The notes beneath the pieces are model-generated. The model was not told the DNA's origin, searched no databases, and was given only the letters and a program-made list of their open reading frames with translations. Made by a program: the position numbers and the translations under genes. This document shows, piece by piece, positions 1-64,000 of a DNA stretch of 64,000 nt. The DNA is from Sinohyriopsis cumingii (Eukaryota > Mollusca > Bivalvia > Unionida > Unionidae): the NCBI GenBank assembly GCA_028554795.2, contig CM068831.1, positions 29,536,159-29,600,158 on the forward strand. Direction: 5' to 3'. The first letter of the stretch is position 1; each line of letters opens with the position of its first letter.

Positions 1-1469
1 TGCACCAGCATACAATCTTGTTATAGTAACGTATCCGCTGAGCGGCAAAGCAAGGCTGATGTTATTTCTAAGCAGACGACTATTTAACAATCATTCGTGG
101 CTGCTATCGCGGATATCTATGTAATCTTTTTCTGTTGCGTCTTGGGTCTCTAGTGATTCTGGCGAAGTCACGATTTTGTGGGATCTCGTGACCATGAAGT
201 CTGTTATACTATTACCGATATTAACAACCATGAGCTCGTCGACTTTCTCGATATTTCATTTACTTGGCGTCAGTTATCTGCTGGGTGAGATCAGCCAAGT
301 TACGAATAGAAGCTCAGGTTATTTCAACAGCTTGATATGGACTTAGTGGCACTCCACTATCGTTTAATGTGTCATCGGCCTAATGATTGCCAGTTGGGAT
401 ATGGACACGTTGGTTGGATGAATGTCGATCACAAGGCCGTAGAGAGCGATCAAACTATCTTTCAAAATTAAAATTGAAAGTGTTGTTCGGTCCGGGCCCT
501 CTTTCGGGTCCGGTACCCCTAAAATATATTTCCGGTTACCCGGCCCCCTCGTTGGCTCTTGTCAAGCGATTTCACATTAACGCCGGACTTTTTAATTTTC
601 CGGATGCATCCGTGAAACATGAACATGTCATCATGTGAAGAAACTCCAAACAGGCATATGCTCAAAACCAATAAACACCAGTATCTTTACGAATTCAGCT
701 GTTATCCAAAACATTGCATTCAGAAAATTGCGTATAGCCAGGCACTGACGACGCTCTGAATTTGCTCCTAAGATGGATCAATCTAAAGAGTTTTCTGAAC
801 AGTAGATGAACCGAATCCCGGACAAAGAAGGCACAATAAACAAACTGCAATGACCTTTTAAAATATAGGGAAAACGAAAAGACTGATTGGACACTATTTA
901 TCCTGACTGCTATCCAGGCGACACCAATGTAGATAAAATCATCCAGAAACACTAACCCAACGTGTAATTTTGTGATTATCTAAAGTCATCTCACCCAAAT
1001 AAACTAGCAGTTGCCTGAAGCAGACAGAAACACCGCGAACAGATCCTAGTAAGAGTAAAGCAAACGTAAATAAACAAGCTAAAGCCATTCTGGCAAGTTG
1101 TCCCTGTATGATGAAAGGTGCAAAACTTATCAACCACTGATAAAGATGAGTGCATTCCTACACAGCAGCAAGCGAAAGACTCAACAAAAATAGTCCAAGA
1201 AGAAAGTGCAAACCAGAGATTGAAATTTATGTCATCACAAGTAAGATAAGCAGCCTTCAGCATTTTCGGTGTGGCATATTACAGGCTTTTTGGAGCCTCA
1301 ATCTTCCTTAATGTTAGTCCAGTAATGTTATTTGCTTTTCATTTTTACATCATTAGATTACCATCGTCAGCAATGACAAACAAATTTCTGGTAATTTGGT
1401 GAGCATTAATTTGTTTCATTAAATGAATTTGAAGATGACCATAACATTACTAACCTCTTTTCCTTCTTT
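1..1469. other. No recognised gene; GC-richer patch at ~480-560
   Basis: I recognise no gene, RNA or mobile element here. Base composition is closer to balanced than most of the window. A patch near 480-560 is GC-rich and repeats short GGGTCC/GGGCCC/GGTACC-like words that can pair with one another. The short open frames on both strands show no family motif. Because a decayed LINE begins immediately to the right, part of this stretch may be the target site or an older, unrecognisable repeat. Confidence 0.4.
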
Positions 1470-3560
1470 GAGTACGTGGCTGGCTGATCAGGCCAGCTTG
1501 TGCTCTGAACTGTATGCGGGGTACTGGACATAATATGCCAGTTGTGGTTGCGTGATCAAAAGAGGATGTGCTGCCATCAATTCTGAGATTTTTCTACACT
1601 CTTATGCACTGTGTCTGTACTTCGTCTAACCCCAACGCTATAGCGACAGTATAGATGATACAGTATCCGGTGCAGTCATCTTCCTTGGACACGGGGTCAT
1701 TATTGAAATGTTTCAAGGATGACCTTATATAGTCTTTGCAGTGTTTGGACTCAATAGATCACGAATAGCTAACTGTAGTGCTGTAATTTCATGTTCGAAA
1801 GCTGTCTCCTCTGTTTCGATTTAAAAGCATGCCATTAGTCTGCTTTCTGATGTTAATCTCAGGGACATAGTCACAAGAATGGCATTTACCATCATATTCA
1901 AGAGGATTGTAGCCAACACGCATCCTAGTGAATGGTAATAATTCACACCGTCATTCACGACGTGAGCAAAAATGTCATTATGGGATTGCCGAACCATTGC
2001 GATGGATTTCTCTGGACATCCAAATTTTACCATGATTTTTCAGAGGCCCTCACGACTGACCCTATTAAATGCGACTTTTATTGGGTCAACTAATATTGTG
2101 TATAAACTTTCTTATAGCGTTTCTTCTGGTATTGAGGAGATGCAAACACCCATGCGTGGTCACTCACCCTTTCTTGAAACAACACTGATACTCATGCAGT
2201 AGTCTTTGAACGATTTGATGTAGAAAGCGAATCAAAGGAATTCTGACGAATATTTATCGTATATTGACAGCAAGGAGATGGTTCACAGAAGGACTTCCTG
2301 TCCTATTTCCGCTTGTACATGTCGACGATGAATATATCCTTAATATAGATCCTTGAATACTCTTTGTGTGGAAGAGTTCAGTCGGTGTCTTAGTTACGTG
2401 AGAGCATCTGGCTTGCTGAAGTGGATGCTCCCTGCATCTGAGTACTCCGAGAGTATATTTCCTTTGAGTTCACATTGACTAGAAAAACTCAGTAATATTC
2501 TGTGACGTGCGTGAGCCTCCGCTTTGAAGAATACTGCTGGTATGACATCTGCTTCAGGTGCTTTACCATTTGAGACCAGGTAAATTACTTTCTCAGTTTT
2601 CGTCAGCTTTGCATGATCCCAAAGCGATATAGTGCTCTAGTTGATCAACTGCCTACACAATGATGTCCAATGAGGATGATTTTAAGTGTTCTAGCTATCT
2701 TTTTCGTATTTTGTTTCGTTGTCAATAATCATTGTCGTGTTGTCCGCAATCAGTATCGGATTTGCTGCAGATGAATCTGGTCCATACATTGCCTTCCAGG
2801 AAATATCATATACATTTTTATGTCATTCCTTTAGGATCTGAATTTTATATCCCTTGTTGCAGAAGCGTGTGACTTATGTGCAATGCATAGACAGTCTACT
2901 GGGTGTAGTTAAAGGCCACCGCTGAAGTGCCATCTTATAAGCAGGCCTTTTGAAACCAGTGTTTCACACGCAGTAAGCACTGTATTGCCGAATCGTTCTA
3001 ATCAAATTAATCGTAATGTTCACCTGTGGTGGGAATAAGGGTTTTGTATTCAACTGAATTCACTGAGCCTGTGAGGGATGCTTAATGTTTCCTCAGTGTT
3101 ATCGTAGTTCGCATCATCTGTTTCCTCACCACCTTGTTGACATTCTGCTTTTTCAGTTTGAAGTTACTGATCATTTTGACAGGTATTTGACCTTGTCGTC
3201 TTCTGCTAGACTGAATTCAGATATCGAGCTTGGAGATCATGCACTGGTGCTCTGTGCTGCATTTTGAACTTATAAAGGCCTTTGTTACTTGTACATCCTT
3301 CCTGTCTATTTTTCTGACGATGATGGCACTGAGATGACACTATTTTGAGGGCATGTGCACATGCAGAGTATCTTATTGCGGTTTGGCAGACGGATGACTG
3401 ATGTTGGGTTAAGTGATCAGATTTAGTAGAAGTCTCTATTGCTGCGGCATTTGCAATAAAACATTTCGTCGATAACGCCTCACCATATATGGTGCTCGTC
3501 GCCAACTATAGCACTGAAGTCATTAAGGATGATGGAATTTTCTGCCTTGTATTGCTATGA
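1470..3560 (-). mobile_element. Decayed endonuclease/reverse-transcriptase LINE (RTE-like)
   Basis: This is a minus-strand non-LTR retrotransposon, read from right to left. Near 3,530-3,150 conceptual frames resemble the end of an apurinic endonuclease domain, with DFSAIVGDEHHIW-like and RLPNRNK-like patches and a basic tail. Around 2,190-1,840 they resemble the reverse-transcriptase palm: ESQCGFRKG-like, VDxxKAF-like, then KFGCPEKSIAMVRQ and a GCVLA block. The 3' end near 1,480-1,700 has an SLKHFNNDP block and an FRAQAGLISQPRTQ tail resembling the terminal zinc-finger region of this family. Frameshifts and stops are numerous, and the region between the RT and the 3' tail is too short, so an internal deletion is likely. 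The catalytic YADD/FADD motif is not seen. The element is inactive. The family assignment is by recall of related proteins. Confidence 0.72.
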
Positions 3561-6300
3561 CTATTTAATTGTGTTTTAATAGTTTTTTATTTATTATATC
3601 CCGTCGAGTCTGTAAAATTATGTTTAACAGCTAACCTTGAATAAATATCAAGTTCATTGTCTAACTGACCAGGCTCATTTATGTTTTAATTCTGTAAACA
3701 ACTAATATATGTTTTATATTTATCGGCGAGTGTATGATACATATCAATATTATTATCTTAATACAAGTCAATGACATTCTGTTCATCATATTCATCTTAG
3801 TCTAAGTCAATGATATTGTGTTTATCATATTCGTTTGTATCTTTTTAGCAACAGACTTTCTAACTACAACTTCAATTGTTCTAGAAATGAACTTTTGACC
3901 TTCATCTGAGCTATTTATTGTGCCTTAATTTTTAATAAACATCATATTTACTAGAAAACAATATTTATTCCTGCGATAACATCTGAACCTGAAATCAGCC
4001 GCACCGTTGCAATCAGTATTTCATTGGGCTAGAATTCTTTTATGAAATTATCATTCTCTAAAAAAAGTGCTCATCTATATTAATATTCTTCTACAGAGAC
4101 AAAAATTTGGAATTGTATGAATTCAAACAAGGACCTCTCGGATTATTTTACTGTATTTCAACATTACTTGGAGCTATTTGGTGTGTGTGTGTGGGGGGGG
4201 GGCTGTCAGATTTTTTCGCCGGTGGTTACTTAAGCTTCGTTTTAATTTTATCTCGATCTCTTCCACAATTGTAAGATAACATTTAGAAGGAAAATCAACT
4301 GAATCTTGAAACTGGTATCTTTCATTGTTTCGTTTAGCAATGAAAATTAATTTAAAATCTAGCTGCGTAAATAACACAAACGTAGTTCATGACAAGTTCC
4401 AGCTGTGGACAAAAATTAAAGCACACCTGTTATTAACATCTTTCTCCAAAAGAGTATATTTCAAAAGATGGTAACAAGAAAACAGAGACAGTTAAAAATG
4501 AATGGAAAAAGAAGAGAACATCAAAGTCTAGGTCATAATTAATGAATGCATACAAAATATAGGATTAAATTTTACCTAATCAGTCAAAAAGTATATAAAG
4601 TCCGAAGGATTTTATGTAAACTTTGTGAGTGATTAGGTACAACTTACACATCGATAAATACCCAACCATGATCATTTAATCCTTATAATTCCAATTTACT
4701 TCCTTCCAAACATCAGATCAGGAGATTTAACCAACAAAACATTCACTTTTATGTACATCGAAGTTTTCCCTCATTAGCCTCTCAACTGCGATAGAATACA
4801 TAGCCCTATCTTCGCTAGCCAAGATTCATCGATTCTTGTATACAGCGATACTGGGTAGAATGTCATAGCGTGTCATGTCAGTGATATACTGTTATGATGA
4901 TTATTTTAATATATAAAAAATGGCAGTTGTTGTGAAACTATGAATATTCCTTTCTTTTTTTAATAACGCATGCGTATGGTACTTGTTGTTATAGCAACGT
5001 CGTTGTTACATTCCACGTATTTCGATCTTTCAAAAGCAAAATCGTGTCCATTTTTAGTGTCATCTTTTGTTTAACATATGACCCTGACCTTTAATAACCG
5101 CTGCTGTAACATGTTGTCGAGGTAACAGGCAATAGTTTCGGAAGATTGGCTTCTAAATCCTACAATATGCCTTCTTCGGCAAAAGGGGTGAGGGTTGGAG
5201 TGCAGGAAGGTATGAGTAATTACATTGTTTTAACTTCTAATGATCGATTTTAAACTGTGGCTTGTCATTTGTGATCGGAAATCACAGGAGTGGGTAGATG
5301 GGAGCATGTTGTTATTATTATTAGGGTGTAAGGCGTTGATAAAGATAAAACTTAACATCAAATGATCTGGTAAAAGGGAACCAAAAGTAGTTAGCAGAAT
5401 TTATCGATGTGTAAAAAAGTCCAAATCAGTATCACGTGACCGTTTACATGCAATCAAAGTGTAGAAAACGTAGCCAATTCATAAAAATTGGAATTGTAAT
5501 ATATTATAATATAACAAGCCTATCAAACAGGTAATTGTGCACACGCCAAGACAAAACATAACATTTGATTCTACGCTGAAAATAGTATAGGTGTGTCGTT
5601 TATTGACTCCTGTTGGGCATATCTAAACATCACATATCAAGCCATGATGATTTGCACATTGGTCATTACTGCCTGATGTTTCAATTGACATTTTTGACCC
5701 TAAAAAATAAAATAAAATATTTGTATCTCACATCATAAACAGCGTCTACGGACGAATCAAATTAATATATATATTTAACTCAAGAAGACTCCGTTTATTG
5801 TGACGTTACTGTTACCTTATTGTTGGGTTACATTATTGTTTTGGAAATTATATATTAAACGTACATACTTCATACATGCATACCTATATACCTACATACA
5901 TATATGCATGCATGCATACATACATACATACATACATACATACGAACAGACGAGCGGAATTGAATCAATTTAAATATTATATGTATTAACGAATGGGAAA
6001 ATATTCTTTTCCGTATATTTCATTAAGATTATTATTGTCAAGTACAAATTCATGTATTATGTGGTTATTATAATACAAATCTTGTATTGAATTTACAACG
6101 AAATCTTTTGAAACATTTTTTGAAAAAAACTTCAATCGCACGCATTCGTAACGTATAGCATTGCATTTTCACATGACCTTGTCTCGTGTAATATTGTCAT
6201 CTGTCTGCATTTATTAAAAGATGTCTGAATTTGGAAGGGAGGTATGCTTTTATGGGTCTGGATATGGAGGTGTGATTTTGGCTGTTGAGTTGATATCTAT
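3561..6300. other. AT-rich intergenic/intronic DNA with small repeats
   Basis: No gene is recognised. Visible structure is limited. Two similar copies of about 37 bp lie near 3,764-3,838 (both contain AAGTCAATGA and TCATATTC). A GT tract runs into a run of ten G at about 4,181-4,203. A palindromic GTTGTTATAGCAAC lies at 4,985-4,998. A CATA-type microsatellite lies at 5,875-5,943. The open frames here are short and have no recognisable motif. Confidence 0.5.
5875..5943. repeat. CATA/TGCA tetranucleotide microsatellite
   Basis: The stretch is made of imperfect then perfect CATA repeats, with TGCATGCA interruptions in the middle. It is followed directly by unique sequence. No gene overlaps it. 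The same CATA motif recurs at 35.2 and 51.8 kb. Confidence 0.9.
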
Positions 6301-6336
6301 GATGCAGAGTCGTATAATTGGGTCTTTGAATAACCT

Positions 6337-6434
6337 GCGGTGCTGTCGGTGATGACCGCTCGTGGTGTCCCCTTTATCGTCCGACAGAGCCATGGGACCA
6401 TATATACCCTGTGGTTGCCAACAGGGCTCTATAA
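6337..6434. other. GC-rich island with nested inverted repeats
   Basis: About 100 bases stand out from the AT-rich surroundings by composition. GCTGTCGG near 6,341 pairs with CCGACAG near 6,381. Then AGAGCC pairs with GGCTCT around an inner hairpin, CCCTGT-(8 nt)-ACAGGG. There is no open frame of note. It could be a fragment of a structured RNA-derived repeat or of a DNA transposon end; I do not recognise the family. Confidence 0.4.
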
Positions 6435-7458
6435 TTTACCGTTTAGTCAATTTATCGTAATTACTACTGAGTAAAAATCAAAATGTATTCAGTATCTCTA
6501 TCTGAGAGAATCCACATCCTACTTGCAGATCAAATATTGTCCTTATTTGCACCAATTTCATAATCTATTCACCCATGACGAATACTCACCCAGATGTTTA
6601 CATCTATAATTGACCCACCTGGAATAATAAATGAACTATTATTAATTTTGTTTAATTTCTATTCATTGCTAATCAGTGATAATTCATTCTGAGAAAATCA
6701 AACTTGCTTATCATGTCCGTTCGCTAATTCTTCATTATTTGTTTTCAGTAACAAGTTTTAAATCGTTCCAATTAGGAAAGATACTTTTTCTTGTTTCAAT
6801 TTGTTGTTTTTTTTTTTTTTTTCTAACTCAGTGCGCATCAGTTTGTGAATCTCATTTTGGGAATTCAAGCTCAGAAGTGTGATAGCAGATTTAATCGTTT
6901 GCAATCCTTTTGTAACTAAATACCTCATTCGCTATATTGCTTTCAGCGTTTTTGGCATAATCTAATCCCAGCCTTGATCATTGCATTAAACGCGTCTTGT
7001 AACTATGGCATTATAGTAACTTATTAAAAGAATACAATTTACTTTAAATCCACTTGTTCAAATTGAAGTAAGTTTGAACCACTCAGCGATAACAATTTGC
7101 AAGTAGAATAATTTCAGCAAATACAACGTTACTTGGAAAATATCTTGCATTTCAGAATGGTATTCCCCTCAGCAACCAACACACGCGACAGTTTGCTCAG
7201 CATGTTCGATTTTGAGAAATGACGACATTAAAGACATGAACAAATGCACAAAACTTATTTCAGTGAACAATTTATAATTTCTCGTGTTTAAAATCAAACC
7301 GTTCTTTCTTAAAGAGCACGGCTACGTATTTAAGAGAGAGAATATATTTTCAGACAACAATCTTGATATAGTTCATCGGTCTTCGATAAGGTAAAATACA
7401 TTGGGACCTGCATCCTTTTCAACACATGTTAATAATAGTGACATGTTTCAATTTTATC

Positions 7459-7459
<1 letters not shown>

Positions 7460-7519
<60 letters not shown>
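7460..7519. repeat. TA dinucleotide microsatellite
   Basis: About 30 uninterrupted TA units. It is likely to be polymorphic and can extrude a cruciform. Open frames crossing it are artefacts of the repeat. Confidence 0.95.
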
Positions 7520-7521
<2 letters not shown>

Positions 7522-7727
7522 CAAATCATATTTCGAATAACAGTCATTTCAAGTGCACTGGATCCAGCAAGGGATCGCGTTTGTCAGGGATTGATTAAGA
7601 TAATTGTAATGAACTGACTACGTGCAAAACTAGTATCTAGCTAGCCTAAGCGCTTTCGACTCTTAATGAGTCTTTTTCAAAGGCAAATACAAAACATGGA
7701 CAAGGTGAACAAATGAAACAGACAAAC

Positions 7728-7787
7728 CGTTGTCTTTGTAGAACAAATAACAGATGACGTTGTCTTTGTAAAACAAATAATAGATGA
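7728..7787. repeat. Two-copy 30-bp tandem duplication
   Basis: Two adjacent 30-bp units start at 7,728 and 7,758. Both begin CGTTGTCTTTGTA and end AGATGA, and they differ at two positions. No coding context is seen. It looks like a recent local duplication. Confidence 0.85.
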
Positions 7788-9926
7788 CGCTATTACTCAT
7801 CGATTTATGGGGCAATATAAAATATATTTCAACATCCACAAAAAGTTATAGTCATATAAAGTTTCGTATGTACTGTTTGTTTCTTATTTTCTAAATTCAC
7901 TAGGTTAGGCAGAGTAAAATCTGCCGTGAATGTACGTGATTATTGTAAAAATTGAGTTCATAGTTCCGTTAGCTTATAACTACTTTGTACAGTTGAAAGG
8001 TTTCCTGTTGCATTATGGTAATTTCTGCTAATCTCACCCAATCCCTTTTCTCATAGGATAGCGCCTTTTGTACCACAAAAACCAACATACATGAGTACAG
8101 AATGGCGCATGTTATGTAGAATACGTCTGCTCATCAATAAAAAAATAACATAACGCTAAATAAAATTCGTATGAGCAATCTAAAGACATACTGTTAAGCC
8201 TTTACTATTTCCATTTCCAGGAAAGATGTCGTAAAATCTTAACGTGGTTCTGTGCAGATGATACCGATATGCATTGTCATGAATGAGGGCAATACGCACG
8301 TAAAACTGAACGGGTATAAAAGTCTTTCCAAATGGCTCTAACTGGGAGTACTAATTACAAACTGTGTGTCCCGATAAGACACCAAAATGTAGCTGATCAC
8401 GATATTGGTAATCAAAACAAGTCACCAGTGTCACACAAGAACGTTGCCTCTAAGTTCATATCAGAGATTATGGAGCACTGGCATGTATTCTGATTACATT
8501 TTCTCTCATTACAGTGTTCTATGAAAGTGGATTTTTCTCGCATTTAGGTCACTAATAGAAGTTATGTGGAAAATAGAGAAACAATGATGATTACTGCATT
8601 TACTACAAATGGAACAGAAAGAGGTGGTTCAGTGGCCCTGTCAGGGAACTTGATACAGTAGTTGATTTTGTGCCTGCTAAAAAAGATCAGTCTCTTTTGC
8701 TGATTAATGGTTTCGTCTAGTATTACTTATCTTCTTTCCTAATACACAAATATTAGTTATTAGCTCTTTTTACAAATTGCAAATTTCGACCCCCATCTCC
8801 GCATACGTTTTTGATGTAACACCCGACTTACTGACATTTTGGGTAGACAATGCCTTGTTTTTGATAATTACGAGTACACGTTGGAACTGAAAAAGTGAAA
8901 ACTAAAACATTAACAGTATAGTATATTTCACGACGACAATTAGCTGTATACTAACTTACTTTTGTGGAATAAATGGCAAAGTACTACGAAAAACACATAC
9001 TTTAATCAACTTGTCGACAAAAAGATATCTCATATAAATATTGTTGCGAAATTCTAAATAATTTGATTTATATTCATAAGTGAAGGTGTTGTATACAACA
9101 ACACAAATACAAAGCTTATATTGAGCGAACAGCTGATGCATTCTGCTACAAAGCTATAGGGAAATAAGACCTTGGGCGAAATTTGAGTGTGGATAATCAT
9201 GAACAAAGGTGAGATTAATACATTATATTCGCATTTATTCGTCATCTTAATCTTTCCCGTACGGTTGTGGTTTAATTATTTTCTTTGTACCAGCATGTCA
9301 TCTTTTAAGGATGTACGTTTCGTGTGTCCTTCAAATGCGTATTTCATCTGGGTTTCATTTTGCATCCCGCACGCTTTATTTTTCTAATACAAATATTTAA
9401 GCAGAGATGTACACGAACAAAAGGACATAAAGAGGGATTTGTAAATAAATAAAAATAATCAGTTTGGTTTTAAACAAAAACATAACTGATTTTGATTGAA
9501 TGTTAAATCCTACGCAATGTATATAATTTTGATTATTATTACATATGCCTTATTCATAAGATCTCTCGGAAGATCTACACCCTCATTTATACAAAACGAA
9601 TAATTCAACGATGTCACCGGAGTCATAAGTTGCTGCATATATTTTGATAATTGATTCGAAGGTTGGATGGTTTGGTGTTTTGTGATCGTTTGGTAGCATG
9701 GTTGACAGATTTGTTCTTGGTTGTTAGTATGATTCTTCGGTCTGCTTTGCAGTTTTAGAACTACGTTTCTCAATACAAATTACAAAATTAATATAGGCAA
9801 TGTTGCTTCCTGTTATATTGAAGAGTGTTTCTTTAAAGGCAGATCCTTTGCAAAAGTTGAGTCAAAAGCAATGATTGTCTGAATAATTAATATTTTGGAC
9901 GTCAACAAATGTAATGATCATCAGTC

Positions 9927-10436
9927 TCATGACCTAGTGTGGTCGTCGAGGCACTGTGCAGCTGAACATCTGACCAGTTCCCTCCACTTGTCTCGATCAT
10001 GTGCCAATGCCTGTGTCTCCGCAAAACATTTCCTGGTCCATTCTGTGATGTTGTCAGTCCACCTTTTTCTCTGTCTACCTCTCATTCTGCCACCCTGGAC
10101 GCTGCCCTGCAGGACTGTTGTGGATAGACTGTTGGCTTTAGTGACATGGCCATACCATTTGAGATTTCTTTTTTTGACGGTGGTGAGGAGGTCCTCATAT
10201 TGGCCTACTTCGTCCCTGATGGTGTTACGCACTTCTTCATTTGTGATGTTGTCCATGTAAGAGATGACAATGATGGTTCTGTAGCATCTCATTTCAAGTG
10301 ACTGGATTCTTTGTTGTAATTCTGCTGTCAGGGTCCATGCCTCACATGAGTACAAAAAGACTGAGATGACTAAAGCTCGGAATAGTCTGATTTTAGTTTT
10401 CAGACATATATTCTTGTCTCTCCACAGTGCTGGCAT
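9927..10436 (-). mobile_element. LINE 3' fragment: reverse-transcriptase C-terminal region
   Basis: An open minus-strand frame of 169 residues runs from 10,436 to 9,927. It starts MPALWRDKNICLKTKIRLF, contains SCEAWTLTAELQ and LKWYGHV, and ends in a WRELVRCSAAQ block. These blocks are typical of the region downstream of the palm domain in a common invertebrate and fish non-LTR retrotransposon family. The catalytic part is absent: the element is 5'-truncated exactly where a foldback sequence begins (10,433). The frame has no stop or frameshift, so the insertion may be young. The family differs from the LINE at 1.5-3.6 kb. The methionine is probably internal to the original protein. Confidence 0.8.
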
Positions 10437-10710
10437 GTAACATTAGTGTTGTTAAAATAAGATTACATTATAAAGAAACAGTCAAACTAGTATCGCTGAT
10501 ATTGAAAGGCAACATATACAGGAAACATACTTTAACAAATGTAAAGATGATTATAAAACGTGAAAAGTATTAGAATTTTTCATATACTTTGACAGTACGT
10601 TAAAGTATGTTTCCTGTATATGTTGCCTTTCAATATCAGCGATGCTAGTTTGACTGTTTTTTATAATGTAATCTTATTTTAACAACACTAATGTTACATG
10701 CTAGAACTGT
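10424..10710. mobile_element. Foldback/MITE-like inverted repeat
   Basis: A left arm of about 105 bp (from 10,433, GCATGTAACATTAGTG) is repeated in reverse complement up to 10,701, around a loop of about 60 nt (10,536-10,597). The arms differ by only a few bases. Weaker symmetry continues outward for about 10 bp (CACAGTGCTG against the complement of AGAACTGTG), on the left into the LINE fragment. No transposase is encoded. Candidate origins are a non-autonomous foldback transposon, or a snap-back product formed when the adjacent LINE inserted. Confidence 0.75.
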
Positions 10711-13427
10711 GAAGCATTCTTATAATTTAGTACCAACTTCCTTACGAGAGGCACATCAGCGTATGTATTGAAGATACAAGTAGCTCGGGTAAGTAATGCA
10801 TCCGTCAATTGTACGAAAGGTCATATTTAAGAACAAATGTATGTGAAAGCAAATTAGTTACCTAGATTATCCTATGGATGGGTGACTTGATGTCATATTA
10901 TCTTAAACTAGTTACGCATTAAAGATAATTTCGAAATCGTGTATGTTTTTCGTATATTGCTGGCAAACAATTGCCTCTTAAGTACTTCCATCCAGATAAA
11001 TCACGCCACTGAGAAGCTGGACAATGTTACAGCCGCTTTCTGTCAGGTCGAAAACATAGGATGTTTTCAACGGATTCTGCTTACATCGGTTGTCATTAAT
11101 GTTGTTTATGTGTCTACAGATAACGCCTTTTAATTATTGAGTATGGTACCATTGTCGTGATTACGTTCTAATAGCTGTCTCCTATAGTTCCAGGTGTTAT
11201 TCAGCGTCCACAGACAATTACGATACCTAGACTTGCTCAGTAAACTTTCACATCTCGTCAGTAATTATCCTTAAACACCGGAGTTAAACTTGTACCAGGA
11301 TGACACTGTTTCATGCTGGTCTTGCTCTACGATCTCTTAGTTACTGATCATAAACATTGCACAAATGGAAGTCGTAGAAGCGATAATGAGAAAATTAAAT
11401 GGATTTTGATTAGTATGCTATGATCTATGAATAGTTGATAATTACCTTAGGTAATGCATATGAATCGTCTCAGTTTGAGAAATTAAAAATGTAATCATAG
11501 AGAACTAAACATTTTACAAGGCTAACAAATTAAGTCATCAAACAAATTGCATGAGACATTTCTCTGAGGACTGAACTTATTTCCAAAATGCCATATGTCT
11601 GGCTAAACACAGAAGACGTTCCCCGCCCCCCCCCCCACAAGACACAATTACTTTGGAAACCATTTGGTGTCAACGTTCACAAAATAGATTTAATACACCA
11701 TGGGGCTAGTCTTTGAATATCTTAATCAATTATACGCCGAACCTAATGCTATGACCATTAATGCTCTCACGCTACGCAGTCATCATCTTCATAAAGCTCA
11801 AGGGAAATATTGAGAAACATATAAGGGATAATCAAGCAGAACAGAATTTATTTTCCTTGTCTTCTTTAAATTGCCATCATTCATAATTTGGAAGGAAAAT
11901 AAACTGTTGACTTTGATAACTAAAAATATACCCCAATGAGCAATATTTATGTTTGAAATATAAATAATGGAAATACCTAAGATTCGTGATGTATTTCATA
12001 TTTTAGAACCAACAAGTCTTAATGATACGTGTATTATAAAGTCAGGTATACTGCATGTAAATTAAGTAACAAACCCTGTAAATGCCTCTTTTTATACCTT
12101 ATGTTCGTTGAAAGGACGTTTCAAGGAATTGATTCCAAGTAAACAGAAACACAAAACTATCGTCAACGGTTGTCTGAAGGTAAATGGATGCCTCAGACGT
12201 AGACGTGTACATTACTGTAAGATACCATAAAACTATAGTATAAACATCGGTGCAAATACATTATGTAATGTACCATTACACAAAAAAAAAAACAAATGTA
12301 GCACCATATCTCATTTAGATGTAATGAAGTGTTGCAATGGTTCTCTATTTACAGAAGCTATCGGTAGAAGAAGGGGCCACAAATATTTTAAATAAATAAC
12401 TCCTATCGAATTATATCTGACATACTGATCTAAGACAGGAATGAAATATTTCTCAAATCCATATTAATACACATTTTCAGTTGACCTGTAGCGTAAGAGA
12501 ATGTGAAGAATTCCGATGGAAAACCTAGTCAAACTGTAATCAAAACTGTCCTGGATCTCACGCTACGTAAACTCTTTGTATACAGATTACAAACAGGGGC
12601 ACAAGTTAGCTATGTAAAGATTCTTTTGAAAACATTACGTAATGAAGATAGATAAGCAAACAATATATAATGTGTCGTTAGCAATCTCGTAATTACGAGT
12701 TATCTATCTTGTAACTGCGACTTAACATCGACCGGAAAGATAATAATTCACTTGGTCGAACGGTACACGTAAGTCATACTGCTGTAGATAAAAGCGTGTG
12801 ATCCCAAACCAGATGGTATTAATTTAATCCAGACTTGTGCATCCTTTCTTCTGATTTAGGATGAATGGTACGAGGATATATAGGATTTATTTTCATGTGG
12901 GATTTACAGCATGAAGCACCAACGAGGAGTAGGGTATTCAATGTCTTAGTGTTTTCTCTTCTAGATTCTGGGAGAGAGAATGAGTTTAAACCATATTGGC
13001 TGTGGAAGAAAAGAGGGTGGGAGACACGATGCCTCTTTGTCTATATCTCAACGAAGCCATCTATATGTCCATCGAACGAACTGTTTTACTATTTATCTGC
13101 CTCCATATCTGATAGCATAAATATACGTAATACAACTTTACAAAAACTGCATGGTTAATTATGATGCAATTAAACGCACAGATGAAACCATATATGGGTC
13201 ATATAATTAAAATAGAAATATCACAGTGCGATTACATTTTATTTTGACGAAATATATTCTTGTGTATTATTTGTCATGGCATACTATGTACAAACTGTTG
13301 TTAAACATGAATGATAATAATCTATTTTGAATGGTCTTGTCTACTGCATCAGTTTTAAACGTTAAAGTAGCAAGATGTAAATCTTTTAGAAAAAAATATC
13401 AACATAAATTCCTTAGCAGATAAGGTA

Positions 13428-13431
<4 letters not shown>
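10711..13431. other. AT-rich DNA, no gene recognised
   Basis: No gene or known repeat is recognised apart from a poly-C tract near 11,622-11,637, an A-run near 12,281, and a 42-bp stretch at 12,683-12,725 that matches (minus strand) the GTAATTACGAG repeat found at 27.34-27.47 kb. A 97-codon frame at 12,865-13,158 (+) has no motif and unremarkable composition, and I leave it uncalled. Confidence 0.45.
12683..12725 (-). repeat. Two diverged units of the GTAATTACGAG repeat
   Basis: Read on the minus strand this gives two imperfect units of the ~21-bp repeat that forms an array at 27.34 kb (TAAGTCG..TTAC.AGATAG). It contains the perfect palindrome CTCGTAATTACGAG. The link to the other array is by eye and rests on about 20 matching bases per unit. 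Confidence 0.5.
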
Positions 13432-13478
<47 letters not shown>

Positions 13479-13503
13479 GAGAAAGAGAGAAGAGAGAGAG
13501 ACA
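13432..13503. repeat. GA microsatellite
   Basis: A long GA tract with a few interruptions (ACAG, AAAG). There is no coding meaning. Confidence 0.95.
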
Positions 13504-13856
13504 GTGAGGGAGTTTCTCTTGAACTTTTATTTCAGTATAACAATTTTTACACGGAAATATAGCTGCACGAATGTCACTTGCACATATTTACAAATGCCAG
13601 TCTGATCATTCTCGTATATACATAGATTAGGTGTAAATTATATGGGTATTGTACAAAATATATTTTTATTTTGAATTACATACACATATATGTATTTTAC
13701 TACTTTCTTATTCGTTTTTCTCCACATATATAAGATTGATTGAAATTTATCTTCCACCACCTTTTAAATGATGTTATAAAATATAGAACGTATGTGTGAC
13801 CATTAATTAAAAATATATTACCCACGCAGACATGACAATATGCATAATCTTATACA

Positions 13857-13866
13857 CGTGTGTGTC

Positions 13867-13911
<45 letters not shown>

Positions 13912-13935
13912 GAGAGAGAGAGAGTGATAGAGAGA
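13857..13935. repeat. Compound TG-GA microsatellite
   Basis: A short TG tract passes directly into a GA tract with a GGGA interruption. The open frame across it encodes only VC and ER dipeptides, so it is not a gene. Confidence 0.95.
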
Positions 13936-16900
13936 AAGATAGCCTTTAGAAAGAGAATTTTTAAGTTTTTTAGTTGGTTTGTGGGAATGTACATAACAAG
14001 TAAGTTAATTTTATTTAATGATTGATTCTTTATCGATTAAATCATGTTAATTGCTATAGTTTTAATGAGAATAACAACATTATCAAAATTGCTTTAAAAA
14101 TAATATTGAAGTTCTGTAATGCTTAATCAGTTCAATTTTGGAACCTAAATATATCTTGTGTCCTAATACCATTATCCGAGTTCAAAGAGCGTACATAGAA
14201 CTGCCTATGCCATCTGTAAATTATAGAAGGTAGCTGTTGCGCCGTTGCAAATAGTTGAACATTGCATTTTCTTGTACTTTCTACTTAATGCGGATACAAC
14301 GGTTGGCTTGCATGGTATAAGCTGTTTACAATATCGTGAATCAGGCATCTTATTTTCTTATACAAAGATGTTATTGTTTTTGTTTTAATAATTATCATCA
14401 TTGTTTAATTTTTCAACACAAAAACAAATGTCATCCACCCGTTCCCCACTCGGTCATATTACTGACAACACCTTTATCACCAACCATCATTCCCTCACAC
14501 ACACACACACACACACACGCCTACACACACACGTGTTTTATATTATGTACAAGAATATAGTGGGAAAGTGATTTTTATTTTCAAAGTGATATTAACACAA
14601 TATTAGATCTTCATTTAAAAATTAAAAATGGGAAAGGTCAAATTTAAAAGTGCATTCTAACAAGACGCTTCTACAGCTAAACATGATTTGTCACTTAGCT
14701 TAGACACCTCTTTTCTACCCGTCAGGTGAATTTACTCTGCTTTGATGTTACTGTCAGTCACCCTCTGGGAACCTCTTGTGCATATTAAAAAAGATCAGGT
14801 CAGATCTGGCCATTTGACCAACAAGTTGATCTCCGCAATTTTTTGTTCTTCTAACATTTCTAATAGTGGAGATCAACCGCCTTATGTACTCTGGCAGGCT
14901 GGGTTGTTCTGACGACATAACTTCGGATTATAAGCTGATCGTTAGTGATTATTATATTTATTTCGACTGATCTTTTTATGCGGATGGTAAGTAAAATCTC
15001 TTTTCTTTGTACTCGTACCATTCATTTCTTCACAACAATCACATTTTCTATATTAAACCCTGTCCAAACAGTAAACCTGCATATCCATTGCCAGTTAACC
15101 TTTTAGAATAGAATGACACAAACGTAGAAGGCAGCAACACCCCATGGCAAGAATTACGCTTTTACTGTTTCTAGAGATAACTGTATCAGTAGGATTTTAT
15201 CAGTATTTATGTATAATGAAGCTATTAACTACTGACTCTCGACTTTTGTCAATGCATCATTCAATGCATCATCTTAATTGTGAGACCACATATAAGCTGT
15301 ATATCTTAGATGACCCAATTGTTTATGCAATATTATGCATATTTCTTTTGAAATATCCACTTTGAGAAATACATATAATGCCATTCCTTCCATGCATTAT
15401 AGATGGAGAACAGAGGCAATTTCTTAGCAACAGGGGCATCAGTGAATAAACTGTGAAGAAAATTGGAGAGGATAAGGTTTGTCATTTTATATATCCTATC
15501 GTACATGAAGGAGAAGAAACAGAATATGAAGAATTCACATCACCAACACATTTGATGCAGAGAGTCTACAAATGTACCCCATTCTCATGCACAAAGGTTT
15601 GCAGATTGTGTATATGCTAGCAGATGTCCAAATATACATACAATTGTATTAGCAAGGTGCTATGTGTTCACATAGGTTTTCACCATGGTATGCAAATTTA
15701 GGGAGGTTGGTGCAAATGATTTTTTTTTATGCCCCACTGATGACAGCATGAGCATGTTAATTTGGTCATGTCCATTTGAATATCCGACTGTGCATCTTAA
15801 TATCTGCCTGCAGTTCCGTCTGTCTCTCCCAAGGAGCTTGCCAGTAAGATTGTCCAAACACCAAAACATAACTTGATAATTTTTATCCATATGTAGATGA
15901 CCTGGTTAAATTTTCAGGCTGTCACTGTCTGTGTTGTTCTATATTCACTACTTGCAACTGTGGTGGGATCTTCATTTGTCCAGTATGTTCGTGCTTTCAT
16001 TTGTCTTCCAAAGAAGCTAATATTTTAAAATATAACAAAATAAATCCATCTAGCATGTTTGATGATGTGAGAAGATTTTGGGACCGTTACCAATCTGTGA
16101 GATGTTCTCTTCTTTTTTTACACAACTTTCAACTTTTAGGGAATTACAAGTTTTATCATATTTAAAAACTTCATGAGGAAGATTAAGCAAAGGTCAAGCA
16201 AAGCCATTTGCGATCGGCAAATTAATTTTGGTTGGATTAATTTTCATTAACTTATACGTGGGGATCTGGTTATTTTGCAGGCAATTAGTTTATTTTTTGC
16301 AATGCAGTGTTTTTCAAAGATAAGTCATGTTAAATTTTATGTCTGTCCTTCCATCTTTGCATCGACCCATCTATTCATCTGTTCATCTATCCCAGTTTCT
16401 AATGTAAATGCACCACTAGAAAAAACATGTAACAAAGATCATAATGATAACATTCAGAAACCTCAGGGTTTGCCCACATGGATAAAGTTTGCATTAGCGT
16501 TCAGTTTAATGCAGTATGTTTAATATTTCATGGAGTTAAACTGAAGGATACAGTAATATCGGAGAGGCATTTTTGGGCTAAAGATGAACGTTTTATCAAG
16601 TATCAATGACCATATGTTGTTAGAAAAAGACAGGAATAAACTTGCAGGTGATGGTGGTAGGTGTCTTTTTAAAGTTTATTGTAATTAGATTATCATTCAA
16701 ACAGTGTCATTTCCGTTTTAAATTGCTTGTGATTATTTACTTTGTTTCGAAAATCTTTTAAAGTGCGAGCAACATCTTTTCTTTTTATGGATTGCCTTGG
16801 AGCAGTCCAAACATGCAGCACACTGAGAACATTTTCAGCAATAAAGGTCAAATGTTAAGTTAACAGGTATGAAATATTTACACATAAGTATGTTGTTGTC

Positions 16901-18698
16901 AACACAAAGTTGTCTGACATGACGCAAAGGTTTGCATGGAAAACAGAACAAACACAAATAGGCCGTAGGCAAATGGCCAGTGTGGAAAGGACCTATATTT
17001 ACAAGTTGTTACAAGTGAGGTTATCTTCTATTTCCATACATTTGTTATACTAACTTATAAGTTTTTGGAAGTGTAGCCATCTTGTATTTCCTTATAATAT
17101 ACTAGTATTTTAGTTTTATTTATGATTTTTGATTAGTTATGCTGTTTTTCATTTCCATACAAAGGTTATTTTTCGACTTGTGAGAAGTTACGTTATCTCG
17201 CATTTCCATTCATTGGTTACATTAATGAGGTTTGAGGAGTATGGTTGTATTATATTTACATACCTAAGTTATATTTTGGGTTTTGAGACGTTAGGTTAAT
17301 ATCAGGCTTTACACTACAAAATGTAGAGCAGGTTTAGCTTACCTGATCATCGTCATATTTTTTAAAAGATGCTTACTTAAACGTGAGTTTAAGGCCTAAT
17401 CTTTTGTTTTTACAAACTTAGAATATTCTGGAAGGGAACTTGTGACCTACATCCAAGTCATTTTATTGTGTCTTAGGTCAAGTGAAATTATATAAGTTTG
17501 TGGTAAACAAAATTATTCATTCCTGCTTTACGATCACATTGTTGAATCATTAAATGTTGTGTTCAGTATCATTTTGGAAGAATCATTCATTTAAATTATT
17601 TATTAGACTAAAACTCTATATCGTGATTATTGTAAATTCGGTTACGACTCTGGTCTTAAACCAATGAACAAAAAAAAAGCGAAATCAAAATTGTATATAA
17701 AATTAAACAATAATGTATTTCCTTTAAATGCAAAGTAAACATGTAAAATGAATTCCAGTTTTTGATGTGCTGATATGACAGTATCGAATGTGCTAATGCG
17801 CCAACAGTCCTGATGTATCAAAATAATATAATCCAAATTGTCGTTGAATTAATTGACAGTAATTCCAAAACAGTGATTTCGTCCAAAAACAAAAAGCACA
17901 TTGTAATTTCAGTGAATAATTTAAATCAATAATTCCTCTTAAATTGAAAACTGAACACAGCAGCAAAGCTGATTTCACTTTGGAAGTTACAGTATGAATT
18001 TTCAAGAAAACCACATTATTTACAAAAGCTATGACGCGATACTATTAGCAACAAATTCATAAATCACTTGCGTCTAGAACATTCTTAATTTCTATTTCCA
18101 AAAACCACTGTGACCCAATATATGTAAAAATGTTTAACTCCAATTAATAATGATCCTATTGTATGATCTAAAATCATACATAAATATTAGCTATGTAATA
18201 TGTTGTATCCAGAATATCAAGTCACCAATACTCAATCCCTGACCAAGGTCAATCCTACAATAAATAAATAGCATGTAATGATGGAGAAATGTTAGCACAC
18301 AACACAAATTAAATATATTTAACAATTCATTCAAAGAATGCCATTCTGGATTATATCATTAAGGCTGTTCATTCAGCAACCTGTTCAGGTCTTTTGGTAC
18401 ATCAGCATATTCAGTATTGGATTTCATTCGGAACACTATATACTTTTGGACTTGTATTAGAACTTTTAAAATTATTTGGGATTTAATTCGTAGTACTGTA
18501 AGTTCTTCTTAAATTTACAATTTGTAACTTAGAGAAGTATATTTATTTGTTGATTATTATATATTGCTTCTTTTTGTTAGTTTGAAACCATAGAGTTGTG
18601 ACTTCACTTACCGAGCTGTTGTCTTTCAGCTTGACATGTACTTAATTTAGATTGCAGATGACACTACACAGACTAAATATCTTCCCCATATAGGTGAA
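13936..18698. other. AT-rich DNA with minor repeats; possible pseudogene upstream pieces
   Basis: No clear gene. A CA microsatellite lies at 14,496-14,533. A 10-bp-stem hairpin (GTTGATCTCC at 14,825 with its complement at 14,868) has a 33-nt loop. Around 15,405-15,620 (+) one frame reads like coding remnant (FLSNRGISE, then HEGEETEYEEF) and could be an N-terminal piece of the HECT-like pseudogene 3 kb downstream, but this is weak. Around 16,990-17,290 a loose ~60-65-bp pattern (ATTTCCATACAT.GGTTA-like) recurs about four times and may be an eroded tandem array. Confidence 0.4.
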
Positions 18699-20460
18699 AT
18701 GGTTGCCGTTAAAGAAGTTTGCAAATCTATGACACATCCAAAGGAGATTGGTCTGCTAAAAAAAGACAAGAAGAAACCAAATAGTCAACTTCTTGAGGAA
18801 GAAACTATTGTTCAGGAGATGAACCCACCCATACTTCAGAACGGTCAGATTCAGATGGGGAAAGATCATTATTCACTAAACCCAGGAGAGGTATTTTAGC
18901 TGGTAATATAATATGCAAACAAGGAAGGGGGAAGATAGAAATAGGATGGTTGAATTTTGATACATGTACCCAGATGTACCGAAAGGTACGAAAGAAACAT
19001 GGAGGAAGCATCAGTTGAATAGATATCTGTAACGAGTCCACTATTAAATAAGTTGAAGAGGTGGCAATAGTCCTTGTTTTACCAAAATGGATCAATAGAG
19101 GACTTTGATTTTGATATCAGGTATTTTTCTGAGGAAAAGACAGAATGCAATGAAACTGTCGCCGAGATGTATGAAAGGACAGGGATACGTATCATCTTGC
19201 ATTGAAGCAAAATAATCCTCCACCACAATATAAAAGCAGCTAAGAGATGAGGCAATTGTCTATTGGCTGAACATGTAGATACACTACACACATGAGCTGA
19301 AAAAACACAAGGGCTGAAAACGCAAGAAAAGAATTAGACTTAAACTTAATCCAGATGATCATTTTGGCCATTCTCTTTCTTCTTTTCTAGATGATTCAGA
19401 AACTGAGATTTTCTTTAAGAATACCAGTTCAACAAATATTGTTCATGATATATATGATACTTTGCCATTAATTCCTCCACTCATTCCTGCCGAACCCTTA
19501 CAAATAAATATTCACACAGATGCCTTTGCATTTCAAGAAATGTGTAATTACTTTAAAGTTCCCAGCATCTAAAATAAACATCCTATCATCACCCAAATTT
19601 TGGCAAATAGAGAGAAAGAAAGAGCAGAATATACAAGGGGTGCTTTGAGGGATTTGTTTAATGAATTTTGGACGGAGTTTTATTGAGAGTGCACCGTTAG
19701 CGGAGATGTGAAGGTTCCGAGACTGAGGCATGATTTCGGAATAGAAGAATGGAAGGCGATTGGGCGATTTCATGCATATTGATGGCAAAATGTTGGATAC
19801 TTGCCAATAACACTTCCAAAGACATTCATGAAACACTCTTTCCGGATAATGATGCTACGAATAATGAGCTTTTAGAGGATTTTTATCAGTTTATCTCACT
19901 GCTAGGTAAAGCTGTTTTAGAGAAGGGATTCAGTGAATTTTCTTCAGTTGATCTCGAAGACTTGTTGGATTCTCCGGATGTCCATGAATGCCGCACTAAG
20001 GTAAGTGGGGAAAATTCTAAGGCTGTCCTTTTGGAAATAGCACATGGAGAGATAATTCGAATGCCTATGTATGTATGTCATTGCTGGCGAGATATCCTAA
20101 AGGGACTCTGCATCAGCACTGAAAATGTTAATGATGTTTACTCGACCCTGATTCCGAGCAACAGAAAAGTTGTACAGATGCTTCAGATTCCATAATCTCT
20201 GAATGCCCAAACTAAGGACGTTTCAAACTATCTGAAGAGATACGTCAGATAACTTGATTTGAAAGATTTGTGTCTTTTCCTTCGCTTTTGCACATAGTCT
20301 GACCTCATTACAGTGCCCAAAATAGCTGTAGAATTTGTAAATATGACTGGCTAATCAAGAAGGACAATAGGGCATACTTGCATTTGTGTCCTTTCAATTG
20401 GTGATTATTATGATACTTTTATGGAATTTTGATTTGATTTTGACAGTGTCCACGTAAGCA
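18699..20460 (+). pseudogene. Broken gene for a HECT-like-domain protein (G2E3-like family)
   Basis: Conceptual frames in order give an acidic/basic N-terminal piece (from 18,699), a patch KIEIGWLNFDTC..YRKVRKKHGG near 18,930-19,000, SLFYQNG..EDFDFDI near 19,070-19,115, then from 19,340 DDHFGHSLSSFLDDSETE..PLIPPLIP, and a C-terminal domain with ALRDLFNEFWTEFY (~19,640), KVPRLRHDF, LLEDFYQFISLL, LEIAHGEI and, after the last long frame, LKRYVR..DLKDLCLFLRFCT to about 20,460. This resembles the HECT-like C-terminal domain of uncharacterised multi-copy proteins in cnidarians, fish and molluscs. At least three in-frame stops and several frameshifts break it (stops near 19,569, 19,684 and 19,780; shift near 19,830). 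No introns are needed to read it, so a processed copy or transposon cargo is possible. The catalytic Cys is not identified. Confidence 0.65.
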
Positions 20461-23400
20461 ACATCTAAAACATGGATATAATTTTAGTTTTGTCACAATC
20501 ATTGATCAGAGAATTTCATTTGACATGCTGACCAGTCGTGCACACTAGGAGTGGGTTTCATATCATTTGCCCCCATCGGGTGGTGATATGGAAGCTACTT
20601 TCTACACACATGTAACATTGCAAAGTTTTTGCATTCAGCTCAGCATTTTTCCATATTGTGTATGGAGTCATGTAACTTGAAGAGTGTAAGAGTTAATGCA
20701 TCTTGACAAGCATTACACCCACCTTTCAAAATTAGGACACTGTTTGTCACGTGTAACATTTCATGGTCAAAGGTATCGTTGGAAGTTTATTTCTAAAGTT
20801 CAGCTGATGTTAGAATCATGAAACAATATGATTGTATGCATTTCTGATAGCACCAAACCCGAACTGTTAAAGAAGGCCAATGTGTCCTTCATTTCACATG
20901 TTACTTGTATAGTTAGGAATTTTGCAATTACAATCAAGTCGTGACCACATACCTTTTTATTGTCTTATTCATACTGTCACACCTTTAAAAATTAAACATT
21001 GTACGATGATGCACCTTGATGAGTATTACACCATCATAACATACGGTAGGTCATTGCAACACCATCATAGCATACAGTAGGTCATTGCAATCCATATTGA
21101 ATGCTTCACAGACTTTAGTTCTATTTTTCACATTTATCTGGCTTAAAATTTAAGTTTTTATGTGGAGCTCATTATCGTACTGGGTTCTTTTTTTGCATAC
21201 ATATCTATTCTATCCAAATTCAATACAGTTGTTGACTGGACGCATCTTGATAAATTAATAACACATCCTTGTTGCAAACAAAGGTCTTCTGTGACAAATA
21301 TTTCATGCTTTAGTTATTGTTTTAAATTTTGTGTTTCTAGTTCATTTTGCGAAATTGAGTGCTTCAAGTTCATTTATTGGATGCTGTTTCTGATAAGATC
21401 ATGAAACATTATAATTCCATCTTTGTCTGTTAGAAGTTCACTTTTACCACCAGAGATCACTGCGACAGTCATTTTTTGATTTTGTGATTGGTAAATATTT
21501 ATATCTTGGTTATGAATGCATAGACTGTTTCTATGCTATGTACATTGTAGCCTGCACAGAGGGTCCTTTCTGAAAATGCACGTGAAAATTAGAGATAAAT
21601 ATGTTTATTAATTGGTAAACTATCAATATGCCTGATTAACATTGAGGTTAATTGTGTATTGCTAATGAATATAGCATGCTTCCTATGTAAGTTCTCAACA
21701 GTAGTGGGCTTTTCAAGGTAATTGCAGATGTATGAATAATGTTTGTAATTTTGGCAGTAACCCAGAGCCCCTGACATTCACCCAGTAAAGTCTGGATTAT
21801 ATGGCTGTAAACACTAATTTGAAGAAGAAAAAAAAAAACAGGCAAGCAAACTAAAATCGGAATTACTCTCAGGTTTTTATATACTCATTATGGTACCTTT
21901 ACTTTTATATACACAATTATGTTATTTTTCTTTCATTTATTCTTGTGAGTCTTGTATGCAAAGTAGTTATGTAGGTATATATATGGATTTGGGGCATATC
22001 AGTACAACGCTAAACATTTTATTGTCATATATACTCTAGTTTGAATTAATTTTCCAGCAGATAATTAATGTTCATAGTGGAGATCATTAAACCTTGGTAG
22101 AGGCAATTGATGATCAAACCGAGGTTGATAAATTGCAATGATATCCGAACATGTACTGTTGAAAACTGTGTGATATATTGGTGGTTTATCAGCAATGCCA
22201 ATTCGCCTTTCTTTTTGATTGCTATATTTGATTACTCATAGTGACTTAGTGACTTCCAACTTCACAGTTAGGATGTTGTCAGGAAAGGAAAGTGATATAC
22301 TTGACCAAAATCTGAATCTTAAATTGTATTAAATAGGGGACACCTGGAATGACTCAAGTTTGGCTGGATTATAGAGATGACCATTTTTCTAGTGTTTTTA
22401 AATTGACCTTTACTTTAACGTTTACAACAATTTCATTTCCATATCAGCAGATCAGCATTGCATTAATTGAATTATTATTAGCATTCAGCATCTACCAGAC
22501 TCGTATAGTTTTCACTGCTAGAAATATCAAGCCAGGTTTTATTCTTTGATTTGATTTTTACTGAATACTGTCAGTTGTTCAATTCAAGTGATTATCTTAC
22601 TAATTCTTCTATTAAATCACCAATGTCGACAGAGTATTTGGGCTGAAAGTAAGCTCAAGGGAGTGCATATTCTTCATTTTGTTTAATATTTATTTTCATC
22701 TCGACTCTGTGTAACCCTCAATCCTCTTGGATACACACAACTTGTCGTGGACATTATGATATTTATGTGCAACAACATGAAACAATACAGTGGCAGTGCA
22801 TTTGTATGATTCAAGCATGTACTGTTGAGAACAAGTTCAGGAAATGATTCTATAATAATCATGAGTTATGTCAGTAACCTAGAACATGAGATGGCAGTTG
22901 AACATTTAAAGTTTTGATAACATGTGATAGTTCTTGCAATGCTGATGCACTGAGAATATTTTTGAGAGAACTTGTAATGGAATAAAAGTTATTTAAATAA
23001 TATTGTCGTTTTGTTTTAATTCGTATACATGGATCTAATTTTGATACATGTTATTTTGTGCTCTGATGGTGATTGTAACACAAGTTTAAATAATATGGTT
23101 TTAAATTACTGATGACAAGTCTTGAGTTTGAAGTCTTCTAATTTGTCAAGGTAACAGGAATATTTGACAGAGACATCATGGTTAGGTCACTTTTGAGCAT
23201 TTGCTTCTACCAACATGTCAAAATACGGAATTATTGTGGATTCATTGAAGGACCTTTTGGAATTATATCATAGTGACTTTGTCTGTACTGTTGACAAATC
23301 AATGCATTGCTGATCATGAGTCGGAGTACTTTTGGAACATATTCGGATTACTCAGAACTTGAAATTGATAGATCATGTAGGACTTTATGAATTCATCCGC

Positions 23401-24046
23401 CATACCAAAATTTATTTTCAATTCTTTCGCTTTCTATTTTATGGAAACAAATTAATATATTTAATTATATAAAACATGTTGGTTTACTCTTTCTTATTAC
23501 TTATTTTAAGACCATAGATGGTAACAAGAATAAGAAATAGAAATTAGAACCCTAATGGAAAATAACAGTATGTGTCCTACGGTTTACTCAGGACAATAAA
23601 ACATTTAATGCAGTTTTCGTATGTAATTATAAGTTTTAAGACTACTTTAGTCAAACTGGGTGTAGTTATTATTGTTCTTTTCTTAGGGTTTAAAGCAATG
23701 TCTCTTCGCAAGATAGGCTATACATGACAAACATAATAATATATCCATGTGCACTGCAAAAACCCAGTCCATGCAAAATATTATAAGTTAATATGTGAAT
23801 TAAAGTTTCAGTTATAACCTCAAAATTATGGCCTTTAATATAAGCACATAGTCGCACAACGTACTCGACGTCATATTTAATTGCAATGACGAAATTTCCA
23901 ATAAAGGTCTAGCGAAATATTGATCTCCAGAAGTCTATACAAGTGTGTGAAATTATAACATTAATTCCTTAGCGATCTAGGGACCATTATAAATGTAAAC
24001 AATTTAAGGTTTCGTTTTCTCTGCAGTTATAAGTCTTCTACTACAG
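20461..24046. other. AT-rich DNA downstream of the pseudogene
   Basis: No gene recognised. The only clear structure is a two-copy 31-bp tandem duplication at 21,029-21,090. The stretch just after 20,460 could be former 3' untranslated sequence of the pseudogene, but I see no poly(A) relic that proves it. Short open frames on both strands overlap and have no motif. Confidence 0.45.
21029..21090. repeat. Two-copy 31-bp tandem duplication
   Basis: Units at 21,029 and 21,060 share CACCATCATA.CATAC.GTA then GGTCATTGCAA, and differ at two positions. Confidence 0.85.
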
Positions 24047-24157
24047 CATATAGAATGTGAGGTGATTGGACCTCCGCTTAAATCATATAGAATGTGAGGT
24101 GATTGGACCTCCGCTTAAATCATATAGAATGTGAGGTGATTGGACCTCCGCTTAAAT
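24047..24157. repeat. Three perfect 37-bp tandem repeats, each with a hairpin
   Basis: Units begin at 24,047, 24,084 and 24,121 and appear identical. Each contains the inverted repeat GAGGT-GATTGG-ACCTC. A partial fourth unit (CATAT) follows. Three identical copies imply recent amplification. No coding frame runs through it. Confidence 0.95.
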
Positions 24158-25985
<1,828 letters not shown>

Positions 25986-27230
25986 TCATAGAGTCATAAT
26001 AGTATTAAAGTCTTTATCGTCAAAAATCCACATGTTTCGTACATTACAATACAACTGCAAAGCATAGTCGATATCTGTAGTCGACAAAAATCCTTTTTCT
26101 TTCATGTAGACAGTACAGATATTAAACACATCGCTGTCACGTGGATATTCATCTCGAGATACACATTCTTCTCGATAGATTTATATTTGATCTTCGTCCA
26201 CTGACTGGAATAAGCTCCGGGTTCCATAAATCATTGATAATTTGTACATCACAACAGGTCGGTCATTTGTGCTAATATTTGGGGGGTCGACCTTATACGA
26301 TGCACATTCCCGACATGAAGCTCTCTGTCGATGTCATTCTGAAAAGAAATTGGTTGTTAATTGGCATTGCTCTAGTGGAAAATACGAATTCCCATTCTAA
26401 GAAGACATAAATACTATTTCATACATCAGAATTTCTCTGGCTTGATATTTATTTTAAAATTTCCCGCTCTGGACATTAATTTAATAAGGAGTTATGTCTA
26501 TGCATATCTCTCTCTCTATCCACCCCTCTCTCTCTCTCTCTCTCTCTCTGATTGCTTTTCAATTTCCCTGGATGGTTGCCTGAATGATTGTTCTAAAACC
26601 TTTCAACGTTTAGATTGATTTGATCGCTTGTATCATGATTATATCGGAAGGAAACTGTAGAGCCTACTCCAAATGCTCATAATACTATTTCCTGGTTCGA
26701 TACATTCTGATAGGTAGATCATCACTTAAAGCAACATGTCCGTTTTCTGTTCCATGATCACCTCTGATTAAGGCCGGACATCCGTGACGCATTCCGCACT
26801 GCTTCCACGTAATAGTCGGCGATTACATATGGATAGCTGCTTGTTATGTAAACATTAAGCCAAATAACTTGCCTTGAGAAACCATCAATGCGTCCGTTTA
26901 TACAGAGCCCATAGTGTTTAAGTTTATTGTAAGAATCAATATGCTAAATGTAATCCGGTCCTTGTCCAAAATAATGTCGTCTCCTAAGACGATTCCTTAG
27001 TCGCATGTCTATACCAACAGAGTCGAGTAATTGTAAAGGTATCCCCACGTTGATACTATTATTCCGTGCTTAAGACACCGCAAATGCATCCAACGATAGA
27101 CTTGTTGATTACCAGAATTACTAACACTCTCTTCGATAAACTGAGCTACCTCTAATACATCAGAATGAAATCTTCTAAAGAGACACAGACTGCGCAGTAT
27201 TCGTTTCAGAGTACTCATACTAATGCATAC
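25986..27230 (-). pseudogene. Decayed integrase-core (rve, DDE) transposon-type gene
   Basis: Read right to left on the minus strand. From 27,218 comes a frame with FIEESVSNSGNQQVYRWMH (N-terminal helical region). After a frameshift comes DSVGIDMRLRNRLRRRHYF, a stop, then HIDSYNKL..YGLCINGRIDGFSRQVIWLNVY with the first catalytic Asp in HIDSY (near 26,936). After a further shift comes GCPALIRGDHGTENGHV with the second catalytic Asp (near 26,765). The C-terminal part is in 26,330-25,986: DPPNISTNDRPVVMYKLSMI, one internal stop, then DEYPRDSDVFNIC and a TGA stop. This matches the layout of 'integrase core domain' proteins multi-copy in fish and invertebrates. The third acidic residue is not seen, and stops and frameshifts make it non-functional. 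The region 26,340-26,700 is largely eroded. Confidence 0.72.
26505..26549. repeat. CT microsatellite
   Basis: Short CT tracts are split by ATCCACCC. They lie inside the eroded middle of the integrase pseudogene, and their expansion may have helped destroy it. Confidence 0.85.
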
Positions 27231-27343
27231 TCACTGTATATGGGATACAAAATCTAAGAAGTTCTGAGTAACTCAATCCCAAGTGAAAATAAAACCTGCA
27301 TGTCCATTCAAAATGTCAAAAAGGTTCCACAAGTCAAAGAAAC

Positions 27344-27471
27344 AGTAAGTCGTAATTACGAGATAGTAAGTCATACATACGAGATAGCCAACTTTTAATT
27401 ACGAGATAGTTAGTGGTATTTATGATATAGTAAGTCGCAAATACGAGATAGTAAGACGTAATTACGCGATT
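27344..27471. repeat. Tandem array of ~21-bp GTAATTACGAGATA units
   Basis: About six imperfect units of the form AGTAAGTCGTAATTACGAGAT run head to tail. The core GTAATTAC is self-complementary, so single units can fold. A diverged pair of the same unit is on the other strand at 12,683-12,725. It lies between the integrase pseudogene and the 3' end of a LINE. Confidence 0.85.
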
Positions 27472-27519
27472 AAAAATTGATTTCAACGTGGCACTAACAG
27501 GCTTCCGTAATGTTACATT

Positions 27520-29125
27520 GTATATAATACTAATAATAAAAATGAGGACTTTGTATAGCGCCTCATCTTTAGACGCTCTAAGCGCTTTACAACATTAGAC
27601 AACACCTATAAGATGAAAAACATATATAATAATGATATGATTACAAAAACAAACACCGTTAAATTAGAAAACATAAACAACATGCTGAGAATATTTAAGG
27701 TAGGAAGCATTATTAGGTCCTTTAGTTTGTTCTTGCAGTCGAAACAAGTGAGTTTTGAGAGCACTCTTGAATGGGATCACTGTGTCTTTGTGTCTAAGTT
27801 CAGTGGGCAATTCATTCCACGTAGCTGGGCCCTGGTATGCAAAAGAACGCTGTCCATATGACTTTGTTTTCATAGTGGGAATAATGAGTATACGATTGTC
27901 AGAAGAGGAGCATAAGTAGCTTGCTGGTGTCTACACATGGGTGCGATCGGACAGGTATGTTGGACTAGAGTCGGACTGTGAAACGTAACACAGAGAACAA
28001 ACTTTGTGTGTGATTCTGGATCGAATGGATAGCCAGTGTAGGGTACAGAGCAGCGAGGAGGTGTGTTCGGGTCGTCGTACTCTAAGTATGATCCGAGGAG
28101 CTGTGTTTTGAACTTTTGGAAGTTTCTGGAGTAGATATTGAGATGAAACAGACAGAATTGAGTTACAATAGTCCAGTCTTGAAAGTACTAATGAACACAC
28201 AAGTGTTTCAGTGGCATCATCCGAAAGATATTTGCGAATGGAGTTGATGCGTCTCAGCTCAAGATATGCATCCTTGATATATATATATATATATATATAT
28301 ACATAACGATTTAAAGAACTACCGCCCAGTTTCTTATCTCCCTGACATGCTGATGCAGTGTGAGCGTACTGTCCAGAGTAACACCTAGGATTCGTACTGA
28401 TTGTGTGAATTTAATGTTGGTGTTGCTGATATTTATTGCTTGAGGTAATGAGAATGAGAAAATCTTTGTGTTGTGATTAGAATGGCCTCAGTTTTATCAT
28501 CATTCATCTGTAGCTTGTTTTATGTCATCCATGATTTCACATCAGAAATGCACCTCTCTACACCTTGGATGGTAGCATCAACTTCAGTTGGATGGCTAGA
28601 TTTGTATATTTGGGTGCCATCAACGTACAGTTGGTGAAACACTGGATGATGATCTATGACACTTGAGAGCGGCTGAGTGTATAGAATGAAGAGAACCAGT
28701 CCAAGAACAGAGCCCTGTGGAACACCACAACATAGATCAAGTGGGCTGGAGTGTATTATATTTGCAGACACAATTTGTGTCATGTTGACCAAGTAGGACT
28801 TGAACCACATTAAGGCTGTATCATGAATGCCAAATACATGCTGGAGACGGTGAAGTAATATATCATTGTCTACTGTGTCAAATGCTGCAGACAAATCAAG
28901 GAGGGTGATGACTGTAATCTTTCCGCTATTCAAAGCAGAGAGAATGTCAATAACTATTTTTAGGAAGAGTAGTTTCAGTATTGTGGCAAGGGCGATATGC
29001 AGATTGATAAAAGACTGTTTGAATTCAGATGAGATACAAGCTGGGATAGAACAAACTTTTCTAAGATTTTTTATATGAATGGGAGATTAGAAACTGGGCG
29101 GTAGTTCTTTAAATCGTTATGTATA
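27520..29125 (-). mobile_element. 5'-truncated L2/CR1-like LINE
   Basis: Read right to left. Near 29,115-29,080 LKNYRPVSNLPF opens the reverse-transcriptase domain. At 28,933-28,520 come LLDLSAAFDTVDNDILL, GVPQGSVLG and a degraded catalytic box YVDGTQIY where YADD is expected. Then come the thumb region (LDYCNSILS near 28,165) and WNELPTELR near 27,810. The tail from 27,620 down has AGCGCTTTACA-like and GGCGCTATACAAAG blocks and ends in TTATTATTA-like simple sequence near 27,520, which is typical of L2/CR1 3' ends. The loss of both Asp context and frame makes it dead. A short piece (28,279-28,341) is foreign to the order: an inverted copy of the element's own 5' end next to TA repeats. Confidence 0.82.
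28278..28341 (+). repeat. TA repeat plus inverted 40-bp copy of the LINE 5' end
   Basis: At 28,302-28,341 the plus strand carries the same ~40 bases that form the truncated LINE's 5' end on the minus strand at 29,080-29,124, with one or two mismatches. Both copies abut a TATATA tract on the outer side. Removing this block restores a continuous LINE frame (TLHQHV to AYLELRRINSIRKYL), so it is an insertion into the element. Confidence 0.8.
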
Positions 29126-32100
29126 TATATCTATATATACATTACTGAAGTCACAGGCAAACATTCATTTTAAACATAACACAAGCTCAAATACTTCAGC
29201 TATGTGGCAAGACTTCAAAGACGTTAATTGTGTGGCATGTTCAATGACTTTAGCTGGGAGGCAAGATCAAGCCGTACTCAACCAGCTGTCCAGTGGGACA
29301 ATGTGTTGATCAGTTGATAATTTGAACTGTGCTGATATTAACTATGACTGAATTCAGTGGCAAATATATAAGTGATCATTATAAGAGCAAATAAAAGAAC
29401 ACATGTAGCTTTAATTATTTCGCTCTAATAAACGCCCCTGATTCGTATATATCACTTCTTCATTGAAAAAGGTTGCAATCACAGCACCTAAACTTGGAAT
29501 CCCAATAATGATAATCTTTTCCCTTGCAATAGCTTGAACATTATGAATGAAGGGTTCAGGCAAACAAATCATCTTCTCGTTCTGACAGGGTTAAATTGAC
29601 TGGACCGAGTGAACTTTAGTACTTACTGGCATGTAAATTTGCACTTTAAGAAGAAACCTAATATATTTCTACCCTTACGAATGGTTACTAAGCGACCAAG
29701 TTCAGCAATGCATTTAGTATGCGTCAATGATCTATTACTTAATTCGGAAGTTCAACATCGCTTAACACCTAGTGTGCCTCTTTTACCCTATTTGGTGTCA
29801 GCATAGAACCTGCCCGAAAAGAAAGAACGACGACTTCGCGTTTTAGTGGTTGTTTTATGCACAGACTATCGATGGAAGCTTGATGCTAAAGATGTAAAAG
29901 TAATGAAAATATTCCAAATAAATACTGGTGTACATTTCCATTCGAAATAGGTACTTAAAGAATATCCACCGATTCCCACCAACATTCACTTGTCATGCCA
30001 TTTTTATATATTTTTAAAACACAACATGCCAGGACGCCAGATACATCGGCGAAGCTTATTTGTACATAACCAAGAAGAAATGTTTGTATTCAATCAGCAA
30101 TGTTGTTGTGTATGGTGCTCTTGAGTAGATGCCTACAATGTTTGTTTAGCTGAAGTCGATTACTTAGCTCGAACTTTGTTTGATCTTGAGGTAGTTATGA
30201 TCCTTCATTAGAATGCATATTGCCAAGATTTAAGGTGCAATCTATTTTTATATTTAAATATATATCTGCTGACATGGTTGCATTAGCGTGAAAATGCATT
30301 TTATAAAGCTTCAGAATCTTGATAATAAATGTGATCTGAAGCGACATGTCGGAAACCATATAAATGTAATGTTTCTGTCTTTCAACTTCTCCCACGTCTA
30401 AATAATTAGGATGTATGATAGTTCATTGGCATGGAAAGTTAGTCCATATTTAAAGGACACATTGATTACTTGAAGTGTGCAAATGAACTTTATTGAATTT
30501 CAAGCATTGTACCTAATTATATATTATCACATTATAATAGAATATATTATTTGCATGTTTTTGATTCATGTACGCATTACGCTTGTGTCCGAGATATTGG
30601 GCACTTTAGAAAGGATCTAAGTAATAACACTGAGAGGTGTACTATACGAAATACAGCGAGAACAGGTACGCGTAACCGTTCCATCTCACTGGTGACAATG
30701 ACCTCTGATGAGAAAAGAACTTTCAATCAAATCCCCGTGTCTGAATCTCAATGTCTCCGAAAACCTAAGATACGTGGCTCCATTATTCCCATTAAAAGTA
30801 CTTGAACTCAGTATGAAAGATCGCACACTGCATGATTGATATTCACTTTGCATAACAAATAAAACAAGTCTGCTTCATTTTCAATGCGTATCGATAATGG
30901 TTGCACCAGACAGCTATGGCGTGTCAAATGCAATCGTAGCCATAGCAACGTATACCAGAGTTGTCATGTGCACAAGGATTGCTGCGAAGCTAAAACTAAC
31001 GAAATCTCCAACACAAACCATGTTGACATGTCAAGTTTATGGTGCCAATGAATGTAACATTTGAAGGAATGTTGGAATACAAAATATAACCAAGAAATAG
31101 GGGCAGAATATGTCACCGACAGAATACGTCAAGAAAAAGTAATATATGTTTTCAGTACGAAAGGTAAATTAACAGATTCCAAAAAATTATGAAACAATAA
31201 TGATAACACAAACGATATAATGTTCACAAATATACAAACGTCAACTGAACGTTCTCTGTATTCATTATTGTGGTTTTTGAATGTTTCATTATAGATAGGT
31301 ACAAATTTGAAACCAGCAATCTTACAAGTCAGAGAAAATTAAAGCCTCCGAAATCAGTTCGAAAACAGAAAATAAACAATGCCAACAAAAGTTAAGCGGG
31401 GGTCACACTTGTATTGTAGTCTTTGAAGAAGCTATGCAAAATCGCAAAATTAGTTATTATATATATAAGGATCACGAATCATACAGCGTTCACAGACTTA
31501 GATAAGATTTCAAGATACAGACCAAACAATACCAAAATTGGAATGCACTTTGCAAAAACAAAGACAACTATGATGTCCACTAGGGAATTTCAATATTCAC
31601 ATACGACTTAGTTTAGCGCTAAACATGATACAAAAGGTTGTTGAAGAGTCTGCCATTACATGAGCTCAGTCAATAATTTATCTGGTTATATATTTGTGTT
31701 CGCAAATCCTTCTGTAGGGAAGTATCTCTCTTCTACAGAATTGCCCTTAATTAATCTTTATATGGTAAATCTCTAAAGTTCAGTTAGCCATATAGTCATG
31801 CCACTTGGTTATGGATATATTTTGATGCATACACCAAACTAAATTTAATGGAATAGGCATTGTTTTGTTTTTCTTTCTCGTCATCATTTTATTTTTTATA
31901 TTTATTCTTTCCTACTTTGTATATATCAATTCTGTCACAAAGTTCTAAATCATTTTGACATTATTCAATTTTTAAACAAGTTTAAATGTCATACGTTTGA
32001 AAATTATGACATTTCAAATGCAAAATTTTATTTCAAGTCATTTTCCTTTCCTAATTATAGATATTAAATTTTTGAGATGCTGCGTGTTTCATCATTTTAG

Positions 32101-32204
32101 TATTATCATTCAAATCTTTAAAAGAGAACTGTAATTATTTTCATAGGTTCTACCTCACTTTCTGTTATATGTATCATGCTTGTGTTGTCCTCGTCTTCTT
32201 CATA
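29126..32204. other. AT-rich DNA, no gene recognised
   Basis: No gene or known repeat recognised. One regulatory-type motif is noted at 30,936 (separate entry). Minus-strand sequence just below 32,205 stays lysine-rich in patches (EEDEDNTSMIHITESEVEP near 32,200-32,120) and may continue the coding remnant to the right, but it quickly becomes unreadable. The ORF at 30,551-30,805 (+) shows no motif. Confidence 0.4.
30936..30949. promoter_or_regulatory. Perfect RFX X-box-like motif
   Basis: GTAGCCATAGCAAC fits the X-box pattern GTNRCC-N2-RGYAAC bound by RFX factors at ciliary gene promoters in animals. No ciliary or other gene is visible downstream on either strand. A rough count suggests such a match is expected by chance about once per few hundred kilobases, so it may be meaningless. 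Confidence 0.2.
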
Positions 32205-32700
32205 AATTTTTAATTTCTTTCTTCTTATACAGTTTTGTCCAAGTTCCAGTGTCAACCCCTATCTTACTGTACAAGTCAGTATCATTTCTGCTAAAATCGT
32301 TAGTATATTTCAGTTCAATTGTATCTTTAAATTCCGTTAATAATTCCCCGTCCAAGATTGATGTTTTAAAGTTGTAATATCTTCAAAAACACCCACTTTT
32401 AATCATCTGGTTAGTTGGTTGTAAATATGTGTTGTTTACAAGGCTTTGATAGCATTAAGAAGTTCGTTAAACTATTATTGATCCTGTAGAAAACTTTTGC
32501 CGCCCATCTTATTTTGTTGTTTGCAAAGTCTGACTTTATATCGTTACTACTCTTTTCAATAGCTAAATATGCATTGTCGACCTATTCTGGCCAAGTTGTA
32601 ATCTCTTTCAAGTTATTATCATCGCAGGCTGTTAATCGTTAAGAACAAACTCGTCTTTGTTCAAAATTACCAGAGGCTGCATCAGTTATTTAGACCGGGA
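32205..32700 (-). pseudogene. Broken coding remnant, family not recognised
   Basis: Two adjoining minus-strand frames read like real protein. From about 32,625 down: NLKEITTWPE, a stop, then AYLAIEKSSNDIKSDFANNK, WAAKVFYRINNSLTNFL. After a one-base shift near 32,450: SILDGELLTEFKDTIELKY, DLYSKIGVDTGTWTKLYKKK, and a stop near 32,206. The composition (acidic/lysine-rich, with spaced hydrophobics) and the continuity across only one stop and one shift argue for a decayed gene rather than chance. I do not recognise the family. It could belong to a large DNA transposon or virus-like element, but no neighbour supports that. Confidence 0.4.
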
Positions 32701-34729
32701 TCACTTCAATTGTTGATTATTTTCCTATTTTAGTACCGGATATATTTCATTCTGTGATACGATTAAGAAAGACGCAGCTGCGGCATACCATATATCATTT
32801 TTGGGAAATCACAGTATGAAATGTATTACGTATTTGTTTAGTACAAAACGTACAGTTATTATATACCAGATATGCTTCAGAAGCGACGCTATGAAAATTA
32901 AATTAACTATTTCAGCCCAGACACACCCTTTTGGTAAATTCATCTCCGTTTCGTAGACTAATCAAAAAAATGTATGAATGACATAAGCGGGCGGTAGGAT
33001 TTGATTTACCCAATATGTGGCAGGAAATTACATTTCTGACATTCGTAAAGTCTTAGACTCTCTCTGAAAACATAGCAAGTTCGATTCAGCATTGCATCGC
33101 AGCAAGATTATCGTTATTGTCATGGAAATAATGGGAAATAACTTCAGGAAAACTCGAACAGTGTCAAGTGAAATTTCCGTTAGTAAAATCTATTTTCCAT
33201 GGCTAAAATGGAATCCAGTTTCTATGTATCTGTTTTAGCTCAAAATGATGATCATTGTTTGTTTATGCTGCATGTATGCTTCTATAGGCCGACACACGCA
33301 AAAAATATAGTGATGTATATAGTTTCACATAAGAAAATACTGGAATGAAAGAAATACTAAAACCATTTAGCTCTTAAAGTTAAATAATTAAAACCTAAGT
33401 AAGGTTAATTTGAGGATAAAGTTGATCTTAATTGTGTCCGCTATTTATGTAGTTATTGTTTCTAGCTTGTTGTGTCAATGAATAATTACACACCTAAGTA
33501 TCTATATCAGCTGAAAGTTATATGCACCATTTACTCTGTGGGAAACATATTTGTACATGCATGTTTTGAGAATATATTCCTTACGCTGTTCAATTTGTTA
33601 ATGAGACTAGTGTCCAATCGTTTATAAAGAAACTCACGGTGCATGACACAAAGCCTCCATGAAACATATTTTAACTGGTCAAAAATGTAACAATGTTGAT
33701 TAGTCACCAAGGAAATATTGTTGGATGTATATGATTGATTTAGTTAATATAAATGTCATGCTTTTAAAGTTTCAGTAACCCAAAATAGTATTTACTGACG
33801 ATATGATTTGTATCTTATGATGTCTGTTAAACCCTAGTAATTTATTATAGTATTACGATTCTAGGTCTCAATACATGTAATATAAATAAGTAAATCCAGT
33901 AAAATCAACAACCAGCAACATTTGCAATGTATTTTCCTACAATACCAAATGAATATTAAAAAGGCATAACATTGTGAAGAAAATTTCGAATAATCGTACA
34001 TCTGTTATCGCAATTACATATAAGCATAGAATGTTCAGAATAATGTACAGTATTCTTAAAAGTCCTAAAGGAATGCAATAATGAAGTCCACAATGTCATT
34101 GAATAAGTGTACAAAATTACAAAGTAATATAATAATCAAAATTTCAATAATCGTGTTTGTAATTCACATGAATACATTATATAACTAATTCCTCTTTAAA
34201 GATATCTGAGTTTAACTATTCAACTGATCACACATTCTTCCACCAAACTGTCATAAAACATTAATGAGTTTTTTGTGTGTGGTCAAATCCATATTTAAAC
34301 ACATTTTTATTTTACCTCTATCACAATCGAATGTGAAGATTTTTAACGGAAAAAGCAAACATGTCTAACAATAAGTACGACTTATCGTCAACTCATCTGC
34401 TAGACAAACTGCATGTGTCCAACGTAAAATCATGAGCACATGTTAATCACGCGATATAAACTAAACGTACATACATAACAACGGTGTTACGCTTGTTAGG
34501 AGTTATTTCAACCTTTGAATTGTGCTTAAGACATGAAAACGTTACTCATTCTTCATCTACGTTTTAAATAAGATCCGAATGTCAAACAGCTCTTGTTTTA
34601 AGTTTTATTGCTGATTGATTACATTATATGTTTTATTTTATTGGACAAATTGGAATATCCGTTCTTGGGGCATCCTCTTTACGTGCTCGAGTTATCTGAT
34701 CCTGCTCATCTTGATCTTCAGTGAAATTT
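32701..34729. other. AT-rich DNA, nothing recognised
   Basis: I see no gene, RNA or repeat that I can support in this stretch beyond short homopolymer runs. Confidence 0.45.
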
Positions 34730-35055
34730 TACATCCCAGCTTTGCAGATAGGTTCACGTTGGAGATCTTGTTTGGTCACTAGATGCTGTAGATGTTATGG
34801 CGGCAGCTATTATGAAATGAATTTTCGCTCCTCATATCTGCCTTCACTATTCTACAACACTCAAAGCCGTATAACTGTACATAATATACGTTGCTGCTGT
34901 GACGTCTCCTATTTGTCTTGAAGCTGTATTATTTTGATTTCCATATAGGGCGTGGTCTGCTGATAGCAGCTCTGGCTTCATTTTAACCAGGCCTTAATGT
35001 CCTTATGGCAGCAATGTTGTTCCTAATTAGGCTACCCAGGTAGGTGAAATCCTCT
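34730..35055 (-). mobile_element. LINE fragment (reverse-transcriptase C-terminal region)
   Basis: Minus-strand conceptual translation from 35,055 down gives VEDFTYLGSLIRNN, then ISRPRPIWKS..YSFKT, QLYGFECCRIVKADM and FHNSC..NIYSI. This matches the order TYLGS - RLRPIWKS - LLYGSECW - KADM - FHNGCLR seen in another common invertebrate LINE family. Stops and shifts are present. Both ends are truncated. It ends about 280 bp before the giant inverted repeat and is separated from it by a CATA microsatellite. Confidence 0.65.
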
Positions 35056-35186
35056 ACAAATCAAGCACCTCTTTATATTATAATGATTGGAAGATATGAA
35101 TGCAGATGAACGATACATGTCCACGAATTTAGATGCATATGATTTTCAGGACTCTAATGACTCGCCTGCATCCATCCAGCAATACG

Positions 35187-35292
35187 TACGTACGTACATA
35201 CATACATACATACATACATCCACTGATTCATGCATGCACGCACTCACGTACGTCCGTACATACATGCATGCATGCATGCATGCATACATACA

Positions 35293-35323
<31 letters not shown>
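35187..35323. repeat. CATA/TGCA microsatellite flanking the giant inverted repeat
   Basis: Imperfect CATA, CGTA and TGCATGCA units. It ends about 10 bp before the left end of the giant inverted repeat, and no equivalent tract lies beyond the right end. Long open frames of YIHTYIHT-type on both strands are artefacts of this repeat. Confidence 0.95.
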
Positions 35324-35324
<1 letters not shown>

Positions 35325-35340
35325 GACAGTGCATATGAGT

Positions 35341-35690
35341 AGTAAATGGGGGCACCCTAGCGACAATGGGAATTAGCATGACAAGACCCCTTGGGCAACT
35401 CTAGCGACAATGGAAAATTAACATGGAGAAAAATCGTGGGACAATCTGGCGACAAGGGAAATTAACATGGAGAAAAATCGTGGGTCACTCTAGCGACAAG
35501 GGGAATTTAACATGGAACTATAGTGTGGGTCTGTCTAGCGACAAGGGGAAATTAACATGGGAATAGAGTTTGGGTCTGCCTAGGGACAAGGGGAATTGAA
35601 CATATGGAAATTGAACATGGTGGGTCTGTATAGCGTCAAGGGGAATTGAACATGGTGGGATTGTCTAGGGACAATGATGGTAGAGGGTCA
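35341..35690 (+). repeat. Tip tandem repeats (~46-bp units), left arm
   Basis: About seven or eight imperfect units, each with CTAGCGACAA.GGG, then AATT.AACATGG, then a variable middle. The array begins immediately at the arm end. Tandem repeats at the tips of long inverted repeats are a hallmark of foldback (FB) and Galileo-type elements. Confidence 0.85.
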
Positions 35691-35999
35691 AACACAACAG
35701 AGACAGAAACATACATACACTAGTACAAGCGTGAGATTTATATATAAAGCATTACCAAGACCTGAAATCTTGCTGGGGTGTTCAAAAATTTGCATAATTG
35801 TAATGATGCTATAAATAGCTATAATCAAGGAAATGCTCAACGACAAAATGGATGTGACTAAAAGTAACGCTAAAATGACGAAATTGTCCCAGAATTTAAA
35901 GGAAAATAAACATATCCCCGAAAATTAAGTTACAATGGTTTAGACTAAAATGGATAAAATTAGTAACTACTTACAATATCAACTTCTGTGACGATCGTG

Positions 36000-36240
36000 A
36001 ACAAATACCTATGTATCTATAATCAGCTGAAATTCCTATGAAATCCCACTATCTATTTATAGCTCCAACTTGTGGGTTTTTCCTTTGGAAAATCCCACTA
36101 TCTTTTTATAGCCTCAGCTTGAGTGACGTTCCTGTTTATGAATTCTAGTATATATGTATAGCTACAAAATGTGGAAATCCCCAAGTCGATATTTATAGTC
36201 TCAAAATTTCCAGCGTCAGTGACGTCACTGTACTGAACAC
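36000..36240 (+). repeat. ~60-bp repeat block with TATA-like units, left arm
   Basis: Three or four imperfect units carry ATCCCACTATCT.TTTATAGC followed by CA.CTTG. The mirror copy is at 46,380-46,620. The block ends in CAGTGACGTCACTG (left arm ~36,216-36,229; a slightly shifted mirror near 46,391), which contains the CRE core TGACGTCA. TATA-like words plus a CRE suggest a regulatory role, but no transcript starts can be seen. Confidence 0.6.
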
Positions 36241-36360
36241 TAGGGGATAAATGTCAACAGTGTTGCAAGTGGCTGACCTGAATACACGCTACTGCAGGTA
36301 GGTAGGTAGAGTGTATCTGATAGGGATAAAGTGAGTTTTTATAGGGACAAACAGAGACCA

Positions 36361-36659
36361 ATACACACACACATGCACGCACACACACACACACAACGTA
36401 CGCGCGCAGACATACGCACACACACACACACACACACACAGAGAGGGAAGAGGAAAAAACAAACCCAAAATATACTATCAATACAGAAGGGAGATAACAC
36501 AAACCCCAAATAAACTATCAACACAAACGTACGCGAACGCATACAAACCCCAAATATACTATTCACACAACGTCGCTAACGCATACAAACCCCAAATATG
36601 CTATCCACACTCGGGAGGAAGAAGAAAAAACAACCAAATATACGATCTACACAACGTAC

Positions 36660-36705
<46 letters not shown>

Positions 36706-37390
36706 GGAAGAGGAAAAAACAAACCCAAAATATACTATCAACACAGAAGGGAGATAATACAAACCCCAAATAAACTATCCACACAAACGTACGCGAACGC
36801 ATACAAACCCCAAATATGCTATCCACACTCGGGAGGAAGAAGAAAAAAACAACCAAATATACGATCTACACAACGTACGCGAACAAACACACACACACAC
36901 ACATACACACACACACAGAGGGAAGAGTCAAAAACAAACCCCAAATATACTATCAACACAGAAGGGAGATAATACAAACCCCAAATAAACTATCCACACA
37001 AACGTACGCGAACGCATACAAACCCCAAATATACTATTCACACAACGTCGCTAACGCATACAAACCCCAAATATGCTATCCACACTCGGGAGGAAGAAGA
37101 AAAAAACAACCAAATATACGATCTACACAACGTACGCGAACAAACACACACAGACACATACACACACAAAGAGGGAAGAGTCAAAAACAAACCCCAAATA
37201 TACTATCAACACAGAAGGGAGATAATACAAACCCCAAATAAACTATCAACACAAACGTACGCGAACGCATACAAACCCCAAATATACTATTCACACAACG
37301 TCGCTAACGCATACAAACCCCAAATATGCTATCCACACTCGGGAGGAAGAAGAAAAAACAACCAAATATACGATCTACACAACGTACGCG

Positions 37391-37435
<45 letters not shown>

Positions 37436-38755
37436 GGAAGAGGAAAAAACAAACCCCAAATATACTATCCACACAGAAGGGAGATAATACAAACCCCAAA
37501 TAAACTATCCACACAAACGTACGCGAACGCATACAAACCCCAAATATACTATCAACACAGAAGGGAGATAATACAAACCCCAAATAAACTATCCACACAA
37601 ACGTACGCGAAGGCATACAAACCCCAAATATGCTATCCACGCTCGGGAGGAAGAAGAAAAAAACAACCAAATATACGATCTACACAACGTACGCGAACAA
37701 ACACACACACACACACACACATACACACAGAGGGAAGAGTCAAAAACAAACCCCAAATATACTATCAACACAGAAGGGAGATAATACAAACCCCAAATAA
37801 ACTATCCACACAAACGTACGCGAACGCATACAAACCCCAAATATACTATTCACACAATGTCTCTAACGCATACAAACCCCAAATATGCTATCCACACTCG
37901 GGAGGAAGAAAAAAAAAAAAAACAGCCAAATATACGATCTACACAACGTGCGCGAACAAACACACACACACACACATACACACACACAGAGGGAAGAGGC
38001 AAAAACAAACCCCAAATATACTATCAACACAGAAGGGAGATAATACAAAACCCAAATAAACTATCCACACAAACGTACGCAAACACATACAAACCACAAA
38101 TATGCTATCAACACAGAAGGGAGATAATACAAACCCCAAATAAACTATCCACACAAACGTACGCGAACGCATACAAACCCCAAATATACTATCAACACAG
38201 AAGGGAGATAATACAAACCCCAAATAAACTATCCACACAAACGTACGCGAACGCATACAAACCCCAAATATGCTATCCACACTCGGGAGGAAGAAGAAAA
38301 AAACAACCAAATATACGATCTACACAACGTACGCGAACAAACACACACACACACATACACATACACACAGAGGGAAGAGTCAAAAACAAACCCCAAATAT
38401 ACTATCAACACAGAAGGGAGATAATACAAACCCCAAATAAACTATCCATACAAACGTACGCGAACGCATACAAAGCCCAAATATACGATTCACACAATGT
38501 CTCTAACGCATACAAACCCCAAATATGCTATCCACACTCGGGAGGAAGAAGAAAAAAAAACAGCCAAATATACGATCTACACAACGTGCGCGAACAAACA
38601 CACACACACACACATACACACACACAGAGGGAAGAGGCAAAAACAAACCCCAAATATACTATCAACACAGAAGGGAGATAATACAAACCCCAAATAAACT
38701 ATCCACACAAACGTACGCGAACGCATACAAACCCCAAATATACTATCAATACAGA
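36361..38755 (+). repeat. CA-rich higher-order satellite, left arm (~8 copies)
   Basis: Composite units of roughly 220-390 bp contain CAAACCCCAAATATACTATC words, an ACAGAAGGGAGATAATAC block, ACGTACGCGAACGCATAC, a CTCGGGAGGAAGAAG block, CAACCAAATATACGATC and an inner CA microsatellite of variable length. The GGGAGGAAG block occurs eight times (36,611 to 38,540). Long open frames here, up to 274 codons on the plus strand and 123 on the minus, are low-complexity products of the repeat (NPKYTI, HTHTHT, CVCVCV) and are not genes. Confidence 0.93.
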
Positions 38756-39195
38756 GTGAAGAAGAAAAAGTTTTTTGAAAGCACCTAAGCCCTCACCTGC
38801 AATGACCAACTCTGCCAAACACCTACACCCCACCCCCACTCCCAACACTACAAAACCCATTTAACCCGTTATTTTATGGCATCAGTGTGTGATTTAGGAA
38901 ACATCAAGACACAAAATGATGGATGAATAGACTGACTATTGTTTACCGACTTGCATGCCTAAAGAGCGTGCGTGAAGGAAAACATCCTTCCGTTTCAATT
39001 CTAACTAAAACATGATCCAGAGGGATAGAGAGAGGTGAAAGAGCACAATTTCATAAAGTGTGAGTAAAAACAAAACACGCCATCCTTATTATACAATGTC
39101 AAGACCAAGAGACACTTACGTTTTCTTTCTGGTCTATTCTCTTTTAGAAGTTAGTATGAAATTTCACATCAGGGCCAACGCATCGGCTCACATTG

Positions 39196-39592
39196 TCAAT
39201 TTTTCCATTTCCATGTCTTTACTGGCACAAGTTCTCTATCATCTTCAATTTCTTCTTCTTCTGAATCCCTCATCTCTGTTTCGTCTTGTTTTTGTTTCTT
39301 CTCTTTTCTCGTAGGGCACTCTGAATTCCAGTGTCCTTTCTCCTGACAACGATATTAGGTATCTTGACTTTTGTCTCTCTTTCTTAGACGAAGCAGGTAT
39401 TCTGGAGACAAATACCCATTTACCTTTGCAGATATAGCAAACTTCATTAGCACTTACACACTTTCGTATGACTCTCATCAAATCAACGATCAAAAGAGTA
39501 AGTTTTGTTGCCACTTTCGCATGTGAATTATGCTTTCGTATGACTTTTAGCAAATATTTGACCAGCAGGTCGATCTGTGCTGACTCTTCCAT
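39196..39592 (-). pseudogene. Gag-like zinc-knuckle gene, left-arm copy
   Basis: Mirror copy of 44,472-44,868 with the same ATG, the same +1 shift and the same missing first Cys. It differs by a few substitutions, for example Asp for Glu near the end of the first frame. The lesions were therefore present before the arms duplicated, or have been homogenised by gene conversion. The TATA box is at about 39,646-39,652. Confidence 0.5.
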
Positions 39593-40774
39593 CTTCTTGA
39601 TCGTTATGAGAGCGGAATGAATACTCTGACGCTAAGACACTCTCCTTATATACAGGGACCTGCTGCGTATGAAACCTAGTCAAATGTAATTTTGCAATAA
39701 GATGAAACGATTTCATTGAGGAAGTAAAAAGCAATGATGTACCGTATCGCCTCACACAAAACCTGAAGTGTTAGTTCAAATCCGTGTCAGCGATTTCGAA
39801 GACGACATAACTGAGCTTTAATCAATGCTCTCCAATTATGCCACAAAACCACGAGTCCTGATTCACGCCAAAAGAAATTTCGTTCGGTCCATAAAAAATA
39901 GTATCATATCTGAGAAACGCAAAAAGGAACTTCCAGAAAACTGAGAAAGACGGCTTACACCTAAAACGTAAATGTATGAGTTCAAGTAGTGCGTAAAACT
40001 TAGTCAAATTAAATTTTTATAGTCAAGTCGAAACGATCTCTTTTCGAACAAGAAAGCAGACACCAAGCGACAATAGCGATCCGTGTCACACAACACTTTT
40101 CAAAATGTATATTATCAGAGGTTTGTTCTAGCGATCTGCACGGTTAAATTAAATGTTGATGTATTTTGCAATAAGACGGACACAATTTCCATGGGATCGC
40201 CCATGGTACGAATGTTCGTGCATTAGTTTAATTTTTAAAAATATTTTTTTTATATAAATCGCCTATAGGATAGACCCAGTAAAGCATGGCCATTCTCGTC
40301 ACTGTCTGAATAGCTACTCAAGTCAATTCGAAGCGAACGCCGTAAGAAAATAAGTATAGCCAATGAAATGGCTTACAACGGGTGATACATTGTTTTGTTC
40401 TAGGACTGTGTGGCATAATAATCCCTATGTTCTTGCGTTGTTACCATTACAGTGCAGACAGACTGAAATGTGAACTTACAAGCCCTCTTTGTGTGTGTTG
40501 TACCATTTCCTCTTAACACATCAAAATACTGAGCGTCACAGTATTGGTTCGCGTTTTCAAACTGACCATTTTTTTTATATCTCACTTAAACATTTCGACA
40601 TAAACACTCACACTCACATCGGTAGAGTCAAAACAGACGTGTTACAGTATTGAGGGGCATGTTATCTTTTCGTTTTCAAACTAATAAATTTGGGGCTTGT
40701 ATGAAGTAAAGAACCGAAAGTACAGTGAAACTCAAGGATGATGACCCAATCTGTCTGTCTGTTGATGCGTGTAT

Positions 40775-41047
40775 TTACTTAAGAAGAAATATGACCTCTA
40801 AAACACAAAGAGATACGGCAAGCATGATTAGATCAAACACAACGATGTTTTCCTTCACGCCCGTGTAATTTAGAGTTTCAATCGTCTTTGAAGACAAACT
40901 TGGTCTCCTTTTGTAGGGCTTGAAATAATAAAAGAAACTGAAAAATCTTAAGCACTTTGCTATAGATAATTTCATCAACAGACTAAACAACATAAATACC
41001 GTTACAACAATAGAAAGCCTTAAATCTTCTATCAAAAAGAAATGCAT
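40775..41047 (-). CDS. Small hydrophobic protein ORF, left-arm copy (unknown)
   Basis: Exact mirror of the 43,017-43,289 frame with an identical 90-residue product. It reads away from the spacer, in the same outward sense as the gag-like gene. See the right-arm copy for the description; whether it is expressed is unknown. Confidence 0.25.
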   Translation of the reverse strand: MHFFLIEDLRLSIVVTVFMLFSLLMKLSIAKCLRFFSFFYYFKPYKRRPSLSSKTIETLNYTGVKENIVVFDLIMLAVSLCVLEVIFLLK

Positions 41048-41075
41048 GAAAAAAATTAAAGATTAACGACAACTA

Positions 41076-41172
41076 ACCAATGAAACCGAATTTAACAAAG
41101 GCAATGACATGTGAAGAAATGCCTCTCACTTTGGAAAGGTAGGCGAATGTACTCTGTCATGCACCATCAACT
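41076..41172. repeat. 97-bp segment duplicated at the arm/spacer junction (copy 1)
   Basis: This segment of the left arm is repeated identically and in the same orientation at 41,414-41,510. It has its expected single mirror in the right arm (~42,891-42,988). The extra copy therefore belongs to the spacer junction only. Confidence 0.92.
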
Positions 41173-41413
41173 TGAAAAAAATTATAAACAGAGAGAAACC
41201 TGAATTCAAAATTCAGTTGTTTCTTTTTCTTCAAAATTGTTTCGTTTCTTTTTTCTTTTTTTTGGAACAAATCTAAGCACTAATATAGAGTGGAAAAGGG
41301 AAAATGCACATACAAGCTTTGATATTTCTGAAAAAATGAGGGGATATTCCTAACGTTCATAACCAGCTATATATGCTTGGACTTGTCTGTGACTTATCCA
41401 CAAAACAAGATGT

Positions 41414-41510
41414 ACCAATGAAACCGAATTTAACAAAGGCAATGACATGTGAAGAAATGCCTCTCACTTTGGAAAGGTAGGCGAATGTACTCTGTCATGC
41501 ACCATCAACT
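41414..41510. repeat. 97-bp segment, copy 2, at the left junction
   Basis: Direct repeat of 41,076-41,172, beginning exactly where left-arm symmetry stops. It is followed at once by a long-stem hairpin. Such local re-copying at an inverted-repeat junction is expected from template switching during replication, or it could mark an insertion boundary. Confidence 0.92.
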
Positions 41511-41513
41511 ATA

Positions 41514-41573
41514 GAATTTTTTTGGGGGAACTTGAAGCGATCGCCATAGCTTCAAGTTCCCCAAAAAAATTTC
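41514..41573. repeat. Long-stem hairpin in the spacer
   Basis: A stem of about 21 bp (AATTTTTTTGGGGGAACTTG on the left, its complement on the right with one G bulge) surrounds the loop GATCGCCATA. It is close to a perfect palindrome and could be the whole of a tiny foldback element or joined terminal inverted repeats. Confidence 0.85.
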
Positions 41574-41822
41574 AGGGCTACCCCATACTCTCGAAAAGAA
41601 ATAACATTCCATTGCCTATGATATGTTAGTCAGTTAGAAGAAAAAATACAGAAGTGAGTCTATTAGCACATGATTTCTTTATCTTGGTTAGAAAGTGTGA
41701 CTCTAAGTTGTTCGTTTCCGTCGCTTATCAAAATTTTAAAAATAGTAATGTTCTGTAAAAAGTGAGTGAGTGTTTCTTTTAGGTCTGTGCGTTTTTTTTT
41801 TTTTTTTGTTGTTTTTTTTTGT

Positions 41823-41935
41823 TGGTGATAATATGGATAATGTAAGTTCGGGTACAACGAAATTTAAAGAATTAGGCCCAGAACTCGGTGTGGAGGGAAG
41901 AAATATACGCAACTGCAGCGGGAGCAAGAAATGCA
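41823..41935 (+). pseudogene. Gag-like N-terminal remnant in the spacer
   Basis: A frame beginning near ATGGATAATG encodes KFKELGPELGVEGRNIRN, similar in pattern to the start of gag in Gypsy-type LTR elements of invertebrates (ELGxxLGxxGxxLR). A shift to LQREQEMQ follows, then noise. TGGTGATAA just upstream could be a primer-binding-site-like leader. The element body is absent. The assignment is by pattern only. Confidence 0.35.
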
Positions 41936-42039
41936 GACCTAGCCAGTTAGCACTGAGGCATTCTGCGTTTGACAATGCCTTTGATGTCGTACACGTCGTC
42001 TTTTTTGGTGACACGACTTGATTTGAAATAAGTACGGGC

Positions 42040-42310
42040 TAGCGTTTTGGTGAGTACTTAACATCCATGGCTGTCTTGCTGAGCACCTTTTTCCTCCTTT
42101 ACCACGCTCGGACAGAAAAATGAGTGTGTGGTGAGACAATTCCCACTCATGTTTAAAGCCTTTCAGTCAGGTTGTTAAGGACTAGTTAGTCCTACACGTG
42201 ATTGGCTAAATTTAAAAGTAGTCTGTGAGTACATAAAAGCCTGGGGAGATGAGGCTCTCTTTCCTTCCCCAGGAGTAATTAAAAATCACGCGGTGCGTTA
42301 TTAAACCAGT
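42040..42310 (+). mobile_element. LTR-like module with three hairpins (copy A, spacer)
   Basis: The module shares order and local sequence with 62,585-62,800. Hairpin 1 (42,120-42,150) has stem ATGAGTG/CACTCAT and loop end ATTCC; hairpin 2 (42,178-42,193) is AGGACTAGTTAGTCCT; a TATA-like CATAAAAGC follows; hairpin 3 (42,241-42,272) has stem CTGGGGA/TCCCCAG around GATGAGGCTCTCTTTCC. AATTAAA-like poly(A) words follow. The TATA-to-pyrimidine spacing fits an LTR U3/R boundary, so a solo or partial LTR is the leading reading. A structured noncoding RNA is the alternative. Confidence 0.45.
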
Positions 42311-42648
42311 GATACATGCTCCATTAGAGCGAAAATCACTTTAATTCAAGTAAGCAAGCAAGCAAGTTCGGGTACCGTCTCTAGCACTCTTGATGACACC
42401 AACTGTCTGGGTTATTTTCTTTCTTGCAAGCCCCTATGTTCCACTTCTGTTTGTGATAATAACTTGTGATACTTCACATTTCCTAAAGTGGAAATCTTTA
42501 CAAGCCGTACAAAATACAAAACTTATATGACTTTGGCTTTTGACACTTGCACAGACTCTTCACTTTATAAGTGTCACGAGAAAATTGTATATCCCATTTT
42601 TACCATTTTCAAAAACACGCACACACTTGCAGCTTGACCAGAAATATG
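42311..42648. other. Rest of the spacer, no gene recognised
   Basis: Holds a GCAA tetranucleotide patch (AAGTAAGCAAGCAAGCAAG near 42,349-42,367) followed by AAGTTCGGGTAC, a 12-mer also found at 41,842 inside the gag-like remnant. Otherwise unassigned. Confidence 0.45.
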
Positions 42649-43016
42649 TACATCTTGTTTTGTGGATAAGTCACAGACAAGTCCAAGCATATATAGGTGG
42701 TTATGAACGTTAGGAATATCTCCTCATTTTTTCAGAAATATCAAAGCTTGTATGTGCATTTTCCCTTTTCCACTCTATATTAGTGCTTAGATTTGTTCCA
42801 AAAAAAAAGAAAAAAGAAACGAAACAATTTTGAAGAAAAAGAAACAACTGAATTTTGAATTCAGGTTTCTCTCTGTTTATAATTTTTTTCAAGTTGATGG
42901 TGCATGACAGAGTACATTCGCCTACCTTTCCAAAGTGAGAGGCATTTCTTCACATGTCATTGCCTTTGTTAAATTCGGTTTCATTGGTTAGTTATCGTTA
43001 ATCTTTAATTTTTTTC

Positions 43017-43289
43017 ATGCATTTCTTTTTGATAGAAGATTTAAGGCTTTCTATTGTTGTAACGGTATTTATGTTGTTTAGTCTGTTGATGAAATTATCT
43101 ATAGCAAAGTGCTTAAGATTTTTCAGTTTCTTTTATTATTTCAAGCCCTACAAAAGGAGACCAAGTTTGTCTTCAAAGACGATTGAAACTCTAAATTACA
43201 CGGGCGTGAAGGAAAACATCGTTGTGTTTGATCTAATCATGCTTGCCGTATCTCTTTGTGTTTTAGAGGTCATATTTCTTCTTAAGTAA
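43017..43289 (+). CDS. Small hydrophobic protein ORF, right-arm copy (unknown)
   Basis: A 90-codon frame starting MHFFLIEDLRLSIVVTVFML. It has a long hydrophobic N-terminal half (about residues 9-40), a basic middle (KPYKRRPSLSSK, ~43-54) and a second hydrophobic segment at the C-terminus (~68-90), compatible with two membrane spans. It is identical in both arms with no stop, although the nearby gag-like gene is broken. No family is recognised. It may be a chance frame preserved only because the arms are young, since noncoding DNA around it is equally conserved. Confidence 0.25.
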   Translation: MHFFLIEDLRLSIVVTVFMLFSLLMKLSIAKCLRFFSFFYYFKPYKRRPSLSSKTIETLNYTGVKENIVVFDLIMLAVSLCVLEVIFLLK

Positions 43290-43969
43290 ATACACGCATC
43301 AACAGACAGACAGATTGGGTCATCATCCTTGAGTTTCACTGTACTTTCGGTTCTTTACTTCATACAAGCCCCAAATTTATTAGTTTGAAAACGAAAAGAT
43401 AACATGCCCCTCAATACTGTAACACGTCTGTTTTGACTCTACCGATGTGAGTGTGAGTGTTTATGTCGAAATGTTTAAGTGAGATATAAAAAAAATGGTC
43501 AGTTTGAAAACGCGAACCAATACTGTGACGCTCAGTATTTTGATGTGTTAAGAGGAAATGGTACAACACACACAAAGAGGGCTTGTAAGTTCACATTTCA
43601 GTCTGTCTGCACTGTAATGGTAACAACGCAAGAACATAGGGATTATTATGCCACACAGTCCTAGAACAAAACAATGTATCACCCGTTGTAAGCCATTTCA
43701 TTGGCTATATTTAATTTCTTACCGCGTTCGCTTCGAATTGACTTGAGTAGCTATTCAGACAGTGACGAGAATGGCCAGGCTTTACTGGGTCTATCCTATA
43801 GGCGATTTATATAAAAAAAATATTTTTAAAAATTAAACTAATGCACGAACATTCGTACCATGGGCGATCCCATGGAAATTGTGTCCGTCTTATTGCAAAA
43901 TACATCAACATTTAATTTAACCGTGCAGATCGCTAGAACAAACCTCTGATAATATACATTTTGAAAAGT

Positions 43970-44402
43970 GTTGTGTGACACGGATCGCCATTGTCTCTTG
44001 GTGTCTGCTTTCTTGTTCGAAAAGAGATCGTTTCGTCTTGACTATAAAACTTTAATTTGACTAAGTTTTACGCACTACTTGAACTCATACATTTACGTTT
44101 TAGGTGTAAGCCGTCTTTCTCAGTTTTCTGGAAGTTCCTTTTTGCGTTTCTCAGATATGATACTATTTTTTATGGACCGAACGAAATTTCTTTTGGCGTG
44201 AATCAGGACTCGTGGTTTTGTGGCATAATTGGAGAGCATTGATTAAAGCTCAGTTATGTCGTCTTCGAAATCGCTGACACGGATTTGAACTAACACTTCA
44301 GGTTTTGTGTGAGGCGATACGGTACATCATTGCTTTTTACTTCCTCAATGAAATCGTTTCATCTTATTGCAAAATTACATTTGACTAGGTTTCATACGCA
44401 GC
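43970..44402 (+). repeat. Duplicated promoter-proximal unit, right arm
   Basis: Two units about 300 bp apart share ACACGGAT, then ATCGTTTC.TCTT, then AATTTGACTA.GTTT.ACGCA (first ~43,978-44,075, second ~44,279-44,400). A weaker third copy of the middle part (GTCCGTCTTATTGCAAAA) lies at ~43,885. The mirror copies are in the left arm at about 39,662-40,090. The last unit leads directly into the TATA box of the gag-like gene, as in LTRs with duplicated upstream elements. Confidence 0.5.
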
Positions 44403-44411
44403 AGGTCCCTG

Positions 44412-44418
44412 TATATAA
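44412..44418 (+). promoter_or_regulatory. TATA box of the gag-like gene, right arm
   Basis: TATATAA, followed about 30 bp later by a TATTCATTCC pyrimidine-rich start-like sequence and then the ATG at 44,472. The same arrangement is mirrored at 39,646-39,652 in the left arm. It looks like an RNA polymerase II core promoter inside the repeat. Confidence 0.45.
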
Positions 44419-44471
44419 GGAGAGTGTCTTAGCGTCAGAGTATTCATTCCGCTCTCATAACGATCAAGAAG

Positions 44472-44868
44472 ATGGAAGAGTCAGCACAGATCGACCTGCT
44501 GGTCAAATATTTGCTAAAAGTCATACGAAAGCATAATTCACATGCGAAAGTGGCAACAAAACTTACTCTTTTGATCGTTGATTTGATGAGAGTCATACGA
44601 AAGTGTGTAAGTGCTAATGAAGTTTGCTATATCTGCAAAGGTAAATGGGTATTTGTCTCCAGAATACCTGCTTCGTCTAAGAAAGAGAGACAAAAGTCAA
44701 GATACCTAATATCGTTGTCAGGAGAAAGGACACTGGAATTCAGAGTGCCCTACGAGAAAAGAGAAGAAACAAAAACAAGACGAAACAGAGAAGAGGGATT
44801 CAGAAGAAGAAGAAATTGAAGATGATAAAGAACTTGTGCCAGTAAAGACATGGAAATGGAAAAATTGA
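44472..44868 (+). pseudogene. Gag-like zinc-knuckle gene, right-arm copy
   Basis: The frame from ATG 44,472 encodes MEESAQIDLLVKYLLKVIRK, then CYICKGKW, a knuckle-like start that lacks the Gly-His pair. From 44,716 a +1 frame encodes CQEKGHWNSECP, the second half of a CCHC zinc knuckle, followed by an acidic tail (EEEEIEDDKELVP) to a TGA at 44,868. The first Cys of that knuckle falls on a TAA stop. The pattern fits a retroelement gag-like nucleic-acid-binding protein disabled by a frameshift. A TATA box (TATATAA, 44,412-44,418) lies 54 bp upstream of the ATG. No polymerase or integrase is found in the arm. Confidence 0.5.
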
Positions 44869-45308
44869 CAATGTGAGCCGATGCGTTGGCCCTGATGTGA
44901 AATTTCATACTACCTTCTAAAAGAGAATAGACCAGAAAGAAAACGTAAGTGTCTCTTGGTCTTGACATTGTATAATAAGGATGGCGTGTTTTGTTTTTAC
45001 TCACACTTTATGAAATTGTGCTCTTTCACCTCTCTCTATCCCTCTGGATCATGTTTTAGTTAGAATTGAAATGGAAGGATGTTTTCCTTCACGCACGCTC
45101 TTTAGGCATGCAAGTCGGTAAACAATAGTCAGTCTATTCATCCATCATTTTGTGTCTTGATGTTTCCTAAATCACACACTGATGCCATAAAATAACGGGT
45201 TAAATGGGTTTTGTAGTGTTGGGAGTGGGGGTGGCGTGTAGGTGTTTGGCAGAGTTGGTCATTGCAGGTGAGGGCTTAGGTGCTTTCAAAAAACTTTTTC
45301 TTCTTCAC

Positions 45309-46162
45309 TCTGTATTGATAGCATATTTGGGGTTTGTATGCGTTCGCGTACGTTTGTGTGGATAGTTTATTTGGGGTTTGTATTATCTCCCTTCTGTGTT
45401 GATAGTATATTTGGGGTTTGTTTTTGCCTCTTCCCTCTGTGTGTGTGTATGTGTGTGTGTGTGTTTGTTCGCGTACGTTGTGTAGATCGTATATTTGGTT
45501 GTTTTTTTTTCTTCTTCCTCCCGAGTGTGGATAGCATATTTGGGGTTTGTATGCGTTAGCGACGTTGTGTGAATAGTATATTTGGGGTTTGTATGCGTTC
45601 GCATACGTTTGTGTGGATAGTTTATTTGGGGTTTGTATTATCTCCCTTCTGTGTTGATAGTATATTTGGGGTTTGTTTTTGACTCTTCCCTCTGTGTGTG
45701 TGTGTGTATGTATGTGTGTGTGTTTGTTCGCGTACGTTGTGTAGATCGTATATTTGGTTGTTTTTTTCTTCTTCCTCCCGAGTGTGGATAGCATATTTGG
45801 GGTTTGTATGCGTTCGCGTACGTTTGTGTGGATAGTTTATTTGGGGTTTGTATTATCTCCCTTCTGTGTTGATAGTATATTTGGGGTTTGTTTTTTCCTC
45901 TTCCCTCTGTGTGTGAGTGTGTGTGTGTGTGGGTGTGTGTGTGTTCGCGTACGTTGTGTAGATCGTATATTTGGTTGTTTTTTCTTCTTCCTCCCGAGTG
46001 TGGATAGCATATTTGGGGTTTGTATGCGTTAGCGACGTTGTGTGAATAGTATATTTGGGGTTTGTATGCGTTCGCGTACGTTTGTGTTGATAGTTTATTT
46101 GGGGTTTGTGTTATCTCCCTTCTGTATTGATAGTATATTTTGGGTTTGTTTTTTCCTCTTCC

Positions 46163-46204
<42 letters not shown>

Positions 46205-46259
46205 ATGTCTGCGCGCGTACGTTGTGTGTGTGTATGTGCGTGTGTGTGTGTTTGTGTAT
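45309..46259 (-). repeat. CA-rich higher-order satellite, right arm (~3 copies)
   Basis: Same composite unit as the left-arm array in the opposite orientation, but the CTTCCTCCCGAG block occurs only three times (~45,512, 45,770, 45,989). The array is 951 bp against 2,395 bp on the left. This is the only large difference between the arms. Confidence 0.93.
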
Positions 46260-46929
46260 TGGTCTCTGTTTGTCCCTATAAAAACTCACTTTATCCCTAT
46301 CAGATACACTCTACCTACCTACCTGCAGTAGCGTGTATTCAGGTCAGCCACTTGCAACACTGTTGACATTTATCCCCTAGTGTTCAGTACAGTGACGTCA
46401 CTGACACTGGAAATTTTGAGACTATAAATATCGACTTGGGGATTTCCACATTTTGTAGCTATACATATATACTAGAATTCATAAACAGGAACGTCACTCA
46501 AGCTGAGGCTATAAAAAGATAGTGGGATTTTCCAAAGGAAAAACCCTCAAGTTGGAGCTATAAATAGATAGTGGGATTTCATAGGAATTTCAGCTGATTA
46601 TAGATACATAGGTATTTATTCACGATCGTCACAGAAGTTGATATTGTAAGTAGTTACTAATTTTATCCATTTTAGTCTAAACCATTGTAACTTAATTTTC
46701 GGGGATATGTTTATTTTCCTTTAAATTCTGGGACAATTTCGTCATTTTAGCGTTACTTTTAGTCACATCCATTTGGTCGTTGAGCATTTCCTTGATTATA
46801 GCTATTTATAGCATCATTACAATTATGCAAATTTTTGAACACCCCAGCAAGATTTCAGGTCTTGGTAATGCTTTATATATAAATCTCACGCTTGTACTAG
46901 TGTATGTATGTTTCTGTCTCTGTTGTGTT

Positions 46930-47279
46930 TGACCCTCTACCATCATTGTCCCTAGACAATCCCACCATGTTCAATTCCCCTTGACGCTATACAGACCCAC
47001 CATGTTCAATTTCCATATGTTCAATTCCCCTTGTCCCTAGGCAGACCCAAACTCTATTCCCATGTTAATTTCCCCTTGTCGCTAGACAGACCCACACTAT
47101 AGTTCCATGTTAAATTCCCCTTGTCGCTAGAGTGACCCACGATTTTTCTCCATGTTAATTTCCCTTGTCGCCAGATTGTCCCACGATTTTTCTCCATGTT
47201 AATTTTCCATTGTCGCTAGAGTTGCCCAAGGGGTCTTCTCATGCTAATGCCCATTATCGCTAGGGTGCCCCCATTTACT
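46930..47279 (-). repeat. Tip tandem repeats (~46-bp units), right arm
   Basis: Mirror copy of the left tip array (35,341-35,690), with the same number and order of units and only scattered substitutions. Together with the left copy it marks both outer boundaries of the giant inverted repeat. Confidence 0.85.
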
Positions 47280-47287
47280 ACTCACAT

Positions 47288-50200
47288 GTTTCTCCACAGA
47301 GGATTTTTCTTTGCAATATTTTAAAAACTCCTTTCCAACTTTCTCTGGAATCTGAATAGTTAGATCGAGTTATGGATCTTTAAGTCTGTATGGCGTAATG
47401 TAAGGTATTAACAAAGTTAAAGAGTTACATTGAGAAATGAATAAAACCAAACAATACAAAGCTCTTGAAAGTTATTTATTGAAAAATATATGTAGATGTA
47501 CATTTTGAGCGTAATTTAAGAATTACTTCTGAACTGAAATAGAGAGTTAGTAGCCTTGATTAGAACATTTTAAAGTTATTATTTATTTAAAGATCAATAT
47601 GAAACCAGTTTGTGCTCCCGGCACTTGCAATATTTGCTTTTGGACTAATGTTGTTGTTTTAAGTCCATCCTACAGATTTTTCGGAAAGACGATTTTTCAG
47701 ATATCATGAATCCAGAACGGGTCATATATTTTTGAAGGTTTGTAAATTTATTTGCATTCTTTCGTTTCCTTTCTGTTATGATACCACGATTTGATGCAAA
47801 GCAGTGGAGAGGCCTACTAATGTGTTATCATATAAAAGTGTAATCATGGCAAATAATCAGTTCCAAATGTCGGCTCTTAACATTATACTTTTATGAAAAT
47901 ATATAATTGACGCTCGCTAGGTATACCAACCCACCCACATGCGTGTGAGAGTTGAAGATCTACATGCCACATGATTTTGTCATCAGTTACAATCGGGCTG
48001 ATTTGACTAGGAAGTACGTCTTATTGAAGTTACCACGCGTTTTATGTGTGTCAAAAGGATTACGAAATAGCACAACACTTACATTTCTTCAGTTCTTATT
48101 TGTTGTACTTTTAGCATTCACATCTTCATGTACTGACGTACACTACAAAATCTTAAATTGAGTTTAACGTATCGGTATTTATGACGCTACTTTTGTTCTA
48201 AATCAGCCAGGCATATTCGTCAGATATACATGGCGTCAACGCCATTCATTCACTCTGGAGTGTTTGATGCATTGTGTTTGAATGCAATATGAATTTATTG
48301 GACACAATACAATTACATTTTTATAAATCCATTGTTCAGTTTTGTGAGATGAAACTTATAAAATATGGGAATGCGCCATACAAAAAAAAAAAACAACAAC
48401 CCACAACCCCACCCACAACCCAAAATAATCAACAAAATAAAACACGCAATGCAGTTTTTAGATGGTTATACTCTTGAGCAAAGATGATTTTAGTTGCCAG
48501 CTTCTGATTACCGTCAACGTGGGCTGAACTTGCATTGCAATTACAGTAAACTTTGGTTTAACCTGCGTTATAAAATGCGATGCTACTTGGGGAAAAGCTC
48601 GATTAAGATGGTTCATTCTTCACCGACTGTCAATTAAGAGCAATCGGAGCAAACAAAGCATTCATTATGTATATTCTGCAATTACCAATCATATCCAAAG
48701 CGGTTGTACATGTTTCATTTGTTAACAGAAAGTATAGGCTATTAAGTTACATTCGCTCTAAATTGCATACTTTGTAAAATTTCTCGTTAATCTCGTATTT
48801 AGTTGTGCTCTGTCGAAAACGATTTTGTTGCTAAGACGACACTACATTATAATATTGACGTATTTCTGACATCAATGAAGCCAGTGTGACTTTAAAGGCT
48901 TCCTACGATGACAAAGTAGTCAATAACATATGGAGACCTACCATCACCGTCAATAAATGTCAGATTTGTTGATCATTTATACCTAACAATAGGAAATAAT
49001 GTAAAGAACAAAGATAAGCAGGCCATCTTTAATATCCATAATGGTTAGAACAATATCATCCTTAGCCATAAATCAGACCTATCTGCCTTAGAGTTCGACA
49101 TCTGGGGATAAAAAGCGAACAAACACAAAGAAATAAAAGCACAAACCAAAGAAATGAGATTGGAATAATAAACATCTAATTCATGGCAGAAAGATAATAT
49201 CTATCCAAAGAAATAAAAAGTTCGAAATTGAAGAAAAATATGAAAATAATTGCCATCTTGTATAAATGTGACCAAGTATGTAGGTGTACGGTGTATAAAC
49301 TAAACTATTTGGGATTAAAGCTGGAAGCACGTGAACGCGGTATCCCCAGACGTACTACGGAAAAGTCACCCTTTGCATATATTAATATCAAGACATTAGC
49401 GTAACGTTCTAAACTTCTATTAAGCGGTTTGTTTCTTGCAACTAATTGTATTTTATTGTATTCATTTACTTTTTTTTATTTATTTACGTATGTATTTATT
49501 TATTTGTATTTGTGGATAGAACATTGATTTCCTGTTATTCTGATCTCCAAGCTAGAGACAGGTTTTGAATCGTAATATATTGTATCAGTACTGAGTAAAA
49601 GTATCAGGTTTTCATTGCTTTATGATAAAGAATATTTCTGAAATATGCGTGTGGAGTTGACACTGCTTGATGACAAAGCTTGGATTTGTCGGAAACAAAG
49701 CGTAAATTATATTCATCGCAAGATAACAGTTACGATTGTTTTTTCTCATCTAAGTATCGCATTTTTTTAAATCCTGGAATTGTACATGGATCAAAATAAC
49801 ACGATATGATAAATGCAAGCATAATCAATATTATTGAATTAAATTAACATTTATGATTTTAGTAGATATAACGAATTTGTTGAGTTGTTACGTGAGTCGT
49901 ATTATTCTGATGCAAACTGGAGATTGTCATTATCATTGTCATCATCGCCTTTTACATGCAAACCTTAACCGTATAATGCATACTCTAAGTAAAAGAAATT
50001 ATTACTGTATTGTTTCCTAGTGCTCTTCCATTTCTCTTTCGTCCATATGACCCAAAGAATATTAATGTTTTCTGTGTTTTGACTTCAGCTTGTATGTGTA
50101 ATGTTAGATTTCGATGTGTAATTACGTGTACGTTGTTTTAGACAGATCCTTTTATAGACTGCCATAACAAATAATTTAGAACAGACTTAAGCACTCATCA

Positions 50201-50607
50201 GTGATAACTCGTAAGGAAAAGGTAGATGTTACCCTCGAAGTGATGATTGGAAAGAGAGGAAATGATGAGATAATTGGATAAAATCACAATGTATAGTGTC
50301 ATTCACCTGACGGTCTGGATAAGCATTTTCTTCAGTGAAATAAGTGTCAAAATCATTCACTGAAGGGCTGTCCATTGTTTACTGATATTTTGCCTGTGAT
50401 GAGTGGACATCAGATAAGCTGAGCTTAAAAAGATACTCGTTGATCACTGTTGGTACGGATACCAATACCTCATCCAATTATTTGTGAAGCTCATGTGGTC
50501 AATTTATACAACTCTTTTTAAATTTTGTTGTGTTGTGAACTTAACAAATACATTAACGAATATTTTTTTTTTGCCTTATTAATTAGTCACTATTAAATTT
50601 TCCCGGT
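47288..50607. other. AT-rich DNA, no gene recognised
   Basis: No gene recognised. ACAGTAAACTTTGGTTTAACC near 48,544 looks like a worn terminal inverted repeat of a pogo/Tigger-type element, but no convincing partner end was found. An A-rich then CCCACAACC-rich patch lies at 48,380-48,422. Short ORFs at 47,952-48,161 and 48,274-48,477 (+) lack motifs. Confidence 0.4.
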
Positions 50608-50690
50608 GTATGTATGTATGTATGTATGTATGGATGGATGGATGGATGGATGGATGTATGGATGAATGTATGTATGTATGTATGTGAGAG
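50608..50690. repeat. TGTA/TGGA tetranucleotide microsatellite
   Basis: Blocks of TGTA, TGGA, then TGTA again: an interrupted expansion. The open frame on the minus strand (IHPSIHPSIH) is an artefact. Confidence 0.93.
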
Positions 50691-51770
50691 AGTGGAGAGC
50701 TGATACATTGGTTTTGAGCTTTTTCATGTACATTAAGGGATCTTGAGTGTTTATACCTTGATGATTTGTGCATAATAACTAATTTTAGTCAATGACCTAT
50801 CCTTCAAACAGTGGCAACCAGAACTCAGTGGACTTTCCGCCTAGTGTAAATTCGATTTTGTACATGGTAAACTTGACATAGATTAAGGGAGATTATTACG
50901 ACCAATCACAATACTAATGTTCATTTAATGCAAAGACGAACCGAATAATCGATACCACACAATGACACTCTTCCCAAATCGCAGATGATGGAAGTGAACT
51001 GGCTCCATTGCTGATTTTGTCAAGACCCAGTGGGGATATGCTGCCTGCCTATTGAAACGGTACTGCCCATCAATGTTAACACTATGACATGCAAAACAGT
51101 TCTAGATTACCGACGTAGAGATGTCACAAATATGAGATTCTCCTATATCAACCTATTGAGTGGACCATCGATGTGCCTCCATCCTAAAACGTAGATGTGG
51201 TAAGATGCAATTTGGATAGTACCAGTCCCTAATAGTCCAGCCTATGTGATGGTCCAGACATACTTGACAAGTAAGAAATATACAAAACAAAGAAAAGGCC
51301 ATAGAATCAACGGTTATCCCAATAATTCTAAGCTAGTCATATGATAAATTATTCAGTGAATAAAAATGTTACTTTGCACAGTAATATATCTAACTGTATC
51401 ATGCCATCTTAACTTTGGAAATAAAGGTGATGTAGGATTGCTAATTCAATAGCTGTCGTCTGAAAACCTAATAAATAACATTACATACTATTCCAGATTA
51501 ATATAATTGTACCAACATAATTATTAATAGTCATTATTTATATGTTTTCTGTAACTGATACCTTGGTATGCCAGAGATTGATAATAAAAAAAAACGAGAG
51601 GACGGTTGGATAGATACATAGCATGTACATTTGACCTGGAACAAAGAATGTATTTATTAATTTTCATGAACGTATAAATGTAGAAGAATGCTTGATACTA
51701 GAAGCATAATTAATATTTTAATACAAATAACACTATCATTCAGGTTAGGGAATTTTTAATTCGAATTCTA
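50691..51770. other. AT-rich DNA, no gene recognised
   Basis: Nothing supported. The part around 51,000-51,250 is a little GC-richer and may be an old repeat, but no frame gives a recognisable protein. Confidence 0.4.
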
Positions 51771-51817
51771 CATACATACATACATACATACATACATACA
51801 TACATACATACATACAC
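51771..51817. repeat. CATA microsatellite
   Basis: About 11 CATA units directly abutting the truncated SINE that follows. The minus-strand frame across it (MYVCMYVCMY) is an artefact. Confidence 0.93.
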
Positions 51818-51890
51818 TGCCACACTGCAGACATCGTAGCGATATGACTGAAAATTGTTAAAGCTAAGTTAAAAATCCTATTCGCACACA
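51818..51890 (+). mobile_element. SINE-A, 3' fragment
   Basis: The 3' domain of the SINE family described at 60,940: TGCCACACTGCAGACATCGTAGCGATATGACTGAAAATTGTTAAAGC and a following TTAAAAATCC (positions 51,818-51,880). The 5' part is missing and replaced by the CATA microsatellite. A CA/GACA/GATA tract follows at 51,885-51,935. Confidence 0.7.
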
Positions 51891-51935
51891 CACACACAGA
51901 CAGACAGACAGATATACAGACAGATAGATAGATAG
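51885..51935. repeat. CA-GACA-GATA compound microsatellite
   Basis: Short CA tract, then GACA, then GATA units, directly downstream of the SINE-A 3' end. It may have grown from the SINE tail. Confidence 0.9.
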
Positions 51936-52490
51936 TTTGTTCATGCTGAACTTTCCGCTGTGACTTAATCCTTATAAATATAATATTAATATAAACTACC
52001 TTACAAGATGAATTCACTCTGAAGTGTTTGTTATAGGTTACAATGCAGATTTTGAGAGGCAGGACTGTAAACAAACAGCGTGCAATTTCACTTCATAACA
52101 GCATCAATACCTTAATACGCACTGCGCACTGTCGCCGAAATACACACGGACAACCACACAATAATGCTCAAATTCTAAAGAATAACAAATTACGTTGAAA
52201 TAAATACCTGGAATGCCCAAGCATAACTCTGTACCACTATCTAAATGAGAGAGTAAATCATGCTCCTAAAATACACTGAACCGGAAGTAATAACTAGGAC
52301 TTGAATGCTTCCGCAGTCATTTGGATAGTTACTATTAAGAGGCTTTGGAACACGTACGTGGAGCGGTGCTAAAACTCCCTATAGACTTGCCTAAATACAC
52401 TCAGCATTTGCCAGTAAATATCTGCTGAACTCGCTTTAAGGTTTGCAGTTTGCACATTTACCTTGAGAAAATGTATCATTAATAGCACTA
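51936..52490. other. AT-rich DNA, nothing recognised
   Basis: No gene, RNA gene or repeat that I can support. Confidence 0.4.
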
Positions 52491-52654
52491 GTACAGTCCA
52501 ACTCGTAATCATACACGTTTGGTCCCACCGGTTTCGAGCGGATAACCATAGAATGCGAATCGCTTCACAGATAAGGAGGAATCTCTAGCGATATAAGTTG
52601 TCATTCGGATAATGAGAATCACGTTAAACAGAGTCCGGATTAACGAAGTTTTAC
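52491..52654. mobile_element. Small pogo/Tigger-like non-autonomous element
   Basis: The left end, GTACAGTCCAACTCGTAATC, and the complement of the right end, GTAAAACTTCGTTAATCCGG, align over AACT.CGT.AATC. The phrases GAGCGGATAA and CATTCGGATAATGAG inside resemble pogo/Tigger termini (CAG..AA.CTCG.TAATCCG). Length of about 164 bp and no coding capacity make it a MITE if real. TA lies at both outer edges (CACTA on the left, CTTTA on the right), compatible with a TA target duplication. Confidence 0.45.
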
Positions 52655-53325
52655 TTTATTCCAAAGGTTTCTAAAGGGGAGATACTTTTTATCATGTTGT
52701 CATGCATATTATACACATCTTGGTTATATGCATGTGACTGAATCATAAATGCATTGTAAGACTGTGTGATTAATCCAAGCTTTGTTCGAAGAAATCTACT
52801 GCAGCTTTTCATTTTCAATATATTCATCATGAATTAATCATCTAACTCTTACTTTATGCTTTTTGTGAAAAGAAAAAATCACATTTAAGTTCAACAAACA
52901 AATTCATCACTGTCCGACATAGCATTCAAGCTTTTTCTAATTTGCGAAACCATTTCAAATTTGAGAAACCATTTTAGGAAATGAATAGAGGAGAAAATAA
53001 TTTTAAAATCTAATAAACTATTTTGGAGCTATGCCAAATCAATTTATTTATTACTCACAGGATTTCTGAACTGGTTCTAGTTTCATTCGACATTTTCTTG
53101 CAGAACTTGGAGTTTCACTATCAATTATATTATGTTATTCCAATTATCTTCTGTTACGTGGGATTATTATGATCCAAGTCAAACGATAATAACATGCACC
53201 GATAACATGTCGAAAAGTTGGGTATGAGCATGTTACTTTTACATGCATTAAGTTACTCGTTTCTTGAATATCATTCCGATTCACTAATCATTGGAGTATA
53301 TATAGCATTCCATCGAAAGGTCATT
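52655..53325. other. AT-rich DNA, nothing recognised
   Basis: No supported feature. The ORF starting at 53,218 runs into the ATTC microsatellite and is discounted. Confidence 0.45.
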
Positions 53326-53443
53326 CATTTATTCATTCATTCGTTCGTTCGTTCATTCGTTCGTTCGTTCCTTATTTCCTTCCTTCCTTCATTAACTCAT
53401 TCATTCATTCATTCATTCATCCATTCATCCATTCATTCATTCA
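53326..53443. repeat. ATTC/GTTC tetranucleotide microsatellite
   Basis: ATTC units with blocks of GTTC and CCTTC interruptions. The 120-codon frame across it (HSFIHSFIHS) is an artefact of the 4-base repeat being read as a 12-base period. Confidence 0.95.
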
Positions 53444-53908
53444 TGTGCAAATGCATTGTGGCAATATCTGTGTCGTGGAATATTAAATGCATGTCCCATG
53501 TAACTGCTGTCAGTTGGTCGAAGTTATATAACAGTGTGCATATATCTGACCGAATTTGCGGAATGGACGCTAGCCTATAGCGTTTTATTTTAGACACAAG
53601 GAGAGACTAGCATCATGAAAAACTAAAATAATTTATCCATCAGAAGAGATGATAGACAGATTAATCAACAAAACATGACAAACCATTTGAATAAAATCTC
53701 TTTCCAAGATATAAACCACAGCGGCCAAACCATTCTTTGTTTGGATAGGATTTGCATCCGCGCTGTTCTAATCGTCAGTGAGGCACACAAAGCACTAAGC
53801 TACGATTAAAGACGTACCATAAATAAGTACCTTTCAATGTGCCTGGTTAATATTGTATAGGGAAGCGGTGTAAGTTGTGACAGGGAATGATTTCTGTGAA
53901 TGTAGATT

Positions 53909-54328
53909 TTAAACAAAAAGAATTAACTTGAATTGCCGTCCAATATGATGTGTGGTGTAATATTGTTGGGGTTTAAGCGAGAATGAGGTTGAATTTCTAA
54001 GCAACATGATCTGGTGTGTAACATCATTGAATAGGAGGTCGTGCGAGAATGAAGTAGAACTCCTACACAACAGAATGCCGTACATCATCACAAGGCCATG
54101 AAGAAACAGTGACCATTCTCGAAAAACTTTATGTCCAGCCAATATAAGATTCGTTCGCGTGCTGTCAATATGCACAATTTTCCAGATAAATTGGGAACGA
54201 ACATGTCTTTCATTTCGTTCGTTCAGCTTTTTATTATCCGCGTGATCTGAACTCCTTCTCAGCCGATTGAGGAAGGATGAAGTAGAGGTCAAGGGATCTT
54301 TTGGATAGTGCATAAGTCTGTCGGTCAC
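53909..54328 (-). CDS. 139-codon ORF with internal duplication (unknown)
   Basis: A long minus-strand frame that is not low-complexity. The C-terminal half contains two similar stretches, RSSTSFSHDLLFNDVTHQIM and then RNSTSFSLKPQQYYTTHHI, encoded by two ~60-bp units (54,070-54,011 and 54,010-53,950). No signal peptide, membrane span or known motif is seen. It may be a chance frame across an old tandem duplication, and no splice or promoter signal decides. Confidence 0.2.
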   Translation of the reverse strand: MTDRLMHYPKDPLTSTSSFLNRLRRSSDHADNKKLNERNERHVRSQFIWKIVHIDSTRTNLILAGHKVFREWSLFLHGLVMMYGILLCRSSTSFSHDLLFNDVTHQIMLLRNSTSFSLKPQQYYTTHHIGRQFKLILFV

Positions 54329-57300
54329 TTATGACAAAAGCTGAAATTTGCTTTGGCGTTCCAGCGTGTTTGGATTTCATTGTGAAGGCTAAAGATACAA
54401 CAAAGTGCATTTTATTAGTACTTATATTTTATTCTCTGCATCATTTTATAATCATACCTCTGATTACCCAAAACTGGCCGCACGTTCTTCATTGATTTCA
54501 AAGTATTTTATTTACGTTTTAAATTTGTGCTGTGTTTTTAGAAATAATAACAGCCTCCGTCTGTTTGTATGTATGGCCTGGTTGCCGGATTACTGCTAGC
54601 AAAACTATATTGAAAGAACAATTGTGTTGAACAAAAGAATTAAATAAGAAAAAAGACACACACCCCTGCAAACGTTGTAAATCCTTATCGATTATTAAAG
54701 GGTTTTATACCAATGACAATTTGCATGCATGAAAGGACAGATGTTTGATACAACCATAGATAGAATAGCAATTATATACCTTGACAGATGCCAACAAGTT
54801 GACTCAGCGCATGCTATCCGTTCATTTTACTTTACACATCCTGTTTTTCCTCTTTCGATTGAAGATGTCATTGATGCATACAAAAGTAAATTAAATGGGA
54901 TAGAAATAATTGCAAGTGGTGCCATGTAAAACAACTGAAATAAGAATTAAAGTAAAATGGGATCGAACCTTGTGTAGCGTGATGTTTGTGTGCATTATAT
55001 CTGCTTCTCTTTATTCTTGCCGTTAATATAAACAATTTATTGCCTATTAATTCCTTACTAAAGGAAATTATTTCCAAAATTAGCATTTTGTATTTAGAAT
55101 TATAATTCCGCCCTGCTGATTACAAATCCTTTTTCTTCAACGCATTCACTATACAGGGTCCCTACATAAAAGACCAAATTAAACACACGCTATCGGAAGC
55201 TCTCGCCATTCAGAAGGAAAATGAATTAAAACAAAAAAAAATATTGCAATCTTCGTTCTACTAATAACACTTGATTGCATAAAACATTGACAATAATCCA
55301 AATACAAAGATAAGCCCAACTAGATGTATTTTTACCTCGGAATGGGTGCATTAAGTACAGATGATAGCGTTAAATAAATAAATTGGCCCTTACGAACACC
55401 ATATTTACTGAACCATCCCTGAATTTTGTGTTTTCGTTCAGTAGATACATTTCAATGATAAAGTCCTTACATAACATTCCAAAAACTAAACTAATGTTCG
55501 CACTGCCATGATGTGAGAATAGGATACATGACGAAGGTAGAATTCAAACTTCGACATTACGAATGTGTCTTACCACTGCAATGATACCTTATGAAATCAT
55601 CATATACAGAATCCTATACATCTGTTAGAATATCTATTAGAATTTATACAACTGAATCAGTTTAACTCAATATATTACATGCATCCATTTGTAAGGTTCA
55701 TATAAGGATTCATCACATAGTGCTACACATTGGACAGCGGCCATTATCAGTGAGATATGATCTTTCAGAACAATGGTGGCTTTACTGAAAATAATATAAT
55801 GCTTTCCAGCCTAATTCATTCATGTATTGATTTATGTCTGTGCTCTTAATTTCAGCAACGTAGAAACTATTGTAATAGAAAACAAACTACTGGCAATTCG
55901 AGATTGCGCAGGATGGGGGGGGGGGGGCAGTACAGTGGAGAGAGGAATGGGACATTTTCTGAGAGACTGACGATTTATAAGCCTTTTTGTTATGTTTCTG
56001 TTTTCTTTTAAACCGTTCAATATTTGCTGATTTGTAGATTTAATGTGACTGGGAAAATTTACACAAATCTAGATCTATATAAGTATATATGTAAATGCAC
56101 TGTGCAGGGTCTTTAACAATAAAGTGCAATTGTTAGCTAGATCCAACAAATATAATGCTGCAGTAGTTTCAAAATGCATCAGGACATATTTTCAGAGAAT
56201 ACATAATACACGCAATTGGAAACATTAGCATCTTTATATAAAGAAGGAATATGCCAATTGATTTCTCATTTTCTTATCTTCAGGGAAGCGATGCACAACT
56301 TTATTCCTGGATACAGCTTTCCGCGTACCCATCCATCATCCATTCGGAATGGGGAACTGAATCGATGAAGAAGTTTTAGTGTTCGTTGATACAGCATGGA
56401 ATACCCCAGATTATCGAATACAGATTTTCCAAGAAGAATTCAAAAATTTATCATGACATGGCTGGTTTACAAGCATTAAAACATTTGGGACATTTTCAAT
56501 ATATATGACATCAAACGCTTTATGATGTCAAAGTAATTAATGAACGGACTTAATTGGTGTGTCAGTTTCATCGGTGAATGGGAACCTTATAAATGAATCA
56601 TCGCTGTGTCATAGTGTACTTTCGACAATGTATATTTTTTGCTTCAGTAACTTTTAGTTAGATATTTGCTTTTCTGTGTGTATAGTTACATTTCAATTGC
56701 CAGAGTGTTTTTATAATTCCTTCTCGAAGAAAATACAATTTCTCACGCGCGCTGCTTCTCGTTTAGCGGATTTAAATAATATTTTGCCATAGTCATTAGG
56801 AGTGCACACCTTGTATAGTCATAAGGCATCATTCGATGAATAAGACTGAGTAACATTTACACTGTCAACTGTATACCTGGGGTGTACCTGTATTGTGTCC
56901 TGTACGATCATTTTGCATTGGTAGGTTCATAATGTTTTCTGGCCACTGAAAACTTCCTATAAATCGAAGTACTGGTAGTATTGTCCAGGAAACACACCTT
57001 AATATTTACTGAAGGAGTTAATGTAGCCAATTTGCGAAGAAACCACCGACAGGGCATATAATGGATATTTCTGTCGCGCAGTTTACTGTTCTTATGTTGA
57101 GATTTATGCGATGTTTATAACTTCTATTGATGATATTAGACGCGAAGGCTGGCTATTGCAGACAAGAGTTCAAAGCGTATTAGCGCAAGTACAAGCAGCC
57201 GGCCGCCATGTTAGTGCCCAAATGCATTTTTAATATCGATGTTCGACCCAGATGTTCGAGAGTTCAAACAATCATACGGCTAAAATGACGTTGAAAGCAA

Positions 57301-57364
57301 TGAAAGAAATAACACGATAATAACTCTAAGACATGTATTTCATTTAAAAGTAAATATATTGTCC
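54329..57364. other. AT-rich DNA, no gene recognised
   Basis: No supported gene. A short frame at 54,729-54,929 (+) ends VIDAYKSKLNGIEIIASGAM and looks mildly protein-like. A good splice-acceptor-like tract (TTTTCTTATCTTCAG, ending ~56,282) precedes a short open stretch (SDAQLYSWIQLSAYPSIIHS), but no exon can be confirmed. A run of 13-14 G occurs near 55,914. Confidence 0.35.
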
Positions 57365-57635
57365 CTTATGTGTGTGTGTGCTTGTGTGATTTGGATATTT
57401 AACATAGCTCTAAGAATTTGTTTCAGTCATATCGCTACGGTGACTGCATTTTGGCAGTTTATAATGATGTCTAGCACTGGTGCATCATGCCGCAGACATG
57501 TAGCAGCCACATTATACTGGTACCAGCCCGACCAGTCCTAACACTAACGTCTTAATACCGAGCGTCTAGCGAGGCAGCTGTTAGTAACATTTTTATAAGG
57601 CTTTGGTATGACTGGACAGGGTTTAAACCGCGACC
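57365..57635 (-). mobile_element. SINE-A, body (split copy)
   Basis: Minus-strand copy matching 60,970-61,262: from the right, GTCATACCAAAGCC, ACAGCTGCCTCGCTAG, GTTAGTGTTAGGACTGGTC, TGTCTGCGGCATGATGC, then CGTAGCGATATGACTGAAAC near the 3' end. It is separated from its tRNA-like head (57,885-57,937) by an inserted SINE-B. It ends near a TG-rich patch at 57,365. Confidence 0.85.
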
Positions 57636-57884
57636 CTGGGGCCCCGAGTGGCCGAGTGGTCTAAAGCGCTCTCCGTTACGGATCACTGCCATCTCACCTC
57701 TGTCTGAGTGGGTTCGAGTCTCGGATTCGGCTAATGTGGGTATGTGAGAAAGCTTGCCAGTAGTTTCTTGTGGGTCGGTGGTTCTTTCCGGGGTTTTCCC
57801 GGGTTCTTCCTCCACCATTAATACTGGCAGCTATCTATAGCCTGTCATGTGCTGAAAAACAGCGTTAAACCCTACAGCAACAAC
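57636..57884 (+). mobile_element. SINE-B, tRNA-derived, inserted into SINE-A
   Basis: The head GGCCCCGAGTGGCCGAGTGG, then TCTAAAGCGCT, resembles a leucine or serine tRNA 5' half (box A TGGCCGAGTGG). Box B is GGTTCGAGTCTC near 57,711. The body has GGGTCGGTGGTTCTTTCCGG and ends AGCGTTAAACCCTACAGCAA plus a CAA tail. The 10-bp target-site duplication AACCGCGACC flanks it exactly at 57,626-57,635 and 57,885-57,894. The intact TSD and complete ends suggest a fairly recent, full-length insertion. Confidence 0.9.
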
Positions 57885-57937
57885 AACCGCGACCTCTCGC
57901 ATCCGAGGTTTACGCTCTAACTACTAGGCCACCCTTA
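57885..57937 (-). mobile_element. SINE-A, tRNA-like head (split copy)
   Basis: On the minus strand AGGGTGGCCTAGTAGTTAGA opens the head, with a box A (TGGCCTAGTAG) and an anticodon-arm-like CCTCG..CGAGAGG. It then reads GGTCGCGGTT into the SINE-B insertion and resumes in 57,635-57,620 with the degraded box B GGTTTAAACCC. This is the missing 5' end of the SINE-A body to the left. Confidence 0.85.
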
Positions 57938-60900
57938 AATGAATTTTACAATTTTAACGTAGTAAAAGTATTTAACATCATTTCTCCAAAGTTAACATCG
58001 TTCATTCCTTATATCAAATATTAATTATTAGTCATTCATGAGCTGCTAAACCGAATGTTCCACTTCCATCATGTCTAAATAAAGAATATGTGTATAATAT
58101 TTCGAACGTTCTAATGAGCAATTTATGCTATTTTTATTTTATTTCCTGTTTTCAGGTTGTGTAAAAATATTATTGTATGGCTTTGCAGCATTATCAAAGG
58201 TGTCCTTTACATAGTTTAATTTTTGGTACTAACTCGGATTGTATCTTTCTATTTTGTTCATTTGTATAAGCAGCTCAACTGATATAAATTACACGGGAGC
58301 TTGATACTCTAGAGTATACAAAATAGACCATTAGCATCTTCTGGGAGCGAACTTCTGACTCACATCCTGGTCATTTTAAAGTGTCTTTGTTTTATACAAA
58401 ACTTGCTGATTTCGTTTTTTCTGTTACTTATTTTATGACCATAGAGGAGTCATTTCATTATCTTTGTCCTTTTAAAGCAGAAACTAGCGCCGATTATATA
58501 AACATCTTTCTGATTCCCTTAGTACATTCACACCATCTAGGGGTAGTTGATGAGAAATACGAACAACATTTATTCCGTTATAATAAAGTTTAATTAGATA
58601 TATTCATGGTGTAGAGAAACAAAACCGACTTGAGTCGAATGAATGATATCATTTACAAAATCAACTGGAAATTCTCAAGTTTTAATGTAATGATCAATCA
58701 TCGGAGTGTGTGCAATATCTGTCTGAAATGGTGATATATGTCGTAATTAGCTGTGATTTCGTAACCATTTGACATGCGTTTTCATACCTTACTTGGCAAA
58801 AGCATGACTCATTGTCTGATTTCACCTGGGCTTTTTTGTTGTTTGTTTTGGATTTTTTTAAATGTTATAGATTTTCTGTTATTTGCAATGTGCGCGCAAT
58901 GCGGGATGGCAAGAACTAATTATCTGACTTTTCAAAAGATTCATTGGTATAATATTAACCGTATTTCGTTCCATTTGATATGATTTTACATTTCTCCGCA
59001 ACAAATGAAATGAAACAATATTAACAGGTAGTTTTCATGCAATAGTAAAATGTTTCCCGATGATTGAACACCAGTGTTTCTGCCTGAGACACATCCTAAT
59101 AGTTGAACACTGTTCCATTTTAACTTGCATCTACGTAAAGCTACATGAGTTTTGGTTGAGTATTGCATTTTCGTTTTTATCACGTGACATTGTCGATTAA
59201 ATGCCAGATAGGAATTGGCAATCCCACGTAAAAATAAGTGGGATAAAAGCAATGTCATAATTATTCATTTCGTTTAATTATCATGTCTTTTGCAATAACT
59301 GTTTTTGTCCAAAGAGATGGCATACACGTGTCACTGCTTTTTCTAGGGTACCAAAATACGCTTATATAAATACCTTTTATATTATTGCAGAAAGTGACTA
59401 AATCTAAGATTCCATTGAAGCTACGGCAGATTTCCTTTGAAACAGCAAAACAGCTATACATCTGATCGACGAAGCGTTCATCTAAATCATAATCGTAGTA
59501 AAAATGAAATGCCAATTTTAGTTATTGCATCTCATATAATTAATTAATCTCGTCTACAATTTCTCGTGTGTTTGTTTGGAGATGCTCAGGTAGATTTTCA
59601 TTCACATATAATCACGCCTGTCAAAGTTCTATAATTCAAAATGGATATACAAAGTGACATTTCAGGCACAATTGACGATTTGTTCCTAAAGAGTTAGTAT
59701 TGTATTTGACTCATTGTTAGACTGTATCTAGCCTAAATACAGCCCTTCAATATCTTTTGCAAGAGCCTGGAATCCATGCCCCATGCCTTGTATGTTCATC
59801 CGTGTATTTTATTTGCTGCATCTGTACTTTAAAATGATAACGATCGACACCTCGATTAAAATTCACTTTGTAACCCATTCATTCATGCTATATGATCCGT
59901 CCTTGTCTGATTCATTTTCGCCAATTGTTCAGTTCTGTATTTTAAATTTCTGATAGTAGAAGAAAATTTCTAACAATTTTGAACGAGAATACAGTCTGTA
60001 ACGTGATTAACTTCCTTTCCTTTCAGTGTCAGTCCTCATGCTACAAGGTATGTCGTCAATAAGGACCCGTACATTAAACTGCTCAATGGTCCAATGGTCC
60101 ATTGATGGGCACTTTTTCATTCCACTAAAGAATAAACTGTAAGATGTGCAAGACCTAAATACACTGTATCTCTGTTTCTCACTCTTTAGAATTACGTTAA
60201 TGGCTACACAGAAAGCTTCTCGTCTTGTACATTTTATAATGCAGTATTGGCAATGTATAGCAATGACTCCTACGTTTCTGACTTTGTAAGGTATCTAGAT
60301 TTTACAATAACCACTCATTTTATCTCAGTTTATATATTACTAATTTATTTCTTTTCGACTACTCCACTGTTAACTTAATGTCTGAACTTATTCAGGATAT
60401 GCCTATTAGTACTAGATGAAGTGAAAGCTGAATCATCTGCAAGTATGTTGGTATTTTATGTTCAACAAGGAAATGACGTTCGTCAATTAATATGGCGATT
60501 TCGTCTATTAAAGAAGCAATACTGTAAGTATAATCCAGTCGAGCAGGAATGGAATGGAATGTTTTGTCGATCGATCGAGTTCATTCAGGCAATGTCATAA
60601 GGATATTTAATATGCTATATTTAATATTAGATGTACAGTAACTGTGTTTTCGGTTATTCAGTCCCATGCACATCATAGTACGTTAGCTGGCAGTCAGTAA
60701 CATCTGATCAGTATGTGCGTGAATGTCGGACACTGCATTTTATATACTCTAGCAAATACGCAATATCGTTCATATTATGGAGATGACTGAGATAATAAAA
60801 TCAATGCCGATCCTAAACGAGGCTGACTGACAAGAACCCAGAAGCATACCGCATATCATACCACTAAAACTCTAAGAGTGTGATATATAACGCAAACTCA

Positions 60901-60939
60901 ATACGACTAAGATCCGAAAACAATGATGCATTACCAGAT
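57938..60939. other. AT-rich DNA, no gene recognised
   Basis: No gene that I can support. Open frames at 58,381-58,593 (+), 58,986-59,258 (-) and 59,261-59,515 (-) are 70-90 codons and without known motifs. A small inverted patch of AATGGTCC/GGTCCATT lies near 60,086-60,104. Confidence 0.4.
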
Positions 60940-61262
60940 ATTGGCTGGAAGCTTATCATTAAGACTCACAACGCTTAATTCCAATGCGAGAGGTCGTGGG
61001 TTCGATCTCTGGCCGAGTCATACCAACGACTTACAAAAATGGTACTAACAGCTACCTCGCTAGGCACTCAGCATTAAGAGGTTAGTGTTAGGACTGGTTG
61101 GCCTGTTGTCAGGATCGTGTGTCTGGGTGGGACATTATGATACATGTCTGCGGCATGATGCCCCAGTGTTAGACATCACAATAAACTGCCACAATGCATA
61201 CACCGTAGCGATATGACTGAAACATTGTTAAAGCTACTTAAAAAATCAAAGTCACACACTTA
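60940..61262 (+). mobile_element. SINE-A, near full-length copy
   Basis: An eroded tRNA-like head (~60,940-61,030) carries the box-B-like GGTTCGATCTC at ~60,999 and is followed by GAGTCATACCAACGAC. The body includes ACTAACAGCTACCTCGCTAG, GTTAGTGTTAGGACTGGTTG, TGTCTGCGGCATGATGC and CACAATAAACTGCCACAATG, and the 3' domain is CGTAGCGATATGACTGAAAC then TTGTTAAAGC. The 3' domain is of a type I recall as widespread in mollusc genomes. Confidence 0.85.
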
Positions 61263-61647
61263 ATTTCGAATTACAAACTTCGTCTGCGAAATGTCATAAA
61301 TGAATGTCTAGTTTGTCCTTCTACAACATATTGATCCGAGAATTAACAGTCCCACACGAATTTATCGATTGACTTGATGGCAGTATCACACATGTATACC
61401 GATTGTCTTATAAGTACAAAGAAGTTCATACTGAATGCATGTTTGACCTACATAAATATATATAAATGGTTGTCCTTATTGCGATGACATATGTTGGGAT
61501 AATTGCCCTTTGGGGACAGATATATTCTCTATGGCAACATTTTAAGTGGTGAAGATTTGTGTTATGATAAACTGCAGTTTGCTACGACACCGACCACACT
61601 TTCCCCAATAAATGAACTTTCTGAATATTTTGTGAACGTTATCACCC
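61263..61647. other. Unassigned DNA before the compound microsatellite
   Basis: No supported feature. A 60-codon frame at 61,503 runs into the CT tract and is discounted. The segment TCTGAATATT..GTGAACGTTATCA occurs twice (61,620 and 61,690), on either side of the first CT tract, so a short duplication surrounds it. Confidence 0.5.
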
Positions 61648-61880
<233 letters not shown>

Positions 61881-62240
61881 CCATTTTATTTCACTTACGC
61901 ACTCCGGACTATACTTGAGACCCATCAAAAGATCTATTATGATGGAGCACTAAAAAAGAAAAACCGCAAAATATTTGAAGATGCCAAGGAAGACATTGTA
62001 GATATCAGCACCCTGGGCGAAGATTTGTATGACTGCCCAATACCAATCATGGCGATGCTGATAAACGAGTTTCTGAAGTCCCATGGAATGCAGTCAAATT
62101 CAATTAAAAGACACCACCAATGGAAACTCATGGTGCTGGGGGACATATGCGGTTCAGATGGATACGTAGGACGTAGAAGAGAAAGCTTAAACCATCCATC
62201 AAATATCCAGCCGTTCCTGTATCCATTCTTCGAGGGGTAG
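61881..62240 (+). CDS. 119-codon open frame, possible 3' exon (unknown)
   Basis: Open from 61,881 to a TAG at 62,238-62,240. The product reads ALRTILETHQKIYYDGALKK, then RKIFEDAKEDIVDISTLGED, then YDCPIPIMAMLINEFL and ends QPFLYPFFEG. Lysine/acidic composition and spacing look like real protein, and the opposite-strand frame looks like its shadow. There is no ATG near the start, and an AG at 61,879-61,880 could be a splice acceptor, although the upstream tract is TGTA repeat, not pyrimidine. The stop is followed at +6 by a histone-type stem-loop. No family is recognised. Confidence 0.3.
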   Translation, partial: PFYFTYALRTILETHQKIYYDGALKKKNRKIFEDAKEDIVDISTLGEDLYDCPIPIMAMLINEFLKSHGMQSNSIKRHHQWKLMVLGDICGSDGYVGRRRESLNHPSNIQPFLYPFFEG

Positions 62241-62245
62241 CCCTC

Positions 62246-62261
62246 AGCCCTTCTCAGGGCT
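62246..62261 (+). promoter_or_regulatory. Histone-type 3' stem-loop candidate
   Basis: AGCCCTTCTCAGGGCT forms a 6-bp stem with the 4-nt loop TCTC. It fits the metazoan histone mRNA stem-loop (GGYYCU-UHUN-AGRRCC type) except that the first pair is A-U instead of G-C. It starts 5 nt after the stop codon of the 119-codon frame. Downstream ATCAAAAATTT replaces the usual ACCA. An overlapping alternative stem (TAGCCCT 62,238 with AGGGCTA 62,256) includes the stop codon. Confidence 0.35.
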
Positions 62262-62584
62262 ATCAAAAATTTGTCATTTTATTTAAGTGATTTCAATTTG
62301 GCTTTAAATTTCGACTTGATAATACTATGATACCTAATATGATCCTTTGACCACCGTTCTAAATCAAAGCCACAATACCGAACTTGTTATTCAAAAATTT
62401 AATTTGGTCTCTTAGACCTCTACGTCTTTTGATTTAAAGCATTAATGCATATTTTGTGCATTTGGAATTAATTAAGATAGGACAATGTAATACTTAAATT
62501 CGAGACTCTAATTGCGATTGTGGCTAACACATAATTGGTAATAGGGAATACCCATTATATAAGTAACTGGGTTGAATTTGGCAA

Positions 62585-62800
62585 TATTAATTTTGGCGTT
62601 TCAAGTACGTTCCGGCGACGTTTGGACCATTCCTCCGAGTCCCTCTTCTCCTGCCTGCACGGACATCTAAAGACGAGTGTATGGGCCGATTCCCACTCGT
62701 CTATAATCAGGTCAACAAAGTAGCACACTTCGTGTGCATTAAAGCGTTGGGGGATGAGGCTCTCTTTCCGTCCCCCTCGAACAATTAATTAGTCCGCTAT
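62585..62800 (+). mobile_element. LTR-like module with three hairpins (copy B)
   Basis: Diverged relative of 42,040-42,310. Hairpin 1 (62,672-62,701) has stem GACGAGTG/CACTCGTC; hairpin 2 (62,723-62,737) is GCACAC-TTC-GTGTGC; CATTAAAGC stands where copy A has CATAAAAGC; hairpin 3 (62,749-62,776) has stem GGGGGA/TCCCCC around TGAGGCTCTCTTTCCG. Stem sequences differ between the copies but still pair, while loop and linker words are kept. No gag or pol is recognised next to it. Confidence 0.45.
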
Positions 62801-63179
62801 TGTGGAATTTAGATCGTCCCGCGTGCACTATGTGCGCTATGTGCGCCAGCGACGCTGATCGAATCTCACCATTATCATATATAAGAGAATAGATGTGCAT
62901 GACATTTCGCTGGTGATTTTGTTGTGCCAATAGTATTGTAATGACATGACAAGATATACTGTGTTAAATGCAAATGTCATAGAGCCTGAAGATCCGTAAA
63001 CTGAAATCTTGCAGTAGGATAAAGCTAGAATCTTGATATTATAAAGCAAGTGCATAACAACTTTTTCAAAATTGGGGCAAACTAAAATATATCGAATAGA
63101 CCATTGTGTGTATATAACTACATTATGGATATTTAAAGTCCTTAATGCTTTTGTAGTCACCTGTTATAACATTACCGCA
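62801..63179. other. Unassigned DNA
   Basis: No supported feature apart from a small TATGTGCGC duplication near 62,829-62,847. Confidence 0.45.
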
Positions 63180-63368
63180 ATGATTAACCGAGCCATCGGA
63201 TATACCCTGAAGTCAAATGGTAACTTATATCATGAGGTAACTGGAAAGAGATGCAAAACTTTCTCTAGAGAGGACGTAAAATCAGGCTATATAATGCACC
63301 AAGAATTTTACAAAATGCATGGCAAGACTGCTGGGGTTATCTCCCATGCACCATGTTGTCATTCATAA
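63180..63368 (+). pseudogene. Short coding remnant, CSPG/FRAS-repeat-like pattern
   Basis: The end of a plus-strand frame reads MINRAIGYTLKSNGNLYHEV, TGKRCKTFSREDVKSGYIMH, then a stop. The order 'Y.L..NG.LY..VTGK....F..EDV.SG.I.H' recalls the repeat of CSPG4/FRAS1-type extracellular proteins (FTQ-D-I..G.I.Y.H). Only part of one repeat is present, no neighbouring exon is seen, and the similarity is by eye, so this is a weak call. Confidence 0.2.
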
Positions 63369-64000
63369 ACACTGCAATGTACCAGTTTGTGCAGAAGGAT
63401 GGAGAAAAATGGAATTCAAGGATCCGAAAGTCATTATATAACTAAGTCAAAGTAAATGCTAAAAGTATACTACCAAAGACCAATAGACATAGCTAACAAA
63501 CAAAATGGGCATACAGCTGAAAACAAATTATGATGGAAATTGTTTAAGAAAAACGAGGACACAGGGTGAGATGAAAATATGATTTGTCTTACAATATTTA
63601 AAAAAGGAATTAAAAACAAATATATAAGTATCAAACATACATGGAACTGGGCATGAAAATAATCAGAAGATGCAGAACAAACATACGTGTCACTAATGAA
63701 ACGTAATGGGGACTATTACGAACAGTATCTATATTTAATATTCTATTGTTTCTTGGCACTGGCTACACAATTTACCAATTATAGCAAGTAAATACTAAGT
63801 CGCTTACTAATATAAATTCTAATGTCGTACAATGCTCTAAAACCTCTGAAGAGCAGCATACAAAAAAGAAACAATAACAATCAGTATCTCTTTAATTATA
63901 ATTACAAGTAATTCCCTTATCTGTCGTATCTTGGACTTCGTCTTCCCATTTTTCGCTTTATTTTGCAGTACATATCTCTTCTTGACTTTTTAATACCTTT
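63369..64000. other. AT-rich DNA to the window end
   Basis: No supported feature. Any continuation of the short frame ending at 63,368 is out of frame and unreadable. Confidence 0.45.

What the first reader, a model, noticed from the sequence alone, without database searches (positions are those of the whole stretch)
35333..47287. A ~12 kb giant inverted repeat with nearly identical arms around a unique spacer
The two arms (35,333-41,414 and 42,649-47,287) mirror each other with constant coordinate sums (84,064 for the inner part, 82,620 for the outer part). Only one 1-bp indel and one satellite-length change separate them over more than 4.6 kb. That is far more conserved than anything else in this decayed neighbourhood, so the structure is young or maintained by gene conversion. 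The arms carry a promoter, a gag-like gene and a hydrophobic ORF, all pointing outward. No recognised family explains this set.
Basis: partly seen in the sequence, partly recalled or inferred. Interest (0 to 1): 0.9.

Follow-up and report, generated by a model that had tools for sequence, protein, structure and literature searches.

The report
Palindromic satellite of a Polinton transposon
The giant mirror-image DNA in this window is one of roughly a thousand or more copies of a gene-poor parasite of a virus-like jumping element (a Polinton), and its mirror structure looks like the symmetric defective genomes that some linear DNA viruses make when a copied strand folds back on itself.

Summary
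The inverted repeat is real: 23 substitutions in 3,679 bp, one 1-bp indel and unequal satellite arrays. It is a mobile element: 35338-47282 between AGTAGT...ACTACT ends and a 6-bp target duplication (window 5 of 6 bases; 4 of 7 palindromes tested 6 of 6). An arm tag occurs 1,391 + 1,373 times in the 2.9-Gb genome, control 0; of 100 listed tags, 70 form convergent pairs, none diverge.

The outer 266 bp is 97-98.5% identical to the end of a full-length 17-kb Polinton/Maverick. The arm interior is colinear with that Polinton's polymerase side. No intact Polinton gene was seen in it. Copies with an intact centre are near-perfect palindromes folded at a short hairpin; the window copy lost ~1.1 kb there. 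Arms of one copy are on average closer to each other than to other copies. Three end types occur on palindromes and on ~17-kb pairs, matched at both ends in 7 of 7 copies.

Best reading: a non-autonomous "double-end" Polinton derivative, mobilised in trans, its arms remade by fold-back protein-primed replication, like symmetric defective adenovirus genomes (recalled). Membership is strong; mobilisation and fold-back are inferred. Searches listed no palindromic Polinton.

The parts
35332..35337 (.). left target-site duplication CATATG
   Evidence: right copy is CACATG, 5 of 6; over 7 palindromes tested 4 are 6 of 6 and 3 are 5 of 6
47283..47288 (.). right target-site duplication CACATG
35338..35603 (+). 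left terminal repeat, type I (AGTAGTAAATGGGGGCACC...), built of ~45-bp tandem units; 98.1-98.5% identical to the ends of the 17-kb Polinton on C9
47017..47282 (-). right terminal repeat, type I; 97.0-97.4% identical to the same Polinton's ends
35660..36330 (+). arm block A; apart from repeat units at its outer edge no match to the two Polintons read
36361..38759 (+). 44-bp satellite array, left arm (2,399 bp); distantly like an array near the non-polymerase end of the C9 Polinton
45305..46259 (-). 44-bp satellite array, right arm (955 bp)
39085..39987 (-). stretch colinear with the polymerase-side end of a Polinton: zinc-knuckle gene and start of the DNA polymerase B frame
   Evidence: 39251-39987 to L029:1985-2732, 58% DNA identity over 796 columns, E 1e-27; 39085-39305 to L029:1700-1924, 60%, E 2e-4;
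39245..39592 (-). 115-aa frame, broken remnant of the Polinton zinc-knuckle gene, left arm
44472..44819 (+). same remnant, right arm
   Evidence: start read from the first ATG of the frame
40775..41047 (-).
41414..41510 (+). 97-bp exact copy of 41076-41172, filler at the deletion that removed the left inner arm in this copy
   Evidence: family D7, 100%
41517..41569 (+). central hairpin (loop 41539-41548), at the dyad axis of copies with an intact centre
41570..42647 (+). inner part of the right arm; mirrored on the left in copies with an intact centre
41961..42015 (-). remnant of a Polinton integrase C-terminal region
   Evidence: 88% DNA identity to L010:4552-4609 and 86% to L030:2102-2159
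35338..41413 (+). left arm
42648..47282 (-). right arm

Best explanation
The element is a non-autonomous, palindromic derivative of a Polinton/Maverick. Each half carries a Polinton terminal repeat, a satellite, a degenerate zinc-knuckle gene and the start of the polymerase gene, and the two halves are joined tail to tail at a short hairpin. No intact Polinton gene was seen in it. The abundant Polintons of the same genome recognise its ends, copy it and integrate it with a 6-bp target duplication (shown: ends and duplication; inferred: mobilisation in trans). The palindrome most likely arose, and is renewed, when a single strand of the linear DNA folded back at the central hairpin and was copied. 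That is the way symmetric defective genomes arise in protein-primed linear viruses such as adenovirus (inferred; adenovirus parallel recalled). Each cycle then makes the two arms, and the two terminal repeats, alike. After integration the centre of the palindrome is unstable, and many copies, including the window's, have lost part of it.
For: Ends AGTAGT...ACTACT with a 6-bp duplication: 4 of 7 palindromes 6/6, 3 of 7 5/6. PMC8097293 (passages seen) gives (AGT)2//(ACT)2 ends and 6-bp duplications for vertebrate Mavericks. The terminal 266 bp is 97-98.5% identical to a 17,046-bp element with DNA_pol_B_2, rve integrase + chromo and A32-type ATPase. The arm is colinear with that element's polymerase side (E 1e-27), and an integrase remnant lies further in, in the expected order. 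End types track the large elements: the type I palindrome (window) is 98.5% to the C9 Polinton end (type I) and 78-79% to a type II 16.7-kb element; the type II palindrome (C1) is 92-93% to the type II element and 79-80% to C9. Of listed zero-mismatch end pairs, 22 of 32 (type I), 33 of 43 (type II) and 30 of 44 (type IV) are 16-18.5 kb apart, while pairs under 15 kb include palindromes: 4 type II pairs of 8.5-14.2 kb each hold two convergent arm tags, and the C4 palindrome (14.3 kb) is type IV at both ends. In 7 of 7 palindromes with both ends read, the two ends are of one type. Mean arm difference is lower within copies than between copies in 6 of 6 blocks (0.12-0.49% vs 0.41-1.26%). Of 100 listed arm tags, 70 lie in 35 convergent pairs and no neighbours within 30 kb diverge. 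In 9 of 9 further centres of the canonical size class the dyad matches 189-234 of 240 positions, at or in the hairpin motif. Helpers: a polymerase-side tag occurs 12,162 times, and 109 of 109 scored integrase matches are at 99-100% identity (45,383 first-look candidates, 109 scored).
Against: No replication intermediate was seen. The arm interior is only ~58% identical to today's Polintons, so the actual parent was not found. The central hairpin was not found in the C9 pieces (one weak half-site only) nor inside the C3 Polinton (up to 1 mismatch). Block A has no Polinton counterpart, and the satellite resembles an array near the opposite Polinton end, so the arm is not a simple copy of one end. 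Arm likeness could also come from gene conversion in the chromosome. Single arms of different copies can be identical: the smallest between-copy difference is 0 in 4 of 6 blocks. One palindrome (C2b) has ends differing at 19 of 295 sites, and the two ends of the type II 16.7-kb element are only 88% identical. The window arms differ unevenly (4, 5, 0, 8 and 0 differences in five blocks). Satellite lengths differ between the arms of several copies.
Confidence: 0.72

Rival explanations
1. Polinton-derived palindrome, but born once by a chromosomal inverted duplication (breakage and fusion at the hairpin) and then spread as a passenger; the arms stay alike through gene conversion between the arms of each inserted copy, not through fold-back replication.
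For: Arm likeness alone does not tell conversion from replication. The window arms show a patchy pattern, 8 differences in one 501-bp block and none in the next.
Against: Arm-arm divergence ranges from 0 to 0.60% between copies, which looks like different ages rather than steady conversion. End type is matched at both ends in 7 of 7 copies. Centres differ between copies while the arms mirror. None of these excludes conversion.
Confidence: 0.22
2. Foldback-type element of another superfamily (for example Galileo/P-like or Mutator-like) that has captured Polinton ends.
For: Long internally repetitive inverted arms are typical of foldback elements (PMC3573991, start of abstract seen in the listing, describes this for Galileo).
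Against: The ends and the 6-bp duplication are those of Polintons in the same genome. Outside the satellite no frame is longer than 128 aa, and parts of the arm are Polinton-derived.
Confidence: 0.03
3. Assembly or sequencing fold artefact.
For: Palindromes are prone to such errors; one copy holds a 2,500-base gap (L024).
Against: Distinct flanks with matching 6-bp duplications, sequence differences between copies, more than 1,300 tags per strand, unequal satellites and private substitutions in the two window arms.
Confidence: 0.02

Closest known systems
Polinton/Maverick (the 17-kb element on C9 and the 20.5-kb copy on C3 of the same genome)
   Same: Terminal repeats, AGTAGT ends, 6-bp target duplication, zinc-knuckle and polymerase-start remnants in the same order
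   Different: Palindromic, no intact polymerase, integrase, ATPase, protease or capsid gene seen; interior strongly diverged
Symmetric defective (left-end duplicated) adenovirus genomes and other fold-back defective genomes of protein-primed linear DNAs (recalled, not read here)
   Same: Two copies of one genome end in inverted orientation, short axis, dependence on a helper (the last inferred here)
   Different: Here integrated in a host genome in roughly 1,000-1,400 copies and inherited; no particle or free form shown
Foldback elements such as Galileo (PMC3573991, start of abstract seen in a search listing)
   Same: Very long, internally repetitive inverted arms
   Different: Polinton ends, Polinton duplication length, partly Polinton-derived arms
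MITEs and other non-autonomous DNA transposons (general knowledge)
   Same: Ends shared with a larger gene-bearing element, no own enzymes, many copies
   Different: 9-14 kb, near-perfect palindrome when the centre is intact, arms homogenised within each copy

Membership tests
Polinton/Maverick (as non-autonomous member) | 6-bp target-site duplication | tested here: met
   palindromes 6/6 in 4 of 7, 5/6 in 3 of 7 (the window is one of these). The other 3 of the 10 copies studied (C2a, C82, C16) gave no end with the seed and were not tested
Polinton/Maverick (as non-autonomous member) | Terminal inverted repeats with the (AGT)2//(ACT)2 end motif | tested here: met
   motif from PMC8097293 (passages)
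Polinton/Maverick (as non-autonomous member) | Terminal repeats shared with a gene-bearing Polinton of the same genome | tested here: met
   97-98.5% over 266 bp (type I, C9 element read in full); 92-93% over 223 bp (type II, only the ends of the large element read)
Polinton/Maverick (autonomous) | Protein-primed DNA polymerase B, rve integrase, A32/FtsK ATPase, protease, capsid genes | tested here: not met
   the palindrome has only a broken zinc-knuckle frame, a polymerase-start stretch and an integrase remnant, so it is not an autonomous Polinton. Pfam was run on the zinc-knuckle frame alone
Polinton/Maverick (the larger elements on C3 and C9) | polymerase B, integrase, ATPase | tested here: met
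   protease match weak (E 0.0056, below cut-off), presumed capsid frames without a Pfam match; the polymerase is spread over more than one frame in both
Symmetric defective (fold-back) genome of a protein-primed replicon | two copies of one terminus in inverted orientation around a short axis | tested here: met
   family definition recalled
Symmetric defective (fold-back) genome of a protein-primed replicon | free linear or hairpin replication form, helper-dependent | not testable with these tools
   needs extrachromosomal DNA
Foldback/Galileo (P superfamily) | P-type transposase | tested here: not met
   outside the satellite no frame over 128 aa in the window element; not excluded for unread longer copies

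The most novel reading that the evidence does not exclude
An inherited satellite of a polintovirus: a palindromic defective genome that replicates as fold-back linear DNA with the helper's polymerase, takes over the helper's terminal repeats by recombination so as to follow whichever helper type is active, and may be packaged in helper capsids and dampen the helper's spread, the animal counterpart of a defective interfering genome fixed in the germ line.
Probability: 0.3. Interest if true: 0.9.

Novelty: new variant of a known kind. Interest (0 to 1): 0.7.

Why it matters
How Polintons replicate, and whether they act as viruses, is mostly inferred from their genes. Roughly 1,000-1,400 symmetric derivatives with homogenised arms and swapped ends would be a genomic footprint of fold-back, protein-primed, strand-displacing replication in a eukaryote germ line. 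They would also show that Polintons have their own parasites. Many fresh insertions that can be dated by arm divergence make both ideas directly testable.

Tried and rejected
Assembly fold: rejected (different flanks with target duplications, more than 1,300 tags per strand). Foldback of another superfamily: disfavoured. Gag gene of a retroelement: rejected; the frame is a remnant of the Polinton zinc-knuckle gene (tblastn E 1e-6; Pfam gave only a sub-threshold clathrin match). Selection on that remnant: 25 rows were collected, 22 of normal length, with 0 premature stops, 0 synonymous and 5 amino-acid-changing variants, so no sign of conservation. Rows L004 and L005 count the C2a arms a second time, and 3 rows of odd length were left out of the codon count. 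Palindromes made of today's Polinton: among the 100 listed polymerase-side tags (of 12,162, all on the first 27.4 Mb of C1) no convergent pair under 15 kb was seen by eye. The central hairpin in the parent: not found in the C9 pieces nor inside the C3 Polinton. Host identity: the mollusc haemocyanin family gave no match, but its control was silent too, so the species stays unknown. Rfam: no match in the window at gathering score. Literature: the listings (the top 5-20 titles and abstract starts of each) showed no paper on palindromic Polintons; subscription journals and Repbase are not covered. One script check went astray: one search compared 98 letters of the filler and returned False; the 97-bp match itself is.
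Full report
1. Observation. The inverted repeat is present as described. The arms share the two coordinate sums 84,064 and 82,620. Outside the satellite they differ by 23 substitutions in 3,679 aligned bases and one 1-bp indel. The satellite is 2,399 bp in the left arm and 955 bp in the right. The next longest repeat pairs elsewhere in the window are a 305-column self-inverted repeat and a 245-column pair.

2. Mobile element. A 1.5-kb arm probe found the window's two arms and 38 further matches, all at 99% identity; only 40 of 1,963 first-look candidates were scored. A 41-bp arm tag with up to 2 mismatches occurs 1,391 times forward and 1,373 times reverse, and the reversed control not at all. 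Only the first 100 places, all without mismatch, were listed. Of these, 70 form 35 convergent pairs and no neighbours within 30 kb diverge; 7 sit in one head-to-tail array on C3; the remaining 23 have no listed partner. From this I infer roughly 1,000-1,400 palindromes. Eleven of the 35 pairs have an inner distance of 5,999-6,109 bp, here called canonical, 20 are shorter and 4 longer. The window's own distance is 5,064. Measured palindrome lengths are 9.3-14.3 kb (six copies), the spread coming from satellite and centre.

3. Anatomy of copies with an intact centre. Nine other copies were read in pieces. C2 40.05M, C1 168.7M, C4 2.0M and C16 32.6M mirror the inner segment too, so the window's 'unique spacer' is the inner part of an arm that its left side has lost. 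C82 1.1M also has inner sequence on both sides, in part. C101, C2b and C6 have lost inner sequence on one side, and C3 is interrupted by a Polinton. The loss in the window is marked by a 97-bp exact copy of 41076-41172. The other nine of the eleven canonical pairs were read at their centres only. They match as dyads at 189-234 of 240 positions. The axis falls in the loop of the hairpin GGGGAACTTGAAGC/GCTTCAAGTTCCCC, up to 2 mismatches per half (5 of 9), between two such hairpins (2 of 9), or in a half-lost hairpin (2 of 9).

4. Ends. The element starts with AGTAGT and ends with ACTACT. Seven palindromes had both ends found by the seed: the 6-bp duplications match fully in 4 of 7 and in 5 of 6 bases in 3 of 7, the window among the latter. 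Three copies (C2a, C82, C16) gave no end with that seed and were not tested. A vertebrate Maverick study (PMC8097293; passages and its section 8 seen) gives 6-bp duplications and (AGT)2//(ACT)2 ends.

5. Polintons of this genome. One palindrome (C3) is split by a 20,501-bp element with duplication TATATC. Its frames match rve integrase (E 2.4e-14) with chromodomain, DNA polymerase B (2.6e-37), A32-type ATPase (2.5e-7), BIR (1.2e-20) and CCHC; the adenovirus-type protease match is weak (0.0056, under the cut-off) and the presumed capsid frames have no Pfam match. A 17,046-bp element on C9 matches polymerase B, ATPase and integrase. In both, the polymerase is spread over more than one frame, so neither is shown to be a working helper. 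The C9 terminal repeats are 381 bp at 99%, and their first 266 bp are 97-98.5% identical to the window element's ends. Its duplication reads TCTCTA on both sides if the element begins at AGTAGT (read); the script started one base earlier and scored 5 of 6. A 44-bp polymerase-side tag is found 5,967 + 6,195 times. All 109 scored integrase matches, of 45,383 first-look candidates, are at 99-100%, and 3 of the 109 hold one stop. For comparison, 287 copies in axolotl is the largest figure in the section read of PMC8097293, and Mavericks make up 1.69% or 1.93% (two table columns) in a clam genome paper (one passage of PMC8905726).

6. What the arms are. Going inward from the end, the arm shows terminal repeat, block A, satellite, then a stretch colinear with the Polinton's polymerase side (39085-39987 with L029:1700-2732), and, in the inner part, an integrase remnant (41961-42015). 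The zinc-knuckle frame is broken relative to the Polinton's gene and shows no sign of conservation. I therefore call the palindrome non-autonomous. Block A has no match to the two Polintons read beyond repeat units at its edge, and the satellite resembles an array near the other end of the C9 Polinton, so the arm is not a plain copy of one end.

7. Arms change together. In six blocks, with 4-9 within-copy pairs each from ten copies, arms of one copy differ on average by 0.12-0.49% and arms of different copies by 0.41-1.26%; the smallest between-copy difference is nevertheless 0 in four blocks. Summed over the blocks available, single copies differ by 0-0.60% (68 of 25,653 sites). Satellite lengths differ between the arms in several copies.

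8. Ends follow the larger elements. Palindromes with the same arms carry different terminal-repeat types. The type I palindrome (window) is 98.5% identical to the C9 Polinton end and 78-79% to a type II 16.7-kb element; the type II palindrome (C1) is 92-93% identical to the type II element and 79-80% to C9. Only C9 was read in full; the type II element was read at its two ends, which are 88% identical to each other, and the type IV large elements were not read, though one (C1:26399731) has the polymerase-side tag 2.4 kb inside its end, as in C9. Genome-wide there are 2,320 type I ends (up to 3 mismatches), 530 type II (up to 2) and 432 type IV (up to 2), with no control match. Of listed pairs, 22 of 32, 33 of 43 and 30 of 44 are 16-18.5 kb apart; 9, 10 and 4 are under 15 kb. 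Four type II pairs under 15 kb hold two convergent arm tags. Both ends are of one type in 7 of 7 palindromes (five type I, one type II, one type IV), though in C2b they differ at 19 of 295 sites.

9. Mechanism. Shown: Polinton ends, Polinton duplication, partly Polinton-derived arms, palindrome on a hairpin, joint change of the arms, many copies, abundant Polintons. Inferred: Polinton polymerase and integrase act in trans, and the palindrome arose and is renewed by fold-back copying of a displaced strand. The latter is recalled from symmetric defective adenovirus genomes; no paper on these was read. That Polintons encode a protein-primed polymerase and an integrase is stated in PMC6431247 (passages). 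The chief rival is a single inverted duplication with gene conversion afterwards. The wide spread of arm-arm divergence and the matched ends favour copying at birth, but do not prove it.

10. Novelty. Paper searches (for Polintons; 32, 52, 73 for fold-back defective genomes; listings only, with passages of PMC2871265 and PMC9004415) showed nothing on palindromic Polintons. The library holds only openly licensed papers. I rate it a new variant of a known kind.

Noticed in passing
whole genome G000: An unusually large Polinton expansion: 12,162 matches to a 44-bp polymerase-side tag with up to 3 mismatches, control 0. If most were ~17 kb this would be roughly 200 Mb of 2.9 Gb; lengths were not checked.
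   Followed up: partly
L011 122-1370 (C3 Polinton): The 20.5-kb Polinton carries a BIR-domain (inhibitor of apoptosis) frame, and a second neighbouring frame looks similar by eye. No convincing match lies in the 17-kb C9 copy (best E 0.054), so it looks like cargo of some copies.
   Followed up: partly
G000:C3:139326394-139343453: Seven arm tags in head-to-tail order every ~2,837 bp: part of the arm seems to have turned into a tandem array.
   Followed up: no
G000:C1:7705173-7709948 and 8133791-8139301: Two Polinton polymerase-side tags facing away from each other about 4.7 and 5.5 kb apart, as if two elements abut head to head at their ends.
   Followed up: no
L033-L041: The hairpin at the palindrome axis differs between copies (single, double, half lost, longer loop) while the arms mirror closely.
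   Followed up: partly
window 10420-10714: A separate small self-inverted repeat (305 columns, 87% self-complementary), perhaps a MITE; it overlaps the end of a 169-aa open frame at 9927-10436.
   Followed up: no
window 57383-57613 and 61016-61258: A pair of inverted 79% identical repeats, perhaps another dispersed element.
   Followed up: no
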